In this document: positions 1 through 64,000 of the stretch, piece after piece | Position numbering within the stretch: position 1 is the first letter of the stretch | Layout of the letters: the number at the start of each line of letters is the position of its first letter | Assembly (NCBI RefSeq): GCF_023503965.1 | Contig: NZ_CP097298.1 | Span: 2,187,001-2,251,000 of the forward strand | Reading direction: 5' to 3' | Length of the DNA stretch: 64,000 bases | Origin: Brevundimonas albigilva | GTDB lineage: Bacteria > Pseudomonadota > Alphaproteobacteria > Caulobacterales > Caulobacteraceae | Translations under genes and position numbers: made by a program | The notes under the pieces: model-generated | What the model was told of the DNA's origin: nothing | Seen by the model: only the letters and a program-made list of their open reading frames with translations | Databases searched by the model: none

Positions 1-171
1 GTCCTCGACGCCGGCCAGGTCGAATTCGATCAGCTTGCCGACGCGGGCGTTGGAGACGCCGGTCCAGCCCAGGCCCTGCAGCGCGCCCTCGACGGCCTTG
101 CCCTGGACGTCCAGCACGCCGGGCTTGAGGAAGACGTGAACCTTCACCTTGCTTGAAGCGGTTGGGGCCAT
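1..171 (-). CDS. purS: PurS, FGAM synthase small subunit (partial at left edge)
   Basis: N-terminal 57 codons of PurS, the small dimeric subunit of the three-part formylglycinamidine ribonucleotide synthase (PurL-PurQ-PurS) of purine synthesis. After a short leader the sequence shows the conserved beta strand [12 protein letters not shown], then QGKAVEGAL and a [18 protein letters not shown] segment typical of the family. The gene runs off the window. The assigned ATG (171-169) has a GGGGG tract about ten bases upstream that could serve as a ribosome site. There is no stop codon between this ATG and the upstream purC frame, so as sequenced the two genes read as one open frame. See purC and the findings. 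Confidence 0.9.
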
Positions 172-924
172 CAGTGCAGCCCCCTGGATGACCGTCGGCA
201 TGCCCTTCATGATGCCCAGGCGGCGCGCGACCTCGGTATAGCTTTCGATGACGTTGCCCAGGTCGCGGCGGAAGCGGTCCTTGTCCAGCTTCTCGCCGGT
301 GGCGGCGTCCCACAGGCGGCAGCTGTCGGGGCTGATCTCATCGGCCAGGATCACGCGGCTGAAGTCGTTTTCCCAGATGCGGCCGAACTCGATCTTGAAG
401 TCGACCAGGGTGATGCCGACGGCGCCGAACATGCCCGACAGATAGTCGTTCACCCGCACCGTCATGGCCAGGATGTCGTCCAGCTCCTGGGTCGAGGCCC
501 AGTTGAAGGCCGTGATGTGCTCTTCGGTGACCATCGGGTCGTTGAGCTCGTCCTTCTTGAGGTAGAATTCGATGATCGAGCGGGGGGCGGTGCCCTCCTC
601 GATCCCCAGCCGCTGGCTCATCGAGCCGGCGACGATGTTGCGGCACACCACCTCCAGCGGGATGATCTCGACCTCGCGGATCAGCTGCTCGCGCAGATTC
701 AGCCGCTTGATGAAGTGGTTGGTCACGCCGATGCCGTTCAGGCGCGACATGATGAATTCGCTGATCTGGTTGTTGATGACGCCCTTGCCTTCCAGGGTCG
801 CCTTCTTCTGCGCGTTGAACGCGGTGGCGTCGTCCTTGAAGTACTGGATCAGGGTGCCGGGCTCGGGTCCCTCGTACAGGATCTTGGCCTTGCCCTCGTA
901 GAGCTTCTTGCGCTTGGTGTTCAT
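171..924 (-). CDS. purC: SAICAR synthase (PurC)
   Basis: Phosphoribosylaminoimidazole-succinocarboxamide synthase, the ATP-dependent step joining CAIR and aspartate in purine synthesis. About 250 residues, the normal single-domain size. Visible family signatures are IPLEVVCRN (residues 88-96), LVDFKIEFG (about 173-181) and ILADEISPD (about 192-200). The start [14 protein letters not shown] is the standard N-terminus. The frame continues without a stop into PurS. Removing one G from the run complementary to positions 180-184 would give a TGA at 173-171 overlapping the purS ATG (TGATG). A normal coupled purC-purS pair with a one-base homopolymer error is therefore the simplest reading, and a real fusion the alternative. 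Confidence 0.95.
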
Positions 925-1199
925 CTCAGGTCCGCCTGCGCTCGCCAGAAACAAAAATCGCGCGACCCAGAGCGGATGGGAAAACCCGGTCTCGGCGGCG
1001 CGTTTCGGAATCGGTCGGGCTGGTAATCTCGGTTCGGCGTCTCCTTAGCCGAAGCGGGCACGCGATACAAATCAAGGCGAGAGCGACGACCGGACATCGC
1101 GCCTCACCCTGCGCAAGTCAGGTTGCGTTCAGGCGGAAGGGGGCTATAGACGGGCGCTTGCTCCGGCGGGATCGGGGCGTACGGAGCTTGCTGAGCGAA
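925..1199. promoter_or_regulatory. Divergent intergenic region purC / ATPase inhibitor
   Basis: 275 bases separating the leftward purC start from the rightward ATPase-inhibitor gene, so promoters for both must lie here. I see no clear operator, hairpin or repeat. An AT-richer stretch around 1066-1076 (cacgcgatacaaatcaagg) is the only plausible core-promoter-like segment. No PurR-type palindrome was recognised. Confidence 0.3.
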
Positions 1200-1523
1200 A
1201 TGACGACCTTCGACGATCGGGAACAGGCCTTCGAAGCCAAGTTCGCCCTCGATCAGGAGCAGGAATTCCGCGCCACCGCCCGGCGCAACAAGATGCTGGG
1301 CCTGTGGGCCGCCGAGAAGATGGGCCTGTCGACCGACAGCGCCGACCAATACGCCGCCGCCGTGGTCCGCGCCGACATGGAGCAGCCGGGCGACGAAGAC
1401 GTCTTCCGCAAGGTCGCCGGCGACTTCAAGGCCTCGGGCCTGACCGTTTCCGAAGGCGAGCTGCGTTCCAAGATGGACGAGTTCGCCTCGATCGCCCGCG
1501 ACCAGATCCGCGCCGGCGAATGA
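1200..1523 (+). CDS. F1Fo-ATPase inhibitor subunit zeta (DUF1476 family)
   Basis: A 107-residue protein of the DUF1476 family, the alphaproteobacterial zeta subunit that inhibits ATP hydrolysis by F1Fo-ATP synthase; its inhibitory function was established in Paracoccus denitrificans. It begins MTTFDDREQAFEAKFALDQE and shows the family motif RNKMLGLWAAEKMGL (about residues 28-42), followed by an acidic, helical C-terminus. The start at 1200 is chosen because the protein matches the family from MTTFDD; the open frame extends 14 codons upstream without homology. It sits divergently beside purC, a neighbour arrangement seen in related bacteria, and is followed by a strong terminator. Function is inferred from family membership. 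Confidence 0.9.
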   Translation: MTTFDDREQAFEAKFALDQEQEFRATARRNKMLGLWAAEKMGLSTDSADQYAAAVVRADMEQPGDEDVFRKVAGDFKASGLTVSEGELRSKMDEFASIARDQIRAGE

Positions 1524-1555
1524 CCGTTCGGCCCCAGGGCCGACGCTGAATGTCG

Positions 1556-1595
1556 AAAGGGCCGCACCCGGGGGAAAGTGCGGCCCTTTCTTTTT
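1556..1595 (+). terminator. Rho-independent terminator after ATPase inhibitor zeta
   Basis: A perfect 12-bp stem pairs 1556-1567 (aaagggccgcac) with 1578-1589 (gtgcggcccttt) around a ten-base loop and runs into a T-rich tract ending at 1595. It lies 33 bases past the stop at 1523. The A-rich left side could also end transcription arriving from the purU side, so it may work in both directions. Confidence 0.92.
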
Positions 1596-1705
1596 CCGGG
1601 GACGTTGGGGGATGTCTCGCCCGGGGTACTGTGCGTCTCGCGCCCCTGAAGAACACCGCTTCGCGCGATTGGTTCACCGACCAGGGGAAAAATTTTCGGG
1701 GCGGC

Positions 1706-2560
1706 TCAATCCTCGAACACCACCGTCTTGGCGCCATGCAGAAGCACCCGGTCCTCCAGGTGCCGGCGGACCGCGCGGGCCAGGACGCGCCGCTCGATGT
1801 CGCGGCCCCGGCGGATCAGGTCCTGGGGCGTGTCGCGGTGGCTGATCCGCTCCACGTCCTGTTCGATGATGGGGCCTTCGTCCAGGTCGGCGGTGACGTA
1901 GTGGGCGGTCGCGCCGATGACCTTCACCCCGCGCGCATGGGCCTGGTGATAGGGGCGCGCGCCCTTGAAGCCGGGCAGGAAGGAATGATGGATGTTGATG
2001 CAGCGTCCGGCCAGCCGCCCCGCCAGGTCGTCGGACAGCACCTGCATGTAGCGGGCCAGCACCACCAGTTCGGTTCCGGTCGCCTCGATCAGGCGCAGCA
2101 GTTCCGCCTCCTGCGCGGCCTTGGCGGCGGCGTCGCCGGAATCCCTCAGCGGCAGGTGATGGAAGGGCAGGTCGCCCAGATCGACATGGCCGATCAGATC
2201 GCGCGGGTGGTTGGAGACGATCGCCGTCACTGTCATCGGCAGTTCGTCGATGCGCCACCGATACAGAAGGTCGGCCAGGCAGTGATCGAACTTGGACGTC
2301 AGGATCATGACCCGCCGCGGTTCGGGCCCGCGCAGGGTCCAGTCCATCTCGAACCGCTCGGCCAGCGGCGCGAAGGCCTGGCGCACCGCCTCGATCGCGT
2401 CGCCGTCGGCCGGCTCGAACACCACGCGCATGAAGAAGGTCCCGCTGACGGCGTCGCCGAACTGCTGGGCGTCGGAGATGTTGGCGTCGCGCTGCATCAG
2501 AAAGCCCGAGACCGCGGCGACGATGCCGTGGCGGTCGGGGCAGGACAGGGTCAGGATCAT
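1706..2560 (-). CDS. purU: Formyltetrahydrofolate deformylase (PurU)
   Basis: Hydrolyses 10-formyl-THF to formate and THF, balancing one-carbon pools and feeding formate-dependent purine synthesis. 284 residues, normal length. An N-terminal ACT-like regulatory domain (about 1-80, opening [19 protein letters not shown]) precedes a formyltransferase-fold domain. That domain carries [17 protein letters not shown] (188-204) and [10 protein letters not shown] (about 223-232), which hold the catalytic Asn/His/Asp set of the family. The ATG at 2560 overlaps the stop of the upstream glycosylase gene (ATGA), so it is the third gene of a translationally coupled purB-glycosylase-purU unit. Confidence 0.95.
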
Positions 2561-3068
2561 CGGGCCGGCGCGCTGGAGGGAATGAACCGTTCCAGTATGG
2601 CCCAGCTTCGCGCCTTTTCCGACAAGGATCTTGCGTGGGCGGGGCTGGACGACGGCAGGTCGACCAGCATCGGCCCGTCCGCCCCGGCCAGGATGCGTCG
2701 CCCCAGGCGCGCGGCCAGGCCGCCATTGAAGGCCACGGCCTGGAGGCGTGGCAGGCCGGCGACCAGGCCCCTGAGGTCGGCCGCCTCCGGCGAGCGGATG
2801 GCCGCGTCCAGGCTGCCCGATCGTTCGGCCGAGGCGATCACGTCCCACAGGCCCACGCCCCGCGCCCGCAGCCGCATCAGCCGGCCCTCGTAGGGCAGGG
2901 CGGCCAGGTCCTCGCCCAACACCCCGCCGATCAGGGGCCAGAAGGCGTTGCGCGGATGGGCGTAATACTGCGCCGCCTTCAGCGAGGCGTCGCCGGGCAG
3001 GCTGCCCAGGACCAGCAGGCGGGTGTCCGCATCGACGACGGGATCGAAGCCGATGCGACGCGTATCGG

Positions 3069-3072
<4 letters not shown>
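2557..3072 (-). CDS. DNA-deoxyinosine (hypoxanthine) glycosylase, UDG superfamily
   Basis: 171-residue member of the uracil-DNA-glycosylase superfamily that most resembles the family-6 hypoxanthine-DNA glycosylases, which excise deaminated adenine. Visible features are [13 protein letters not shown] (about 19-31), the [14 protein letters not shown] segment (about 36-49) with the family's Asn, [16 protein letters not shown], and the terminal LPSSSPAHA motif (about 139-147). The GS-PG-x-S opening and PSSSPA ending separate this group from ordinary Ung. The start overlaps the purB stop and the stop overlaps the purU start, both ATGA. The exact base specificity is inferred. Confidence 0.85.
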
Positions 3073-4368
<1,296 letters not shown>

Positions 4369-4431
4369 GGGCGCCCGTAAAGGCTTCGCGGGCCGCCGTG
4401 TCAAGGAAGCGCAAGGACAGGAGACGACGTC

Positions 4432-5076
4432 ATGGACCTGATCATCGGTCCCAGAACCTATTCGACCTGGTCGCTGCGCGGCTGGCTGGTGATGAAGGCG
4501 ACCGGCGCGGCGTTCGCCGTCGTGGACGCCCGCTACGACACGCCCGAGCGGAAGGCGGCGCTGACCGCCCTGTCGCCGTCCGGCTTCGTGCCGGCCCTGC
4601 GAGTGGACGGAGAGGTGATCTGGGACACCCTGGCCATCGCCGAATGGGCGGCCGAGCGCTATCCCGAAGCGGGCCTCTGGCCAGCCGATGCGACGGCGCG
4701 GGCCCTGGCCCGGTCCGTCACGGCGGAGATGCATTCGGGCTTTCAGGCGCTTCGGACCCTGTGCGGCACGGGACCCGATCATCCGATGGTCGGCGACGCG
4801 CGGGCCGAGACGCCGTCCGATCCGGCGCTGGACCGGGACCTGGCGCGCATCGTCGGGCTGGTTCGCCAGATGCGGGGCCGGTTCGGCCAGGGCGGTCCGT
4901 GGCTGTTCGGCGCGCGCACCATCGCCGACATCTTCTATACGCCGGTCGCCGCCCGGGTGCGCCATTTCCAGATCGACCTGGACGCGCACGGGGACGACGG
5001 GACGGCGCAGACCTATATGGCGGCGCTGCTGGCCCACCCGGACTTCCGGCGCTGGGAAGTCGAGGCCCTGAGTTAA
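4432..5076 (+). CDS. Glutathione S-transferase family protein
   Basis: 214-residue cytosolic GST-fold protein. The thioredoxin-like N-terminal domain (about 1-80) opens LIIGPRTYSTWSLRGWL, where the Ser/Tyr residues occupy the glutathione-activating position. It contains the usual PSGFVPALRVDG loop with cis-Pro and the DTLAIAEWAAERYPE segment that binds the gamma-glutamyl group. An all-helical C-terminal domain follows. The substrate cannot be predicted. It is divergent from purB (63 bases between starts) and preceded by a purine-rich ribosome site (caggagacgacgtc). Confidence 0.88.
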   Translation: MDLIIGPRTYSTWSLRGWLVMKATGAAFAVVDARYDTPERKAALTALSPSGFVPALRVDGEVIWDTLAIAEWAAERYPEAGLWPADATARALARSVTAEMHSGFQALRTLCGTGPDHPMVGDARAETPSDPALDRDLARIVGLVRQMRGRFGQGGPWLFGARTIADIFYTPVAARVRHFQIDLDAHGDDGTAQTYMAALLAHPDFRRWEVEALS

Positions 5077-5162
5077 CCGCGGGCGAACCATGGCGGCTGA
5101 CGTCGGGTTAATCGGACGGCGTTATCCAGGGCGTCGGCCGCTTCCGGCCGGAGAAACCCGCC

Positions 5163-5291
5163 ATGACGGCGCCTGCCTCTCGTCCCGCCCTCAAAGCGTC
5201 GGCCCGGCCGATGCATCCCGTCATCGCGCACGGCCTTGTGGCGACGGTGGGGGCGATGGCCTGGGCGATGCTGTTGGCCGCCCTGATCTGA
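5163..5291 (+). CDS. Small membrane peptide, 42 aa, unknown function
   Basis: A short open frame that I do not recognise. MTAPASRPALK is followed by one hydrophobic helix (about residues 19-42: VIAHGLVATVG, AMAWAMLLAALI) that ends right at the stop, so a single-span inner-membrane peptide is predicted. A GGAGA ribosome site lies about ten bases upstream of the ATG. Its stop lies eight bases from the convergent transglycosylase stop. The case for a real gene rests on the ribosome site and the clean transmembrane profile. A chance ORF in this 200-base gap is possible. Confidence 0.5.
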   Translation: MTAPASRPALKASARPMHPVIAHGLVATVGAMAWAMLLAALI

Positions 5292-5298
5292 GCGGGGT

Positions 5299-6978
5299 CT
5301 ATTGGGCGCCCGGAATGAGGGCGGCCTGCGCGATCTGCACCGGCTCCGCGGCGGGCGGCACGTAGTCCAGAGCGACCGGGATCAGCGGCGCGCCCGAAGC
5401 CACCGCCTCCAGCGTCTTCAACGGGCCGCCGAACATCCGTTGATAGATCCAGTAGGCGGCCACGACCTTTTCGACGTATTCGCGCGCCTGGGGCACGTCG
5501 ATGGTCTCGATCAGCAGCAGCGGGTCGGCGTCGCCGCCCAGCTTGCGGATCGCGCCCAGCATGGGGCCGGGGCCGGCGTTGTAGGAGGCCACCGCGCGCA
5601 GCAGGTCGCCGTGGAAGGCCGGCAGCTGCAGCATCCGGTTCACATAGGCCTGGCCCAGCCGCATGTTGACGGCCGGCTGCAGCAGCTTGGTCGGATCGCT
5701 GACGAAGGTGCGGTCGCCGGTCATCTCGGCGGCGGTGGCCGGCATCACCTGCATCAGCCCATAGGCCCCCGCGCCGGAGCGGGCGTCGGGATTGAAATCC
5801 GTTTCCTTGCGCGCCAGGGCGTACACCAGCGCCTTCTCGATGGTGAAGCCGCCCTCGGGCTCCAGCACGGGCGCGGGATAGCGCAGGGCGTCGATGCGGG
5901 CGGCCTCGGCGTTGGCGGCGGCGCCGGGGCTCATGATCCGGGCCAGGGCGTTCCACATCCGCGCCGCGTCGGCGGGGGCGGTGCGAACGCCGGCGCGAAG
6001 CTCGCTGTCCGCCTCGCCCCGTCGGCCGATCTCGTACAGGGCCACGGTGCGGCGCGCGCGGTCGTCGGTCTGGACGAAGGCGGCCAGGGCCTCGGCGTCG
6101 ACGCCGGCGTCGGCCACATAGGCGGCGCGCTGGAATCGGGCCTCCTGCGCATAGGGCCGCGGACCCAGGTTCTCGATCACCGGTTCCTCGCCCAACTGGG
6201 CCAGGGCGATCTGGCCGTAGAAGGTGGCGGGCCACTGGGCGGCCAGGCGCAGATGTTCGACGATCCGGTCCTGGCGGCCCGACTGGCCGGCGGCGCGGGC
6301 GGTCCAGTAGGCGGCGCCGGCGCGGACCCAGGGGTCTTCCGTCGGATCGTTGGCGACGCGGGCGAAGGCGGTGAAGGACTCGCCGAACTGGCCCAGCCGC
6401 CATTGCGCCAGGCCGACCGTCCACCAGTCGCCGATCTGCTGGCCGATGGCGACCGCGCCGGTCAGGTCGTCGGCGTTGTAGGCGATGCGCGCGGCCTTGG
6501 CGGGGTCCTGGCCCGGCGTTCCGGCCACGGCGGCCACGACGCTGCTCCAGGTGCGGCCCAGGAAGCTGGGCTTCTTCGGCTCGGCCGCGCCGTCCGGACG
6601 CCGGCGAAGCGCCAGGTCGTACACCCGATCGGCGCACGGCAGGTCGGCGTAGTCGTCCAGCCAGGCCGACAATTCCTCATAGGTCGCCACATGGTCCGGG
6701 TGGAACAGGCGCTCGAATTCGACCTGGCCCAGCAGGACGCGGTCCTTGGCCTGGCGGGCGGACAGGCGCGCCGCTTCCAGGTCGCCGCGTCGCAGGGCGT
6801 CGAAGGCGGTGGTGTAGCTGAGGCGGTCCGCCGGGGTCAGCGCGGTCGGGCGCATGGAACCGGACGCGCCGGCGGACGCTCCTCCCTCGTAGGGCGTTTC
6901 CGCAAGTGCGGCGTTCGCGCCCCCGGCGAATGCGAGGGCGAGCGTCGACGCGAGGATCGCGCGGCGGATCGAAATCAT
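5299..6978 (-). CDS. Soluble lytic murein transglycosylase (Slt family)
   Basis: 559-residue periplasmic enzyme that cleaves peptidoglycan glycan strands to 1,6-anhydro products. It has a Sec signal peptide (ILASTLALAFAGGANAALAE, about 8-27) and a long alpha-helical superhelical region (about 50-360) rich in short repeats. The C-terminal SLT/goose-lysozyme domain has catalytic Glu392 in ARKETDFNP, then GAGAYGLMQVMPATA (about 402-416) and AVASYNAGPGP. This is the standard architecture of Slt70-like proteins. The gene is monocistronic and convergent with the preceding small ORF. Confidence 0.95.
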   Translation of the reverse strand: MISIRRAILASTLALAFAGGANAALAETPYEGGASAGASGSMRPTALTPADRLSYTTAFDALRRGDLEAARLSARQAKDRVLLGQVEFERLFHPDHVATYEELSAWLDDYADLPCADRVYDLALRRRPDGAAEPKKPSFLGRTWSSVVAAVAGTPGQDPAKAARIAYNADDLTGAVAIGQQIGDWWTVGLAQWRLGQFGESFTAFARVANDPTEDPWVRAGAAYWTARAAGQSGRQDRIVEHLRLAAQWPATFYGQIALAQLGEEPVIENLGPRPYAQEARFQRAAYVADAGVDAEALAAFVQTDDRARRTVALYEIGRRGEADSELRAGVRTAPADAARMWNALARIMSPGAAANAEAARIDALRYPAPVLEPEGGFTIEKALVYALARKETDFNPDARSGAGAYGLMQVMPATAAEMTGDRTFVSDPTKLLQPAVNMRLGQAYVNRMLQLPAFHGDLLRAVASYNAGPGPMLGAIRKLGGDADPLLLIETIDVPQAREYVEKVVAAYWIYQRMFGGPLKTLEAVASGAPLIPVALDYVPPAAEPVQIAQAALIPGAQ

Positions 6979-7078
6979 AAGGCGGCCCCCGTTGGCGTCC
7001 TTGGCCCGTCTCGACTCAGGCGATGGATCGTTTGGCGTCGGTCGTCAGCATGGAAACATGCTGCAAACAGTCGTGACC

Positions 7079-7880
7079 TCAAACCGAGTCCGTTTCAAGG
7101 CGGGACGCCAGGGTCAGCATGTCCGCCCACGCCTGTCGCTTGGCCTGGGGCTGGCGAAGCAGGAAGGCCGGATGAAGCGTCGGCAGGGCGGGGGCCTGAA
7201 CGGCGCCCTCGGCCAGGCGCCATTCCCGCCACTGGCCGCGCATCTTCATGACGCCCTCTTCGGTCTGCAGCACCGACTTGGCGGCGGCCGCGCCCAGCAA
7301 CAGCACCGCGCGCGGCTTCAGCAGGGCGAAGGCGCGCTCGACGAAGGGGGCGCAGACCGCCTGCTCCTGCGGACTGGGGGTGCGGTTGCCGGGCGGGCGC
7401 CAGAAGACGGTGTTGGTGATGAAGACCTTTCCGGTCAGCCCCGCGGCGTCCAGCATCCGGTCCAGCAGCTTGCCCGCCTTGCCCACGAAGGGCTGGCCCA
7501 GCCGATCCTCGTCCGCGCCGGGGCCTTCGCCGATCACCAGCACGGCGGCGTTCGGATCGCCCCGGCCGAACACCGACTGGTCGCGCGCCCATGCCGCGCA
7601 GGGCGCAGCCCTCGAAGGCCGCCACCGCCGCAGCCAGGTCCTGAAGCGTGCCGGCCCCGGCCGCCAGCCGTCGCGCCTCAGCCACGGCCGCGCCGCCGTC
7701 CAGCGCGGTGGGACGCGCCACCACCGAGGCGGTCGCGCGCTGCACCGCCTTGACCGCCGCGGGCGGCGCGACATGGGTGTGGTCGACCGGCGCCTCGCCA
7801 TAGCAGGCGTCCACCCCCGCATCCCGCCAGAAGGCGAGCAGGCTTTCCATCGCAGCGATGTCGTGGGGTTGCGCGTTCAT
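7079..7880 (-). CDS. Uracil-DNA glycosylase, family 4 (Fe-S), frameshifted as sequenced
   Basis: Removes uracil from DNA in base-excision repair. The N-terminal segment starts MNAQPHDIAAMESLL at 7880 and ends ...FEGCALRGM. The catalytic part reads in another frame: ARDQSVFGRGDPNA, LVIGEGPGADEDRLGQPFVGKAG, FITNTVFWRPPGNRTP, and LPTLHPAFLLRQP near the end. Removing one base from the ccc run at 7588-7590 joins them into about 266 residues. EGPGADEDRxGxPFVG and the N-terminal cysteine of the cluster ligand set mark family 4. The start at 7880 is preferred over an upstream GTG at 7892. Sequencing error is the likely cause of the break. Confidence 0.88.
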
Positions 7881-7971
7881 GTCTCGACCCACCGATAAGC
7901 CTTGACCGCCCTCGCGTCACCTTCCGATAAGCGGCATAACCATACGAATAACCGGGATTTCAGGGGAAGAC

Positions 7972-9732
7972 ATGGCGGAACAAGCCATCGAAGGCGGCGC
8001 CGAGAACGCCCGCCAGGAAGCGATCATCGACAATCTGCCGCCGATCGAGGCGCTGGAGGGCGTCGAGCGCGAGGTGATGGAGTACGACGTCGTCATCGTC
8101 GGCGGCGGCCCCGCCGGCCTGTCGGCCGCCATCCGCCTGAAGCAGCGCGCCGAGAAGGACGGCAAGGAGGTCAGCGTCGCCGTGCTGGAAAAGGCGGCCG
8201 AGGTCGGCGGTCATATCCTGTCGGGCGCCGTGATCGATCCCAAGGCGCTGAACGAACTGTTCCCGGACTGGAAGGCGCGCGGCGCGCCGCTGGAGACGCC
8301 GGTCGCCAAGGACCGGTTCCTGCTGCTGGGCCCGCAGGGGTCGGCGCCCCTGCCCATGCCGCTGATGCCGCCCTTCATGCACAATCACGGCTGCTACATC
8401 GCCTCGCTGGGCAATCTCACACGTTGGTTAGGCGAACAGGCCGAGGCGCTGGGCGTCGAGGTCTATCCCGGCATGGCCGCAAGCCACGTGGTCTGGGACG
8501 AGCCGACGGGGCGGGTGAAGGGCGTCGTCGCCGGCGTTTTCGGCATCGACCGCGAAGGCAAGCCGACCGGCGACTTCCAGCCGGGCATCGAACTGCACGG
8601 CAAGTACGTCTTCATCGCCGAGGGCGTGCGCGGCTCCCTGGCCAAGACCATCATCGCCAGACACAGGCTGCAGGACGGCAAGTCGCCGCAGAAGTACGGC
8701 ATCGGCCTGAAGGAGCTGTGGCAGGTCCCGGCCGAACAGCACCAGCCGGGCCTGGCCCAGCACACCACCGGCTGGCCGCTGGACGAGCACACCGGCGGCG
8801 GCAGCTTCCTGTATCACTTCGGCGACCGCTATGTGGCCGTCGGCTATGTGGTGCACCTGAACTACAAGAATCCGCATCTGTCGCCGTTCGACGAGTTCCA
8901 GCGCTTCAAGCACCACCCGGATATCGCCAAGCATCTGGAGGGCGGAACGCGCATCTCCTATGGCGCGCGCGCCATCACCGAGGGCGGCCTGCAGTCCATT
9001 CCGAAACTGTCCTTCCCCGGCGGCGCGCTGATCGGCTGTTCCGCCGGTTTCGTGAACGTGCCGCGCATCAAGGGCAGCCACAACGCCATGAAGACCGGCA
9101 TGCTGGCCGCCGACGCCGCCTATGACGCGGTGCAGGCCGGGCGGTCCGGCGACGAACTGGTCGAGTACCAGACCGCGTTCGAGAAGAGCTGGGTCTATAA
9201 GGAGCTGTCGGTCGTTCGCAACGCCAAGCCCCTGCTGTCCAAGTTCGGCACGACGCTGGGCGGGGCGCTGGGCATGTTCGACATGTGGTGCCGCACCCTG
9301 CTGGGCGGCTGGTCGCCGATTCCGACGCTGCAACACCACAAGAGCGACGCCGCCTCCACCGAGCCGGCCGCCGGCCACAAGCCGATCGCCTATCCCAGGC
9401 CGGACGGGAAGCTGTCGTTCGACAAGCTGTCTTCGGTCTTCATCTCCAACACCAACCACGCCGAGGACCAGCCGGCCCACCTGAAGCTGCTGGATCCGTC
9501 CGTGCCGATCCGCGTCAACCTGCCCAAATACGGCGAGCCGGCGCGGCTGTATTGCCCGGCGGGGGTGTACGAGGTCGTCTATGGCGACGAGGCGGCCCGC
9601 AAGGACCCGCGCTTCGTCATCAACGCCCAGAACTGCGTCCACTGCAAAACCTGCGACATCAAGGACCCGTCGCAGAACATCGTCTGGACCACGCCAGAGG
9701 GCGGGGGCGGCCCGAACTATCCGAACATGTGA
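7972..9732 (+). CDS. Electron transfer flavoprotein-ubiquinone oxidoreductase (ETF-QO)
   Basis: 586-residue membrane-associated flavoprotein that passes electrons from ETF, reduced by acyl-CoA dehydrogenases, to ubiquinone. FAD-binding Rossmann motif VIVGGGPAGLSAA is at about 41-53. The family-specific quinone region follows, and the C-terminal 4Fe-4S cluster has cysteines at about 528 (LYCPAGVYEV), 555, 558 and 561 (NCVHCKTCDIKDP). Length and architecture are complete. It probably serves the two acyl-CoA dehydrogenases at 48.7-52.1 kb, which need an ETF/ETF-QO pathway. Transcribed alone and divergent from the uracil glycosylase. Confidence 0.96.
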   Translation: MAEQAIEGGAENARQEAIIDNLPPIEALEGVEREVMEYDVVIVGGGPAGLSAAIRLKQRAEKDGKEVSVAVLEKAAEVGGHILSGAVIDPKALNELFPDWKARGAPLETPVAKDRFLLLGPQGSAPLPMPLMPPFMHNHGCYIASLGNLTRWLGEQAEALGVEVYPGMAASHVVWDEPTGRVKGVVAGVFGIDREGKPTGDFQPGIELHGKYVFIAEGVRGSLAKTIIARHRLQDGKSPQKYGIGLKELWQVPAEQHQPGLAQHTTGWPLDEHTGGGSFLYHFGDRYVAVGYVVHLNYKNPHLSPFDEFQRFKHHPDIAKHLEGGTRISYGARAITEGGLQSIPKLSFPGGALIGCSAGFVNVPRIKGSHNAMKTGMLAADAAYDAVQAGRSGDELVEYQTAFEKSWVYKELSVVRNAKPLLSKFGTTLGGALGMFDMWCRTLLGGWSPIPTLQHHKSDAASTEPAAGHKPIAYPRPDGKLSFDKLSSVFISNTNHAEDQPAHLKLLDPSVPIRVNLPKYGEPARLYCPAGVYEVVYGDEAARKDPRFVINAQNCVHCKTCDIKDPSQNIVWTTPEGGGGPNYPNM

Positions 9733-9798
9733 TCGACAGCGGGCGCGGGGCGTGCGCGCCCCTTGCCCGGCGCCGGAAAAGCGTGAAGGGTCCGGCGC

Positions 9799-11748
9799 AT
9801 GACCGCTGCTGATCGTTCGCGCCTGTTCGCCGCCTCCCTGAGCGTGCTCGCCCTCGCCGCCGGGATGGCCGGCGGGGCCGCCCGGGCGCAGACCCTGCCG
9901 TCCGGCGAGCCCGTTCGTCGGATCGCGCCGCAGGACCAGCTGCCGCCCGCCGTCATACTGGCGCCCGAGCAGTCCCCCGACGAGGCCGCGCCCGGCCAGA
10001 CGGAGCCTGGACAGACTGCGCCCGGAGAGGATGCGCCCGACGAGGCGTCGCCGGACGACGAGGAGACGCCGCCGACCGTCACCCTGGCCGAGGAACCGGC
10101 CGAGCCGGCCATCCCCGAGGTGTGGGCCCCCGTGCCGACCGACGCCGAGGGCCGCAGCGCCTATGGCCTCTATCTGGCGGGCAAGCTGGCCCTGATGCAG
10201 GGCCAGGGCGGGGCGGGCGCCGACTTCCTGGCGCGCGCCCAGGCCCTGACGCCCGAGCAGCCGCGCGTGAAGGCCCAGGCGTTCACCTCGGCGCTGCTGT
10301 CCGGAGACCTGGACCAAGCCGCTCGCATCGCCCCCGCGCCGGGCGAGGCGCCGGCCGTGATGGTGGAGGGCGGACGCCTGGTCCGCATCGTCCAGACCTT
10401 CGCGCATGGCGACGCCCGCGCCGCCGACGCCGCCCTGGCGCGCGAACCGATCGCCGCGCCTCATGCGCGGGCCGGGCTGATGGTGTCGCCGTGGATCGCG
10501 GCGGCGGCCGGGGACTGGGACCGCGCCCTGCAGGCCCCGCCGACGGCGGCCGACCCCCTGACCCTGGCCTTCGCCCGGCTGAACCAGGCCCAGCTGCTGG
10601 AGCATCGCCGTCGCTATGACGAGGCCGAGGCCGCGCTGAAGGGGCTGTCCGACACGGCCGTGATCGGCGCCCTGTTCCATCGCCCCTACGGCGAGTTCCT
10701 GGAGCGGCGCGGGCGACGCGACGAAGCCCTGGCCGTCTATCGCAAGGCCATCGAAGGGGGCACGGTCGACCTGGCCCTGGTGCGGGCCCTGACGCGCGCC
10801 CGCGACGGCGGCCGCGCCCCGGCCATGCCGACCTTCCGCCAGGGCGCCGCCGAGGCCCTGGCCAACGCCGCCGCCCAGGCCTCGGCCGAACGGGGGCACG
10901 AGTTCGCCGCCGTCTATCTGCGCCTGTCGCTGAACCTTGACGACACGCCCGCCTCGCAGCTGGCCCTGGGGCAGACGCTGGACCGGGCCGGACTGTCGGC
11001 CGCCTCGCGCACCGCCTATTCCCTGGTGGGGACCCAGGACCCGGTGCTCTACGCCACCGCGCGGGCCCAGCTGGCGGCGGGCCTGCAGGAAGAGGGGCGG
11101 CCCGAAGACGCCCTGGCCGAGCTGCGCCGCGCGGCCGAAGCGGCGCCGGACGATGCGCGCGTCGCCCTGATGCTGGCCGGCCAGCTGATGACGGCCGAGA
11201 AGAACGCCGAGGCGCTGGAAATTCTGAACGGCCCGCTGCTGAACCGCGAGGGGCAGACCGCCCAGGTCCACTTCCTGCGCGGCGCGGCCTACGAGGCGCT
11301 GGAGCGCGTGCCCGAGGCCGAGGCCGAGCTGTGGGCCGCCGTCCAGGCCGCGCCCGAGGACGCCGACATGCTGAACTACCTCGGCTATCTGTGGGTGGAC
11401 CGGGACCTGCGCGTGCAGCAGGGGGCCGAGATGATCCAGCGCGCCCTGGCCCTGGAGCCGGAGAACGGCAACATCCAGGATTCCCTGGGCTGGGCCCAAT
11501 ACCGTCAGGGCGACTATTCGGCCGCGGTGGACTCGCTGGAGCAGGCCATCGACAAGGAGCCGGCCAACGCCGAGATCAACGACCACCTGGGCGACGCCTA
11601 CTGGCGGGTCGGGCGCCGTCGCGAGGCGGAATGGATGTGGAAGCGCGTCCTGGTGCTGGAACCCGACGACGCGCGCCGCGCCGAGGTCGAGCGCAAGATC
11701 GAGCAGGGCCTGGACGACGGGGCGGCGACCGGCGGCGTGTCGCAATAG
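9799..11748 (+). CDS. Exported tetratricopeptide-repeat protein
   Basis: 649 residues. A Sec-type signal (SLSVLALAAGMAGGAARAQ, about 14-32) is followed by a Pro/Glu/Asp/Gly-rich low-complexity linker (about 40-100), then many TPR units. The clearest are near the C-terminus, with AEAELWAAVQAAPEDADMLN, LGYLWVDR and DSLGWAQYRQGDYSAAVDSLEQA. It is probably a periplasmic or outer-membrane-associated scaffold. The molecular role is unknown. The stop is two bases before the ispE ATG, and this gene-ispE pairing suggests co-transcription. The GAAGGG ribosome site fits the chosen ATG. Confidence 0.88.
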   Translation: MTAADRSRLFAASLSVLALAAGMAGGAARAQTLPSGEPVRRIAPQDQLPPAVILAPEQSPDEAAPGQTEPGQTAPGEDAPDEASPDDEETPPTVTLAEEPAEPAIPEVWAPVPTDAEGRSAYGLYLAGKLALMQGQGGAGADFLARAQALTPEQPRVKAQAFTSALLSGDLDQAARIAPAPGEAPAVMVEGGRLVRIVQTFAHGDARAADAALAREPIAAPHARAGLMVSPWIAAAAGDWDRALQAPPTAADPLTLAFARLNQAQLLEHRRRYDEAEAALKGLSDTAVIGALFHRPYGEFLERRGRRDEALAVYRKAIEGGTVDLALVRALTRARDGGRAPAMPTFRQGAAEALANAAAQASAERGHEFAAVYLRLSLNLDDTPASQLALGQTLDRAGLSAASRTAYSLVGTQDPVLYATARAQLAAGLQEEGRPEDALAELRRAAEAAPDDARVALMLAGQLMTAEKNAEALEILNGPLLNREGQTAQVHFLRGAAYEALERVPEAEAELWAAVQAAPEDADMLNYLGYLWVDRDLRVQQGAEMIQRALALEPENGNIQDSLGWAQYRQGDYSAAVDSLEQAIDKEPANAEINDHLGDAYWRVGRRREAEWMWKRVLVLEPDDARRAEVERKIEQGLDDGAATGGVSQ

Positions 11749-11750
11749 CC

Positions 11751-12656
11751 ATGCGGCGGACGGCGACGGCCCCGGCCAAGATCAACCTGTTCCTGCACGT
11801 CGGCGCGACGGGCGCCGACGGCTATCATCCGCTGGCCAGCCTGGTCGCCTTCGCCGACGTGGGCGACCGCGTCTCGGTCGAGCCGGCCGAGCGCCTGTCG
11901 CTGGAAGTGCAGGGGCCGTTCGCGGCGGCCCTGGCGGACGCGGACGACAACCTGATCCTCAGGGCGCTGCGTCGCCTGGGCGAAGCCACGGGGAAAGGGC
12001 CGCCCGCGCTGAGGGTCGTTCTGGACAAGCAGCTGCCGATCGCCGCCGGCCTGGGGGGCGGGTCGTCCGACGCCGGCGCGGCGTTGCGCCTGGCCGCCCC
12101 GGCCCTGGGCCTGGAGGCCGACCATCCGGCGCTGGAGACCGCGGCGGCGGTCGTGGGAGCCGACGGGCCGATGTGCCTTCACGTCCGCCCGGCCTGGGCC
12201 GAGGGGCGCGGCGACCGGCTGACGGTCGAGACGCGCCTGCCGGACCTGCCGATCCTTCTGGTCAATCCCGGCGTCCCCTCGCCGACGGGGGCGGTCTATC
12301 GCGCCTATGACGCCGGACCCGTTCGGTCGGCGGATCGCCCCGCCCCTCCCGGCGACTGGAGCCCGCGCGGAGTGGCGGACTGGGTGTCGCGCCAGCGAAA
12401 CGACCTGGAGGCGCCGGCGCTGTCGCTGGCGCCCGCCATCGGCGAGGCCCTGGCCGAGGTCGCGGCCGGCGAGGGCGTGCTGTTGACGCGGATGTCGGGC
12501 TCGGGCGCGACCGTGTTCGGTCTCTACGCCGACGACGCGGCCGCGCGCGCGGCGGCGCAGGCCCTGGCGGCCCGGCGACCGGGTTGGTGGGTGCGCGCCG
12601 GTCGTCTGAAGGGCGCTGAAGCAAACGCTCAGCTTTCGGGCGACAATCCGGCGTAA
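11751..12656 (+). CDS. ispE: 4-diphosphocytidyl-2-C-methyl-D-erythritol kinase (IspE)
   Basis: GHMP-family kinase phosphorylating CDP-ME in the MEP isoprenoid pathway. 301 residues, normal length. The N-terminus has APAKINLFLHVG with the conserved Lys10. The ATP-binding glycine loop LPIAAGLGGGSSDAGAALR spans about 95-113. LLTRMSGSGATVFGLY near the C-terminus is the third GHMP motif. The start follows the upstream TPR stop by two bases, so translation is probably coupled. Confidence 0.96.
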   Translation: MRRTATAPAKINLFLHVGATGADGYHPLASLVAFADVGDRVSVEPAERLSLEVQGPFAAALADADDNLILRALRRLGEATGKGPPALRVVLDKQLPIAAGLGGGSSDAGAALRLAAPALGLEADHPALETAAAVVGADGPMCLHVRPAWAEGRGDRLTVETRLPDLPILLVNPGVPSPTGAVYRAYDAGPVRSADRPAPPGDWSPRGVADWVSRQRNDLEAPALSLAPAIGEALAEVAAGEGVLLTRMSGSGATVFGLYADDAAARAAAQALAARRPGWWVRAGRLKGAEANAQLSGDNPA

Positions 12657-12832
12657 CCGGCGTCTTCGCCGCTGTATGGTCGAGCTTTCGCCAAGATCAT
12701 CACGAAAGTTTCCGATTGTTTCACTTTCGCGGAACCGTAGCGTCGGTTTGCGACTTTGCCAGCCAGTTCCGAATACGGGAACGGATCGCCTTTCCCCCGA
12801 GCGCGATCCCACAACGCAAAGAGGAAACCGCC
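12657..12832 (+). promoter_or_regulatory. Fasciclin-gene upstream region with inverted repeat
   Basis: A 176-base gap with clearly lower GC than its neighbours, expected to hold the fasciclin promoter. It contains a perfect 7-bp inverted repeat, cgaaagt at 12703-12709 and actttcg at 12723-12729, separated by 13 bases, which could be a dimeric regulator site. No protein can be assigned. A GAGGAAA ribosome site lies at 12821-12827. Confidence 0.35.
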
Positions 12833-13738
12833 ATGCTTCGCACCAAACTGCTTGCCGCCACCGCCGTCGCCACCCTGATGGCCGCGCCCGCCCTGGCCCA
12901 GGAGGCCACGCCTCCGGCCCAGACCACGGTCCCGGAAGCCACGACCTCCAGCACGCCGCAGACCATGCCCGCCCCGGCCCAGGCCGCGCCCCAGGCGGCG
13001 CCGCAAGCCGAAACCGAAACGCCCGCCGCCGGCGAGACCGTCGTGGACGTGCTGCGCGCCAGCGGCCAGTTCTCGACCCTGCTGAGCGCGCTGGACCAGG
13101 CGCAGCTGACCGAGACCCTGTCGACGCGTCCGGCCATCTCGATCTTCGCGCCGACCGACGCGGCCTTCGCCGCCCTGCCGGAAGCCGAGCGCACCCGCCT
13201 CATGGACCCGGCCAACGCCAATGAGCTGCGTCAGGTGCTGCTGTACCACGTGATCGTCGCCGACGTGACGCCCGACCAGATCGAGGGCCGCAAGGGCGGC
13301 GTGCCCACCGCCTCCGAGGCGCAGATCCTGCTGGACGGCACCGGCGAGGCCATCAGGGCCGACGGCGCCACGGTGGTCAGCGCCGAGCTGGACGCCTCCA
13401 ACGGCGCGGTCTTCCCGATCGACAAGGTGCTGAACCCGGCCCAGTCGATGGCGGCCATGGGCGACGAGGAAAGCGCGACCGCCACCGAGGCGGGCGAAAC
13501 CTCTGGCGACGACGCGGCCGCGACCGAGACCACCACCCCGGCCGAGCCGGGCATGACGGCGCCGAACGGCCAGCCGGCCGCGACCGCCACGACGGTCGCC
13601 TCGCCCCCGGTCGCCAACCCGACCGACGGCCAGATGGACAGCGCCGCCGACCCGGCCGTGAACCCCTCGGCCACCCCGCCGGTCCAGACCCCCGATGCGG
13701 TCGACGGCGATCAGGAAGGCGACCCGACCCCGCAGTAA
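12833..13738 (+). CDS. Exported fasciclin (FAS1) domain protein
   Basis: 301 residues. A Sec signal with cleavage after ALA (MLRTKLLAATAVATLMAAPALA, split near residue 22) precedes an Ala/Pro/Thr/Gln-rich spacer. One FAS1 domain follows (about 47-185) with the H1 motif FAPTDAAFAALP and the H2-like YHVIVADVTPDQI. The last 110 residues are a low-complexity Ala/Thr/Pro/Asp tail. FAS1 proteins generally mediate adhesion or surface interactions; the specific role is unknown. The ATG at 12833 is chosen for its ribosome site and immediate signal peptide; the frame opens earlier without homology. A strong terminator follows. Confidence 0.92.
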   Translation: MLRTKLLAATAVATLMAAPALAQEATPPAQTTVPEATTSSTPQTMPAPAQAAPQAAPQAETETPAAGETVVDVLRASGQFSTLLSALDQAQLTETLSTRPAISIFAPTDAAFAALPEAERTRLMDPANANELRQVLLYHVIVADVTPDQIEGRKGGVPTASEAQILLDGTGEAIRADGATVVSAELDASNGAVFPIDKVLNPAQSMAAMGDEESATATEAGETSGDDAAATETTTPAEPGMTAPNGQPAATATTVASPPVANPTDGQMDSAADPAVNPSATPPVQTPDAVDGDQEGDPTPQ

Positions 13739-13784
13739 GGCGTCGGACGGCCTTCGCCCCTTGTCGGGGCGAGTTGAAGCGGAA

Positions 13785-13816
13785 GGCGGCGGGCCCTATG
13801 GTCCGCCGTCTTTTTT
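13785..13816 (+). terminator. Rho-independent terminator after the fasciclin gene
   Basis: An 11-bp GC-rich stem (two G-T pairs) pairs 13785-13795 with 13800-13810 around a four-base loop (ctat), followed directly by six T residues (13811-13816). It ends 23 bases before the glyQ start and isolates glyQS from the fasciclin gene. Confidence 0.9.
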
Positions 13817-13838
13817 CTGAGCCTTCCCCGAGCCCGAC

Positions 13839-14732
13839 TTGACCGCTTCGACTGAACCGCTCGCGTTTCAGGACCTGATCCTGACGCTGCACCGCTACTG
13901 GGGCGACCAGGGGTGCGCCATCCTGCAGCCCTACGACATCGAGGTCGGGGCCGGCACCCTGCACCCGGCGACCGTGCTGCGCGCCCTGGGACGCAAGCCC
14001 TGGAAGGCCGCCTACGTCCAGCCCAGCCGCCGCCCCGGCGACGGCCGCTATGGCGAGAACCCCAACCGGCTGCAGCACTATTACCAGTATCAAGTCATCC
14101 TGAAGCCGAACCCGGACGACCTCCAGGCGCTGTATCTGGGGTCGCTGGAAGCCATCGGCATCGATCCGAAACTGCACGACATCCGCTTCGTCGAGGACGA
14201 CTGGGAGAACCCGACGGTCGGGGCCTGGGGCCTGGGCTGGGAAGTCTGGTGCGACGGGATGGAGGTGACGCAGTTCACCTATTTCCAGGGCGTCGGCGGC
14301 ATCGAGGTGGACGTGGTGTCGGGCGAGCTGACCTATGGCCTGGAACGCCTGGCCATGTACGTCCAGGGCGTCGACAACGTCTATGACCTGAAGTTCAACA
14401 AGGACGGCCTGACCTATGGCGAGGTCTTCCTGGAGAACGAGCGCCAGCAGTCGGAAGCCAACTTCCACGGCTATGACGTCGATGGGCTGAAGCGCCGGTT
14501 CGAGGACATGGAGCGCGAGGCCGCGCACCTGCTGACCATGAAGGGGCCGCAGGGCCAGCCGCTGGTCCTGCCCGCCTATGACCAGGTGCTGAAGGCGTCG
14601 CACCTGTTCAACCTGATGGACGCCCGCGGCGCCATCGCCGTGGCCGAACGCCAGAGCTACATCGGCCGCATCCGCGACCTGTGCAAGGCGTGCGCCCTGG
14701 CGCAGGTCGAGCAGGAACGGGCCGAGGCATGA
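13839..14732 (+). CDS. glyQ: Glycine-tRNA ligase alpha subunit
   Basis: Catalytic-core alpha subunit of the bacterial alpha2-beta2 glycyl-tRNA synthetase. 297 residues with near-canonical sequence: [40 protein letters not shown] (about 30-50), [15 protein letters not shown], and [15 protein letters not shown] with class-II motifs. The start appears to be TTG at 13839 ([12 protein letters not shown]); no ATG precedes the conserved region. The partner glyS follows after 156 bases that contain a palindromic repeat element. Confidence 0.96.
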
Positions 14733-14746
14733 TTTCCCGTTCCGCC

Positions 14747-14866
14747 CATCTCGGCGAAGGCCGGGATCCGGTCGTGTCGCACGGCGCGATGTCCGGGATG
14801 GCGGTTGAAGACCACACGGCGCCGTTGGCGCGCCCAAAGCGCTGGGTCCCGGCTTTCGCCGGGATG
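14747..14866. repeat. Short intergenic element with 23-bp imperfect inverted ends
   Basis: Fills nearly the whole glyQ-glyS gap. The left arm 14747-14769 (catctcggcgaaggccgggatcc) and right arm 14844-14866 are inverted copies differing at only a few positions, enclosing about 75 bases. The arm contains the CGGCGAAxGCCGGGA core common in dispersed alphaproteobacterial palindromes. It has no coding capacity. It could be a MITE/REP-type element or form a long hairpin in the glyQS transcript. Confidence 0.7.
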
Positions 14867-14888
14867 AGCGGACAGACTTGAGACCCCG

Positions 14889-17069
14889 ATGCCCCAACTC
14901 CTCCTCGAAATCTTCTCCGAAGAAATCCCCGCCCGCATGCAGCCGGGCGCCGCGCGCGACCTGGAGCGGATGGCGTCCGATCGCCTGAAGGCCGCCGGCC
15001 TGACCTGGGACGCGCTGACGACCTACGCCGGCCCGCGCCGCCTGACCCTGGTGGTCGACGGCCTGCCCGCCGCCACGCCCGACCGTTCCGAAGAGGTGAA
15101 GGGGCCCAAGGTCTCGGCCCCGCCCCAGGCGCTGGAAGGCTTCCTGAGAAAGACCGGCCTGACGCGCGAGCAGCTGGTCGAGCGCGACGGCGTGCTGTTC
15201 GCGGTCATCAGCAGCCAGGGCCGCGCCACGCCGGACCTGATCCCCGAGATGGTCGACCAGATCGTGCGGGCCTTCCCCTGGCCCAAGTCGATGCGCTGGG
15301 GCACGGGAAGCCTGCGCTGGGTGCGGCCGATCAAGCGCATCCTGTGCGTCTTCGACGGCAAGGTGGTTCCGTTCGAGATCGACGGCATTGCGTCCGATGC
15401 GATCACCGAGGGCCACCGCTTCCTGGGCTCGGGCCAGCCGCTGAAGGTCAGCGACTTCGTCGACTATCGCCAGCAGTTGGAGCGGAACTTCGTCCTGCTG
15501 GACATGGCCGACCGCAAGCTGCGCATCCTGGAACAGGCCAAGGCCGCCTGCGCCGCGCGGGGGCTCACCCTGGTCGACGACGACGGCCTGCTGGACGAGG
15601 TGGCGGGCCTGGCCGAATGGCCGACGCCGATCCTGGGCGACATGGACCCGCAGTTCCTGTCGTTGCCGCCCGAAGTCGTGCGCCTGTCGATGAAGGTGCA
15701 CCAGAAGTATTTCGCCGTGCGCGATCCGGCCCGGGACGGGCTGGCGCCGAACTTCGTCGTGGTGGCCAATGTCGAGGCGACCGACGGCGGCAAGGCCCTG
15801 GCGGCCGGCAACAGCCGCGTGCTGAGCGCGCGCCTGAACGACGCCCGCTTCTTCTGGGACGAGGACCAGAAGGTGGGCTTCGACGCCTGGCTGAAGAAGC
15901 TGGAAGGCGTCACCTTCCACGCCAAGCTGGGGACCATGGCCGAGCGCGTCGCGCGCATCGCCGCCCTGGCCCGCGAGATCGCTCCCCTGGTCGGCGCCGA
16001 CCCGAACCAGGCCGAACAGGCCGCGCGCCTGGCCAAGGCCGACCTGGCCAGCGGCATGGTCGGCGAGTTCCCGGAGCTTCAGGGGATCATGGGCGGCTAT
16101 TACGCCCGCCTGGCCGGCCGGCCCGACGCCGTCGCCGACGCCGTCCGCGACCACTACAAGCCGCAGGGACCGGCCGACACCGTCCCGACCGCGCCGGTCA
16201 CGGTCGCCGTCGCCCTGGCCGACAAGCTGGACACGCTGGTCGGCTTCTTCGCCATCGACGAGAAGCCCACGGGGTCGAAGGACCCCTATGCGCTTCGCCG
16301 CGCGGCGCTGGGCGTGATCCGGCTCATTCTTGAGAATGATGTCCGCTTCGGCGACTTCGAAACTCGACTGCAGGATTGGCTGGCGACTTACTACGCTGAG
16401 GAGCGAGCGCTGCCGGGCTATCCAGCCTCGGAAGCGCACGACTTGGCAAAACTGAGTAAGCGTCCCGAAGTGGCGGGAATGCCGTGGGTGAGCGCGAAGT
16501 ACGGCGCCGATGGGGTCGTATATGCTGTCACCGCCTACACCTCTCCCAAGCAGGTGCTTGAATTTTTCGCCGACCGCCTGACCGTCCTCCTGCGCGACCA
16601 GGGCCAGCGCCACGATCTCGTCGCCGCCGTCTTCGCCCTGGGCGACGACGATCTCGTGCGTATCGTCCGCCGCGTCGAGGCCTTGGCCGCCTTCCTCGCC
16701 ACCGACGACGGGGCGAACCTGTTGGCGGGCTACAAGCGCGCCTCCAACATCCTGCGCGCCGAGGAGAAGAAGGGGCCGCTGCCGACCGGCATGGTCCGGA
16801 CCGGCCTGCCGAACCAACCGGAGGAAGAGGTCGCCCTGGCCTTCGCCGTCGGCGCCGCTCGGACGGCGGTGGAGACGGCGCTGGACACGGAGGACTTCGC
16901 CGCCGCCATGTCGGCCCTTGCGGGTCTGCGCGCGCCCGTGGACGCCTTCTTCGAGGCGGTGCTGGTCAACTCGGACGTGGCCGAGGAGCGCGAGAACCGG
17001 CTGAAGCTGCTGGGTCAGGTCCGCGACGTGATGGGCCAGGTCGCCGACTTCGGCCAGATCGCGGGCTAG
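14889..17069 (+). CDS. glyS: Glycine-tRNA ligase beta subunit
   Basis: 726-residue beta subunit, which carries tRNA-binding and HD-like domains and pairs with GlyQ. Starts MPQLLLEIFSEEIPARMQPGA, the canonical N-terminus; LSMKVHQKYFAV and ANVEATDGGKALAAGN are conserved. The frame is intact. Between about 16330 and 16565 (residues roughly 480-560) base composition and codon choice change abruptly, with ACT, GAT, GCT, CTT, AGT and TTG codons otherwise rare here. This region reads FETRLQDWLATYYAEERALP onward, not the usual short linker seen in relatives as I recall them. Flanking GlyS sequence resumes at LEFFADRLTVLLRDQGQRHD. Confidence 0.94.
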   Translation: MPQLLLEIFSEEIPARMQPGAARDLERMASDRLKAAGLTWDALTTYAGPRRLTLVVDGLPAATPDRSEEVKGPKVSAPPQALEGFLRKTGLTREQLVERDGVLFAVISSQGRATPDLIPEMVDQIVRAFPWPKSMRWGTGSLRWVRPIKRILCVFDGKVVPFEIDGIASDAITEGHRFLGSGQPLKVSDFVDYRQQLERNFVLLDMADRKLRILEQAKAACAARGLTLVDDDGLLDEVAGLAEWPTPILGDMDPQFLSLPPEVVRLSMKVHQKYFAVRDPARDGLAPNFVVVANVEATDGGKALAAGNSRVLSARLNDARFFWDEDQKVGFDAWLKKLEGVTFHAKLGTMAERVARIAALAREIAPLVGADPNQAEQAARLAKADLASGMVGEFPELQGIMGGYYARLAGRPDAVADAVRDHYKPQGPADTVPTAPVTVAVALADKLDTLVGFFAIDEKPTGSKDPYALRRAALGVIRLILENDVRFGDFETRLQDWLATYYAEERALPGYPASEAHDLAKLSKRPEVAGMPWVSAKYGADGVVYAVTAYTSPKQVLEFFADRLTVLLRDQGQRHDLVAAVFALGDDDLVRIVRRVEALAAFLATDDGANLLAGYKRASNILRAEEKKGPLPTGMVRTGLPNQPEEEVALAFAVGAARTAVETALDTEDFAAAMSALAGLRAPVDAFFEAVLVNSDVAEERENRLKLLGQVRDVMGQVADFGQIAG

Positions 17070-17077
17070 TCGCTTTC

Positions 17078-17114
17078 GTCATTCCGGGTGCGCCCTGCGG
17101 CTGCCCGGAATGAC
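17078..17114. terminator. Palindromic hairpin between convergent glyS and SDR genes
   Basis: A perfect 11-bp stem pairs gtcattccggg (17078-17088) with cccggaatgac (17104-17114), loop 15 bases. It lies nine bases past the glyS stop and eight before the convergent SDR stop, so it may act as a two-way terminator. It lacks a strong T tract. The GTCATTCC...GGAATGAC ends resemble the dispersed palindromes at 48.2 and 48.65 kb. Confidence 0.6.
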
Positions 17115-17121
17115 GAGGATT

Positions 17122-17799
17122 TCACACCCGCCCCGTCACCGGAACCAGCGCCCCCGTCATCGCCCGGCTTTCCGGCGAGGCCAGGAACAGGATGACGGCG
17201 GCCAGGTCGGCCGGCGCCACCCACTGGGCAGGATCGGCGTCGGGCATGTCCTTGCGGTTGGCCGGCGTGTCGATGATCGACGGCAGGACGGCGTTGACCG
17301 TCACCGAAGTCGCCTTCAGCTCCTCCGCCAGGGCCTGGGTCAGGGCGTGCACCCCCGTCTTGGCCGCGCCATAGGCCCCCATGCCCGCGCCCGGCTTCAG
17401 CGCGGCGGCCGAGCCGACGTTGACGATCCGGCCTTCGTCCGACGCCTTCAGATAGGGCAGGGCGGCGCGGCTGGCGTTCAGGGCGGTGGTCACGTTCAGG
17501 GCGTGCATCCGGTCCCAGGCGGGCTCGGCGTCGTCGGTGGTCTGCCAGACGAAGCCGCCGGCGATGTTCAGCAGGGCGTCCAGCCGCCCGAAGCGGCCGA
17601 TGACGGCGGCGATCGCATGGCCCGCCTGCGCCGGATCGGTCAGGTCGACGCCGCCGACCTCCAGCACGCCGTCGGGCGCGGAACGGCCCCGGGCGTGGTC
17701 GATCACGGCGACCTTCAGCCCGCCGGCCAGCGCCGCCTGCAGCACCGCGCGGCCCAGCGCCCCGTGTCCGCCCGTAATGGCGACGACCCGATCCGTCAT
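17122..17799 (-). CDS. Short-chain dehydrogenase/reductase
   Basis: 225-residue classical SDR. The cofactor motif TGGHGALG (9-16) is followed by NIAGG (about 78-82), where the usual NNAGG is slightly changed. Catalytic Ser130 lies in VNVGS, with Tyr143 and Lys147 in GAYGAAKTG. The C-terminal GALVPVTGR is typical. Substrate unknown. The Asp34 after the second strand (VAVIDHARGR) suggests NAD preference, an inference from the fold. It is monocistronic; the next gene upstream ends about 45 bases away in the same direction, so co-transcription is possible. Confidence 0.9.
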   Translation of the reverse strand: MTDRVVAITGGHGALGRAVLQAALAGGLKVAVIDHARGRSAPDGVLEVGGVDLTDPAQAGHAIAAVIGRFGRLDALLNIAGGFVWQTTDDAEPAWDRMHALNVTTALNASRAALPYLKASDEGRIVNVGSAAALKPGAGMGAYGAAKTGVHALTQALAEELKATSVTVNAVLPSIIDTPANRKDMPDADPAQWVAPADLAAVILFLASPESRAMTGALVPVTGRV

Positions 17800-17844
17800 G
17801 TGCGTTCTCCTTCGGCCGCGATCCTAGAGCGGGCGGCCGTGGGA

Positions 17845-18342
17845 TCAACCGGCGGCGAACACCTTGCCCATCAACCGCTCCAGCGCCTGGGCGTCCGTCG
17901 CGTCGAAGGCGGCCTTGGTCGTCGCGTCCACGTCGAAGACGGCGATCAGCGCGCCTGAGGCGTCCAGAACCGGCACGACGATCTCGCTGGCCGAGCGGCT
18001 GTCGCAGGCGATGTGGCCGGGAAAGGCGTGCACGTCCTCGACGACCTGCGTCGTCTTCGTGGCCGCCGCTGCGCCGCACACCCCCGCCCGAAAGGCGATC
18101 CGCAGGCAGCCCAGCGTGCCCTGGTACGGCCCCACCACCAGCTCGTCCGCCTTGTCCGGCGCCACGACATAGAAGCCGGTCCAGAAGAAATCGTCGAACG
18201 CGTCCGCCAGCATGGACGACACCGTGGCCATGCGCGCCGTCACGTTCGGCTCGCCCTCCAGCACCGCCAGGATCTCGGCCTCGGCCTCGGCGTAGCGGGC
18301 GGCCTTGTCGGCGGGGCGGTCGTCGCGGGCGACATAGGACAT
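17845..18342 (-). CDS. Free methionine-(R)-sulfoxide reductase, GAF type (fRMsr)
   Basis: 165-residue GAF-domain enzyme that reduces free Met-R-sulfoxide. It keeps the three cysteines typical of active fRMsr enzymes, Cys79 (GTLGCLRI), Cys89 (GVCGAAAA) and Cys113 (HIACDSRSASEIVVPV), and ends in the usual DVDATTKAAFDATD region. The start at 18342 (MSYVARDD) is chosen over an ATG eight codons upstream because the family begins near it. It is likely part of oxidative-damage repair. The divergent hydrolase-TPR gene starts 113 bases away. Confidence 0.9.
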   Translation of the reverse strand: MSYVARDDRPADKAARYAEAEAEILAVLEGEPNVTARMATVSSMLADAFDDFFWTGFYVVAPDKADELVVGPYQGTLGCLRIAFRAGVCGAAAATKTTQVVEDVHAFPGHIACDSRSASEIVVPVLDASGALIAVFDVDATTKAAFDATDAQALERLMGKVFAAG

Positions 18343-18455
18343 CACGGGTCTCCTTCGCGGCCGCATATAGGGCCGGAACCGGACGATGCGAAGGGCCGTC
18401 CGACCGACTGACGATATCGCTCGCCGCGCGAAAAAGCGGCGCTAAAGAGCGGACG

Positions 18456-19658
18456 ATGGATGAGTTGTTCCGCAGCGAGAACCTGGTCGTGCGCCGCGTC
18501 CCGGCCCAGGATCAGAGCCGCTGGGTCGTGACGTTCGACAACTACAGCATCGGCCACGGCTTCGACCGCGAGGGCTTCGGAGAGGCGTTCCTCAAGCAAT
18601 ACGGCGTTTCGGCCATCCACGTGATGGGCCAGCGCGAGGACTGGTACCAGTATCCCGACATGGAGGCGGCCCTGGCCGCCGTGCGCGCGGCGACCGCGGG
18701 CGCGACGCGGGTGATGACCTATGGGTCGAGCATGGGGGCCTATGCGGCCATCCGCTTCGCCGACCGGGCCGGCGCCCATGCCGCCCTGGCCCTTTCGCCG
18801 CAGTATTCCATCGATCCCGCCAAGGCCCCGTTCGAAAAGCGCTGGCCGGCGGATGGGCGGCGCATCCAGTGGCGGGCCGAGTTGGACGGGCCGATAACCT
18901 CCGCCATTCGACCGGTCGTGGTCTATGATCCCGCCAGCGACGACCGCCTGCACCGCGACCTGATCGTGCGCGACATCGACATCGACGAGATCGCCCTGCC
19001 GTACAGCGGCCACCCGGCGGCGACCTATATGTTGGAGGTCGGGCTGCTGGTTTCGCTGGTGTTCGGCGTGCTGGAAGGCACGGCGGATGTCCGCACCTTC
19101 CAGCGAGAGGGGCGTCAGAGACGCCGGGGCAGCACGGCCTATCTGTGCCACCTGGCCGAACGGCAGCCGGCGTCGCGCCAGGCGACGGCCATCGCCCTGG
19201 CGCGCCGCGCGGTCGAGCAGAACCCCGACAGCGCCATCGCCGGCGTGACGCTGGCGCGGCTTCTGACGGCGGCGGGACGGCATGAAGAGGCGCTGGACCT
19301 GCATCGCCGGAACATCGAACTGACGTCCCGGTACTTCATCTACCTGGTCGCCTACGCCGACGCCCTGGCCGCCGCCAAGGATCCGGAGGGGGCGCTGGCG
19401 GTCGCGCGCGAGGTCATGGCCGAGGTCGAGATGCAGCGCATGCCCCACCTGAACGGCTGGCTGGGGCTGATCGCCTGGTCGGCCGGCGAACGCGACGAAG
19501 CGATCGCGGCCCTGACGCGCGCGGTGGAGCTCGATCCCGCGAACATGGGCTATCGTCGGCGTTTGCGGGACTATCGCGCATCCGCCGGCGGCGTCCGTGC
19601 GCGGGCGTCCGCCCTTCTGGATCGCACCTGGGCGTGGCTGGGCGGTCAGCGCGGCTAG
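18456..19658 (+). CDS. Alpha/beta-hydrolase-like domain fused to TPRs, possible glycan role
   Basis: 400 residues, no signal peptide. The first half resembles an alpha/beta-hydrolase: a central strand VMTYG then GSSMGAYAAIR (90-100), a G-x-S-x-G nucleophile elbow with Ser92. A later VVVYDPASDDRLHRDL strand could supply the acid, and a His in SGHPAATY the base. The second half (about 240-380) holds TPR-like pairs (AIALARRAVEQNPDSAIAGV, ALTRAVELDPANMGYRRRL). I do not know its function. Comparable proteins accompany polysaccharide or glycan-decoration loci. The next two genes, both methyltransferases, fit that setting. It overlaps the assigned fkbM start. Confidence 0.7.
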   Translation: MDELFRSENLVVRRVPAQDQSRWVVTFDNYSIGHGFDREGFGEAFLKQYGVSAIHVMGQREDWYQYPDMEAALAAVRAATAGATRVMTYGSSMGAYAAIRFADRAGAHAALALSPQYSIDPAKAPFEKRWPADGRRIQWRAELDGPITSAIRPVVVYDPASDDRLHRDLIVRDIDIDEIALPYSGHPAATYMLEVGLLVSLVFGVLEGTADVRTFQREGRQRRRGSTAYLCHLAERQPASRQATAIALARRAVEQNPDSAIAGVTLARLLTAAGRHEEALDLHRRNIELTSRYFIYLVAYADALAAAKDPEGALAVAREVMAEVEMQRMPHLNGWLGLIAWSAGERDEAIAALTRAVELDPANMGYRRRLRDYRASAGGVRARASALLDRTWAWLGGQRG

Positions 19659-20299
19659 ATCACGCCGCTCGGGCGGGCGTCGAGGTCGGCGCGAACCTGG
19701 GCTACTACACCGTGGCCATGGCGCGCCGCGTCGGGTCGGATGGCCCGGTGACCGCGCTGGAAGCCAATCCGCGCCTGGTCGGCCTGCTGCGCCGCTCGGT
19801 CGACCTGAACGCCTATAACGGGCGCGTCCGCGTCCTCGACCAGGCGGCGGCCGATGCGCCGGGCCGCCTCAGCTTCGTGACCAGCCGCCGTCATTCCGGG
19901 GGCGGCCATACCCGCGTCGTCGAGAGCGCGATCGGCGCCGAGACCGAGGTGATCGACGTCGAATCCGTGCGGCTGGACGACCTGGGCCTCGCGCGCGCGG
20001 ACTTCATCCGACTGGATGCGGAGGGCTCCGAGCCCCTGATCCTGCGCGGCGCCGCGCGGCTGCTGCAAAACCCGGACATCGTCGTGTGTCTGGAATGGAG
20101 CGCGATCCAGATGCAGTGCCGCGCCTCCATGCCCGAGTTCGTCGGCTGGCTGGCGGGGCAGGGCTTCCGCTTCTGGAAGATCGAGGAAACGGCCGCGCTG
20201 ACGCCGATGGAGGCGCACCAGATGATCGACTTGAACGGCTGCGACGTGGTCATGAGCCGGCGGCCGGTGAAGATACGGCCGATGCGTCCCGCCTACTGA
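19634..20299 (+). CDS. FkbM-family methyltransferase, apparently 5' truncated
   Basis: SAM-dependent FkbM-type O-methyltransferase, a family that often methylates sugars or lipids. The recognisable sequence begins abruptly at VEVGANLGYYTVAMARRVG (SAM motif I), then VTALEANPRLVGLLRRSV, and RLDAEGSEPLILRGA near residue 130. Only about 15 unconserved residues precede motif I (from a GTG at 19634 inside the upstream gene), whereas relatives usually have a longer N-terminal segment. Either the gene is truncated or a few hundred bases are missing from the assembly at about 19660. It converges with and overlaps the next gene by seven bases. Confidence 0.72.
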   Translation: MAGRSARLDHAARAGVEVGANLGYYTVAMARRVGSDGPVTALEANPRLVGLLRRSVDLNAYNGRVRVLDQAAADAPGRLSFVTSRRHSGGGHTRVVESAIGAETEVIDVESVRLDDLGLARADFIRLDAEGSEPLILRGAARLLQNPDIVVCLEWSAIQMQCRASMPEFVGWLAGQGFRFWKIEETAALTPMEAHQMIDLNGCDVVMSRRPVKIRPMRPAY

Positions 20300-21316
20300 T
20301 CGCCGCGCTGCACGATCAGGCCGATCGATGTCGCGGCGAAGCCGGCGAGGGCGACCTTGACGTGGGGTTGGGGCTTGTAGGGCGGGACGTCGTAATAGAC
20401 GTCCAGCGGCTCGTCGCCCGGGTTCCAGTCGATGACCGCCATCCTGTGGCCCTTGGCCGCCAGCCGCTGGGCCAGCGCTTCGAGGTCGCGCCGGCGGAAC
20501 AGGACGGTCTCCATGTGGTCCACGGTCGCAACGTCGGACGACAGGTTGAACTCGGTCGTGTGGATGGCCCAGCCGCCCGGCTTCAGGCATTCGACCGACC
20601 GCTCGATGAAGGCCAGACCCTTTTCGATCGACCCCAGATGTTCCAGCGCGCAGGCCGACCAGCAGAAGTCGAAATCGACCAGGTCGGCGGGCACCGCGTT
20701 CATGTCGCACTCTCGGAATGAGACATTGCGGTCGAACAGCGCGTCGGGACACACCGCCGGCCGGCGCAGGGATTCCTTGCCGTGGGCGTGCTGAAGGGTG
20801 TCGACCCACCCCATCTCGACGGCGCCGTCCAACGCCAGGTCCGTCGCCACGACCGCCACGTCCTGCGAGGCGAAGAAGGCCGGCAGCGGCTCCAGACCGA
20901 CCCCGAACCCCAGCGCGCGGGCTCCTGTCCGAACCGCCCCCGCTCCCACAAGGCCTGGGCGATGAAGACGAATTCCCAAAGCTTGCGGTGATAGCGGAGC
21001 GAATCCCCAGTCGGCCGGTCCAGTAGGAGAAATAGGGCGCGCGAAAGGACTCCTGGCGGCACAGCGCGCCGCCCGGAAACGCCCGTTCGCCCGGCGCCGC
21101 GTTCGGAATCAGGGGCGGCTGCCCCTTCCACTGTTCGACCGGCGGCAGCGCCAGCGCGTCCAGGATCAGGCGGGTCTCGCGCTTGTGCTCGGCGAAATCG
21201 ACCTCCAGGCGGGCGAGCGCGCGTTCCATCCGCGTGATGCGGCCGGGCAGCCGGTTCAGTTGTCTGAAAAATCCGTCGAGACGACGGAAGGCGTCGGCAA
21301 GGCCCGTCAAGTTCAA
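20293..21316 (-). CDS. Class I SAM methyltransferase with coiled-coil N-terminus, frameshifted as sequenced
   Basis: About 340 residues once joined. The N-terminus MNLTGLADAFRRLDGFF starts at a TTG and leads into a charged coiled coil (ARLEVDFAEHKRETRLIL). Then come FRAPYFSYWTGRLG and, in a second frame, DSLRYHRKLWEFVFIAQALWERGRF. In a third frame follow ALGFGVGLEPLPAFFA (SAM motif I), ATDL, FCWSACALEHLGSIEKGLAF and LKPGGWAIHTTEFN. Two missing bases, one in the cccc run at 21005-21008 and one near 20931, restore a single frame. The arrangement suggests a glycan or nucleotide-sugar methyltransferase. The role is inferred from neighbours only. Confidence 0.75.
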
Positions 21317-21474
21317 ACTCCCTCCGCGGCGGCTATCGTCTCCGACCGAGGCTCAAGCCGACAGCCTCTACCCGTCCAACCGACGCGCGAAAAGAGGGGG
21401 CTCGTCCCTGTGGGGACGAATCGAGAACGGCTGCGATTCGCAGAAGAGGCGATCCGGCGTCCGAAAAGCTGACC

Positions 21475-22158
21475 TTACGCGTCGAGCCGGTAACCCACGC
21501 CAGGCTCCGTCAGCAGCAGCGCCGGATGCGCCGGATCCGTCTCCAGCTTCTGCCTCAACTGACCGACGACCACCCGCAGGTACTGGGTGTCGTTCGCGTG
21601 CGCCCCGCCCCAGACGGCGGTCAGCAGGTCCCCGTGGCCGACGACCTTGCCGCGGTGGCGGGCCAGATGGGCGAGGACGTCGAACTCCTTGGGGGTCAGC
21701 CTGACGACCTCGCCGGCGCGGCGGACGCGGCGATGGTCGAGGTCGATGGAGACCTGGCCGGCGTCGATCGGACCAAGAGCGTCCGGGGTCGAGGCGCGCA
21801 GGCTGACCCGCAGGCGGGCCAGCAGTTCGCCGACGCCGAACGGCTTTTCGACATAGTCGTTGGCGCCCAGGTCGAGGGCGGCGATCTTCTCGGCCTCCCG
21901 GTCGCGGGCGGACAGGACGATGATCGGGCCGGCGTAGAACTCGCGAGCGCGCGCGAGGACGGCCTTGCCGTCCATGTCCGGCAGGCCGAGGTCCAGCACC
22001 ACGGCGTCGGGCGACCACAGGGCGACGCCGCGAAGGCCTTCCTGGCCGCTGTCGGCGCGCCTGGGCTCGTATCCCGCCGCGTCCAGGGCCGGCGACAGGA
22101 AGCGGTGGATCTGGGGTTCGTCGTCGATGACGAGGATGACGGGACGGACGGCGGACAT
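21475..22158 (-). CDS. kdpE: KdpE, potassium-responsive response regulator
   Basis: 227-residue OmpR/PhoB-type regulator that activates kdp transcription when phosphorylated by KdpD. The receiver domain (1-120) has the acidic pair in VIDDEPQI, phospho-acceptor Asp56 (VVLDLGLPDMDG) and Lys in VEKPFG. The winged-helix domain (about 130-227) includes RLTPKEFDVLAHLARHRGKVV and the YLRVVVGQLRQKLE recognition helix. It is the last gene of the kdp operon, seven bases behind kdpD. Confidence 0.96.
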   Translation of the reverse strand: MSAVRPVILVIDDEPQIHRFLSPALDAAGYEPRRADSGQEGLRGVALWSPDAVVLDLGLPDMDGKAVLARAREFYAGPIIVLSARDREAEKIAALDLGANDYVEKPFGVGELLARLRVSLRASTPDALGPIDAGQVSIDLDHRRVRRAGEVVRLTPKEFDVLAHLARHRGKVVGHGDLLTAVWGGAHANDTQYLRVVVGQLRQKLETDPAHPALLLTEPGVGYRLDA

Positions 22159-22165
22159 GGTCTGT

Positions 22166-24828
22166 CTATAGCAGGTCGCGGTGGGTCGCGATGGCCTTGG
22201 GCAGGCTGATCAGGATGCGCGTGCCGTGGCCGTCGACGATGGGGCTGGCGGCGGCGATGCGACCGCCCATGGCCTCGACGAAGCCCTTGGAGATCGCAAG
22301 GCCGAGGCCCGCGCCCTTGGAGCGGTCGGTCGGCTCCTCCATGCGGCGGAACTTGTCGAAGACCCGCTCCAGTTCGGCGGTGGGGATGCCCTTGCCCTCG
22401 TCCTCGATCGAGATGACGACCGAGCCGCGATCCTCATAGGCGGCCAGTTCGATGGTCGAGCCGTCGGGACTGTAGGCGATCGCGTTCTCCAGGATGTTGA
22501 CCACCGCCTGTTCCAGAAGCCCCTGGTCCAGCATGACGAGGCTGAGCTGGGCCGGGAAGTCGCGCGTCGTTCGGCGGTTTTCCAGCCGACGCGACACCCG
22601 CTGGGCGGCGGCGTTCAGGACATCGCGCACATCGACCCAATCGGAGCGGACGTTCAGCCCCCCGCCCTCCAGCCGCGTCATGTCCAGCAGGTCGCCGACG
22701 TAGCGGTTCAGCCGCTCGGCCTCCTCGCGGATGCTGAGCATCAGGTCGTCGCGCACTTCGGGCTTCAGGGTGTCGCCATAGTCGATCAGGGTGGTCGAGG
22801 CGCCCAGCACGGTGGACAGGGGCGTGCGCAGGTCGTGGCTGACCGAGTTCATCAGGGCGCCCCGGAAACGGTCGGCGCGGCGCAGGCTCTCGGTCTCGAC
22901 CGCCTCGCCCGCCAGGCGGGCGCGTTCGAGGGCGACGGCGCCCTGGTCGAGCAGGGCGATCGCCAGCCGTTCCTCGTCCGAGCCGGGCGCCAAGGCCTCG
23001 GCCTCCACTCCGGCCACGCCCGCGCGGCCGCGAACCCCCTGCAGCGGCCTGAAGGTCCAGGGCGTGTTGGGCAGGGTGCCGGTCCCGTGGCCGGCGGGCT
23101 CGCCGTGTTCCCAGGCCCAACGGGCGGCGGCCATGGCGGCCGAGCCCAGGGTCTCGGCATGAGGCGCGCTGGCGGCCAGCGTGAGGTCGTCGCCCTGGGG
23201 AAGGAGGACGACGGCCTTTGCTCCTGCGGCGGCGGCGGTCTGCTCGGCCAGGACGCGCGCGGTCTCCGTCACGCCGTCCGCGTCCGTCAGGGTCTGGCTG
23301 GCGGCCAGCAGGGCCGAGACGGCGGAGGCCCGCCTCTGCGCGCGCCGCGCCTGCTCCTTCACCCGCCCGGCCAGATAGCCGGTGACGAGCGCGACGGCCC
23401 AGAAGACCAGAAGCGTCAGGATGTCCGTCGGCGAACCGATGGCGAAGCTGTAGCGCGGCTGAAGAAACAGGAAGTTGTACACCAGGAAGGCCGCCGTCGC
23501 GGCGGCCAGGGCCGGACGCAGGCCGTAGAGCACGCCGGCCGCCAGAACCGCCGACAGATAGACGACGCCCAGATCCACCCGCTCGAACGACTGGTCCAGC
23601 GCCAGGGCGAGCGCCGTCGCAATCCCGACGAACCCCACCCCGATGGCGTAGCCGGCCAGATCGGTCGCCTTCAGCGGACGCCGGGCGGGCGGTTCCGCAG
23701 CCTCGACCGCGCGGTCGGTCACGATGTGAATGGCGACGCCGCGTGACATCCTCAGCAGTTCGGCGGCCAGAGACCGCCCCAGCAGCTCGCGCAGCCGGTT
23801 GTCCCGACGCTTGCCCAGGACGATCTGGGTCACATTGTTCTGGTGGGCGTAATCCATCACCGCCCGCACCACGTCGTCGCCGCTCAGCACCACCGTTCGC
23901 GCGCCCAGCTGCTCGGCCAGCTTGAGGGCCTCGGCGAGCCGCGCCGCCCGCGCGGCGCCGGATGACGAGGCGCTGGGCCGGTCGACGTGAGCCACGGTCC
24001 AGGGCGCGTCCATCATCATGTCGGACAGCCGGCGGCCGGTCCGCACCAGTTCCGCCGCCATGCCGTCCCCGCCGATCAGGACGACAATGCGCTCGCCCGC
24101 CGCCCAGGGGCCCTGCACCCCCTTTTCGCGCAGGGTGGCGACCAGGTGATCGTCCACCGTCTGGGCCGCGCGGCGCAGGGCCATCTCCCGCAGGGCCGTC
24201 AGGTTCTCGACCTTGAAGAAGTTCTCGGACGCCAGGCGAGCGGTTTCGGGGACATAGACCTTGCCCTCGGCGAGACGCTTGCGCAGCTCCTCGGGGGTGA
24301 TGTCGATCACCTCGATGTCGTCGGCCTTCGAAAGGACGCCGTCCGGCACAGTCTCGCGCTGGCGCACGCCCGTGATCCTCAGGACCACGTCGGAGAGGCT
24401 TTCCAGGTGCTGGACGTTCAGCGTGGTCCAGACATCGACGCCTGCGGCCAGGATTTCCTCCACGTCCTGCCATCGCTTTGGATGGCGCGAGCCCGGGACG
24501 TTGGAGTGGGCGTATTCGTCGACCAGCAGCAATCCAGGCCGCCGCGCCAGGGCGCCGTCGATGTCGAACTCCATCAGGGTCCGCGACTTGTGTCGATCGG
24601 CTGGCGCGCCATCACCTCCAGCCCGCGCAGCAGGCTCTCGGTCTCGCGTCGGCCGTGGGTCTCGACGACGCCGACGACGACATCGTCGCCCTCGGCCTTC
24701 CGGCGGCGGGCGGCGCGCAGCATCTCGTAGGTCTTGCCGACCCCCGGGGACATGCCCAGAAACACCTTCAGCCGGCCTCGCTTGCGGGAGGCCGGCTTCA
24801 GGGGATCGGTGCGGGAAGGCTCCGGCAA
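22166..24828 (-). CDS. kdpD: KdpD sensor histidine kinase, frameshifted as sequenced
   Basis: About 887-residue membrane sensor of potassium limitation. Domains in order: KdpD N-terminal ATPase-like domain with Walker-type GMSPGVGKTYEML; USP-like domain (WTVAHVDRPS through IVLGKRRDNRLRELL); four-helix DUF4118 membrane region (GYAIGVGFVGIATALAL onward); GAF-like region; HisKA with SVSHDLRTPLSTVLG; and HATPase with the N box (NILENAIAYSPDG) and GAGLGLAISKGF. A missing base at about 24592 (GACAC instead of GACCAC on the coding strand) splits the first 84 residues from the rest. One added base gives RQPIDHKSRTLMEFDI, the normal sequence. Confidence 0.95.
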
Positions 24829-24830
24829 GC

Positions 24831-25406
24831 TCAGCTCGCCGGGACGCGCGCGTCCAGCGCCCGGTTGGTCAGCAGCACATTCACGTGCGGTTGACCGATG
24901 AAGCCGAGCAGAGCCCCGTCCGTATGCTGGTCGATCACGTTCTGGACCTCCTGGACGGGCACGCCGCGCGCCGCCGCGATGCGCGCGGCCTGAAGCCGAG
25001 CGTAGGCCGGCGAGATGTCCGGGTCGAGGCCCGAGGCCGAGGCCGTCACCGCATCGGCGGCGATGGCGCCGGGTCCGTCCTCGGCGCGGATGTTCCGGGC
25101 CTCCTCCGCCACGCGGGCGGCGAGATCCGCGTTCAACGGCCCCAGGTTCGAGCCGGACGATCCGGCGGCGTCATAGCCGTCGCCGGCCGCCGAGGGGCGC
25201 GGATGCAGATAGGCGGCGCCGGCGAACGGCTGGCCGATCAGGGCCGAGCCGATCACCTGGCCGTCGGCGTTTCGGATCAGGCTGCCGTTGGCCTGATCCG
25301 GGAAGACGGCCTGGGCGACGCCGGTCACCGCCAGCGGATAGGCGAGACCGAGCAGCAGGGTGAAGAGGGCGACCATCACGATCGCGGGGCGGATCGAGCG
25401 CAGCAT
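24831..25406 (-). CDS. kdpC: KdpC, K+-transporting ATPase subunit C
   Basis: 191-residue single-span subunit that stabilises ATP binding in the KdpFABC pump. An N-terminal transmembrane helix (IVMVALFTLLLGLAYPLAVT, about 9-28) and the family motifs FAGAAYLHPRPSAAG, SSGSNLGPLN and VTASASGLDPDISP are present, as is the terminal VNVLLTNRALD. The ATG shares one base with the upstream porin stop (TGATG), and kdpD starts two bases after this gene's stop. Confidence 0.96.
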   Translation of the reverse strand: MLRSIRPAIVMVALFTLLLGLAYPLAVTGVAQAVFPDQANGSLIRNADGQVIGSALIGQPFAGAAYLHPRPSAAGDGYDAAGSSGSNLGPLNADLAARVAEEARNIRAEDGPGAIAADAVTASASGLDPDISPAYARLQAARIAAARGVPVQEVQNVIDQHTDGALLGFIGQPHVNVLLTNRALDARVPAS

Positions 25407-26158
25407 CAGAAGGTCGCCTTCAGGCTGGCCACGGCGCGGCCGCCATAGGCGTCGCCAAGGTCGTGTTCGTCGGTGTCGTGATAGCGCACGTCGATCGCCA
25501 GGGCGTCGGTCAGGGCGAAGGCCGCGCCCAGGTTCCAGGTCGTGTAGTCCAGGTCGGAGGACACGAACTGCCGGCCCACCGCGCCCGAGACGGTCCAGCG
25601 GTCCGCGGGGCTGAAGGCGGCGTTGGCCTCGACATAGGTCGCCTCGTCCTCGGCCGCGCCGAAGAAGTCAGGCGACCAGTACAGGGCGGCGCCGACCGTG
25701 GCCGGGCCGATGGCGCGCGAGGCGGCGGCCTTCAGCTCGATGTAGTCGTAGTCCAGCGCGCCGGGCTCGTCGTACAGATAGCCGACCCCGCCGAAATCCC
25801 AGTCGAAGCCGGCGAACTGCGGGCGGACGCCCGCATAGAGGTCGGCTTCGATCCCGGTGTCGTCATCCCCGGCGAAGGAGACGTTCGACGCCCAGGCGCC
25901 GGCGTAGACGGCGCCGTTGGTCAGATCGACACCGGCCGAGATCGCCGCGTCCTCCTCGGTCTGACTGACGCCCCGGAAGACGTAGTCCGAGGCGACGGCG
26001 ACGTTGGCGGACCACCGGGGGCCCTCGGCCTCCTGGGCGTCGGCATGGTTGGCGACGCCCCAGATCACCAGGGCGATCAGGCCGGAGCCGGCGAACCAGA
26101 CGTCGTTCCGGCCAGAGCCCCTGTAAGGCGGTTTGCGGGTCATGGAGTGTGCTTTCAT
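25406..26158 (-). CDS. TorF-family putative outer-membrane porin inside the kdp operon
   Basis: About 250 residues. A hydrophobic signal (FAGSGLIALVIWGVANHADAQ) is followed by a beta-rich barrel with alternating aromatic strands: WSANVAVASDYVFRGVSQTEED, which marks the TIGR02001/TorF group, then VYAGAWASNVSF, ADLYAGVRPQFAGFDWDFGGVGYLY, and an ending strand in Phe (VASLKATF). It lies between kdpB and kdpC with 14 bases before and a one-base overlap after, so it is part of the operon. It may give K+ an outer-membrane path under K+ starvation; this is inference. The start could instead be the ATG at 26143. Confidence 0.85.
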   Translation of the reverse strand: MKAHSMTRKPPYRGSGRNDVWFAGSGLIALVIWGVANHADAQEAEGPRWSANVAVASDYVFRGVSQTEEDAAISAGVDLTNGAVYAGAWASNVSFAGDDDTGIEADLYAGVRPQFAGFDWDFGGVGYLYDEPGALDYDYIELKAAASRAIGPATVGAALYWSPDFFGAAEDEATYVEANAAFSPADRWTVSGAVGRQFVSSDLDYTTWNLGAAFALTDALAIDVRYHDTDEHDLGDAYGGRAVASLKATF

Positions 26159-26172
26159 GAGAGGGATGTCGG

Positions 26173-28242
<2,070 letters not shown>

Positions 28243-28257
28243 GACGCGATGTCCGGT

Positions 28258-29967
28258 TCAGACCCCGGCCGGACCGGCGAGCATCTGGAAATGCTCGACG
28301 ATCGGACCCAGGGCCAGGGCGGGGAAGAACTGCAGCCCGCCCAGGATGAGGATGACGCCGATCAGCAGGCCGACGAACAGCGGCCCGTGGGTCGGCAGGG
28401 TGCCGGCGGACGGCGCCAGCTTCGGCTTGGCGACGAGCGAGCCGGCGATGGCCAGCACCGCGACGGCGGGCGCGAACCGGCCGAGCAGCATGCCGAGGCC
28501 GAGCGTCGTGTTCCACCAGGGCGCATTGGCGGTCAGGCCCGCGAAGGCCGAGCCGTTGTTCGCCGCCGCCGAGGTGTAGGCGTAGAGAATCTCGGACAGG
28601 CCGTGCGGACCGGGGTTCAACAGTCCGGCCAGCGCCGTCGGGAACACCGCCGCCACCGCGCCGAAGCCCAGGATGGCCAGCGGCAGGACCAGAACGGCCA
28701 CCATGGCGAACTGGATTTCGCGCGCCTCGATCTTCTTGCCCAGGTATTCCGGCGTCCGCCCGACCATCAGCCCGGCCACGAACACCGCCAGCATGGCCAT
28801 GACGACCATGATCGCGAGGCCAGAGCCTATGCCGCCAGGCAGGATCTCGCCCAGCTGCATCAGGAACATCTGCAGGCCGCCCGACAGCGGCATATAGCTG
28901 GCGTGCATGGAGTTGACCGAGCCGTTGGACGCGCCGGTCGTCTGAACCGCCCATGCGACGGACGACGGCACGCCGAAGCGGACCTCCTTGCCCTCCATAT
29001 TGACCGGCTGCTGGATCCCGGCGGCGACCAGGGCCGGCGCGGGCTGGCTCTCGGCGGCGTAGAGGCCGGCGGCGCATGCGGCCAACAGCACGAAGGCGGC
29101 GACGACGAGCGCGCGCACGTCCTTCTTCGCAAGCACGCTGCGGCCGAAGGCGAAGAAGGCCGCCCAGCCGAGCACATTGATGGAAATGGCGGTGATCAGA
29201 TTGGTCAGGGCCGAGGGGTTCTCGAACGGGTGGGCGGAGTTGACGTTGAAGATCCCGCCGCCGTTGACGCCCAACTGCTTGATCGCCAGTTGCGAGGCGG
29301 TCGGGAACAGCGACAGGGTCTGCTGTCCGCCCTCCATGCCCATGGCGGCGACCGAGGCGGACAGGCTCTGCACCACGCCCAGCCCCGCCAGCACCAGCGC
29401 CAGGATCAGCGAGGCCGGCAACAGGAGGTACAGCGTCGTCCGGGTCATGTCGGCCCAGAAGTTGCCGACGCCCTCGCCGCGATTGGCGACAAACGCCCGC
29501 GCCAGGGCGGCCGCGATGGCCGCGCCCGTGGCGGCGGACAGGAAGTTCTGCACCGTCAAGCCGGCCATCTGGGTCAGGGTCGACATCGTCGTCTCCCCGC
29601 CATAGCTCTGCCAGTTGGTGTTGGTGACGAAGCTGACGGCGGTGTTGAACGCCAGATGCGGAGACAGGCCCCCGAACCCCTGCGGGTTCAACGGCAGGCC
29701 GCCTTGCAGGCGCAGCAGCGCATAGAGGGCCAGGAAGCCGACGAGGTTGAACGCCAGCAGGGCGCCGGCGTAGCCCAGCCAACCCTGGCTGCGCGTCGGG
29801 TCGACGCCGGACGCCTTGTAGAAGACGCCCTCGACCGGACGCAGCACCGGGTCGAGCCAGGTGCGCTCGCCGTTCCAGACGCGCGACAGATAGATTCCCA
29901 GCGGCCATCCGATCAGCACGGACAGGCCCAGCGTCAGGGCGATCTCGCCCCAGCCTTGAATGGTCAT
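28258..29967 (-). CDS. kdpA: KdpA, K+-transporting ATPase potassium-binding subunit
   Basis: 569-residue membrane subunit holding the K+ selectivity filter, related to Trk/HKT channels with four pore-loop repeats. Recognisable segments are [14 protein letters not shown] (first pore loop, about 113-126), [31 protein letters not shown] and the last loop [16 protein letters not shown]. About ten hydrophobic helices. It begins 13 bases after kdpF. Intact. Confidence 0.98.
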
Positions 29968-29980
29968 GGACGCGGCTCCC

Positions 29981-30067
29981 TCAGAACCGCTCGGGCCGCA
30001 GCAGCGCCGCGACCATATAGATGGCGACGACGACCGCGCCGGCGCCCCACAGGATGCTGACGATCAT
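29981..30067 (-). CDS. kdpF: KdpF, small subunit of the Kdp K+ pump
   Basis: 28-residue peptide consisting almost wholly of one transmembrane helix ([17 protein letters not shown], then [11 protein letters not shown]). The LLRPERF ending is typical of KdpF, the lipid-like stabilising subunit of KdpFABC. Position directly ahead of kdpA and the size confirm it. It follows the 27-aa ORF by two bases. Confidence 0.93.
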
Positions 30068-30069
30068 CG

Positions 30070-30153
30070 TCACACCCGCTTCAGCAGAACGGCGAGCGCG
30101 GCGAACGCGAGAAACGCGCCGCCGCCGATCGCCAGAAACATCACATCGGCCAT
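30070..30153 (-). CDS. 27-aa membrane peptide ahead of kdpF
   Basis: MADVMFLAIGGGAFLAF followed by AALAVLLKRV: a single hydrophobic helix with a short basic end. The stop is two bases before the kdpF ATG, making it the first gene of the operon. Short membrane ORFs in this position occur ahead of kdpF in other bacteria as far as I recall, but I know no function. It could be an extra pump subunit or merely a leader peptide coupling translation to kdpF. Confidence 0.7.
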   Translation of the reverse strand: MADVMFLAIGGGAFLAFAALAVLLKRV

Positions 30154-30306
30154 GCCGATCGCCTCCGACTTGTTGGAGACGTCAGATGCTCACCGACCGA
30201 CGTAAGGGCGCCATTCGAGTTCGGCCCGCGCGCATAAGGAAAACATAAGCCGGCGGATCGCCCGGCTGCACCTCGGCTCGATCGGGGCTTCGGGCCTTGT
30301 CGTCTC
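30154..30306 (-). promoter_or_regulatory. kdp promoter region with KdpE-like direct repeat
   Basis: Region between the first kdp-operon ORF and the tRNA gene. On the operon's coding strand it holds two CTTATG hexamers separated by five bases (30233-30249, read on the plus strand as cataag-gaaaa-cataag). That architecture of two hexamer direct repeats with an 11-base period is what KdpE recognises upstream of E. coli kdpFABC, though the hexamer here differs. It lies about 80 bases before the first ORF start. The remaining sequence shows nothing else distinctive. Confidence 0.55.
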
Positions 30307-30382
30307 TGGTAGGCCCGGAGGGACTCGAACCCCCAACCAGACCGTTATGAGCGGTCGGCTCTAACCATTGAGCTACAGGCCC
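30307..30382 (-). tRNA. tRNA-Ile2, anticodon CAT (lysidine-modified type)
   Basis: A 76-base cloverleaf read on the minus strand: acceptor GGGCCTG with CGGGCCT, D arm GCTC/GAGC, anticodon stem GACCG/CGGTC with loop CTCATAA, T arm GGGGG-TTCGAGT-CCCTC, discriminator A and an encoded CCA. The loop CTCATAA with this body is the minor isoleucine tRNA that reads AUA after TilS converts C34 to lysidine. Initiator and elongator tRNA-Met have different acceptor and anticodon stems. Identity by family resemblance. Confidence 0.93.
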
Positions 30383-30565
30383 CCGAGACGAGGAGGTTCG
30401 GCCTAGCAGGGGCGGGCGGTCACGCCAAGGGGCGGGGCGGTTTCGGGGGAATCGGTCGATGAACGGAACCTGACAGGGCGCGTCGGGCGTTCATTCAGGC
30501 GCAAACGGCCAAGGTGCGCCCGTGGACGGCGCCAGGCCGGCCGGATCGACCTCACGGAGACCTTC

Positions 30566-31327
30566 ATGACCCGCACCCTGAACGCCCTGATCAAGCCGGC
30601 CGCCCTGGCGGGCGCGGCCGTGGTCGCCGTGGCCCTGGCCGCCGGCGCGCCGCCCGCCATGGCCCAGACCCCCCAAGCGATGACCCCCATGCAGCCCGCG
30701 CCCTCCCTGAACCTGTCGGCCTTCGGCGAGGTCAAGACCGCGCCCGACATGGCCACCATCACCTTCGGCGTCCAGACCGAGGCGCCCGCCGCCGAGGCCG
30801 CCATGCGCGCCAACGCCGAGCGGATGAACCAGGTCATGGCCGCCCTGCGCCGCGCCGGGATCGCCGAGCGCCACGTCCAGACGTCGGGCCTGAACCTGTC
30901 GGCCCAGTACGATTATCAAGAGAACCAGCCGCCCAAGCTGCGCGGCTATCAGGCCGTCAACCGGGTGACGGTGCGGATCGAGGACCTGTCCAAGGTCGGT
31001 GCGACGGCCGACGCGGTGGTCGCCGCCGGCGTCAACCAGATCGACGGCATCGGCTTCGGCCTGAAGGACCCGACCACGGCCGAGAACGAGGCGCGGCGCC
31101 TGGCCGTGCGCGCCCTGCAGGAAAAGGCCGCCCTCTACGCCCAGGCCCTGGGCGTCCAGCTGGGCGGCGTGCGCAGCCTGAGCGAGGGCGGCGGCTATGC
31201 GCCCCCGCCGCCGATGCCGATGTACGCCCGCGCCGCGTCGCTGCAGGCGGCGGATTCCAGCCCGGTCTCGGGCGGCGAACTGTCGGTGCGGATCGACATC
31301 ACGGGCGTCTATGACATCGCGCGCTGA
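30566..31327 (+). CDS. Periplasmic SIMPL-domain protein (DUF541)
   Basis: 253 residues with a Sec signal (ALAGAAVVAVALAAGAPPAMAQ, about 13-34). It has the SIMPL domain: LNLSAFGEVKTAPDMATITFGVQ at the start, RRAGIAERHVQTSGLNLSAQYDY, IDGIGFGLKDPTTAENEARRLA, and a C-terminal LSVRIDITGVYDI strand. Related proteins form oligomeric periplasmic or outer-membrane assemblies and have been linked to oxidative stress. The role here is unknown. A GGAAC-N18-CGTT sequence about 75-100 bases upstream resembles general-stress (EcfG) promoters. The kinase/phosphatase gene follows after 11 bases. Confidence 0.9.
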   Translation: MTRTLNALIKPAALAGAAVVAVALAAGAPPAMAQTPQAMTPMQPAPSLNLSAFGEVKTAPDMATITFGVQTEAPAAEAAMRANAERMNQVMAALRRAGIAERHVQTSGLNLSAQYDYQENQPPKLRGYQAVNRVTVRIEDLSKVGATADAVVAAGVNQIDGIGFGLKDPTTAENEARRLAVRALQEKAALYAQALGVQLGGVRSLSEGGGYAPPPPMPMYARAASLQAADSSPVSGGELSVRIDITGVYDIAR

Positions 31328-31338
31328 GGTTTGAGCGC

Positions 31339-33099
31339 TTGACGCCGGCCCCCGTCGTTGCTCCGCTGGCTGCGGGGCGCGACGGGGGGATTGGGCGGTT
31401 GACCGACGCCAGACTGGAGATCGCCGCCGGCTTCGCCACCCTGCAGGGGCCGAAGGCGGACAATCAGGATTTCGGCGGGGTGCATCTGGGCTCGCCCGTC
31501 GAACGGCGCGAGCACGGCGTCGTGGCCGTCGTCGCCGACGGCGTGTCCGGTTCCAAGGCCGGCCGCACGGCGGCAGAGCTGGCGACCCGCAGCTTCATCG
31601 ACGGCTATCTGGACCAGAATCCGCTGAACGGCATCGCCGCCAACGGAATCAAGGCCCTGCGCGGCTTCAACCGCTGGCTCCACGCCAAGGGGCGGTCCGA
31701 TCCGGCCATGACGGCGGCGGCCACCACCTTCACCGCCCTGGTGCTGAGGGGGCGCGAGGCGACGGCCCTGCACGTCGGCGACAGCCGCGCCTGGCATTTC
31801 CGCGACGGCGTGCTGACGCGGCTGACCGAGGATCACACCCGCGCGGTCGAGGGGCTGAACCACGTGCTCTATCGCGCCGTGGGCATCGAGGCGGACGTCA
31901 AGCTGGACGTGCGCCACGTCGGCCTGGCGCCCCACGACCGGCTGATGCTGACCACCGACGGGGTGCACGGCGTGCTGGACGAGGCGGCCCTGGCGCGGCT
32001 GCTGGGCCGCCGCGCCTCGCCCGACGCGGACGCCAAGGCGGTGCTGGCCGAGGTCGAGGCGGTCGGGGCGCGCGACAACGCCACGGTCATCGTCATCGAC
32101 GTGATCCGGACCGGGGCGCCGGACTGGGAGGCGATCACCGCCGAGGCCGAGGGCCTGCAGGTCCAGCCGCCCCCCGACGCCGGGGCGACCGTGGACGGTT
32201 TCGCGCTGCAGCGGCTGATCGCGGACGGCCGCTACACCCGCCTGTTCCTGGCGCGCGACGCCGCCGGCGACCTGGGGCAGGTGGTGCTGAAGTTCCCCAA
32301 GACCGCCGTGGTCTCGGCGCGCGGCGCGCGACTGGCGTTCCTGCGCGAGGCCTTCATCGGCCGCCGCATCGACAGCCCGTTCGTGGGCAAGGTGCTGACG
32401 CTGGAAGCCGGCCGCCAGAGCCGCCTCTACATCGCCCAGCCCTTCTACGCCGGCCGCACCCTGCACGCGCGCCTGGCCGACGACGGCCCGCCCGAGATCG
32501 CCGAGGGGGTGGAGACGGCGCTGCGCCTGGCCCGCGCCGTGGCGGCCCTGCACCGCGCGGGGGTGATCCACCGCGACATCAAGCCGGACAATGTGATCCT
32601 GGAGGCGAACGGCGGGCTCAAGCTGGTGGACCTGGGGGTCGCGCGCCTGCGCCAGGCCGAGGAGTTCGCCGAGGCCGAGGCGCCGGGCACCAACGGCTAC
32701 AAGGCGCCCGAGATGTATCGCGGCGAGGCCGGATCGCCCGCCACCGACCAGTTCGCCCTGGGCGTCACCCTGTACCGCCTGTTCACCCGGACCTATCCGT
32801 GGGGCGCGGTCGATCCCGAGGACGCGCCGCGCTTCGACCGCACGCCGACGCCCGCCGGCCGCCATCGCCCGGACATGCCCGCCTGGCTGGAGGCGGCCAT
32901 CATGCGGGCCGTCTCCCTGGACCCCGGCGACCGCTTCGAGGATGTGGAGGAGCTGGTCCATGTCCTGGAAACCGGCAGCGCCGTCGCCGCCCCGCCGCCC
33001 CGGCCGTTGTCGCTGATCGAACGCGACCCGGTGCGCTTCTGGCAGGGCGTGTGCCTGCTGCTGGTCCTTGCGCTGCTGGTCTCGCTGGCCACGCGATAG
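31339..33099 (+). CDS. Bifunctional PP2C phosphatase-Ser/Thr kinase, membrane anchored
   Basis: 586 residues. The N-terminal PP2C domain (about 25-265) has metal-site motifs DNQD (41-44), VADGVSG (65-71), LHVGDSRAW and a terminal RDNATVIVIDV. The C-terminal Hanks-type kinase domain (about 285-545) has Lys in VVLKFPKT, catalytic HRDIKPDN (411-418), DLG (431-433) in place of DFG, and APE (456-458). A single transmembrane helix (CLLLVLALLVSLA) ends the chain, so both enzymes face the cytoplasm. The start is a TTG at 31339; a second TTG at 31399 is possible. Substrates unknown. It may share a transcript with the SIMPL gene. Confidence 0.9.
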   Translation: MTPAPVVAPLAAGRDGGIGRLTDARLEIAAGFATLQGPKADNQDFGGVHLGSPVERREHGVVAVVADGVSGSKAGRTAAELATRSFIDGYLDQNPLNGIAANGIKALRGFNRWLHAKGRSDPAMTAAATTFTALVLRGREATALHVGDSRAWHFRDGVLTRLTEDHTRAVEGLNHVLYRAVGIEADVKLDVRHVGLAPHDRLMLTTDGVHGVLDEAALARLLGRRASPDADAKAVLAEVEAVGARDNATVIVIDVIRTGAPDWEAITAEAEGLQVQPPPDAGATVDGFALQRLIADGRYTRLFLARDAAGDLGQVVLKFPKTAVVSARGARLAFLREAFIGRRIDSPFVGKVLTLEAGRQSRLYIAQPFYAGRTLHARLADDGPPEIAEGVETALRLARAVAALHRAGVIHRDIKPDNVILEANGGLKLVDLGVARLRQAEEFAEAEAPGTNGYKAPEMYRGEAGSPATDQFALGVTLYRLFTRTYPWGAVDPEDAPRFDRTPTPAGRHRPDMPAWLEAAIMRAVSLDPGDRFEDVEELVHVLETGSAVAAPPPRPLSLIERDPVRFWQGVCLLLVLALLVSLATR

Positions 33100-33231
33100 G
33101 CGACCCTACGCAGCGAACGGACGATTGGATGCTGCGGCGTTTAGCGGCGGGGGCATGGGGGAACGCGCCGGTTCGGACGCGCCTTGTGGCGGATGCGGGC
33201 CGCCTGTCCGCGCGGCAAGAAGGACCTCGCC

Positions 33232-34059
33232 ATGATCAAGACAGCCTCATGCGCCCTGGCGCTGGCGCTCGTCGCCTCTCCCGCCCTGGCCCAGTCGACC
33301 CCGGACTGGACCGGCCCCTACATCGGAATCTTCGGCGGCTACGGCCAGGCCAACGACGACGAGGACGAACGTCTGGGGTTCGACCGCAACCTTGACGGCG
33401 TCTATGGCGAGACCGTCGCCACGGCCGCCGGCGCCGACGCCTTCAGCCCCGGTTTCTGCGACGGCGCCGCCAACAGTTCGGTGGCGGCGGACGGATGCGA
33501 CAGCGACAAGGGGGCCCCGGAAGCGGGGGTGCGGGTCGGCTACGACTGGCAGTTCGGCGCCTTCGTCGTCGGCGGCCTAGCCGAATACAGCGTGACGGAC
33601 ATGGAGGACCGGGTGACCGGCTTCTCGACCACCCCGGCCTACTACACCTTCGAGCGCGAACTGGACAGCCTGGCGGCGGTGCGGGCGCGGATCGGCTACG
33701 CCATGGGGCCGGCCCTGATCTACGGCACGGGCGGCTACGCCTACGGCACGTTCGACAACGCCTTCACCACCAGCAATCGCGCCAACAGCTTCAACACGAC
33801 CCAGGATTCGGACGACGGCGACGGCTGGCAGGCCGGCGGCGGGGTGGAATACGCCCTGGGGCGCGGCCTGACGGTGACCGGCGAATACCTCTACACCTCG
33901 CTGGACGTGGACAGCCCGGTGGTGCGGGTCGGTCCCGGCTCGGCGCCGGCCAGCAATCCCTTCATCCTGCCGCCGAACACGACCGGCACGGACATGATCC
34001 GCTCGAACGACAAGTTCGGCGCGCATCATGTGCGCATCGGCATGAGCTATCGGTTCTGA
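33232..34059 (+). CDS. Outer-membrane beta-barrel protein (porin-like, OmpA/Omp25 type)
   Basis: 275 residues. The signal peptide MIKTASCALALALVASPALAQ ends at an AQ site. The mature part starts DWTGPYIGIFGGYGQA, the typical first strand of small eight-strand barrels, and continues with GVRVGYDWQFGAFVVGG, VRARIGYAMGPALIYGTGGYAYG and the last strand HHVRIGMSYRF ending in Phe. Two Cys in the first long loop (GFCDGAANSS, DGCDSDKG) may form a disulfide. Start selected at 33232 for the AAGAAGGA ribosome site and signal peptide. Function unknown; surface structure likely. Confidence 0.88.
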   Translation: MIKTASCALALALVASPALAQSTPDWTGPYIGIFGGYGQANDDEDERLGFDRNLDGVYGETVATAAGADAFSPGFCDGAANSSVAADGCDSDKGAPEAGVRVGYDWQFGAFVVGGLAEYSVTDMEDRVTGFSTTPAYYTFERELDSLAAVRARIGYAMGPALIYGTGGYAYGTFDNAFTTSNRANSFNTTQDSDDGDGWQAGGGVEYALGRGLTVTGEYLYTSLDVDSPVVRVGPGSAPASNPFILPPNTTGTDMIRSNDKFGAHHVRIGMSYRF

Positions 34060-34078
34060 GCCTTGTTCGGTCGGGCCG

Positions 34079-34648
34079 TCAGGCCCGGCCGCCCTGGCTG
34101 GACAGCATGGCCGCGTCCACGCCCATCCGGGCCAGGGCGCGGTTCCATTTCGTGTCGTGCTCGCCGTCGAAGATCAGGTCCATGTCGGCGTCGACCGTCA
34201 GCCAGACGTTTTCGGCCAGCTCTTCCTCCAACTGGCCCTCGCCCCAGCCGGCGTAGCCCAGCAGCAGGGTCGAGCGGCGCGGGCCGGACACGGCGTCGGT
34301 CATGGCCGCCAGCGCCTCGCGCGTGCCGGTCATGGCCAGGCCGTCGCCGAACGGCAGGCTGTCGTCGCCGACCATCCAGTCGTCGGTGTGCAGGACGAAG
34401 CCGCGCTCGCGCTCGACCGGCCCGCCCATCAGCACGACGCGCCCGGCCGCCTGGTCGGGCGCCGGCTGGTCCAGCTTGTCCAGGACCGTCTTCAGGTCGA
34501 CGCCCGGCGCGGGACGATCCAGGCGCAGACCCATCGCATGGTCCGCGCCGTGGGCGCAGATCAGGATCACCGCGTGTTCGAACCGGGCGTCGCCGATGCC
34601 GGGCATGGCGACCAGGAGACGGCCCGTCAGGGAGGAGGCGTCGGTCAT
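34079..34648 (-). CDS. UPF0301 / YqgE (AlgH) family protein
   Basis: 189 residues matching the YqgE/AlgH family: LTGRLLVAMPGIGDARFEHAVI at the N-terminus, MGLRLDRPAPGVDL, VLMGGPVERERGFVLHT (about 72-88), LLLGYAGWGEGQLEEEL (about 129-145) and WLTVDADMDLIF. The molecular function of the family is unsettled. The start at 34648 fits the family; an earlier in-frame ATG lacks homology. It is divergent from the peroxiredoxin gene, with 121 bases between starts. Confidence 0.92.
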   Translation of the reverse strand: MTDASSLTGRLLVAMPGIGDARFEHAVILICAHGADHAMGLRLDRPAPGVDLKTVLDKLDQPAPDQAAGRVVLMGGPVERERGFVLHTDDWMVGDDSLPFGDGLAMTGTREALAAMTDAVSGPRRSTLLLGYAGWGEGQLEEELAENVWLTVDADMDLIFDGEHDTKWNRALARMGVDAAMLSSQGGRA

Positions 34649-34769
34649 GGTCTTATCATCGGGTGCGAAACGGGCCGGCGCAAGGCGCATCGGCGCTTGC
34701 GGTCGCGGCCGGCGTGTCTATGTGTCGCGCACGCTGTTCCCTTTCCCCCATCCCCTGCGGAGACCTTCC

Positions 34770-35256
34770 ATGACCATCCAGATCGGCGATCGCATTCCCG
34801 CCGCGACCCTGGCCCAGGCGACCGCCGACGGCCCCAAGCCCGTCTCCACCGCCGAGATCTTCAACGGCAAGACCGTGGCCCTGTTCGCCGTGCCCGGCGC
34901 CTTCACCCCGACCTGTTCGGCGCGCCACCTGCCGGGCTTCAAGGACCATCTGCAGGACATCCGCGACAAGGGCGTGGACACGGTCGCCTGCACCTCGGTC
35001 AACGACGCCTTCGTGATGAAGGCCTGGGCCGACAGCCAGGGGATCGACGACGATTCCATCGTCATGCTGGCCGACGGCAACGGCGAGCTGACGCGCGCCC
35101 CTGGGCCTGGTGCTGGACGGCTCGGGCTTCGGCCTGGGCGAGCGCTCGCAGCGCTATTCCATGCTGGTCAAGGACGGGACCGTGACCCAGCTGAACATCG
35201 AGCAGGGCGGCGAGTTCAAGGTGTCCTCGGCCGAGCACCTGATCGCCCAGCTCTGA
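34770..35256 (+). CDS. Peroxiredoxin, Prx5/AhpE-like, frameshifted as sequenced
   Basis: About 161-residue thiol peroxidase of the Prx5 (TSA2-like) group. The peroxidatic Cys49 sits in LFAVPGAFTPTCSARHLPGF, and ACTSVNDAFVMKAWA follows. The reading frame breaks at the cccc run 35098-35101: one base fewer gives TRALGLVLDG, then SGFGLGERSQRYSMLVKDG and the end SSAEHLIAQL at 35256, all standard. It reduces hydroperoxides using glutaredoxin or glutathione in relatives. The GCGGAG ribosome site precedes the ATG. The indel is most likely technical. Confidence 0.9.
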
Positions 35257-35310
35257 TCTCTTCGTCGGTCCAGGCTCAAGCAGCGCAGCGGTAGCCTGGA
35301 CCGGGGAACC

Positions 35311-35733
35311 ATGACCACCGACGTCTTCAGCCCGGAGAAGCGCAGCGCCGTCATGCGGCGCGTGAAAGGCCGCGACACCGGGCCGGAGCGGGCGGTGCGC
35401 CGGATGCTGCGCGCGGCCGGGATCGGTTATCGGCTGGGCGGCCAGGGGCTGCCCGGCCGGCCCGACGTGGTGATGAAGGGGCGGCGCACGGCCGTGTTCG
35501 TCCACGGCTGCTTCTGGCACGGCCACGACTGCCCGCGCGGCGCGCGAAAGCCGAAAGCCAACGCCGACTACTGGCTGGCCAAGATCGCGCGCAACCGCGC
35601 CCGCGACGATCGCGCCGTCGCCGAACTCGAGGCGGCGGGCTGGCGCGTCCTGATCGTCTGGGAATGCGAGATGCGCGCGCCCGACTTCGCCGAACGGCTG
35701 GTGGCGCGGGTTCGGGATCAGGCCGCGGCCTGA
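35311..35733 (+). CDS. vsr: Very short patch repair endonuclease (Vsr)
   Basis: 140-residue Vsr-type nuclease that nicks 5' of T in T:G mismatches arising from deaminated 5-methylcytosine. It shows the family opening SPEKRSAVMRRVKGRDTGPE, the catalytic region GRPDVVMKGRRTAVFVHGCFWHGHDC (about 50-75; quoted span is split by the catalytic Asp and zinc-site residues) and KIARNRARDD. Family length is normal. No cytosine methyltransferase gene is visible in this window, so it is an orphan here. Its end overlaps the convergent histidine kinase by 16 bases. Confidence 0.93.
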   Translation: MTTDVFSPEKRSAVMRRVKGRDTGPERAVRRMLRAAGIGYRLGGQGLPGRPDVVMKGRRTAVFVHGCFWHGHDCPRGARKPKANADYWLAKIARNRARDDRAVAELEAAGWRVLIVWECEMRAPDFAERLVARVRDQAAA

Positions 35734-37660
35734 TCCCCGTCGGCCTGAGCCTCGCCGCCCTGCGTTTCCTCCAGCACGTGCTGCAGCGCGCCCAGCAGGG
35801 CGGGCGGCGTCAGCGGCTTGGGCACGAAATAGGCCATGCCCGCGGCCTGGCAGGCGGCGATGTCCTCGGGGGCGGTGTCGGCGGTGACGGCGACCACGGG
35901 CGTCGCGGCGTTGGGTCCGCCCTCGGCGCGCAGGCGGCGGGTGGTCTCGCGTCCGTCCAGTTCGGGCATCCGCACGTCCATGAAGATGAGGTCGAACACC
36001 GTCTCGCGGCACCGGTCCAGGGCGGCCAGGCCGTCCGCGGCGGCGACGATGTCGCAGCCCAGCGGCTGGAGGATCAGCTGCACCGCGCGGCGGTTGATGT
36101 CGTGGTCGTCGACCACCAGCAGGCGCAGCGGCCGATCCTCGTCGTCGGCCTGGGCCGCGAGCGGCGGTTCGGGCTCGACCCGCGCGGGCGCCGGGGCAGG
36201 GGCAGGGGCGGGGGCGATGGGTGCGGTCCGCACGGGGGCAGGGCGGGCCGACCCGGCCTCGGGCGCGCGGCGTTCGGCCAGGACGCGCGCCACCGCCAGC
36301 CGGCTGTCGTCCAGGGTCGGCGCCGTCGCCGTCGCCACGGCGTCGGCGCGCGGCAGGAACAGGGAGACGGTGAAGCGGGCGCCCTGGCCGGGCGCGCTTC
36401 GCGCGGTCAGCCGGCCGCCCATCAGCTCGATCAGGTTGCGGCTGATCGACAGTCCCAGGCCCGACCCGCCGTGGGCGGCGCCCACGCCGTCGGCGGTCTG
36501 GTCGAACGGCTTGAACAGGCGGCCCAGCTGGTCGGACGTCATGCCCGGACCGGTGTCGGCCACCTCGATCAGCAGGGCGTAGCCGGACGGCTCCTCGCTC
36601 CAGGCGTTCAGCCGCAGGGTCACGTCGCCCTGGGCGGTGAACTTCACCGCGTTCGACATCAGGTTGTTCAGCACCTGGCGCAGACGCATGGCGTCGCCCC
36701 GGACGCCGGCGGGAATGCGATGCGCGCCTTCGATGCGCAGCCTCAGCCCCTTGGCCTCCACCGCGCCGCGCCACAGGCGCAGGGTCTGGGCCAGCAGGGC
36801 GCGCAGGTCGAAGTCGGCGACCTCGACCTTCATCCGGCCCGCCTCGATGCGCGAATGGTCCAGAAGGTCGTCCAGCAGCGACTTCATCATCTGGCCGGCG
36901 TCGGTGATCAACTCGGCCTTCTGGCGCACCTGAAGGTCGCCGCCGCGCAGTTCGGCCGCCCCGCTCAGGATGGCGCCGATGGGGGTGCGAAGGTCATGGC
37001 CGATCGCGGCCAGGAAGGCGCCCTGTTCGTCCAGCGCCTTGCGCAGCCGCGCCGCGTGGTCTTCGGCCAGCAGCCGATCCTTCTGCTCGCGCGCGCGCGC
37101 TCGGCCAGCCCGCGCCAGACGCTCAGGCAGTAGATGACGAAGATGGTCACCGCCGCCGCCGCCGTGACCGCGGTCGCCGGCGGAGCCCCCATCTGCATCA
37201 GCAGCAGGGGGAAGGCGGTCATGTAGAGGATCTGCGGCGTGACGGTGCAGGCCAGCACCGTCAGCGAGCGGGGGGCGTTGACCATCGAATAGACCATGGC
37301 CGCCGGCAGCATGATCGCCGCCGACACGCCGCCCGCCGGTCCGCCGAACACCCACAGCAGCAGCGACAGCGCGCCGTACAGGCCGGTGTTGGCGAACATG
37401 GTCGCCCCGCCCAGGACATGGCGCGCGCGCGACATCGGACACGAGGGGGAGGCGTTGACGGGGCCGAAGACGAAGGCCTCCCAGACCTGGATGGCCATAT
37501 AGGCGGCGCCCCAGGTCAGGGCGATCGGCCAGCCCACCAGGGGCGTCGCCGCCAGACTGCTGGCCAGGCCCACGGCGACGCGCTGCATCATCGCGCCACG
37601 GCGTTGCCGGACGGCGAAAGCCCAGCCGCTGACCGTGTCGCCGCCCGTGGTGTCCGACAT
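35718..37660 (-). CDS. Hybrid sensor histidine kinase with receiver, frameshifted as sequenced
   Basis: About 645 residues. The N-terminal membrane region (about 25-195) has five to six helices (VGWPIALTWGAAYMAIQVW, TVTPQILYMTAFPLLLMQ, AAAAVTIFVIYCLSVW). A coiled linker leads to HisKA with AIGHDLRTPIGAILSG, then HATPase with NNLMSNAVKFTAQGD and GSGLGLSISRNLIELMGG. An Ala/Pro linker and C-terminal receiver domain (LRLLVVDDHDINRR, phospho-Asp in IFMDVRMPELDG) complete it. The two halves are out of frame at an uninterrupted GC repeat, 37088-37100; two bases fewer restores ERAREQKDRLLAEDH. No dedicated output regulator adjoins it. Confidence 0.9.
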
Positions 37661-37725
37661 TCGTTTCCCCGTTGGCGCAAGGCGCGCGTTTCCAGCCATC
37701 TTGGCGGCTTGAGGCTAACGCTCCG

Positions 37726-38769
37726 TCAACGGCCCGCGCCGACGGCCTCCGAAACGGTGGAAAAGCCGTCCGCGCGCAGCCGGTCCGCCAGGTCGCGCTT
37801 GATCCGCTGGACCAGGCCGGGGCCCTCGTAGATCAGGGCGGAATAGACCTGCACCGCCGTCGCGCCCAGGCGGATGCGGCGATAGGCTTCCGCCCCGCTG
37901 TCGATCCCGCCGACCGCAACCAGGGGCAGGCGGCCCTGCGCCGCCTCCGCCGCCGCGACCAGGGCCTTTTCGGCGAACGGCCGGATCGGCGCGCCCGACA
38001 GGCCCCCGGCCTCCGCCGCGTGGACGGAGCGCAGGGTCGCGGGCCGCTCCAGCGTGGTGTTCGACACGATCAGGGCGTCGATGCGGTGGGCCAGGGCGGC
38101 CTCCACGATCATGGCGATCTCGGCGCCGGCCAGATCAGGCGCGATCTTCAGCAAGACGGGCTGGCGCGCGGTCGCCCGGGGCCGGGCGGCGTCGATCCGG
38201 CCCAGCAGGTCGTCCAGCTGCGCCCGGCCCTGCAGGGCGCGCAGGCCCGGCGTGTTGGGCGAGGAGATGTTGATGGTGAAATAGTCCGCCAGGCCGTCCA
38301 GCCGCTCCAGACCCGCGACATAGTCCGCCGCCTTGTCCTCGGTCTCCTTGTTGGCGCCCAGGTTGGCGCCGACCACCGCCGCCGCCGGCCGCGCCGCCAG
38401 CCGGCGGGCGAAGGCCTCCAGCCCGGCGTTGTTGAAGCCCATGCGGTTGATGATCGCCCGGTCCTCGGCCAGGCGGAACAGGCGCGGCTTCGGATTGCCC
38501 GGTTGCGGCCGGGGCGTGACCGAGCCGCACTCCACGAAGCCGAAGCCCAGTCGCGACAGGCCCCGCAACGCCTCGCCGTTCTTGTCCAGGCCCGCCGCCA
38601 GGCCGACCGGATTGGGCAGGTCCAGGCCGGCCAGCCGCGTGCGCAGGATCGGCGCGTCGGCGGACGCGGCCGGCAGGGGCGCCAGCGCCAGGCCCCGCAG
38701 GGCCAGGACGTGGGCCTGCTCCGGGTCCAGGCGGCGCAACAGGGCGGCGCCGGCGTCCATCACGCTCAT
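37726..38769 (-). CDS. pyrD: Dihydroorotate dehydrogenase (quinone), class 2
   Basis: 347-residue membrane-associated FMN enzyme oxidising dihydroorotate with quinone in pyrimidine synthesis. Visible are the N-terminal amphipathic region, NPVGLAAGLDKNGEALRGL (about 53-71), GFGFVECGSVTPRPQPGNPKPR, FTINISSPNTPGLRALQ with the catalytic Ser, LLKIAPDL, and the FMN phosphate site LVAVGGIDSG and GATAVQVYSALIYEGP. Its start overlaps the DUF952 stop (ATGA), making it the last gene of sixA-like-DUF952-pyrD. Confidence 0.97.
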   Translation of the reverse strand: MSVMDAGAALLRRLDPEQAHVLALRGLALAPLPAASADAPILRTRLAGLDLPNPVGLAAGLDKNGEALRGLSRLGFGFVECGSVTPRPQPGNPKPRLFRLAEDRAIINRMGFNNAGLEAFARRLAARPAAAVVGANLGANKETEDKAADYVAGLERLDGLADYFTINISSPNTPGLRALQGRAQLDDLLGRIDAARPRATARQPVLLKIAPDLAGAEIAMIVEAALAHRIDALIVSNTTLERPATLRSVHAAEAGGLSGAPIRPFAEKALVAAAEAAQGRLPLVAVGGIDSGAEAYRRIRLGATAVQVYSALIYEGPGLVQRIKRDLADRLRADGFSTVSEAVGAGR

Positions 38770-39110
38770 GCCGGGTCTCCGACCCGCATCGTCCCGTCGG
38801 CGTCGACGGTCATGGGGCGGGCCTCGCCCACGGCCGCGACCGGCAGGGGCGAATAGAGGTGCGGGAACAGGTCGCCCCCGCGCGAAGGCTCCCACGCCGG
38901 GGCGTCCTCCAGCCGGTCCAGATGCACGCTCAGCAGCATCAGCCCGTCCCGCCCGGCGTAGTGCCGACGCGCCGTCTCGGCCAGCTGCGCCTGGGTCGAC
39001 AGGTGGATGTAGCCGTCGGCGCGGTCCACCGCCGAACCCTCGTAGCGGCCTTCGGCGACCGCTTGGCGCCATTCGCCCGCGTCGATGATCTTGTAGGCGA
39101 CCGGGGTCAT
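38766..39110 (-). CDS. DUF952 family protein
   Basis: 114 residues of the DUF952 family, a small cytosolic fold of unknown activity: AYKIIDAGEWRQAVAEGRYEGS at the start, DRADGYIHLSTQAQLAETARRHYAG (conserved DGYIHLS, about 33-39) and PAWEPSRGGDLFPHLYSPLP. A link to glutathione or ADP-ribosyl chemistry has been guessed from structure only. Overlaps both neighbours by four bases (ATGA at each end). Confidence 0.9.
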   Translation of the reverse strand: MTPVAYKIIDAGEWRQAVAEGRYEGSAVDRADGYIHLSTQAQLAETARRHYAGRDGLMLLSVHLDRLEDAPAWEPSRGGDLFPHLYSPLPVAAVGEARPMTVDADGTMRVGDPA

Positions 39111-39610
39111 GCGCCGCCGGTCCGGGGCGTCAGGAAGCCTTCGTAGGCGCAGCGGCCCGCGACATCGACGCTGAAGATCGCCGCCGAGCCGGGCGCGAAA
39201 CCGCCCGCCAGCCGGTCCAGCACCGCCGGGGAGGCTGCGCTCTCGGTCAGGTATTCGACCGCCAGAAGGTGGACGCCGGGATTGTGGGCCACGATCATCA
39301 GGCAGCCGGCCTCTTCCTCGGATCCTTCGACCAGGCCGCGGATGACGTCGGCGCCGGCGTTGTACAGCATGGCCAGGTCGCGCACCTCCACGTCGCCGAA
39401 GGCGTCGTGCATCAGGTCCCAGGTCTGACGCGTGCGCGCCGCGGTCGAGACCAGGGCCAGGTCCGGCTTGATCCCGCGTTCGGCCAGGGCCCGGCCCATG
39501 GCGCCGGCCTCCGTGCGGCCCTGCGGCGCCAGGGGGCGCGCCTTGTCGCCGCCGCCGGAGGGGGCGGACATCTCGGCCTGGGCGTGGCGCATGAGGATCA
39601 GTCGATGCAT
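39107..39610 (-). CDS. SixA-type histidine phosphatase
   Basis: 167-residue branch-2-like histidine phosphatase. Phospho-accepting His9 lies in LILMRHAQAE with Arg8; a second Arg is in STAARTRQT (about 55-63); and catalytic His in VAHNPGVHLL (about 108-117). SixA proteins dephosphorylate phosphohistidine proteins such as HPt domains or phosphotransfer proteins; the partner here is unknown. First gene of the overlapping unit with DUF952 and pyrD. Confidence 0.88.
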   Translation of the reverse strand: MHRLILMRHAQAEMSAPSGGGDKARPLAPQGRTEAGAMGRALAERGIKPDLALVSTAARTRQTWDLMHDAFGDVEVRDLAMLYNAGADVIRGLVEGSEEEAGCLMIVAHNPGVHLLAVEYLTESAASPAVLDRLAGGFAPGSAAIFSVDVAGRCAYEGFLTPRTGGA

Positions 39611-39659
39611 GGGATCGCCATTAGGGCGCTTCGGGGCGCGGGGCCAGACGCCGCGTCGG

Positions 39660-40430
39660 TCAACTCCGCGTCAGCCGCGTCGGCGTCTCGGGCGGGGGCG
39701 ACAGGCGGGACGGAACCGAGGCGGCCGGCTGGGGCGCCAGGGCGGGACGGGCCACCCGCTGGGTCTGGCCGCTGGGCCGGATGCGGGCGTAGGCGTGGCG
39801 GGTCGCCTCCAGCAGGATCAGGCCCGCCGCGCCGGGCGCGATCCGTCGACCGACCTGTTCGAACCCGTCCGCCAGCGGCAGCAGCGGCCCCCAGGGCGGC
39901 ACATACAGGGTCTGGGACCAGGCCGAGGGCTCCAGGCCCGCCTCGCGCACCAGCCGCTCCAACTGCCGGCGCGAGAAGGGACGGCCGTATCCGAACGGCG
40001 TGTTCTCGGTGCGCGCCCACAGGCCGCCGCGCGCCGCCGCGACCAGGATGATCCGCCCCGCCGGAGCCAGGGCCCGCACCGCCTCGGTCAGGACCGCGCC
40101 CGGATCGTCGGCCTCTTCCAGCACATGGACCAGCAGGATGCGGTCGAAGGTCCCCGCCTGGAACGGCAGCCGCCGCTCGTCCGCCAGCAGGGTGCGGTTT
40201 CGCCCCACCGCAGGCCAGTGCTCGACCCCCTGTCCGCCCGGCATGGCCGCGACCACGCGCCGCGCCCCGACGAAGGCGTCCAACCAGGGCGTGGCGTAGC
40301 CCAGGCCCAGCACGTCGCAATCCGCCGCCTCGCCCCAGGCGTCGTCCAGCCTTCGCGCCAGCAGTCTTCGCGCGAGCACGCCGGTCGGCTCGCCGTAGAA
40401 GGTTCTCAGCTCATCGATGCTGCGCCGCAT
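39660..40430 (-). CDS. Class I SAM-dependent methyltransferase
   Basis: 256 residues. After an N-terminal helix (SIDELRTFYGEPTGVLARRLL), a slightly diverged motif I reads CDVLGLGYATPWLDAF. It is followed by RRLPFQAGTFDRILLVHVLEEADDP (motifs II-III; quoted span includes the Asp and Glu landmarks) and LAPAGRIILVA. The C-terminal 35 residues are Pro/Arg-rich. Substrate unknown. The ATG at 40430 is preferred to a GTG at 40439. It is divergent from gloB with only 47 bases between the starts; this pairing occurs in related bacteria to my knowledge. Confidence 0.85.
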   Translation of the reverse strand: MRRSIDELRTFYGEPTGVLARRLLARRLDDAWGEAADCDVLGLGYATPWLDAFVGARRVVAAMPGGQGVEHWPAVGRNRTLLADERRLPFQAGTFDRILLVHVLEEADDPGAVLTEAVRALAPAGRIILVAAARGGLWARTENTPFGYGRPFSRRQLERLVREAGLEPSAWSQTLYVPPWGPLLPLADGFEQVGRRIAPGAAGLILLEATRHAYARIRPSGQTQRVARPALAPQPAASVPSRLSPPPETPTRLTRS

Positions 40431-40477
40431 GGGCCTCACTATAGGCCGCCGAGGGGTCCCGCTGCTAGGATGGGCGC

Positions 40478-41205
40478 ATGACCCTGGACGTGCATCTGTT
40501 TCCCTGTCGCAGCGACAACTACGGCTTGCTGGCGCGCGACCGCGCCACGGGCGTGGTGGCGGCCATCGACACGCCGGACGCCGCGCGCATCCTGGAGGAG
40601 CTCCAGGCCCTGGGCTGGGGGCGGCTGGACCTGATCCTGAACACCCACTGGCACCCCGACCACACCGAGGGCAATGCGCGGCTGAAGGCCGAGACCGGCT
40701 GCGAGATCGTCGGCCCCGAAGAGGTCGCGCGCGTCGCTCCGCTGGACCGGATCGTGGCGGACGGCGACGTCGTCAGGATCGGCGACGCCGTGCTGACGGT
40801 CGTGGCCACGCCGGGCCATACCCTGGGCCATGTGGTCTATCACGACGCGGCGGACGGCCTGGCCTTCGTTGGCGACACCTTGTTCGCCCTGGGCTGCGGG
40901 CGACTGTTCGAGGGCTCGCCGGAGCAGATGTGGGACAGCCTTTCGCGCCTGACGGCCTGGCCGGACGAGACGGTGATCTGGTGCGCCCACGAATACACGG
41001 CCGCCAACGCCCGCTTCGCCCTGAGCCTGGACGACCGTCCCGAGATGAAGGCGCACGCCGAGGCGATCTTCCAGGCGCGCGAGCGGGGCAGCCGACGGTT
41101 CCCACGACGGTCGGGACGGAGCGGCGGTTCAATCCCTTCCTGCGGGCCGGGAGCGCCGAGGCCTTCGCCGCCCGCCGTCGGGCCAAGGACGACTTCGCCG
41201 GCTGA
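40478..41205 (+). CDS. gloB: Hydroxyacylglutathione hydrolase (glyoxalase II), frameshifted as sequenced
   Basis: About 242-residue metallo-beta-lactamase-fold enzyme hydrolysing S-lactoylglutathione in methylglyoxal detoxification. Metal-binding THWHPDH is at 56-62, with VVATPGHTLGHVVYH, FVGDTLFALGCGRLFEG and WCAHEYTAANARFA. The frame breaks at the gggg run 41085-41088. One extra G yields ARERGQPTVPTTVGTERRFNPFLR and the normal end DDFAG at 41205. GSH made by gshA at 45.5 kb would be its cofactor. Probable sequencing error. Confidence 0.94.
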
Positions 41206-41208
41206 GGC

Positions 41209-41957
41209 TCAGTCCCCCGCCATGGTGCGGATCACCACGGCCGACGACGGCCGGCCGACGATGCCGCGCGACGGGTCGACCATGACGCGCAGCTCCCCGC
41301 GCGAGAAGGTCACGGAGGCGCGTCCGCCCTCGACGATGCTGATCTTGCGCAGGCGGTTGACGGCGCCGCGGGTGGACGGATTGCGGGCCATGCGGATCAC
41401 CGCGTCGGTGGTGACGATCAGGGCCTCGACGCACAGCGCCTCCGACTGGCTGCCGTCCAGGTCGATGGTGATCAGCCGGCCCACCGCCTCGGACACCAGA
41501 TTGCTTCGCCGCGCCATCAGGTTGAACAGCTGCACCGGCCCCAGGTTGGGCGTGCGCAGCGGCTGGGCCGCGCCTGAGCGCGACACCGGCGAGCCTTGCG
41601 GCGTGCGCGTGGTGTACAGGGTGATGCCCCCGTCGGCGGTCACCCGCAGGATCTGATCGCCGTTGTCGTTGCGATAGATGATGTCGCCGCGCGGGGCGGG
41701 GTGGGGCGCAGCACCCAGATCTCGGCCGACTGGTCGAAGCGCAGCAGGGGACGCACGCCCGAACTGTCCAGCACGAACGCCTGGCCGCCGTCCGAGACGT
41801 AGCGGCCGGTCGACGGCATGGCCCGCCGGGACTGGGCCTCGGCCATCGAGGGGGCGAGCGCGATCAGCAGCGACAGGGCCGCGGCCACGAAGGCGACGAG
41901 CGCCATCGTGGTCATGCGTGGCGAGTTTTTCGCCCTGACCTCGTCCGTCAACTTCAT
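41209..41957 (-). CDS. DUF4908 family exported protein, frameshifted as sequenced
   Basis: About 249 residues. An N-terminal hydrophobic segment (ALVAFVAAALSLLIALAPSMAEAQ) serves as signal or anchor; then RAMPSTGRYVSDGGQAFVLD and LRFDQSAEIWVLRPTP. The second half reads in another frame from ITLYTTRTPQGSPVS to VVIRTMAGD. One missing C at 41698-41701 (gggg on the plus strand) separates them; restoring it gives APRGDIIYRNDNGDQILRVTADGG. I assign it to DUF4908, a Caulobacterales-enriched family of unknown function. It converges with gloB, with three bases between the stops. Confidence 0.75.
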
Positions 41958-42005
41958 GAGACTAGGGATGAAACCGACGCACGGCGGATTTTTGGCGAAG
42001 GCCCG

Positions 42006-42731
42006 TCAACCGACCAGATACTGACCGCCGTTCAACGACAGGGTGCAGCCTGTGACATATCCGGCACGCTCGCCCACCAGCCAGGACACCATGTCCGCGA
42101 TCTCCTCGCCCTTGCCCAGGCGGCCGACGGGGATTTGGCCGACGATCCCCTCCAGCACCTTGGGATCCATCGCCCCGACCATTTCGGTGTCGATGTAGCC
42201 GGGCGCGATGCAGTTCACGGTCACGCCCTTCCTGGCGTTCTCCAGCGCCAGGGCCTTGGTGAAGCCGATCATGCCGGCCTTGGCGGCGGAATAGTTGGTC
42301 TGGCCGATCTGGCCCTTCTGGCCATTGATCGAGGAGATGTTGACGATCCGCCCGTGGCCCCGGTCGCGCATCCCGTTGATGACCTGGCGGGTCATGTTGA
42401 AAACGCTGTCCATGTTGACCCGGATCACGTCGGACCACTGGTCGTGGCTCATCTTGTGGAAGAAGCCGTCGCGGGTGATGCCGGCGTTGTTGACCAGGAT
42501 GTCGATGGGGCCCAGCTCGGCCTCCACCTCGGCCACCGCGCGGGCGCAGTCCTCGAAGCTGCCGACGTTGCCCTTGACCACCATGACGCCCAGCGCCTTG
42601 GCCGTGGCGTTGGCCGCCTCGTCATTGCCGGAATAGCCCGCGGCGACGCGGACGCCGTCCTCGTTTAACCGCTGGACGATGGCCTTGCCGATGCCCCGGG
42701 TGCCGCCGGTCACGAATGCGACGCGCGCCAT
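42006..42731 (-). CDS. phaB: Acetoacetyl-CoA reductase (PhaB)
   Basis: 241-residue SDR that reduces acetoacetyl-CoA to R-3-hydroxybutyryl-CoA for polyhydroxybutyrate synthesis. Cofactor motif TGGTRGIGKAI is at about 8-18; NNAGITRDGFFHKMSHDQW is typical of PhaB; catalytic Ser lies in ISSINGQKGQIGQTNYSAAKAG with Tyr and Lys. The end reads LSLNGGQYLVG. PhaA and PhaC are not in the window. FabG is the closest alternative, but the INGQKGQxGQTNY segment favours PhaB. Confidence 0.92.
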   Translation of the reverse strand: MARVAFVTGGTRGIGKAIVQRLNEDGVRVAAGYSGNDEAANATAKALGVMVVKGNVGSFEDCARAVAEVEAELGPIDILVNNAGITRDGFFHKMSHDQWSDVIRVNMDSVFNMTRQVINGMRDRGHGRIVNISSINGQKGQIGQTNYSAAKAGMIGFTKALALENARKGVTVNCIAPGYIDTEMVGAMDPKVLEGIVGQIPVGRLGKGEEIADMVSWLVGERAGYVTGCTLSLNGGQYLVG

Positions 42732-42839
42732 GATCGTCTCCTGTCCCTGTCGCCGGCCCTTGCAAGGCCTTGTCGAGGTTCAGGATTAACGACCGTGGCG
42801 GCGCGCGCAAGCGGCGTTTCCGTGACGGAAGCCTGTTCT

Positions 42840-43904
42840 TCAGGCCGCCAGCTTGTCGATGTCGATCACGAAACGGTAGCGGACGTCGGACTTCTCCATC
42901 CGCGCATAGGCCTCGTTGATCTGTTCCGGAGCGATCATCTCGATGTCGCAGGCGATGCCGTGCTCGGCGCAGAAGTCCAGCATCTCCTGGGTCTCGCGGA
43001 TGCCGCCGATCAGGGAGCCGGCGACGCGACGCCGACGCCAAAGCAGGGGCATGGCGAAGACCGGCAGGCCTTCGGTGGTCAGGCCCAGCATGACCATCGT
43101 CCCGTCCTTGGCCAGCAGCTGCAGATGGCCCGAGATTTCGTGGGTGGCCGAGACGGTGTTGATGATCAGGTCGAACGTCTCGGCCGCCGCCTTCATCGCC
43201 TCCTTGTCGGAGTTGATCAGGAAGTGTCTGGCGCCCATCCGCTCGGCGTCCGCGCGCTTGCGATTCGAGGTCGACAGGACGGTGACCTCGGCCCCCATGG
43301 CCGCCGCCAGCTTGACCGCCATGTGACCCAGCCCGCCCAGGCCGACCACGGCGACCTTCGAGCCGGGGCCCACGCCCCAGGTCTTCAGTGGCGAATAGGT
43401 GGTGATGCCGGCGCACAGCAGGGGCGCCGCGGCGTCCAGCGGCAGGCTGTCGGGGATGCGCAGGACAAAGTCCTGATCCACCACGATGGCGCTGGAATAG
43501 CCGCCCTGGGTGATCTTCTGGTCCACGCCCGCGCCCTTCGGATCGGGCGAGCCGTAGGTCTGGGTCATGCCGGGGACGCAATACTGCTCCTCGCCCTCCT
43601 GGCAGGGTTTGCACTGGCGGCAGCTGTCGACCATGCAGCCGACGCCGACGCGGTCGCCGACCTTGAACCGGGTGACGTTCTGGCCCACCGCCGTGACGAC
43701 GCCGGCGATCTCGTGGCCCGGCACGATCGGATAGGTGGTGTTGCCCAGGTCGTTCTTCACGATGTGCAGGTCGGAGTGGCAGACGCCGGCGTATTTGATC
43801 TGGATCGCCACATCGTCGGGGCCCGGATCGCGTCGCTCGAAGCTGTAGGGCGTCAGCGGCTTGTCGGAAGCGGTCGCGGCGAAGGCGCGGGTGGCGATCG
43901 GCAT
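42840..43904 (-). CDS. Zinc-dependent NAD(P) alcohol dehydrogenase (YahK/CAD-like)
   Basis: 354-residue medium-chain dehydrogenase. Catalytic zinc ligands Cys42 (AGVCHSDLH) and the GHE pair at about 63-65; structural zinc cysteines at 95, 98, 101 and 109 (DSCRQCKPCQEGEEQYC). Rossmann motif VGLGGLGHMAVKLAAAMG follows. It groups with broad-specificity aldehyde reductases of the YahK type. Start at 43904 (MPIATRAFAA) is chosen over a longer frame because the family begins here. Single gene. Confidence 0.92.
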   Translation of the reverse strand: MPIATRAFAATASDKPLTPYSFERRDPGPDDVAIQIKYAGVCHSDLHIVKNDLGNTTYPIVPGHEIAGVVTAVGQNVTRFKVGDRVGVGCMVDSCRQCKPCQEGEEQYCVPGMTQTYGSPDPKGAGVDQKITQGGYSSAIVVDQDFVLRIPDSLPLDAAAPLLCAGITTYSPLKTWGVGPGSKVAVVGLGGLGHMAVKLAAAMGAEVTVLSTSNRKRADAERMGARHFLINSDKEAMKAAAETFDLIINTVSATHEISGHLQLLAKDGTMVMLGLTTEGLPVFAMPLLWRRRRVAGSLIGGIRETQEMLDFCAEHGIACDIEMIAPEQINEAYARMEKSDVRYRFVIDIDKLAA

Positions 43905-43976
43905 GGGAAGTCCTTCAGGCTTTGCGGCAGGCGCCTCAGATGTGACGCGCAATCACCGCCCGCAAGGCGTGGACCG

Positions 43977-44725
43977 CTATTTCAGCTTGGCGATCAGCGC
44001 CTGCGCCGCCGCCGGGTTCCGGACCTTCGCGCCGGATATGAAATAGGCGAAGACCTCGCCGCGCCTGGCCCAGGCCTTGGCCTGTTTCGCGATGTCGTCG
44101 AGTTCGGCGGCGGTCATGCCGGTCGGCTCGTCCTCGCGGCTGGACATCAGGCGGGCGTAGGTGAAGTCGGCGGTGTCCTCGTCGATCTGGGGCCAGGTCG
44201 GCTCCTCGTCGTCGACGGCATAGACGATGGCCGCGCCGTATTTCCGGGCCAGGTCGTAGAACTGCTCGGTGGCGAAGGTCGGATTGCGGACCTCCAGCGC
44301 GTGGCGCAGGCGCAGGCCGTCCTTCTCCTTCGGCAACAGCTTCAGGAAGCCCTCGAAGTCCTCGGGATCGAATTTCTTGGTCCCCATGAACTGCCAGTTG
44401 ATCGGCCCCAGCTTGTCGCCCAGCTCGGTCAGGCCCTGGGACAGGAACTTCTCGAAGCTCTCGCCGCCTTCGGACAGCACCTTGCGATTGGTGCAGTAGC
44501 GGCTGGCCTTGACCGAGAAGACGAAGCCGTCCGGCGTCTCGTCGCGCCATTTGCGCCAGCTGTCGGGCTTGAAGGTCGAATAATAGGTGCCGTTATCTCG
44601 ATCGAGGTCAGCTGGCGGCTGGCGTATTCCAGCTCGCGCTTCTGGACCAGGTCGTCGGGATAGAAGACGCCGCGCCACGGCTCATAGGTCCAGCCGCCGA
44701 TGCCGATGTGGATGGGGTGGGTCAT
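43977..44725 (-). CDS. DUF72 family protein, frameshifted as sequenced
   Basis: About 249-residue TIM-barrel-like DUF72 (YecE) protein of unknown function. The N-terminal part reads IHIGIGGWTYEPWRGVFYP and ASRQLTSIEI. The rest, in another frame, reads NGTYYSTFKPDSWRKW, GFVFSVKASRYCTNRKVL, LGDKLGPINWQFMGTKKF, LEVRNPTFATEQFYDL, and YARLMSSREDEPTG. One missing base near 44593-44594 explains the shift. Its ATG overlaps the parE stop (ATGA), an unusual partner for a toxin-antitoxin pair. Confidence 0.86.
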
Positions 44726-45042
44726 GGTTGTTCCCCTGCGTCGCTGTCGCCTTGCGGAGCGGTCCGCCAGTCTTCGTGCCCGTGCCGGACGCGCTGGATC
44801 AGGACGCCTTCCGGCTCTTCGTCATAGATGACCACATGAGCCTTGAAGGTGAAAACCCGAATGGGCGGATCGTAGTCGGTGCGCAGCCGAGCGACGCCGG
44901 GCGATGCCGCCAGTCGGTTGAACAGGGCTTCCAGTTCGTCCTGATAACGATCGGCCTGTGGCGGACCGAACTGGTCGTGGCTCTGGATGTAGATGGCGAT
45001 GAGATCCTCGCTCGCCTCCACGGACAGCCGATAGCGGCTCAT
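44722..45042 (-). CDS. ParE/RelE-family toxin
   Basis: 106 residues. RYRLSVEASEDLIAIYIQSHDQFG begins the ParE fold; YQDELEALFNRLAASPGVARLRTDY and VFTFKAHVVIYDEEPEGVLIQRVRHGHEDW are typical. ParE toxins target DNA gyrase; RelE members cleave mRNA. The ParD-type partner upstream favours ParE. Start overlaps the antitoxin stop by four bases and its stop overlaps DUF72, giving a three-gene coupled set. The tail after the RHGHEDW motif is slightly long and acidic. Confidence 0.9.
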   Translation of the reverse strand: MSRYRLSVEASEDLIAIYIQSHDQFGPPQADRYQDELEALFNRLAASPGVARLRTDYDPPIRVFTFKAHVVIYDEEPEGVLIQRVRHGHEDWRTAPQGDSDAGEQP

Positions 45043-45292
45043 CCCGTCTTGCGCCGCTCAGCGATGCGGGAGAGAGCCTCGGCGCGAATATCGGCATAGT
45101 CCTGTCGCTGATGCCGCTGGCCCGGCCTTCGTCGATCAGCCGCTGCATGTTGGCGATCTTGTCGGCCTTGACCTGCTCCTGGCGGATCAGGTCGCGGATC
45201 ACGTCCGAGGCGTTGGCGTAGCGGCCGGATCTGGCCTGCTCCTCGACCCAGGCCTTCATCGGGTCGGGCAGGGAGATGTTCATCGTCGCCAT
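45039..45292 (-). CDS. ParD-type antitoxin, frameshifted as sequenced
   Basis: About 84-residue ribbon-helix-helix antitoxin. MATMNISLPDPMKAWVEEQ carries the DNA-binding strand; RYANASDVIRDLIRQEQ is the classic ParD helix motif. The C-terminal toxin-binding tail is out of frame. One extra base at the cc pair 45101-45102 gives SDRDYADIRAEALSRIAERRKTG and a stop overlapping the parE ATG. It presumably autorepresses the operon from the AT-rich region just upstream (45300-45400). The indel is probably technical; if real, the toxin would lack a working antitoxin. Confidence 0.87.
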
Positions 45293-45408
45293 GATCGGTC
45301 TCCTTTTCAGGAAGAAGAGGGTTTCTTGGCAAGGGTTGTCAATCCTTGCCATCTTTCACACGGTCGCGACGGAAAACACAGTGTGAAAGGTATGAATCGT
45401 GTGAAATC

Positions 45409-45470
<62 letters not shown>

Positions 45471-45503
45471 TAGCCGGCGTCCGCGTCGAAAACGGACGCG
45501 GGC

Positions 45504-46865
45504 TCAGTAGGCGAAGTCGGCGTAGATCCGCTTCACGTCGCCCTGCCAGGGGCCGTGGTAGAGGTCCAGCAGGCGTTCGGCGGGCGTGATCCCGCTGTCG
45601 GCGATATCTTCCAGTTCGGCCAGGTATCCGCGCTCGTCCACCATGCCGCCCGAGAATTTGGCGCGGTTCTTCAGGCCCTGCCGGGCGATGGCGACCAGGT
45701 CCACGGCGATGTCGCGAACGGAGCGGCCCGCCACCTCGGCCTTCAGGCCCAGGCGGGTGACGTCGCGGCGCAGGCGCTCGTGATCGGCGACAGCCCAGTC
45801 CTTGACCAGGTCCCAGGCGGCGGCCAGCGACGGCGCGTCATAGAGGACGCCGGCCCACAGGGCGGGCAGGGCGCAGATGCGGCTCCACGGCCCGCCGTCG
45901 GCGCCGCGCATCTCCAGATAGGCCTTCAGCCGCACCTCGGGGAAAAGCGTCGTCAGATGGTCGTTCCAGTCCTTGATCGTCGGATACTGGCCGGGCAGGG
46001 CGGGCAGCTTCCCGGCCTGGAAATCGCGGAACGACTGGCCCGAGGCGTCGACGTACTTCCCGTCGCGCTTGGCGAAATACATCGGCGTGTCCAGGGCGTA
46101 GTCGGCATAGCGCTCGAAGCCGAAGCCGTCCTGGAAGACGAAGTCCAGCATCCCCGTGCGGTCGGCGTCGGTGTCGGTCCAGACATTGGCGCGCGCCGAC
46201 AGGAAGCCGTTGGGGCGGCCCTCGGTGAAGGGGCTGTTGGCGAACAGGGCGGTGGCGATGGGCTGAAGCGCCAGCGAGGTGCGGAACTTGGCGACCATGT
46301 CCGCCTCGCTGTCGAAGTCGAGGTTCGCCTGGATGGTGCAGGTGCGCAGCATCATGTCCAGGCCCAGCGTCCCGACCTTGGGCATATAGGCGCGCATGAT
46401 GTCGTAGCGGCCCTTGGGCATGACCGGGATGTCGGCGCGGCGCCACAGCGGATCGAAGCCGGCGCCCAGGAAGCCGACGCCGATCTGGTCGGCGACCTGC
46501 TTGACCTCCATCAGGTGCTGGCCGGTCTCGTTGCAGATGTCGTGGATGGTCAGGAGCGGCGCGCCCGACAGTTCGAACTGGCCGCCGGGCTCCAGGCTGA
46601 CCGAGGCGATGAAGCCCTCGGCGTTCCTGCGCTCCAGCCCGATCAGGACGCCGTTCTCCTCGACCCGCGACCAGCCGAACCGCTCCAGCCCCTCCAGCAT
46701 GGCCCTGATGCCGTTCGGGCCTTCGTAGGCGGGGCGCGCCAGCGTGGTCTTGTCGAAGCCGAACTTCTCGTGCTCGGCGCCGATGCGCCACTGGTCCCTG
46801 GGCTTGGCCCCCCGGGACATGGCCTCGATCAGGGCTTGGCGTGTCAGCGGCGCGGCTTCGGTCAT
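45504..46865 (-). CDS. gshA: Glutamate-cysteine ligase
   Basis: 453-residue enzyme of the plant/alphaproteobacterial GCL type catalysing the first step of glutathione synthesis. Markers are WRIGAEHEKFGFD (about 26-38), SLEPGGQFELSGAPL (about 91-105), IMRAYMPKVGTLGLDMMLRTCTIQANLDF (conserved TCTIQANLD, split quotation), NSPFTEGRPNGFLSARANVW and YLEMRGADGGPW. Complete and intact. It follows the K+ channel gene by 66 bases in the same direction, likely in one transcript with rsmE. Confidence 0.96.
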   Translation of the reverse strand: MTEAAPLTRQALIEAMSRGAKPRDQWRIGAEHEKFGFDKTTLARPAYEGPNGIRAMLEGLERFGWSRVEENGVLIGLERRNAEGFIASVSLEPGGQFELSGAPLLTIHDICNETGQHLMEVKQVADQIGVGFLGAGFDPLWRRADIPVMPKGRYDIMRAYMPKVGTLGLDMMLRTCTIQANLDFDSEADMVAKFRTSLALQPIATALFANSPFTEGRPNGFLSARANVWTDTDADRTGMLDFVFQDGFGFERYADYALDTPMYFAKRDGKYVDASGQSFRDFQAGKLPALPGQYPTIKDWNDHLTTLFPEVRLKAYLEMRGADGGPWSRICALPALWAGVLYDAPSLAAAWDLVKDWAVADHERLRRDVTRLGLKAEVAGRSVRDIAVDLVAIARQGLKNRAKFSGGMVDERGYLAELEDIADSGITPAERLLDLYHGPWQGDVKRIYADFAY

Positions 46866-46931
46866 GCGTCAGATCCCTCCGGCGCGTCGCGGCCGTCTGT
46901 CGCGGCTAGATGGGCGAGGACGGGGCCGGGC

Positions 46932-47405
46932 TCAAGGGGCGTCGGCACGATCGCGGCGCGCCGGGCGTCGCGAAGCGCGCCGATGCGGCAGGACGCGCGC
47001 CATGACCGTGACGAAGAAGGCCACCGACCAACCCATCAGCAGGGTGCCGTTGACGCCCTCTATGGCCCCCAGAAGCCGCCACCGCTCCAGGATCGGCGCG
47101 TCGCTGTATCCGATGGTGGCGTAGCTGATCGTCGAGAAATAGACCGCCTCGGGCAGGGTCGCGATGGCGTCCAGCGTCACGAAGAGAAAGGCGTAGAGCC
47201 AGATCTCCACGCCGTGCAGCGTCAGCAGCGCCAGGGCCACGCCGCTGGCGATGACCGCGCCTTCCAGGGAGAACGGGCTGATCCGGTATCCGGCGCGGCG
47301 AAGATCCCGCTCGTGCAGGACCCGCGCGATCACCAGCAGGCCGACGCCGTGCAGCGCCACCGTCGCCAGAACCATCACCGTGGCGATCAGCAGTTCCAGG
47401 ATCAT
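46932..47405 (-). CDS. Two-pore-domain-type potassium channel subunit (Ion_trans_2)
   Basis: 157 residues with hydrophobic helices at about 1-28, 50-70 and 120-142, and a pore loop YFSTISYATIGYSD (about 91-104) whose TIGYS resembles the K+ selectivity filter TVGYG. The C-terminus is short, basic and has no RCK/TrkA-N domain, so gating is not regulated by a known ligand domain. It lies between rsmE (38-base gap) and gshA. Neighbouring GSH synthesis may be coincidental, though GSH-gated K+ efflux is known elsewhere (KefBC). ATG at 47405. Confidence 0.85.
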   Translation of the reverse strand: MILELLIATVMVLATVALHGVGLLVIARVLHERDLRRAGYRISPFSLEGAVIASGVALALLTLHGVEIWLYAFLFVTLDAIATLPEAVYFSTISYATIGYSDAPILERWRLLGAIEGVNGTLLMGWSVAFFVTVMARVLPHRRASRRPARRDRADAP

Positions 47406-47443
47406 GCCGCATGGTCCCAGCCCGCTCGCCCTTTGGCAATCGC

Positions 47444-48163
47444 CTAACGCGCCCAGTCGCCCACGGCCGCCTGCCACAGCGTCATGGCCGCGATGGCGGC
47501 GGTGTCGGCGCGCAGGATGCGCGGGCCCAGCGACACGGCGGTGGTGAAGGGCAGGGCCCGCAGGCGCTCGCCCTCCTCGGGCGAGAAGCCGCCTTCCGGA
47601 CCGATCAGGATGGACCAGGGCCCTTCGCCGGCGTCGCGCAGGGCGGCGACCGCCGGCGCGCCGCCGGTCTCGTCGCAGAACATCAGCCGGCGGCCGTCCC
47701 CCCAGCCGTCCAGCAGCGCGTCCAGCCGGATCGGATCGTCGACGGCGGGCACGTCCAGCCGTCCGGTCTGTTCGGCGGCCTCCTCGGCGATGGCGTCCAG
47801 CCGGTCCAGGCGGATGCGGTCGGCGTTGGTGCGGTGCGTCAGGACCAGCCGCACGCGCTTGGCGCCCAGTTCGGCCGCCTTTTCGACGATGGTCTCGACG
47901 CGCGCCTTCTTCACCACGGCGACGATCAGCTCCAAGTCGGGGCCGTAGGCCTGGGGGCGCACCTGTTCCTCGGCGCGCAGGATCACGCCCTTCTTCAGCA
48001 CCTCGGCGACGGTGCAGCGCCACTCGCCGTCGCGGCCGTTGAACACCAGCAGGTCGTCGCCCGCCTTCAGCCGCATCACCTGGGTCAGGTAGCGCGACTG
48101 GTCGAGGGTGGGGGCGACGGGGGCGGCGGGGGAAAGCGGTTGGGCGACATGGAGACGGATCAT
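47444..48163 (-). CDS. rsmE: 16S rRNA (uracil1498-N3)-methyltransferase
   Basis: 239-residue SPOUT-fold enzyme that methylates U1498 of 16S rRNA. The N-terminal PUA-like part has LTQVMRLKAGDDLLVFNGRDGEW; the SPOUT part has KKARVETIVEKAAELGAKRV, LIGPEGGFSPEE (about 186-197) and SLGPRILRADTAAIAAM, both highly conserved SAM-site motifs. First gene of the rsmE-channel-gshA run. Confidence 0.96.
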   Translation of the reverse strand: MIRLHVAQPLSPAAPVAPTLDQSRYLTQVMRLKAGDDLLVFNGRDGEWRCTVAEVLKKGVILRAEEQVRPQAYGPDLELIVAVVKKARVETIVEKAAELGAKRVRLVLTHRTNADRIRLDRLDAIAEEAAEQTGRLDVPAVDDPIRLDALLDGWGDGRRLMFCDETGGAPAVAALRDAGEGPWSILIGPEGGFSPEEGERLRALPFTTAVSLGPRILRADTAAIAAMTLWQAAVGDWAR

Positions 48164-48192
48164 CAGCCTACATGACCTGAGGGCGGGCGCTT

Positions 48193-48230
48193 GTCATCCC
48201 GGCCGCAGCGAAGCGGAGAGCCGGGACGGG
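48193..48230. repeat. REP-like palindrome, copy A
   Basis: A 38-base element starting GTCATCCC and ending GGGACGGG; TCCCGGC and GCCGGGA form the stem around cgcagcgaagcggaga. Copy B at 48644-48681 is the same sequence family in the opposite orientation, so the pair encloses the GIY-YIG gene. It starts 29 bases before the rsmE start region and ends 14 bases before the GIY-YIG stop. Confidence 0.75.
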
Positions 48231-48244
48231 ATGCAGCTGACAAT

Positions 48245-48577
48245 CTAGGCAAGCCCGGTCGGCGTCGCCGAACCGGGCTGAAGGCGCGTCCGCACCTCGC
48301 CGTAAAGATCCAGCCAGCGGGGGTTGTCCTTTTCGACCAGCGCGAACTTCCATTCCCGCAACCAGCGCTTGATGCGCTTTTCCCGCAGGATCGCCTGGTC
48401 GATGTATCGATGGGTTTCGTACCAGACCAGTTGGTCGATGCCGCGTTCCGCCGTGTAGCCCGGGATCAATCCCGATTTATGCTCGGCCACCCGGCGCACG
48501 ATGTCGTTTGTCACGCCGACATAGAGATAGCCGCACGGGCCGCTGGCGAGCAGATAGACGTAGAAGCATTGGGTCAT
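48245..48577 (-). CDS. GIY-YIG nuclease-domain protein (UPF0213-like)
   Basis: 110-residue single-domain GIY-YIG protein. FYVYLLASGPCGYLYVGVTND contains the two catalytic strands (YVYLL and YLYVG in place of GIY/YIG), Arg in DIVRRVAEHKSG, then the LVWYETHRYIDQAILREKRIKRW helix with the catalytic-type Glu (quoted span split by its role). No extra DNA-binding domain. The ATG at 48577 is chosen since the domain begins there. Such proteins are widespread and of unknown function. Inverted palindromes flank it on both sides. Confidence 0.88.
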   Translation of the reverse strand: MTQCFYVYLLASGPCGYLYVGVTNDIVRRVAEHKSGLIPGYTAERGIDQLVWYETHRYIDQAILREKRIKRWLREWKFALVEKDNPRWLDLYGEVRTRLQPGSATPTGLA

Positions 48578-48643
48578 GACACCGTCTCCCGGCGCAACCC
48601 TTGGGGGTTGTCCGGGAGCGGTCAAGGGGATGGTTTGGCTGGT

Positions 48644-48681
48644 CCCGTCCCCGATCTTCGCTGCGCTTCGTCGGGGATGAC
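48644..48681. repeat. REP-like palindrome, copy B (inverted relative to A)
   Basis: Reads CCCGTCCCCGA...TCGGGGATGAC on the plus strand; its complement, GTCATCCCCGACGAAGCGCA then GCGAAGATCGGGGACGGG, aligns with copy A over its whole length, with the stem base changed from GGC to CGA and compensating changes on the other arm. It lies between the GIY-YIG start (48577) and the acyl-CoA dehydrogenase stop (48696). Compensating stem changes suggest that the hairpin itself is conserved. Confidence 0.75.
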
Positions 48682-48695
48682 AAGGAAGGGTGCGC

Positions 48696-49858
48696 CTACA
48701 GCGTCCGGGCGATCAGCAGCTTCATGATCTCGTTGGTGCCGCCGTAGATGCGCTGGACGCGGGCGTCCTTGTACAGCTGGGCGATGGCGTATTCGTTCAT
48801 GTAGCCATAGCCGCCGTGCAGCTGCAGCATCTCGTCGATGGTCTCGCCCTGGATGTCGGTGACCCAGTATTTGGCCATCGAGGCGGTGGCGGCGTCCAGC
48901 TGGCCCTTCAGGTGCAGGCCGATGCAGTGGTCGACGAAGACCTTGGCGACGGTCAGCTTGGTCTTGACCTCGGCCAGCTTGAACTGGGTGTTCTGGAAGT
49001 CGAGGATGCGCTTGCCGAAGGCCTTGCGCTCCTTGACGTAGGCCAGGGTCGCTTCAAGGCCGCGTTCGGCGGCGGCGACGCCCTGGACGGCGATGTTCAG
49101 CCGCTCCTGCGGCAGCTGTTGCATCAGCTGGACGAAGCCCTGGCCCTCGGTCCCGCCGATGATGTTGTCGCCGGGGACCTTCACCTCGTTGAAGAACAGC
49201 TCGGAGGTGTCGTTGGCCTCCATGCCGATCTTGTGCAGGTTGCGGCCGCGCTCGAAGCCTTCGGCGCCGTCGGTCTCGACCACGATCAGCGACGTGCCCT
49301 TGGCGCCTTCCGACGGATCGGTCTTGGCCACCACGATGATGAAGTTGGCCAGCTGGCCGTTGGTGATGAAGGTCTTGGAGCCGTTGACGACATAGCCGTT
49401 GCCGGACTTCACCGCCGTCGTCTTGACGCCCTGCAGGTCCGACCCGGCGCCCGGCTCGGTCATGGCGATGGCGCCGACCAGTTCGCCGGATTGCAGGCGG
49501 GGCAGCCAGCGTTGCTTCTGCTCCTCGGTGCCGTAATGCCAGATGTAGGGCATGACGATCGCATTGTGCAGCGAAATGCCGAAGTGGTCGGCCCCTTCCA
49601 GCCCAGCTGGCGCATCAGCACGACCTCGTGGCGATAGTCGCCGCCCATGCCGCCGTCTTTCTCGGGCATCGACAGGCCCAGCAGGCCGTCGGCGCCGGCC
49701 TGGCTCCACAGGGCGCGGGGCACGCTGGACGCGGCGATCCACTGCTGGACCTTCTCCGGCGGCGCGTGCTCGTCGATCCATTTGCCGACGGAATCGGAGA
49801 AGAGGGTGATCTCTTCTTCCTGCATGAAGGCGGGGTCGGGGCTGTTGAGGATGTTCAT
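48696..49858 (-). CDS. Acyl-CoA dehydrogenase, frameshifted as sequenced
   Basis: About 387-residue FAD-dependent dehydrogenase of fatty- or branched-acyl-CoA oxidation. The N-terminal helical domain (MNILNSPDPAFMQEEEITLF) runs to VVLMRQLGWKG. After the break come ISLHNAIVMPYIWHYGTEEQ, AIAMTEPGAGSDLQGV (FAD motif), NGSKTFITNGQLAN, ERLNIAVQGVAAAERGLE, the QLHGGYGYMNEYAI region and VQRIYGGTNEIMKLLIARTL. One G added in the run complementary to 49592-49595 rejoins the frames (WKGADHFGIS). Electrons would go to ETF and the ETF-QO at 7.97 kb. Confidence 0.94.
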
Positions 49859-49916
49859 GGCGTCTTCCCTTGGACGGTGGTTCCGATCAGTGTCGGAGCT
49901 CTGATTGGAGGTGGGG

Positions 49917-50297
49917 ATGCGATCTGTCTGGGTGGCGATCATCGCCTTGGGGCTTGCCGCCTGCGGACAGCCTGTGCGCTGGCAGAAGGTCGATGGCCCC
50001 TATCTGATCGTGGCGGCCGACGATCCGCTCAACCGCCACCTGTCGTACGACCTGGGGGACGGAAATGCGATCGGCCGCGTCGATTCCACGGTCACGGGGG
50101 TCGGCCACGACGACCGGTACATCACCGTGCGCCGCGAGCCGAAGGGTCGGTCCGGTCTGGTCGAATATTATTATGTTGTACGCGCTCTCGACGGGCCGGG
50201 TGTTCCACCGGAGGCCTTGAAGGGCCCTTTCGACGAAGCGGCTTACGAACGCGAGGTCAAGCGTCTGCATCTGCCTGACCTCGCACCCGTTTATTGA
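49917..50297 (+). CDS. Small predicted lipoprotein, unknown function
   Basis: 126 residues from ATG 49917 (GGAGGTGGGG just upstream). The N-terminus MRSVWVAIIALGLAAC is a lipoprotein signal with lipobox LAAC, Cys16 being the lipidated residue. The body (QKVDGPYLIVAADDPLNRHLSY, YYYVVRALDGPGVPPEALKG) suggests a small beta-rich domain. I do not recognise a family. The gene is squeezed between two leftward acyl-CoA dehydrogenases on the opposite strand and abuts the second without a gap. Base use is a little less GC-rich than neighbours. Confidence 0.75.
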   Translation: MRSVWVAIIALGLAACGQPVRWQKVDGPYLIVAADDPLNRHLSYDLGDGNAIGRVDSTVTGVGHDDRYITVRREPKGRSGLVEYYYVVRALDGPGVPPEALKGPFDEAAYEREVKRLHLPDLAPVY

Positions 50298-52082
50298 TCA
50301 GAACGCCTCGGCCGGCATGGCCATCAGCACCTCGGCGCCGGTCTTCATCTTCTTCAGGTGGGCGCCCGCGTCGGGCAGGATGCGCTCGACGAAGTAGCGG
50401 CCGGTCTGAAGCTTGGCGGCATAGTAGGGATCGGTCGAACCGGCCTCGATCTGTCCTTGAGCCGCCTTGGCCATCTGGGCCCACATATAGGCCAGGGCCG
50501 TCAGGCCGAAGACGTTCAGATAGTCGGTCGAGGCGGCGCCGGCGTTGTCCGGATTGGCCATGCCGTTCTGCATCAGCCACATGGTGCCGTCCTGCAGCTT
50601 GGCCTTGGCGTCGGCCAGGCCGTCGACGAAGGGCTTGATGGCCTCGTTCGCGCCGTTCTCGGCCACGAAGGCGTCGATCTCGCCGAACCAGGTCATGATG
50701 GCGCGGCCGCCGTTGGAGGGCAGCTTGCGGCCCACCAGGTCCAGCGCTTGAATGCCGTTGGCGCCCTCGTAGATCATGGTGATGCGGGCGTCGCGCAGAT
50801 ACTGGCTGGCGGGGAAGTGCTCGGTGTAGCCCGAACCGCCGTGCACCTGCATGGCCAGGGACGCGACGTGGAAGCCCTTGTCGGTCAGATAGGCCTTCAG
50901 TACCGGCGTCAGCAGGCCCATGTAGTCCTTGGCCCGGGTCGCCACGGCCTCGTCCTCGGACTTCTCCAGGTCGGCGTGCAGCGCGGTCCACAGGATGAAG
51001 GCCTGGCCGCCCTCGACGAAGGCGCGGGCCTCCAGCAGCATCCGGCGCACGTCCGGGTGGACGATGATCGGGTCGGCCGGGCCGTCCGGGTTCTTCGGCC
51101 CGGTCAGCGAACGGCCCTGCAGGCGGTCCTTGGCGAACTCGACCGCGGCCTGGTAGGCGGCCGTGCCGATGGCCAGGCCCTGCAGGCCGGTGCCCAGGCG
51201 CGCCTCGTTCATGACCACGAACATGTTGTTCATGCCGCGGCCTTCTTCGCCCAGCAGCCAGCCCTTGGCGCCGTCGTACTGCATGACGCAGGTGGCGTTG
51301 CCGTGGATGCCCATCTTCTCTTCCAGGCCGGCGCATTCCAGGCTGTTGCGCTCGCCCAGCGAGCCGTCCTCGTTGACCAGGTATTTCGGCACCACGAACA
51401 GGCTCAGCCCCTTGATGCCGGGGACGGCGCCCTCGATGCGGGCCAGGACGGTGTGGATGATGTTGTCCGAGAAGTCGTGCTCGCCCGCCGAGATCCAGAT
51501 CTTCTGGCCGGTGATCGAGAAGCTGCCGTCGTCGTTGCGCACGGCCTTGGTGCGCACCATGCCCAGGTCGGTGCCGCACTGGGGCTCGGTCAGGTTCATG
51601 GTGCCCGACCATTCGCCCGAGACCATCTTGGGCAGGTACTTGGCCTTGATCTCGTCCGAGGCGCTGGCGTGGATGCCGGCGTAGGCCGAGGACGTCAGGC
51701 CGGGATACATCGAAAAGGCCGCCGAGGCGCCGGCCGTCATCTGGCCGAAGGCCGAGGCGACGACGCTGGGCATGCCCTGGCCGCCGTATTCCGGATCGGC
51801 GGCCAGCGCCATCCAGCCGGCCTCGGACATGGCCTTGTAGGCTTCCTTCCAGCCCTTGGGGCCGGTCACGACGCCGCCCGGCGCCCAGTGGCAGCCTTCA
51901 TTGTCGCCGGGATTGTTGATGGGGGCGATGACCTCGTCGGCGAACTTGGCGCCTTCCTCCAGGATCTGGCCGACCAGGTCGGACGAGACGTCCTGGAAGC
52001 CGGGCTGGTTGGTGTAGCGGTCGATCTCCAGCACCTCGTTCAGGATGAAGGTGAAGTCGCGGACGGGCGCCTTGTAGGCCAT
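50298..52082 (-). CDS. Acyl-CoA dehydrogenase, long form with C-terminal extension (FadE/DmdC-like)
   Basis: 594 residues. Typical N-terminus for this subgroup, YKAPVRDFTFILNEVLEID; FAD-site NLTEPQCGTDLGMVRTKA; ITGQKIWISAGEHD; RLGTGLQGLAIGTAAYQAA; QVHGGSGYTEHFPASQYLRD; and ITMIYEGANGIQALDLVGRKL with the adenine-pocket region. A C-terminal domain of about 130 residues (AFVAENGANEAI onward) marks the long AcdA/DmdC-type class. The MerR gene precedes it by two bases, so it is the regulator's operon partner. Substrate unknown. Confidence 0.94.
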   Translation of the reverse strand: MAYKAPVRDFTFILNEVLEIDRYTNQPGFQDVSSDLVGQILEEGAKFADEVIAPINNPGDNEGCHWAPGGVVTGPKGWKEAYKAMSEAGWMALAADPEYGGQGMPSVVASAFGQMTAGASAAFSMYPGLTSSAYAGIHASASDEIKAKYLPKMVSGEWSGTMNLTEPQCGTDLGMVRTKAVRNDDGSFSITGQKIWISAGEHDFSDNIIHTVLARIEGAVPGIKGLSLFVVPKYLVNEDGSLGERNSLECAGLEEKMGIHGNATCVMQYDGAKGWLLGEEGRGMNNMFVVMNEARLGTGLQGLAIGTAAYQAAVEFAKDRLQGRSLTGPKNPDGPADPIIVHPDVRRMLLEARAFVEGGQAFILWTALHADLEKSEDEAVATRAKDYMGLLTPVLKAYLTDKGFHVASLAMQVHGGSGYTEHFPASQYLRDARITMIYEGANGIQALDLVGRKLPSNGGRAIMTWFGEIDAFVAENGANEAIKPFVDGLADAKAKLQDGTMWLMQNGMANPDNAGAASTDYLNVFGLTALAYMWAQMAKAAQGQIEAGSTDPYYAAKLQTGRYFVERILPDAGAHLKKMKTGAEVLMAMPAEAF

Positions 52083-52084
52083 GA

Positions 52085-52564
52085 TTACGCTCTCGCTTTG
52101 AACGGGTGGTGGTCGTGGTTGAGGCGGGACTTGAGCAGCCGCTCATAGTCCTCGGCGCCCGGCAGCAGGTCCGGGCGGTGTTCGGACAGTTTGGATTCCA
52201 TCCAGGCGCAGGCCTCCTCGGCCGTCTCGATGGCGCCCTCGATGTCTTCCAGCTGTTGTTTCAGCGCCTCGATCTGGGCGCGGTGGCGCACCAGGGCGAC
52301 GGCCATCTGATGGACGTTGTGATCCTTGCGGTCGTAGAGATCCATCATCTCCTGGATCTCCTGCAAGGTGAAGCCGATGCGGCGCCCCCTCAGGATCAGC
52401 TTCAGCCGCGCCCGGTCGCGCGCGTCATAGACGCGGGTCTGGCCCTTGCGCGCGGGCGTCAGCAGGCCCTTGTCCTCGTAGAAACGAAGCGCGCGCGCCG
52501 TCGCGCCGAACTCGCGGCACAGCTGGCGGATGGAATAGGTGCGATGATCGTCGGCGGTCGCCAT
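52085..52564 (-). CDS. MerR-family regulator of acyl-CoA/amino-acid catabolism (LiuR-like)
   Basis: 159 residues. The winged HTH is at the N-terminus (YSIRQLCREFGATARALRFYEDKGLL, split motif; QTRVYDARDRARLKLILRGRRIGFTLQEI). A long coiled coil (AVALVRHRAQIEALKQQLEDIE) dimerises it, and a Cys-containing C-terminus (AEEACAWMES) follows. The layout matches MerR members controlling branched-chain or fatty-acid catabolism genes (LiuR type). Two strong palindromic boxes lie just upstream, suggesting autoregulation together with the acyl-CoA dehydrogenase. Confidence 0.88.
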   Translation of the reverse strand: MATADDHRTYSIRQLCREFGATARALRFYEDKGLLTPARKGQTRVYDARDRARLKLILRGRRIGFTLQEIQEMMDLYDRKDHNVHQMAVALVRHRAQIEALKQQLEDIEGAIETAEEACAWMESKLSEHRPDLLPGAEDYERLLKSRLNHDHHPFKARA

Positions 52565-52577
52565 GCCGCCTTCATAA

Positions 52578-52620
52578 CTTTACGTGCGCGTAAAGGAAGC
52601 GTCTTTACGCGCACGTAAGG
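52578..52620 (-). promoter_or_regulatory. Tandem MerR operator boxes
   Basis: Two 18-bp near-palindromes, CTTTACGTGCGCGTAAAG at 52578-52595 and CTTTACGCGCACGTAAGG at 52603-52620, with starts 25 bases apart. The arms CTTTACG/CGTAAAG are perfect in the first and one base off in the second. They lie 14-56 bases before the MerR ATG and resemble the TTTACGT-type sites known for LiuR regulators. Binding by the adjacent MerR protein is inferred. Confidence 0.8.
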
Positions 52621-52634
52621 GTAAGCTTCACGCG

Positions 52635-52667
52635 CGCCGCGCCGCGCCGCGCCGCGCCGCGCCGCGC
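52635..52667. repeat. Pentanucleotide tandem repeat (GCCGC)n
   Basis: About six or seven copies of gccgc/cgcgc in register between the MerR operators and the DoxX terminator. Noncoding simple repeat, probably prone to slippage and to assembly error. Confidence 0.8.
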
Positions 52668-52674
52668 AAGAAAA

Positions 52675-52708
52675 GGGCCCGGAACCTGGGGGGAGGGGTT
52701 CCGGGCCC
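52675..52708 (-). terminator. Rho-independent terminator of the DoxX gene
   Basis: A perfect 12-bp stem pairs gggcccggaacc (52675-52686) with ggttccgggccc (52697-52708), loop ten bases. Read on the minus strand it is followed by TTTTC (aaaa at 52671-52674). It lies 27 bases beyond the DoxX stop. Confidence 0.88.
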
Positions 52709-52734
52709 ATGCGGCGCCGCCGGCTGGGGGGAGA

Positions 52735-53156
52735 TCAGGCCTTGCGGCGACCCAGCAGCACCGGAACGGTGATGGCCAGAAGGACGGCGTTGACGACGGC
52801 CAGGCCGATGTCCTGGCTGAGCGCGTGGACGGCCAGCATCACGGCCTCGAGGATGATCAGGCCGACGGTCGAGGTCAGCAGCACCGGCCGGAAGGCGCGC
52901 CACGAGATCAGCGGCGTCAGCACGCCCAGGGCCAGCACGATCTCGACGACGCCCAGGCCGCGCACCATGTTCTCGGGCGCGACGGCGGGCCAGCCCATCA
53001 GGGTGATCAGGTTGGTCATCGACTCGGTCAGCTTGGCGTAGCCGGCGGCGATGAAGAACATCGCCAGCCAGCCCTGCAGCGTCCACAGGGCGATGTTCTT
53101 ATAGGCGGCGCGCGAACGCGCCCGGGGGAGGAAACGGGGAGGGTGGTCGTGGTCAT
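52735..53156 (-). CDS. DoxX-family membrane protein, frameshifted as sequenced
   Basis: About 140 residues with four helices: LWTLQGWLAMFFIAAGYAKL, ENMVRGLGVVEIVLALGVL, FRPVLLTSTVGLIILEAVML and IGLAVVNAVLLAITVPVLL, ending in GRRKA. DoxX proteins are small inner-membrane proteins tied to thiol or redox stress in some bacteria. The initiating ATG (53156, MTTTTLPVSSP) is out of frame with the membrane part. One extra base in the ggggg run 53124-53128 gives SSPRARSRAAYKN. Expression may be controlled by the 13-bp iterons upstream. Confidence 0.82.
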
Positions 53157-53243
53157 CGGAAGAGCGCCTGAATTCGCAACAGTGACGATATCGGATTGCT
53201 CCTCGCCCTGCGCAAGAGGGTGTATAGCGACGCTCCGCCGATT

Positions 53244-53286
53244 TGTCATCACGCGATGACATCAACTGATGACATCAGCTGATGAC
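53244..53286 (-). promoter_or_regulatory. GATGAC iterons upstream of DoxX
   Basis: GATGAC occurs at 53255, 53268 and 53281, exactly 13 bases apart, inside near-identical 13-mers (GATGACATCAACT, GATGACATCAGCT, GATGACTTATTGT). Two palindromes overlap them: TGTCATC-ACGC-GATGACA (53244-53261) and CTGATGACATCAG (53266-53278). The array is about 90-130 bases before the DoxX ATG and just past the HTH stop at 53295. It is probably a multimeric regulator site; the binder is unknown. Confidence 0.65.
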
Positions 53287-53294
53287 TTATTGTT

Positions 53295-53528
53295 TCAGTC
53301 CGGTGAAAGCTCCGTGTCCGAATGGGGGCCCGGCGTCTGGACGATCAGGTCGCCGGGCTGGCAATCCAGTTCGCGGCACAGGGCGTCCAGGGTCGAGAAG
53401 CGCACGGCGCGCGCCTTGCCGGTCTTCAGGATGGACAAGTTGGCCATCGTCACGCCGACCCGATCGGACAGTTCGGTCAGGGACATGCGGCGTTCGAGCA
53501 GCAGGCGGTCCAGCTGGATCAGGATCAT
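53295..53528 (-). CDS. Small XRE/Cro-type HTH regulator (YozG-like)
   Basis: 77 residues, essentially one HTH domain: MILIQLDRLLLERRMSLTEL, SDRVGVTMANLSILKTGKAR (recognition helix region) and STLDALCRELDCQPGDLIV. This form is typical of YozG-like regulators that travel with DUF2975 membrane proteins. It starts eight bases after the DUF2975 stop and is presumably coexpressed. Likely target: the ATCGAT boxes ahead of the DUF2975 gene. Confidence 0.88.
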   Translation of the reverse strand: MILIQLDRLLLERRMSLTELSDRVGVTMANLSILKTGKARAVRFSTLDALCRELDCQPGDLIVQTPGPHSDTELSPD

Positions 53529-53536
53529 GGCGCGCC

Positions 53537-54064
53537 TCAGACCGTGCTCAGCTGTTCGTCGCGCATCGCCGATCCCTGCCGGAACACCTCGGCCAGGATG
53601 AACACGACCAGGATGCCCAGCCAGGAGCCCAGGCCGATATCGTAGTCCGTGGGCGCCTGGTCGATGCTGAGCGGCGCGACGACGGCCAGCAGAATGGCCG
53701 TCAACTGGATCCCCAGCAGACCGAAGCCGACGGCCTGCAGGCGCTTCACATTGGCGCGTTCGAAGGCGTCGCCGCGGTTCACCGACAGCAGGATGGCGCG
53801 CAGCCGGTTGATCACCCACCAGGTGAAGCCGCAGGCCAGGAAGGCGCCGAGCAGGGTCAGCCGCTCCACGACCGCCAGGTGCCGGCTCGGATCTTCGCGG
53901 GCATCGTTGAGGCCGTCGAGAAAGCCGGACGCCAGGTCCGGCACGAACAGGCTGAGGAATGTGACGAAGGCCATGAAACAGGCGGCGATCATCACGAACA
54001 CATTGACGAACCCCAGGCACCAGCGCAGCGCGCTCGCCGCCGAATATTTCCCGATCAGCTTCAT
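53537..54064 (-). CDS. DUF2975 membrane protein
   Basis: 175 residues with four hydrophobic helices: WCLGFVNVFVMIAACFMAFV, LTLLGAFLACGFTWWVINRL, VGFGLLGIQLTAILLAVVAP and LGSWLGILVVFILAEVFRQG. The internal DAFERANVKRLQAVG and C-terminal LAEVFRQGSAMRDEQLSTV motifs define DUF2975. Function unknown; the family nearly always precedes a small Cro-type HTH gene, as here. First gene of the pair. Confidence 0.9.
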   Translation of the reverse strand: MKLIGKYSAASALRWCLGFVNVFVMIAACFMAFVTFLSLFVPDLASGFLDGLNDAREDPSRHLAVVERLTLLGAFLACGFTWWVINRLRAILLSVNRGDAFERANVKRLQAVGFGLLGIQLTAILLAVVAPLSIDQAPTDYDIGLGSWLGILVVFILAEVFRQGSAMRDEQLSTV

Positions 54065-54106
54065 AAGCTCGTCTCCCGGGCCGCCCCTCGCGGCCTGCTT
54101 GGCGAC

Positions 54107-54152
54107 TATCGATATGCATTTATCGAAAAACAGACAAGAACATTATCGATAA
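54107..54152 (-). promoter_or_regulatory. ATCGAT-box region ahead of DUF2975-HTH pair
   Basis: The only strongly AT-rich stretch in this part of the window. It holds three related boxes: TATCGATA (54107-54114), TTTATCGA (54119-54126) and the perfect palindrome TTATCGATAA (54143-54152). They lie 43-88 bases before the DUF2975 ATG. Autoregulation by the small HTH protein is the natural guess. Confidence 0.6.
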
Positions 54153-54180
54153 ACGAGATGAAGCTTTTGTAAGGTTCAGA

Positions 54181-55609
54181 TCAGCCGAAGGCCCAGGCCG
54201 CGCGCGCCGCCTCCAGCCGCGCCAGCTTGGCCTCGAACGGCGCCCAGTCGTCGTCGGCGTCGATCGCGCTCCAGATCGCCTCGACCTCCTCGATCAGCAT
54301 CTCTTCCGGCTGGCGGGCGGCGAACATCGGATGCTCCAGCCGCGCGATGCGGTCGGGTTCGTGCTCCATCAGGGCGAAGCGGAAGGCGTCGAAGGCCTCG
54401 CCCTGATAGATCCTGGCGCGCGGACCCGACAGGGCGCGGGCGGAGGAGGCGAAGCCGCCGAACCAGTCGAAGAACAGCGGCTCCCACCGCAGCGCCGCGC
54501 CGCCTTCCCGCAGCAGGGCCAGGGTCGCGTCCAGCAGCCGCTGGTCCGCCGCCTCGCCCAGGCTGAGCACGCCCAGCCGCATCAGGAAGGCCGCGCGCAG
54601 TTCGCGGATGTAGGCGGGGCCGAAGCCGTTCAGGGCGTCCGTCAGCGGCTCGACCTCGGCGACCAGCTTCAGGCAGCCGGCCAGCTGCGTCAGGTTCCAG
54701 AACACCGCCTCGGGCTGGCGGGCGAAGGCGTAGAGGCCCGTCTGGTCGAAATAGGCGGCGGTGAAGCCGGGATCGTAGAAGGGCAGGAAGCGCCAGGGGC
54801 CGTAGTCGAAGCTCTCGCCCGTCGCGTTCAGATTGTCGGTGTTCAGCACGCCGTGGACGAAGCCGGCGGCGATCCAGCGCGCGGTCAGCCTGGCCGAGGC
54901 GGCGACGATCGCGGCCAGCAGGCCGGGCGCGTCCCCCGGCGCGACCTGCGGGTGATAGAGGGCGCGCACGTGCTCGACCAGCGCCTCGATCTGGTCCCGA
55001 CGGCCCAGATAGGCGGCGCGCTGGAAGGTCCCGAAGCGCACATGGCTGTGCGACAGCCGCACCAGCACGGCCGAGCGCGTGGGAGAGGGTTCGTCGCCCC
55101 GCTCCAGCGCCTCGCCGGTCTCGATCAGCGACAGGGCGCGGCTGGTCGGGACGCCCAGCGCCTCCAGCATCGCGGCCGCCAGCGCCTCGCGCACGCCGCC
55201 CTTCAGCGTCAGCCGGCCGTCGCCGCCGCGCGACCAGGGCGTCCGCCCGGACCCCTTGGTCCCCAGGTCCATTAATCTTGGCCTATCGCTCGCTGCTTGA
55301 GGCGTTTCGCGCAGCTGGGCGGCCAGGAAGCCGCGGCCGTCGCCCAGGTCGGGATTGTAGGTGCGGAACTGATGGCCGTGATAGCGCATGGCGATCGGGC
55401 CGGGCTGGCCGGGCAGGGGCGCGAACCGGCCGAAGGCGGCGATCCATTCGGCGTCGGTCAGCGTCTCCAGCCCCACCTCGGCGGCGGCCCGGTCGTTACG
55501 CAGGCGCAAGATCGTCTGAGGAAAGTCCGCCGCCGTCACCGCGTCGGCGTAGTCCGGCCCCAGGTCGAAGAAGCGGGGCTCGGGGCGATAGGCGGGGGGA
55601 AACGGGCAT
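54181..55609 (-). CDS. selO: Protein adenylyltransferase SelO (YdiU), frameshifted near start
   Basis: About 475-residue pseudokinase-fold enzyme that AMPylates proteins, linked to redox stress. Visible are MRYHGHQFRTYNPDLGDGRGF, LMDLGTKGSGRTPWSRGGDGRLTLKGG (family hallmark, split), ALGVPTSRALSLIETGE, SHVRFGTFQ, GFVHGVLNTDNLNATGESFDYGPW (active-site Asn/Asp, split) and DPGFTAAYFDQTGLYAFARQP. The ATG at 55609 leads MPVSP..., and one base fewer in the gggggg run 55594-55599 joins it to AYRPEPRFFDLGPDYAD. Otherwise intact. The usual C-terminal Cys is not seen; the protein ends AAWAFG. Confidence 0.93.
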
Positions 55610-55871
55610 GGCTGCTAGGTGCGTCGCCCGGCGGTCCGGCGCAAGCGGGGCGCCGCCGCTTTCCCGGCCGCCCCGCCGGCGCGAAAGACGCCCCGGCGGT
55701 TGAACCTTGAGCGTGGAGCCGTATTATTCCCCGCAGAGATCAGGCCCTGCGGCGTCCGCCGCAACGGCCAGGCCGGCGTCGTCTTCCGTCGTGAGGGCGG
55801 CGAACCCGGTCCGGCGTCCGTCGATAACCTGGCGCCGCGACAGCTTCAGCAGATCAAGACCGGAGGCCGCC
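55610..55871 (+). promoter_or_regulatory. nhaA 5' leader, possible structured RNA
   Basis: 262 bases without a supported gene between the divergent selO and nhaA starts. It contains dense GC hairpin potential (ctgcggcgtccgccgcaac; ggccaggccggcgtcgtc; ggcggcgaacccggtccggcg). Alphaproteobacterial nhaA genes are often preceded by nhaA-I (lithium) riboswitches. This leader has suitable length and placement, but I cannot confirm the consensus by eye. The open frame from 55707 across this region has no homology. Confidence 0.3.
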
Positions 55872-57116
55872 GTGGCGCGCAAACTCACGCTCGATTTCCT
55901 TAAGACCGAGGCCGCATCCGGCTCGGCCCTGGCGCTGGCGGCGATCGCCGCGGTGCTGGTGGCCAACTCGCCGTGGTCGGCGGACTATTTCACCTGGCTG
56001 AAAAGCTATCACGTGCTCCAGATCGGCCCGCTGCGGCTGGAGGAGACGATCTCCGACTGGATCAAGGAAGGCCTGATGGCCATCTTCTTCCTGGTCGTCG
56101 GCCTGGAGATCAAATACGAGATCCTGCGCGGCGAGCTCAGCGATCCCAAGAAGCTGGCGACGCCGGTGCTGGCCGCGATCGGCGGCATGGCGGGCCCGGC
56201 GGCCGTCTATCTGGCGCTGACCGGCCTGATCGGGGCGCCGCACCAGGGCTGGCCCATCCCGCTGGCGACCGACATCGCCTTCGCCCTGGCCATCTTCGGC
56301 TTCGTGGGCAAGGGCCTGCCGTCGTCGCTGCGCATCTTCCTGCTGACCCTGGCCATCGTCGACGACCTGGGCGCCATCGCCCTGATCGCGGTGCTGTTCA
56401 GCGAGGGCGTCAACTGGACGCCGCTGCTGTGGGCCGCGGCCATGCTTTTGGTGGGCGCCGTGGCGGCCCGCCGCTTCCAGGTCGCGGCGCCCTTCTGGGT
56501 GCTGGGCTTCGCGGCGGTCTGGTACCTGACGGTGATCTCGGGCCTGTCGACGTCGCTGACCGCCGTGGCCTTCGCCGCCATCGTGCCCATCAAGGCCCGT
56601 CGCGAGACGCATCAGAGCCCGCTGAAGGAGGCGATGCACGACCTGCACCCGTGGAACGCCTATCTGGTCCTGCCGCTGTTCGCCTTCGCCAAGGCGGGGG
56701 TGTCCTTCGCCGGCCTGTCGATGGAGCAGGCGTTCGCCCCGCTGGTCATCGCTATCGCCCTGGGCCTGTTCCTGGGCAAGCAGGCCGGGGTCCTGGCCGC
56801 CGCCTGGCTGGCCTCGGCCCTGAAGATCGGCGCGCGGCCCAGCGGCGCCACCTGGATGCAGGTCTATGGCGTGTCCCTGCTGTGCGGCGTCGGCTTCACC
56901 ATGAGCCTGTTCATCGGCGTGCTGGCCTTCCCGGGCGCGGTCGATTCCCCCGAGCAGATCGAGGTCAAGCTGGGCGTCATCGGCGGCTCCATCCTGTCGG
57001 CGGTCGCCGCAGCCGTCGTGCTGGCCCTGGCGGGTCGCGGCCGCGAGGCCGACCCCGCCGCCAAGGAGCCCGAAGTCGAGCCGCTGCAGGGCGATGGCGT
57101 GCAAAAACTGACCTAA
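55872..57116 (+). CDS. nhaA: Na+/H+ antiporter NhaA
   Basis: 414-residue twelve-helix inner-membrane antiporter for sodium and pH homeostasis. Conserved segments: EGLMAIFFLVVGLEIKYEIL, PLATDIAFALAIFGFVG, LTLAIVDDLGAIALIAVLF with the ion-binding DD pair (about 160), and SLLCGVGFTMSLFIGVLAF. The start is GTG at 55872 (VARKLTLDFLKTEAASG), which has a GGAGG ribosome site and begins at the family N-terminus; an in-frame upstream extension of 55 codons is Arg/Ser-rich and unlike NhaA. Confidence 0.96.
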   Translation: MARKLTLDFLKTEAASGSALALAAIAAVLVANSPWSADYFTWLKSYHVLQIGPLRLEETISDWIKEGLMAIFFLVVGLEIKYEILRGELSDPKKLATPVLAAIGGMAGPAAVYLALTGLIGAPHQGWPIPLATDIAFALAIFGFVGKGLPSSLRIFLLTLAIVDDLGAIALIAVLFSEGVNWTPLLWAAAMLLVGAVAARRFQVAAPFWVLGFAAVWYLTVISGLSTSLTAVAFAAIVPIKARRETHQSPLKEAMHDLHPWNAYLVLPLFAFAKAGVSFAGLSMEQAFAPLVIAIALGLFLGKQAGVLAAAWLASALKIGARPSGATWMQVYGVSLLCGVGFTMSLFIGVLAFPGAVDSPEQIEVKLGVIGGSILSAVAAAVVLALAGRGREADPAAKEPEVEPLQGDGVQKLT

Positions 57117-57328
57117 GGTCAGGATTTTCTGTCTCTTCCGTGTCACAGATTGGCGAACTGAGGCGAAAAATCGTCGCGGCGAACAACGCTCGCTTGTCCC
57201 GTGACGCGAAGCGGGCTTAGCCTCGCAATACTGAACTCGTCCCCACGCAAGGGCCGGGTCGCCAAGGGAACAAGGAAACGCCGCGGTCGCCCCGCGCGAC
57301 CGGGCCTCTAGAGCCGGGAGGACGCCTC

Positions 57329-59979
57329 ATGCGCCGCATCAACCATCTCAGGACCACCGTGTCCGCCGCCGTCGTCGGCGCCGCCGCCTTCGGCCTGGCC
57401 GGCGCCGCCGCCGCCCAGGAAGCGCCGGCCACGGTCGACGACATCATCGTCACCGCCCAGCTGCGCGAACAGAGCCTGCAGGACGTGCCCGTCGTGGTCA
57501 CCTCCCTGTCCGAAGAGGCGCTGGAAAAGGCCGGCGTGCGCGACATCAAGGATCTGCAGATCCTGACGCCGGGCATGACCGTGACCTCGACCCAGTCCGA
57601 GGCCTCCACCACCGCCCGCATCCGCGGCGTCGGCACCGTGGGCGACAACCCCGGCCTGGAAAGCTCGGTCGGCGTGGTCATCGACGGCGTCTATCGCTCG
57701 CGCAACGGCGTGGGCTTCGGCGACCTGGGCGAACTGAGCCGCATCGAGGTGCTGAAGGGCCCGCAAGGCACCCTGTTCGGCAAGAACACCTCGGCCGGCG
57801 TCATCAACATCATCACCGCCCAGCCGTCCTTCAACCCCGGCTTCCAGGCCGAGGCGACCGCCGGCAACTACGGCGCCTGGGGCGTGGCGGGCTCGGTGAC
57901 CGGCCCGATCGCCGAAGGCGTGGCCGGCCGCCTGTACGCCGCCGCCCGCCAGCGCGACGGCTTCTACGACGTGGACACCGGCGACGGTCCGCGCACCACG
58001 ACCGACGACCAGAACCAGGACTTCTGGACCGTGCGCGGCCAGCTGCTGATCCAGCCGTCCGAGAACGCCTCGGTGCGCCTGATCGCCGACTATCCAAGCG
58101 CGACGAATACTGCTGCGTCGGCGTGGTCACCCGCTCCAGCCCGACGGCGGCCATCATCAACGCCCTGACGGCGCCGAACGGCCCCGGCACCGCGGCGCAG
58201 GGCGGCGGCGACGGCCGCGTGCCCTTCTCGCGCCTGGCCTACGCCAACCGCGACACCAACCAGGTCATGGAGGACATGGGTCTGTCGGCGGAGGCCAACA
58301 TCGACATCCCGTCCTGGAACGCGCGCCTGACCTCGGTGACCTCGTACCGCGACTGGTCGACCGTCAACGGCATGGACATCGACTACACCGGCGCCGACAT
58401 CCTGTACCGCGAGGACGACGGCAGCTACGGCTACGACCTGACCAACCTGACCCAGGAAATCCGCCTGGCGGGCACCAGCGACAAGTTCGACTGGCTGGTC
58501 GGGGCCTTCGCCACCAAGGAGGACATCGGCCGTCAGGACAGCTTCTTCTTCGGCGCCGACTACAACCCGTTCATCTCCCTGCTGCTGACCTCCAGCCTGG
58601 CGGCGCAGACGGGCGGCGCGGTGGCCCCCAGCCCGGCGCGGCTGGGCTGTTTCTCGGGCAACTACGGCCTGGTGCCTGCCGCGGCGCGGGCGCAGTATTT
58701 CCTGGGCTGCCTGACCGGCAACGCCATGACCCCGCCGCTGCCGGGCGCGCCGCTGAACATCGTCGGCCAGGGCGTGGTCGACACCTACGCCCAGACCTCA
58801 CAGTCGTTCGCCCTGTTCACCAACAACACCTGGCGCGTGACCGACCAGTTCGAGCTGACGCTGGGCCTGCGCTACACCATGGACGACAAGCGCCTGCTGG
58901 GCCTGCAGGACAACGTCAACGGCAATGGCGCATCGTGCGCCGCGGTGCTGGGCAACTCGGCCCTGATCGCGGGGGCCTTCGGCGGCCTGCTGGGCAGCCC
59001 GGCGGCCGGCGCGGCGGCGGCCAACGCCCTGATCGGCCCGCAGTGCCTGCCGTGGAACAACGTGCTCTACGACAACCGCGCGATCAGCGAGAGCCATGAC
59101 GACAGCGAGGTCTCGGGCACCATCAAGGCGGCCTACCGGATCAACGACGACGTCATGGTCTATGGCTCCTACGCCCGCGGCTACAAGGGCTTCGGCTACA
59201 ACATGGACCGGGTGCAGACGGGCGTCACCCCGGACGCCTCGCTGTTCTTCCCGGCCGAGACGGTGGACAGCTACGAAGCGGGCTTCAAGAGCTCGCTGTT
59301 CGACAAGTCGGTGCTGTTCAACGCCACCTACTTCAACCAGAAGTTCGAGGACCCCCAGCTCAACACCTTCCTGGGCACCGCCTTCGTGGTGGAATCCATC
59401 CCCGAGCTGAAGACCCAGGGCGTCGACGCCGACATGATGTGGTTCACGCCCCTGGAGGGCCTGACCCTCTCGGGCGGCCTGACCTACACCGACGCGGAAT
59501 ACGGCGACTTCACCGCCGCCGACCTGACCAGCCCCGGCCGCTTCCCGCAGCTGTCGCTGCTGCCGGGCGCGCGTCCGTCCTTCGCGCCGGAATGGTCCGG
59601 CTCGGCCTCGGTCAACTTCGAGCGGTCCCTGGGCGGCGGCCTGCGCGGCGGCTTCGCCCTGTCGGCCAAGTACATGACCGAATACAACACCGGCTCGGAC
59701 CTGATCCCGTTCAAGATGCAGGACGCCTTCACCGTCGTGAACGGCCGCATCTCGCTGGGGTCGGACGACGAGCGCTGGACCGTCGACGTCTGGGCGCAGA
59801 ACCTGACCGACGAGGAATACGTCCAGGTCGCCTACAACTCGCCGCTCCAGGGCACGGCCTTCCAGACCTCGGTCCAGCCGAACGGCACCTATTACAACCA
59901 GGCGCTGGACACCCAGGGCATCAGCGCCTTCCTGGGCGCCCCGCGCACCTACGGCGTCACCCTGCGCGTCAAATACTGA
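57329..59979 (+). CDS. TonB-dependent outer-membrane receptor, frameshifted as sequenced
   Basis: About 883 residues. Signal peptide ending AAAAQ (about residue 30), TonB-box-like VDDIIVTAQLREQSLQDVPV, and plug domain with TARIRGVGTVGDNPG and IEVLKGPQGTLFGKNTSAGVIN. A 22-strand barrel follows; late strands include VMVYGSYARGYKGFGYN, NLTDEEYVQVAYN and a terminal VTLRVKY ending in an aromatic. One missing T near 58093 (TATCC for TATTCC) splits it; restored sequence reads DYSKRDEYCCVGVV. The ligand is unknown; the plug resembles catechol-siderophore/other-substrate receptors common in Caulobacterales. Terminator follows. Confidence 0.93.
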
Positions 59980-60004
59980 TCGCTTCGCCCCCGGCGGAAC
60001 GACG

Positions 60005-60036
60005 AAGGGCCGACCGGAAACCGGCCGGCCCTTTTT
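60005..60036 (+). terminator. Rho-independent terminator after the TonB receptor
   Basis: Stem aagggccg-a-ccgg (60005-60017) pairs with ccgg-c-cggccctt (60021-60033) with one mismatch and an AAA loop, running into a five-T tract (60032-60036). It is 25 bases past the receptor stop. Confidence 0.9.
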
Positions 60037-60090
60037 CATGGTCGTGTTGCGGGCATGGAATCCGCTTCCGCATCCGACCCAAAGCGGCTG

Positions 60091-60348
60091 TTAGCCGAGC
60101 CGTCGCGCAATCAGCGACCTGACCTGACTCACCACCTCATCCGGTCCGTCGATGACGAGGCCCATGTATGTTTCGGCAGTGAGAGTGAGAGGCCCGGTTG
60201 GAGACGCCCAACGCTGCTCAACGACTTCCTGCGAGCCGAACAGCGACCATTTATGATCGAGTCGCCGAGCCCCGACCTTCGTCAACGCCCATGTCGCGAC
60301 GCGGAGCAGGCGTCGATCGTGTTCAGGCCCAAGAACTTCTGTCGCCAT
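60091..60348 (-). CDS. Hypothetical protein, 85 aa
   Basis: Open frame from ATG 60348 with a GGAGG ribosome site seven bases upstream (ggaggcggcact on the coding strand), which supports real translation. The sequence MATEVLGPEHDRRLLRVATW, then LDHKWSLFGSQEVVEQRWAS and LTAETYMGLVIDGPDEVVSQ, has no signal peptide or transmembrane helix and suggests a small alpha/beta protein. I recognise no family. Codon use is less GC-biased than neighbours. It lies between the TonB-receptor terminator and the RND operon, convergent with the receptor. Confidence 0.6.
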   Translation of the reverse strand: MATEVLGPEHDRRLLRVATWALTKVGARRLDHKWSLFGSQEVVEQRWASPTGPLTLTAETYMGLVIDGPDEVVSQVRSLIARRLG

Positions 60349-60400
60349 AGTGCCGCCTCCATTCAAGCGACACCGTTGCACTGCCAAGGTCCGCTTTCCA

Positions 60401-60433
60401 CCCATCGCGGACCTTCCGAAGATCCGCGATGGG
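60401..60433 (-). terminator. Strong hairpin beyond the RND pump gene
   Basis: A perfect 11-bp inverted repeat, cccatcgcgga (60401-60411) and tccgcgatggg (60423-60433), with an inner TTCG-type loop on the minus strand. It starts nine bases past the RND gene stop. There is no T tract, so it may be a Rho-assisted 3' end or an RNA-stabilising structure. Confidence 0.55.
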
Positions 60434-60441
60434 CGTCGGCC

Positions 60442-63400
60442 TCATTCCGCCAGCTTCGGCTGCTCCCGCTCGCCGTCCATCCGCCGTTGGCCGGCGGTCA
60501 GGCCGCGCAGGCGGCGGCGCGCGAACTGGGCCACGTCGTCGACGATGGTGAAGATCGCGGGGATGTAGAGCAGCGACAGGAAGGTCGAGGAGATCAGCCC
60601 GCCCAGCACGGCGATGGCCATGGGCGAGCGGAACTCCACGTCGGCGCCCCAGCCGATGGCGATGGGCACCATGCCCGCGCCCATGGCGAAGGTGGTCATC
60701 AGGATCGGCCGCGCCCGCTTGTGGGCGGCGTCCATGATGGCGTCGAACCGCTTCATGCCCTCCTGCTCGGCGATGATGACGTAGTCGACCAGCAGGATGG
60801 AGTTCTTGGCCGCGATCCCCATCAGCATCAGCACTCCGATCAGGGCCGACATGGAGAAGCTGCGGTCGGCCAGCACCAGGGCGATGAAGGCCCCGCCGAT
60901 GGCCAGGGGCAGGGCGGCCATGATGGTGATCGGATAGGCGAAGCTTTTGAACAGCAGCGTCAGCACCGCATACATCAGCAGGATGCCCGAGACGAAGGCG
61001 ATGGCGAAGCCGGTGATCATCTCCTGGATGAACTCGGCGTCCCCGGCCGGCACCTGGCGCACGCCGGCGGGCAGGTTCTGCACGGCGGGCAGGCGCTGCA
61101 CCGCCTGGCCGGCCGCGCCGGTGGTGATGCCGTCCAGCTCGGCCGTGATCGAGGCGATGCGCGAGCGGTCCTGGCGGCTGACGGTCGCGGGGCCGGCGCC
61201 GAAGGCGATGTCGGCCACGGCGCTGAGCGGCACCGAGGTTCCCGACGCCGTCGGCACGCGCAGGTTCTCCAGCACGTTCAGGTCCTCGCGCGCCTCTTCG
61301 GTCAGCTGCAGGCGGATCGGGATCTGGCGGTCGCCCAGATTGTACTTGGGCAGGTTCTGGTCGACGTCGCCGATGGTGGCGACCCGCACCGCCTGGGAGA
61401 TGGTCCCCGCCGAGACGCCGGCCAGGGCGGCCTCGTCCGGTCGCGGGGTCACCACGATCTCGGGGCGGGCGATGGCGGCGGTGTTGACCACATTGGCCAG
61501 GCCGGGGACGCCGCGCATCTGTTCCTCGACCGCGCGGGCGGCGGCTTCCAGGGTGTCGGGATCGTCGCCCAGGATGGAGAAGGTGTAGCTGGTGCCGTCG
61601 CCGGGCCCGCCGCCCTGCTGGGCGATGCCGGCGCGGATGCGGGCGCCGGGGATCTGCTTCATCTGGTCGACCATGACGCGGGCGAAGGCCTGCTGGCTCA
61701 GGTCGCGGTCGCCCTTGGGCACCATGTCGGCATAGACGTTGGCCTGGTTCACGTCCTGGCCGCCGATGGCCGCATAGACCGAGGTGACCTCGGGCCGGGC
61801 GTCCAGCAGGTCCGTGACCCGCTGCACGATGGCGTCGGTCTCGCGCAGGGTGGTGCCCGGCGGCGTCTCGATCTGGAAGGCCGCGCGGCCCTCGTCGGCC
61901 GGCGACATGAACTCGAACGACATCCTGGCCGCGATCGACAGGCCGATGGAGCCGATCAGGAACAGCGCCCCCAGGATGAACACCTTCCAGCGATTGCCCA
62001 GCGACCAGCGCAGCGCCTTCAGATAGCCGCTCATCCAGAACGGGTCGCGATCCTCGTGCTTGGTGTGCTTCAGCATATAGGCCGCCATCAGCGGCGTCAG
62101 CGTGCGCGCCACGACCAGCGAGAAGAACACGCTGATGCAGGCCGCCAGGGCGAAGGCCTTGAAGAACTGGCCGATGATGCCGGGCATGAAGCCGACCGGC
62201 GCGAAGACGGCGATGATGGTGCCGGTGGTGGCCACGACCGCCAGGCCGATCTCGTCGGCGGCCTCGACGGCGGCGTCATAGGGCGGCTTGCCGTCGCGCA
62301 TGTGGCGCACGATGTTCTCGATCTCGACGATGGCGTCGTCGACCAGGATGCCGATGGTCAAGGACAGCGCCAGCAGCGTCACCACGTTCAGCGACTGGTC
62401 CATCGGCGCCAGGATGGCGAAGGTCGGGATCAGCGACATCGGCATGGCGGTGGCGGCGATCAGGGTCGCGCGCCAGTCGCGCAGGAAGATCCACACCACG
62501 ATCACGGCCAGGACCGCGCCCAGGATCAGGGCCTCCAGCGAGGCCAGATAGCTTTCCTCGATATACTGGACGCTGGACGTCACCTGCTGGATGGTTCAGG
62601 TTGGGATTGGCGTCGTCCAGGCGGGCGACCTCGGCGCGGACGCGCTTGGCCAGGTCGACCTCGCTGGCGGTGCGCGAGCGCAGGAAGTTGAAGGTCACCG
62701 CCTCCTGACCGTCGTAGCGGGCGATGCGGCGCGGCTCGCCCCACTTGTCCTCGACCTTGCCCAGGTCGTCCAGGCGCACGGTGCGCCCGTCGCCCAGCGG
62801 CACCAGGGTCTGGCGCAACTGCTCCAGCGAGGTCGCGGCGCCGACCGTCCGCACGGCCCGCTCGGACCCGGCCACGGTGACGCGGCCGCCCGGCAGGTTG
62901 TTGTTGACGTTGACCAGGGCCTGGCTGACCTGGGCGGCGGTCACGCCATAGGCGGCCAGACGCTGGGGATCCAGCTCGACCCGCATCTCGCGATCGACCC
63001 CGCCGGAGCGGTTGACCTCTCCGACCCCGCCCAGCGCTAGCAGCGAGCGACTGACCTCGTTGTCGATGAACCAGCTGATCTGTTCCGGCGACATGGTCGC
63101 GGAGCGCACGACATAGGTGATCAGGGCGTCGCCGGTGATGTCGATGCGCTGGACCGTCGGCTCCTGCATGTCCTGGGGCAGGCTGGCGCGCACGCCGCTC
63201 ATGGCGTTGCGCACGTCGTTGGTGGCGCGCTCGGTGTCGGTGCCCAGCTCGAACTCGATGGTCGTGGAGGACACGCCGTCCGAGACGTTGGAATAGATGT
63301 GGCGCACGCCCGACAGGCCGGCGATCGAGTCCTCGATCAGGCGCGTGACCTGGACCTCCATCTCGGCCGGGGCCGCGCCCGGGCGGGCGGCGGTGACGGC

Positions 63401-63538
63401 CACGATGGGGAAGTCGATGTCGGGGTTGTTGTTGATCCGCATCCCCGCGAAGCCGGTGATCCCCGCCAGCGTCAGCAGGATGAACAGCAGGATGATCGGG
63501 ATGGGGTTCTTGATCGCCCAGGACGAGATCTGGTTCAT
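60442..63538 (-). CDS. RND efflux transporter permease (HAE1/AcrB family), frameshifted as sequenced
   Basis: About 1,031-residue inner-membrane proton-driven drug exporter. Starts MNQISSWAIKNPIPIILLFI; porter domains follow; TM4 carries LSLTIGILVDDAIVEIENIV with the proton-relay Asp pair; the second half includes LIGVLMLMGIAAKNSILLVDYV. The frame changes at the tt pair 62595-62596. Removing one base gives DANPNLTIQQVTSSVQYIEE, the usual AcrB reading. The adaptor gene lies nine bases upstream and the two form a typical adaptor-permease operon; no outer-membrane factor is in view. The C-terminus is short and polar. Confidence 0.95.
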
Positions 63539-63547
63539 GGCCGGGCC

Positions 63548-64000
63548 CTACTTCGCGGCCGGCTGGGCGGGAGCCTGGGCGGGCGCGGCGGGACGGCCGG
63601 CGCCGGTCGTGGCCACGGCGACGCGGTCGCCGTCGTTCAGGAAGCCCGCGCCCTGCACCACCACCCGGGCGCCGGTCTGGACGCCGCTGACGGCGGTCTG
63701 CGCGTCGGTGCGCGACAGCACCTCGATTGGCTGGAAGCGGACGGTCGCCCCGTCCGCGCTCAGCACGAAGACGCCCGCGCGGTTGTTGCGATAGAGCACC
63801 GAGGCGGTCGGCACCGTCGTCGCCGGCTGGTCGCCCACGGCGATGCTGGCGCGGGCGAACATCCCCGGCTTCAGCTGGCTGCCGGGCGCCAGGGAGATGC
63901 GGGCCACGCCCAGGCGCGTCTCCGGGTTCACCTCGGGCGTCACGATGCGCACCGTGCCGGTGGTTGATCCCGCCTCGCTGGAGGTGATCGCGGCCGACTG
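63548..64000 (-). CDS. RND efflux periplasmic adaptor (MFP), partial at right edge
   Basis: C-terminal 150 residues of an HlyD/AcrA-type membrane-fusion protein. TVRIVTPEVNPETRLGVARI and SLAPGSQLKPGMFARASIAVG are the beta-barrel hallmarks; VPTASVLYRNNRAGVFVLSA and GVQTGARVVVQGAGFLNDGDRV are the membrane-proximal domain. The chain ends in an Ala/Pro/Gln-rich tail. The frame is open to the window edge, so the N-terminus, with lipoyl and hairpin domains, lies outside. Stop is nine bases before the permease start. Confidence 0.93.
   Translation of the reverse strand, partial: QSAAITSSEAGSTTGTVRIVTPEVNPETRLGVARISLAPGSQLKPGMFARASIAVGDQPATTVPTASVLYRNNRAGVFVLSADGATVRFQPIEVLSRTDAQTAVSGVQTGARVVVQGAGFLNDGDRVAVATTGAGRPAAPAQAPAQPAAK

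Follow-up and report, generated by a model that had tools for sequence, protein, structure and literature searches.

In the genome of Brevundimonas albigilva (G000; one contig of 3.21 Mb), a small stand-alone gene for a GIY-YIG nuclease lies between two inverted copies of a hairpin, and of the two genes that adjoin this unit, one encodes an acyl-CoA dehydrogenase and the other an RNA methyltransferase of the RsmE type. A repeat search across the whole window (the 64,000-nucleotide stretch of DNA that we analyzed) found the two hairpins as an inverted match of 42 nt with 83% complementarity (48190-48231 and 48643-48684). The features of interest, in window coordinates, are:

48191..48227, + strand: type B REP hairpin downstream of the nuclease gene, with the TTGTC tag outermost and the tail toward the gene
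48245..48577, - strand: intact gene for a stand-alone, UPF0213-like GIY-YIG nuclease of clade B, 110 amino acids (from PF01541, 1zg2, the alignment, and dN/dS)
48250..48284, - strand: inner hairpin within the 3' end of the open reading frame (from folding)
48584..48622, - strand: inner hairpin in the interval from the start codon to the upstream REP (from folding)
48647..48683, - strand: type B REP hairpin upstream of the nuclease gene, with the tag outermost
14742..14871, no strand: type A doublet, REPIN-like, with a degenerate left half (the right half matches the pattern; the left half was identified by eye)
17077..17115, no strand: symmetrical CGTC-tagged hairpin, type D-like (from sequence comparison)

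The stop codon is 17 bp from the downstream hairpin and the ATG is 69 bp from the upstream hairpin, which agrees with the original prediction of a 110-residue GIY-YIG gene bracketed by inverted copies at most 70 bases away. By eye, two type B doublets from another genome (L289 and L290) contain inner hairpins that resemble the one at 48584..48622. Relatives of the repeat near 14.75 and 17.08 kb had been taken as a hint of dispersal, but they are a type A doublet and a type D-like hairpin instead. Since these are other repeat types, they are no evidence for dispersal of the type B element that flanks the gene. The type of the doublet at 14742..14871 pairs with a clade A nuclease elsewhere in this genome (G000:C1:1116913), not with the nuclease in the window. 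Despite the type D-like hairpin at 17077..17115, there is no clade D nuclease among the PF01541 matches of G000.

We considered whether the hairpins belong to a known RNA family and rejected this, as a search of Rfam with positions 48100-48800 gave no match up to E = 1. The window also contains two short tandem arrays: ten copies of the hexamer TCGCCG at 45407-45466, which in one frame reads as a run of Ser-Pro, and a perfect array of seven CGCGC units at 52633-52667.

The protein belongs to the GIY-YIG family by its match to PF01541 (E = 7e-13; 49.1 bits, where the cut-off is 22.6), and it weakly matches the solved UPF0213 protein 1zg2 (E = 3e-4). No NCBIfam family matches it at E = 0.001. 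In an alignment of 11 sequences that includes the window protein, Y9, Y20, R30, H34, E67, and N86 are invariant (in this numbering, the alignment's first residue precedes the ATG). We take these to be the putative catalytic or active-site residues of the nuclease. Among four clade B orthologues, dN/dS ranges from 0.08 to 0.16; by this sequence measure, the clade B nuclease is shown to be under purifying selection.

By direct reading, compensated changes distinguish the two window copies of the hairpin at two positions of the stem (G-C to C-G and C-G to A-T). Of the 13 stem pairs of type B, the six outer ones are largely fixed by our search pattern and the seven inner ones are not, so the rate of pairing over all 13 (91%) is inflated. 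Across the 73 distinct 37-nt copies among the rows listed, the seven inner pairs form in 83% of cells, as compared to at most 32% if the pairing is slid and to a mean of 63% (maximum 67%) in 1,000 shuffles of the columns, which are a generous control because the type B copies are related. Up to five of the standard pair types occur at a single position. The compensating changes that were claimed for the two arms are thus supported for the type B family, while the window's own copies form just 5 and 4 of the seven inner pairs.

Flanking repeats beside other nuclease genes

To see how often such genes are flanked by repeats, we examined 41 genomes from the genus. These contain 135 matches to PF01541, of which 95 are stand-alone genes and 40 are in long UvrC-type frames. 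For each gene, we scored the best inverted match between its 250-bp flanks, with a threshold of 40. Inverted flanks were found for 41/95 stand-alone genes, for 1/760 displaced controls with the same geometry, and for none of the eight UvrC-type genes that we fetched (of 40). This confirms that the bracketed nuclease is a real observation that is far from chance. It also indicates that genes of the UPF0213 type are flanked more often than chance would give. The concern that the palindromes might be equally common beside unrelated genes did not hold against displaced windows and the few UvrC-type genes.

Two of the 95 stand-alone matches (G026:C169:8000 and G006:2129632) were judged by sequence not to be UPF0213-like and were removed. 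Using regular expressions for each type of repeat, we found a repeat near 87 of the other 93 genes, with repeats on both sides of 54 and on neither side of 6. We do not accept these counts as proof, because the patterns were derived from the same flanks in which they were counted. We therefore split the genomes into halves and repeated the test, so that the repeats sought beside each gene came from the half that did not contain it: 82/93 genes had such a repeat within 300 bp, versus 9/279 pairs of distant windows. The arrangement is not always a bracket, as many loci from clades B, D, and E have a doublet on one side of the gene.

We also examined loci from named organisms, namely the best 80 of 521 that were confirmed in a scan of public genomes. 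Because only the best 80 of the 521 were used, this sample is biased towards close relatives: the closest are from Brevundimonas, with up to 90% protein identity. After dropping 3 of the 80 with too short a flank, 52/77 loci had inverted flanks, as compared to 0/770 controls. Among these best 80 of 521, the positives were 7/11 loci labelled Brevundimonas (a few of which are contigs of genomes that were already in the genus sample) and 45/66 others. Those that scored 40 or above came from Pseudomonadota, Planctomycetota, Nitrospirota, Ignavibacteriota, Thermodesulfobacteriota, and a Magasanikbacterium, again within the best 80 of 521.

Stable folds immediately outside an open reading frame would also be expected of bidirectional terminators or mRNA-stability elements, and the hairpins might be merely that, unrelated to the activity of the nuclease. 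We consider this very unlikely. The controls mostly lack hairpins (1/760 and 0/770 for displaced windows; 0/8 for UvrC-type genes), and, as described below, the type of repeat tracks the clade of nuclease across non-syntenic sites and the same repeats are scattered as doublets.

In a class-wide sample of returned loci, in which the best E values were taken first and no genome was represented more than once, 1 of 25 was dropped because of a short flank. Inverted flanks were found for 11/24 of these genes and for 2/552 mismatched pairs of flanks, as well as for 0/35 displaced controls and 0/3 UvrC-type genes. The other 13/24 genes scored below 40, and the positives include repeat types that look unrelated. 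At three of the class-level loci (L299, L295, and L304), the nuclease is flanked by other repeats, such as TCATTGCGAGCGTAGCGAAGCAATCC in L299 and CATCCTGAGCTTGTCGAAGGATG in L304. Repeats of these kinds are presumably common in bacterial genomes. Their presence at the three loci hints that the partnership reaches past the CGTC types.

Repeat type and nuclease clade

Given clade names that were assigned by regular expressions on the N-terminus, we compared the clade of each nuclease in the genus to the type of repeat beside it. Clade A nucleases have type A repeats (23/24), clade B have type B (13/13), clade C have type F (16/16), and clade D have type D (17/18). The smaller clades show pairings as well: G with F repeats (4/4), F with F (4/6), and H with H (3/3). 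Of the six clade E nucleases, five have E repeats and four have D repeats. Among the three genes outside the named clades, one has an A repeat.

When repeat labels were placed on a tree of the nucleases (84 rows; E was the label for any gene with D as well as E repeats), five changes sufficed for six labels, which is the minimum, while 300 shuffles of the labels required at least 43 changes (mean 49.3). This was a quick tree with few columns and long-branch warnings, and 2 of the 93 rows were left out.

Orthologous loci inherit their repeats by descent, so we split the pairs of genes by synteny. Among 4,010 non-syntenic pairs, the proportion that share a repeat rises with protein similarity: 0% at similarities below 0.3, 5% at 0.3-0.4, 7% at 0.4-0.5, 28% at 0.5-0.6, 80% at 0.6-0.7, 97% at 0.7-0.8, and 100% above that. 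Random windows share repeats in 0.6% of 537 cases. Similarity and sharing are also correlated for pairs within a genome (rho = 0.40, p = 9e-6, 115 pairs). As an alternative to recognition of the repeat by the nuclease, non-syntenic loci could share repeats because the unit moved as a whole.

G000 itself illustrates the pairing. Its PF01541 matches comprise four GIY-YIG genes that stand alone and a fifth match within a long UvrC-type frame. On reading the loci, all four stand-alone genes adjoin hairpins, each of a different type: A around G000:C1:1116913, E beside 1106300, F around 841671, and B in the window. The gene at G000:C1:841671 (L006) is frameshifted, with a domain match that stops at position 41 of 78 and the remainder in another frame; it retains F-type repeats on both sides, so it appears to be a decaying unit. 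In clades A and C (such as L038 and L109), the 3' end of the nuclease's open reading frame runs through the downstream repeat, whose translation gives the protein a C-terminal tail, which resembles DWVPAFAGMSG in some clade A proteins and is DPRVKPEDDGE in clade C.

Copy number, doublets and gap occupancy

If nuclease and repeat are partners, then genomes that encode a nuclease might have more copies of its repeat. With p values that are optimistic because the genomes are not phylogenetically independent, type A repeats have a median of 17 copies where a clade A nuclease is present (18 genomes) versus 5 where it is not (23 genomes; p = 6e-4; p = 0.003 after removing the copies in the nuclease's own flanks), and type B repeats have a median of 10 copies where a clade B nuclease is present (11 genomes) versus 0 where it is not (30 genomes; p = 3e-5; p = 0.0045 once the flanking copies are left out in the same way). 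Tested against the other clade, and subject to the same caveat, the copy numbers show no such association (type A versus clade B nuclease, p = 0.22; type B versus clade A nuclease, p = 0.90).

The type A repeat has 11 copies in G000 and up to 77 in its relatives. The exact pattern for type B has 4 copies in G000, of which two are at the window locus, and up to 48 in relatives. Another of the G000 copies, at 2680047 (L278), has a diverged inverted partner by reading, and there are few type B doublets away from the nuclease in this genome. In G002, G003, and G015, there are just two copies of type B, both beside the nuclease. In two genomes in which no stand-alone nuclease was found (G019 and G023), each of these two types is present in one copy at most. 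On the other hand, G002 has 45 copies of type A and no clade A nuclease was found, and in G035 and G038 repeats are present and no stand-alone nuclease was found.

Copies of type A are often in pairs. Among the matches listed for G000, G005, G020, and G035, 54/64 copies are paired, and all 27 pairs have their tails inward; in 20 of these pairs, the copies are 90-103 bp apart. Two pairs among these listed matches enclose a nuclease, with the copies 345 and 361 bp apart. By eye, a stretch of 20 nt that runs inward from the tail is common to one doublet in G000 and to the repeat arm upstream of the clade A nuclease.

We then compared the contents of the same intergenic gap across genomes. For the gap upstream of rsmE, which has the acyl-CoA dehydrogenase on its other side (about 48164-48700 in the window; L136-L165 in relatives), 30 loci were returned from the 41 genomes. 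Four contain a clade B nuclease, one contains a clade A nuclease, one has a type A doublet alone, one has type A repeats and what reads by eye as the remnant of a nuclease, and one has an F-type doublet. Three are empty (19 bp from the end of the aligned protein), ten contain other DNA, and in nine the dehydrogenase was not found. Because the units differ between species, this gap looks like a hot spot for insertion. In a second gap, from 12 chosen relatives of G031, three are empty, three have a clade A nuclease, two have an F-type doublet, two have a type A doublet, one has half of a doublet, and one was not classed. A third gap, in 12 chosen genomes, is empty in eight, contains a clade E nuclease in two, an F-type doublet in one, and an E remnant with an F doublet in one.

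The different repeat types within one gap argue for separate insertions; single cases may instead reflect loss. In comparisons of filled and empty gaps by eye, the junctions were not clean and we did not find a target-site duplication.

Because REPIN-like doublets and variation in occupancy resemble the products of RAYTs, at least as described in part of PMC8049555, a RAYT or another transposase might spread the repeats and the nuclease gene might be a passenger. But PF01797 (RAYT), which is the one transposase family that we searched for, was found in only 1 of the 41 genomes and was not found in G000, so we rejected a RAYT as the spreading agent. Also, a passenger gene would not be expected to show clade-specific pairing, and in the relevant section of PMC3733652, CGTC repeats are reported next to transposase genes in only a few, fortuitous cases. 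Overall, this scenario seems highly improbable.

The same patterns bear on another explanation, in which the nuclease has a host function and does not spread the repeats. It would cut repeats in single-stranded DNA that is incoming or replicating, and so modulate recombination or natural transformation, while the flanking repeats would allow the gene to be gained or lost by homologous recombination. Purifying selection on the nuclease (dN/dS of 0.08-0.16) fits with this, as do the two genomes that keep repeats with no stand-alone nuclease found (G035 and G038) and the work from 2025 that reportedly describes the Ssn nucleases of Neisseria. By itself, however, a host function leaves unexplained the tails-inward doublets, the dependence of copy number on the cognate nuclease, and the differing types of repeat and nuclease within one gap. 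We consider it a possible but rather doubtful account.

The proposed unit and known systems

Comparative evidence strongly supports a partnership between these nucleases and their repeats. As originally proposed, a GIY-YIG nuclease would act with its own REP-like hairpins much as a RAYT does, and this is favored by the controls, the cognate pairing, the dosage, and the variation in occupancy. We think that the locus is probably a nuclease-REP unit, in a partnership analogous to RAYT/REPIN, in which the nuclease makes nicks and repair spreads the hairpins. The two inverted copies, with tags outermost and tails inward, would be the sequence that the bracketed nuclease recognizes. Most likely, the nuclease would bind and nick its cognate hairpin once it is exposed as a single strand, which could occur on the template for the lagging strand, during repair, or in incoming DNA. 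Nicking and repair would then spread the pair of hairpins, either with the nuclease gene or as a REPIN-like doublet without it. From the comparisons above, we infer sequence-specific cleavage, a preference for single strands, and spread of the repeats that is driven by the nuclease.

More broadly, GIY-YIG nucleases might be the replication enzymes of CGTC-type REPs and REPINs across bacteria, which would make these a second class of mobile element that lacks a transposase; we would put this at a little under an even chance. In such an element, the nuclease would nick its own hairpin and host repair would copy doublets, with or without the gene, into intergenic gaps. Our results suggest that a large class of repeats in bacterial genomes has its missing partners in GIY-YIG nucleases, and that short repeats may spread with just a nuclease. 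Having a clade-specific nuclease as a candidate partner makes the question of which enzyme acts on transposase-less CGTC-type REPs directly testable, and the many natural pairs of enzyme and hairpin provide material for reading a recognition code.

The closest analogy in architecture and dosage is RAYT/REPIN, as described in part of PMC8049555. Like REP/REPIN-RAYT systems (REPtrons), our nuclease genes are flanked by inverted REPs of an enzyme-specific type, there are inverted doublets scattered elsewhere, and genomes that carry the enzyme hold more of the repeats (PMC8049555 and PMC3733652, in the portions that describe these features). The nuclease family thus has both the flanking REPs of its own type and the REPIN doublets elsewhere that mark a REPtron. 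It differs in its enzyme: REPtrons have a Y1 HUH tyrosine transposase (the RAYT), whereas the window protein is a GIY-YIG nuclease.

CGTC-tagged REPs predominate in the alphaproteobacteria and lack a dedicated transposase, according to sections of Di Nocera et al. 2013 (PMC3733652). Our hairpins are comparable to this superfamily. By the description there, the tag of these REPs is CGTC or TGTC and their tail is mostly CCA, and both window copies carry TGTC, one of the three tags that qualify (CGTC, TGTC, or CCTC). In other respects type B does not fit: the description has a stem of 8-9 bp that opens with a paired AT, a loop of 4-5, and mostly CCA, while type B has an outer stem of 7 bp that opens with T-A, an unpaired A before it, a second inner stem, and no CCA tail, so that its stem is longer and in two parts. 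The tag of type A is GCTC. Judging by the text descriptions that set the families apart, types A and B fit none of the CGTC REP families (PMC3733652). GIY-YIG is absent from the main text of that paper, and the available parts of a phylogenomic study of GIY-YIG (PMC1564403) do not mention UPF0213, YhbQ, COG2827, or palindromes.

Among the matches listed in our literature search, the titles and the openings of the abstracts include no report of GIY-YIG nucleases paired with REPs. However, Chenal et al. (Nat Commun, 2025) are said to describe Ssn, which are GIY-YIG nucleases that cut single strands at specific sites and have cognate multicopy sequences. This study reportedly covers cleavage of single-stranded DNA and transformation in Neisseria, and widespread homologues of Ssn are said to have different cognate sequences. 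The class of enzyme would then already be known, and part of the pairing may have been reported as well, so it is doubtful that the arrangement is undescribed, as had been claimed. As is reported for Ssn, the protein here is a small GIY-YIG nuclease encoded on its own, and its putative cognate sequence is repeated in the genome, though in few copies in G000. What may go beyond that work here is the pairing within a single genus, the doublets, the dosage, and the comparison of occupied and empty sites.
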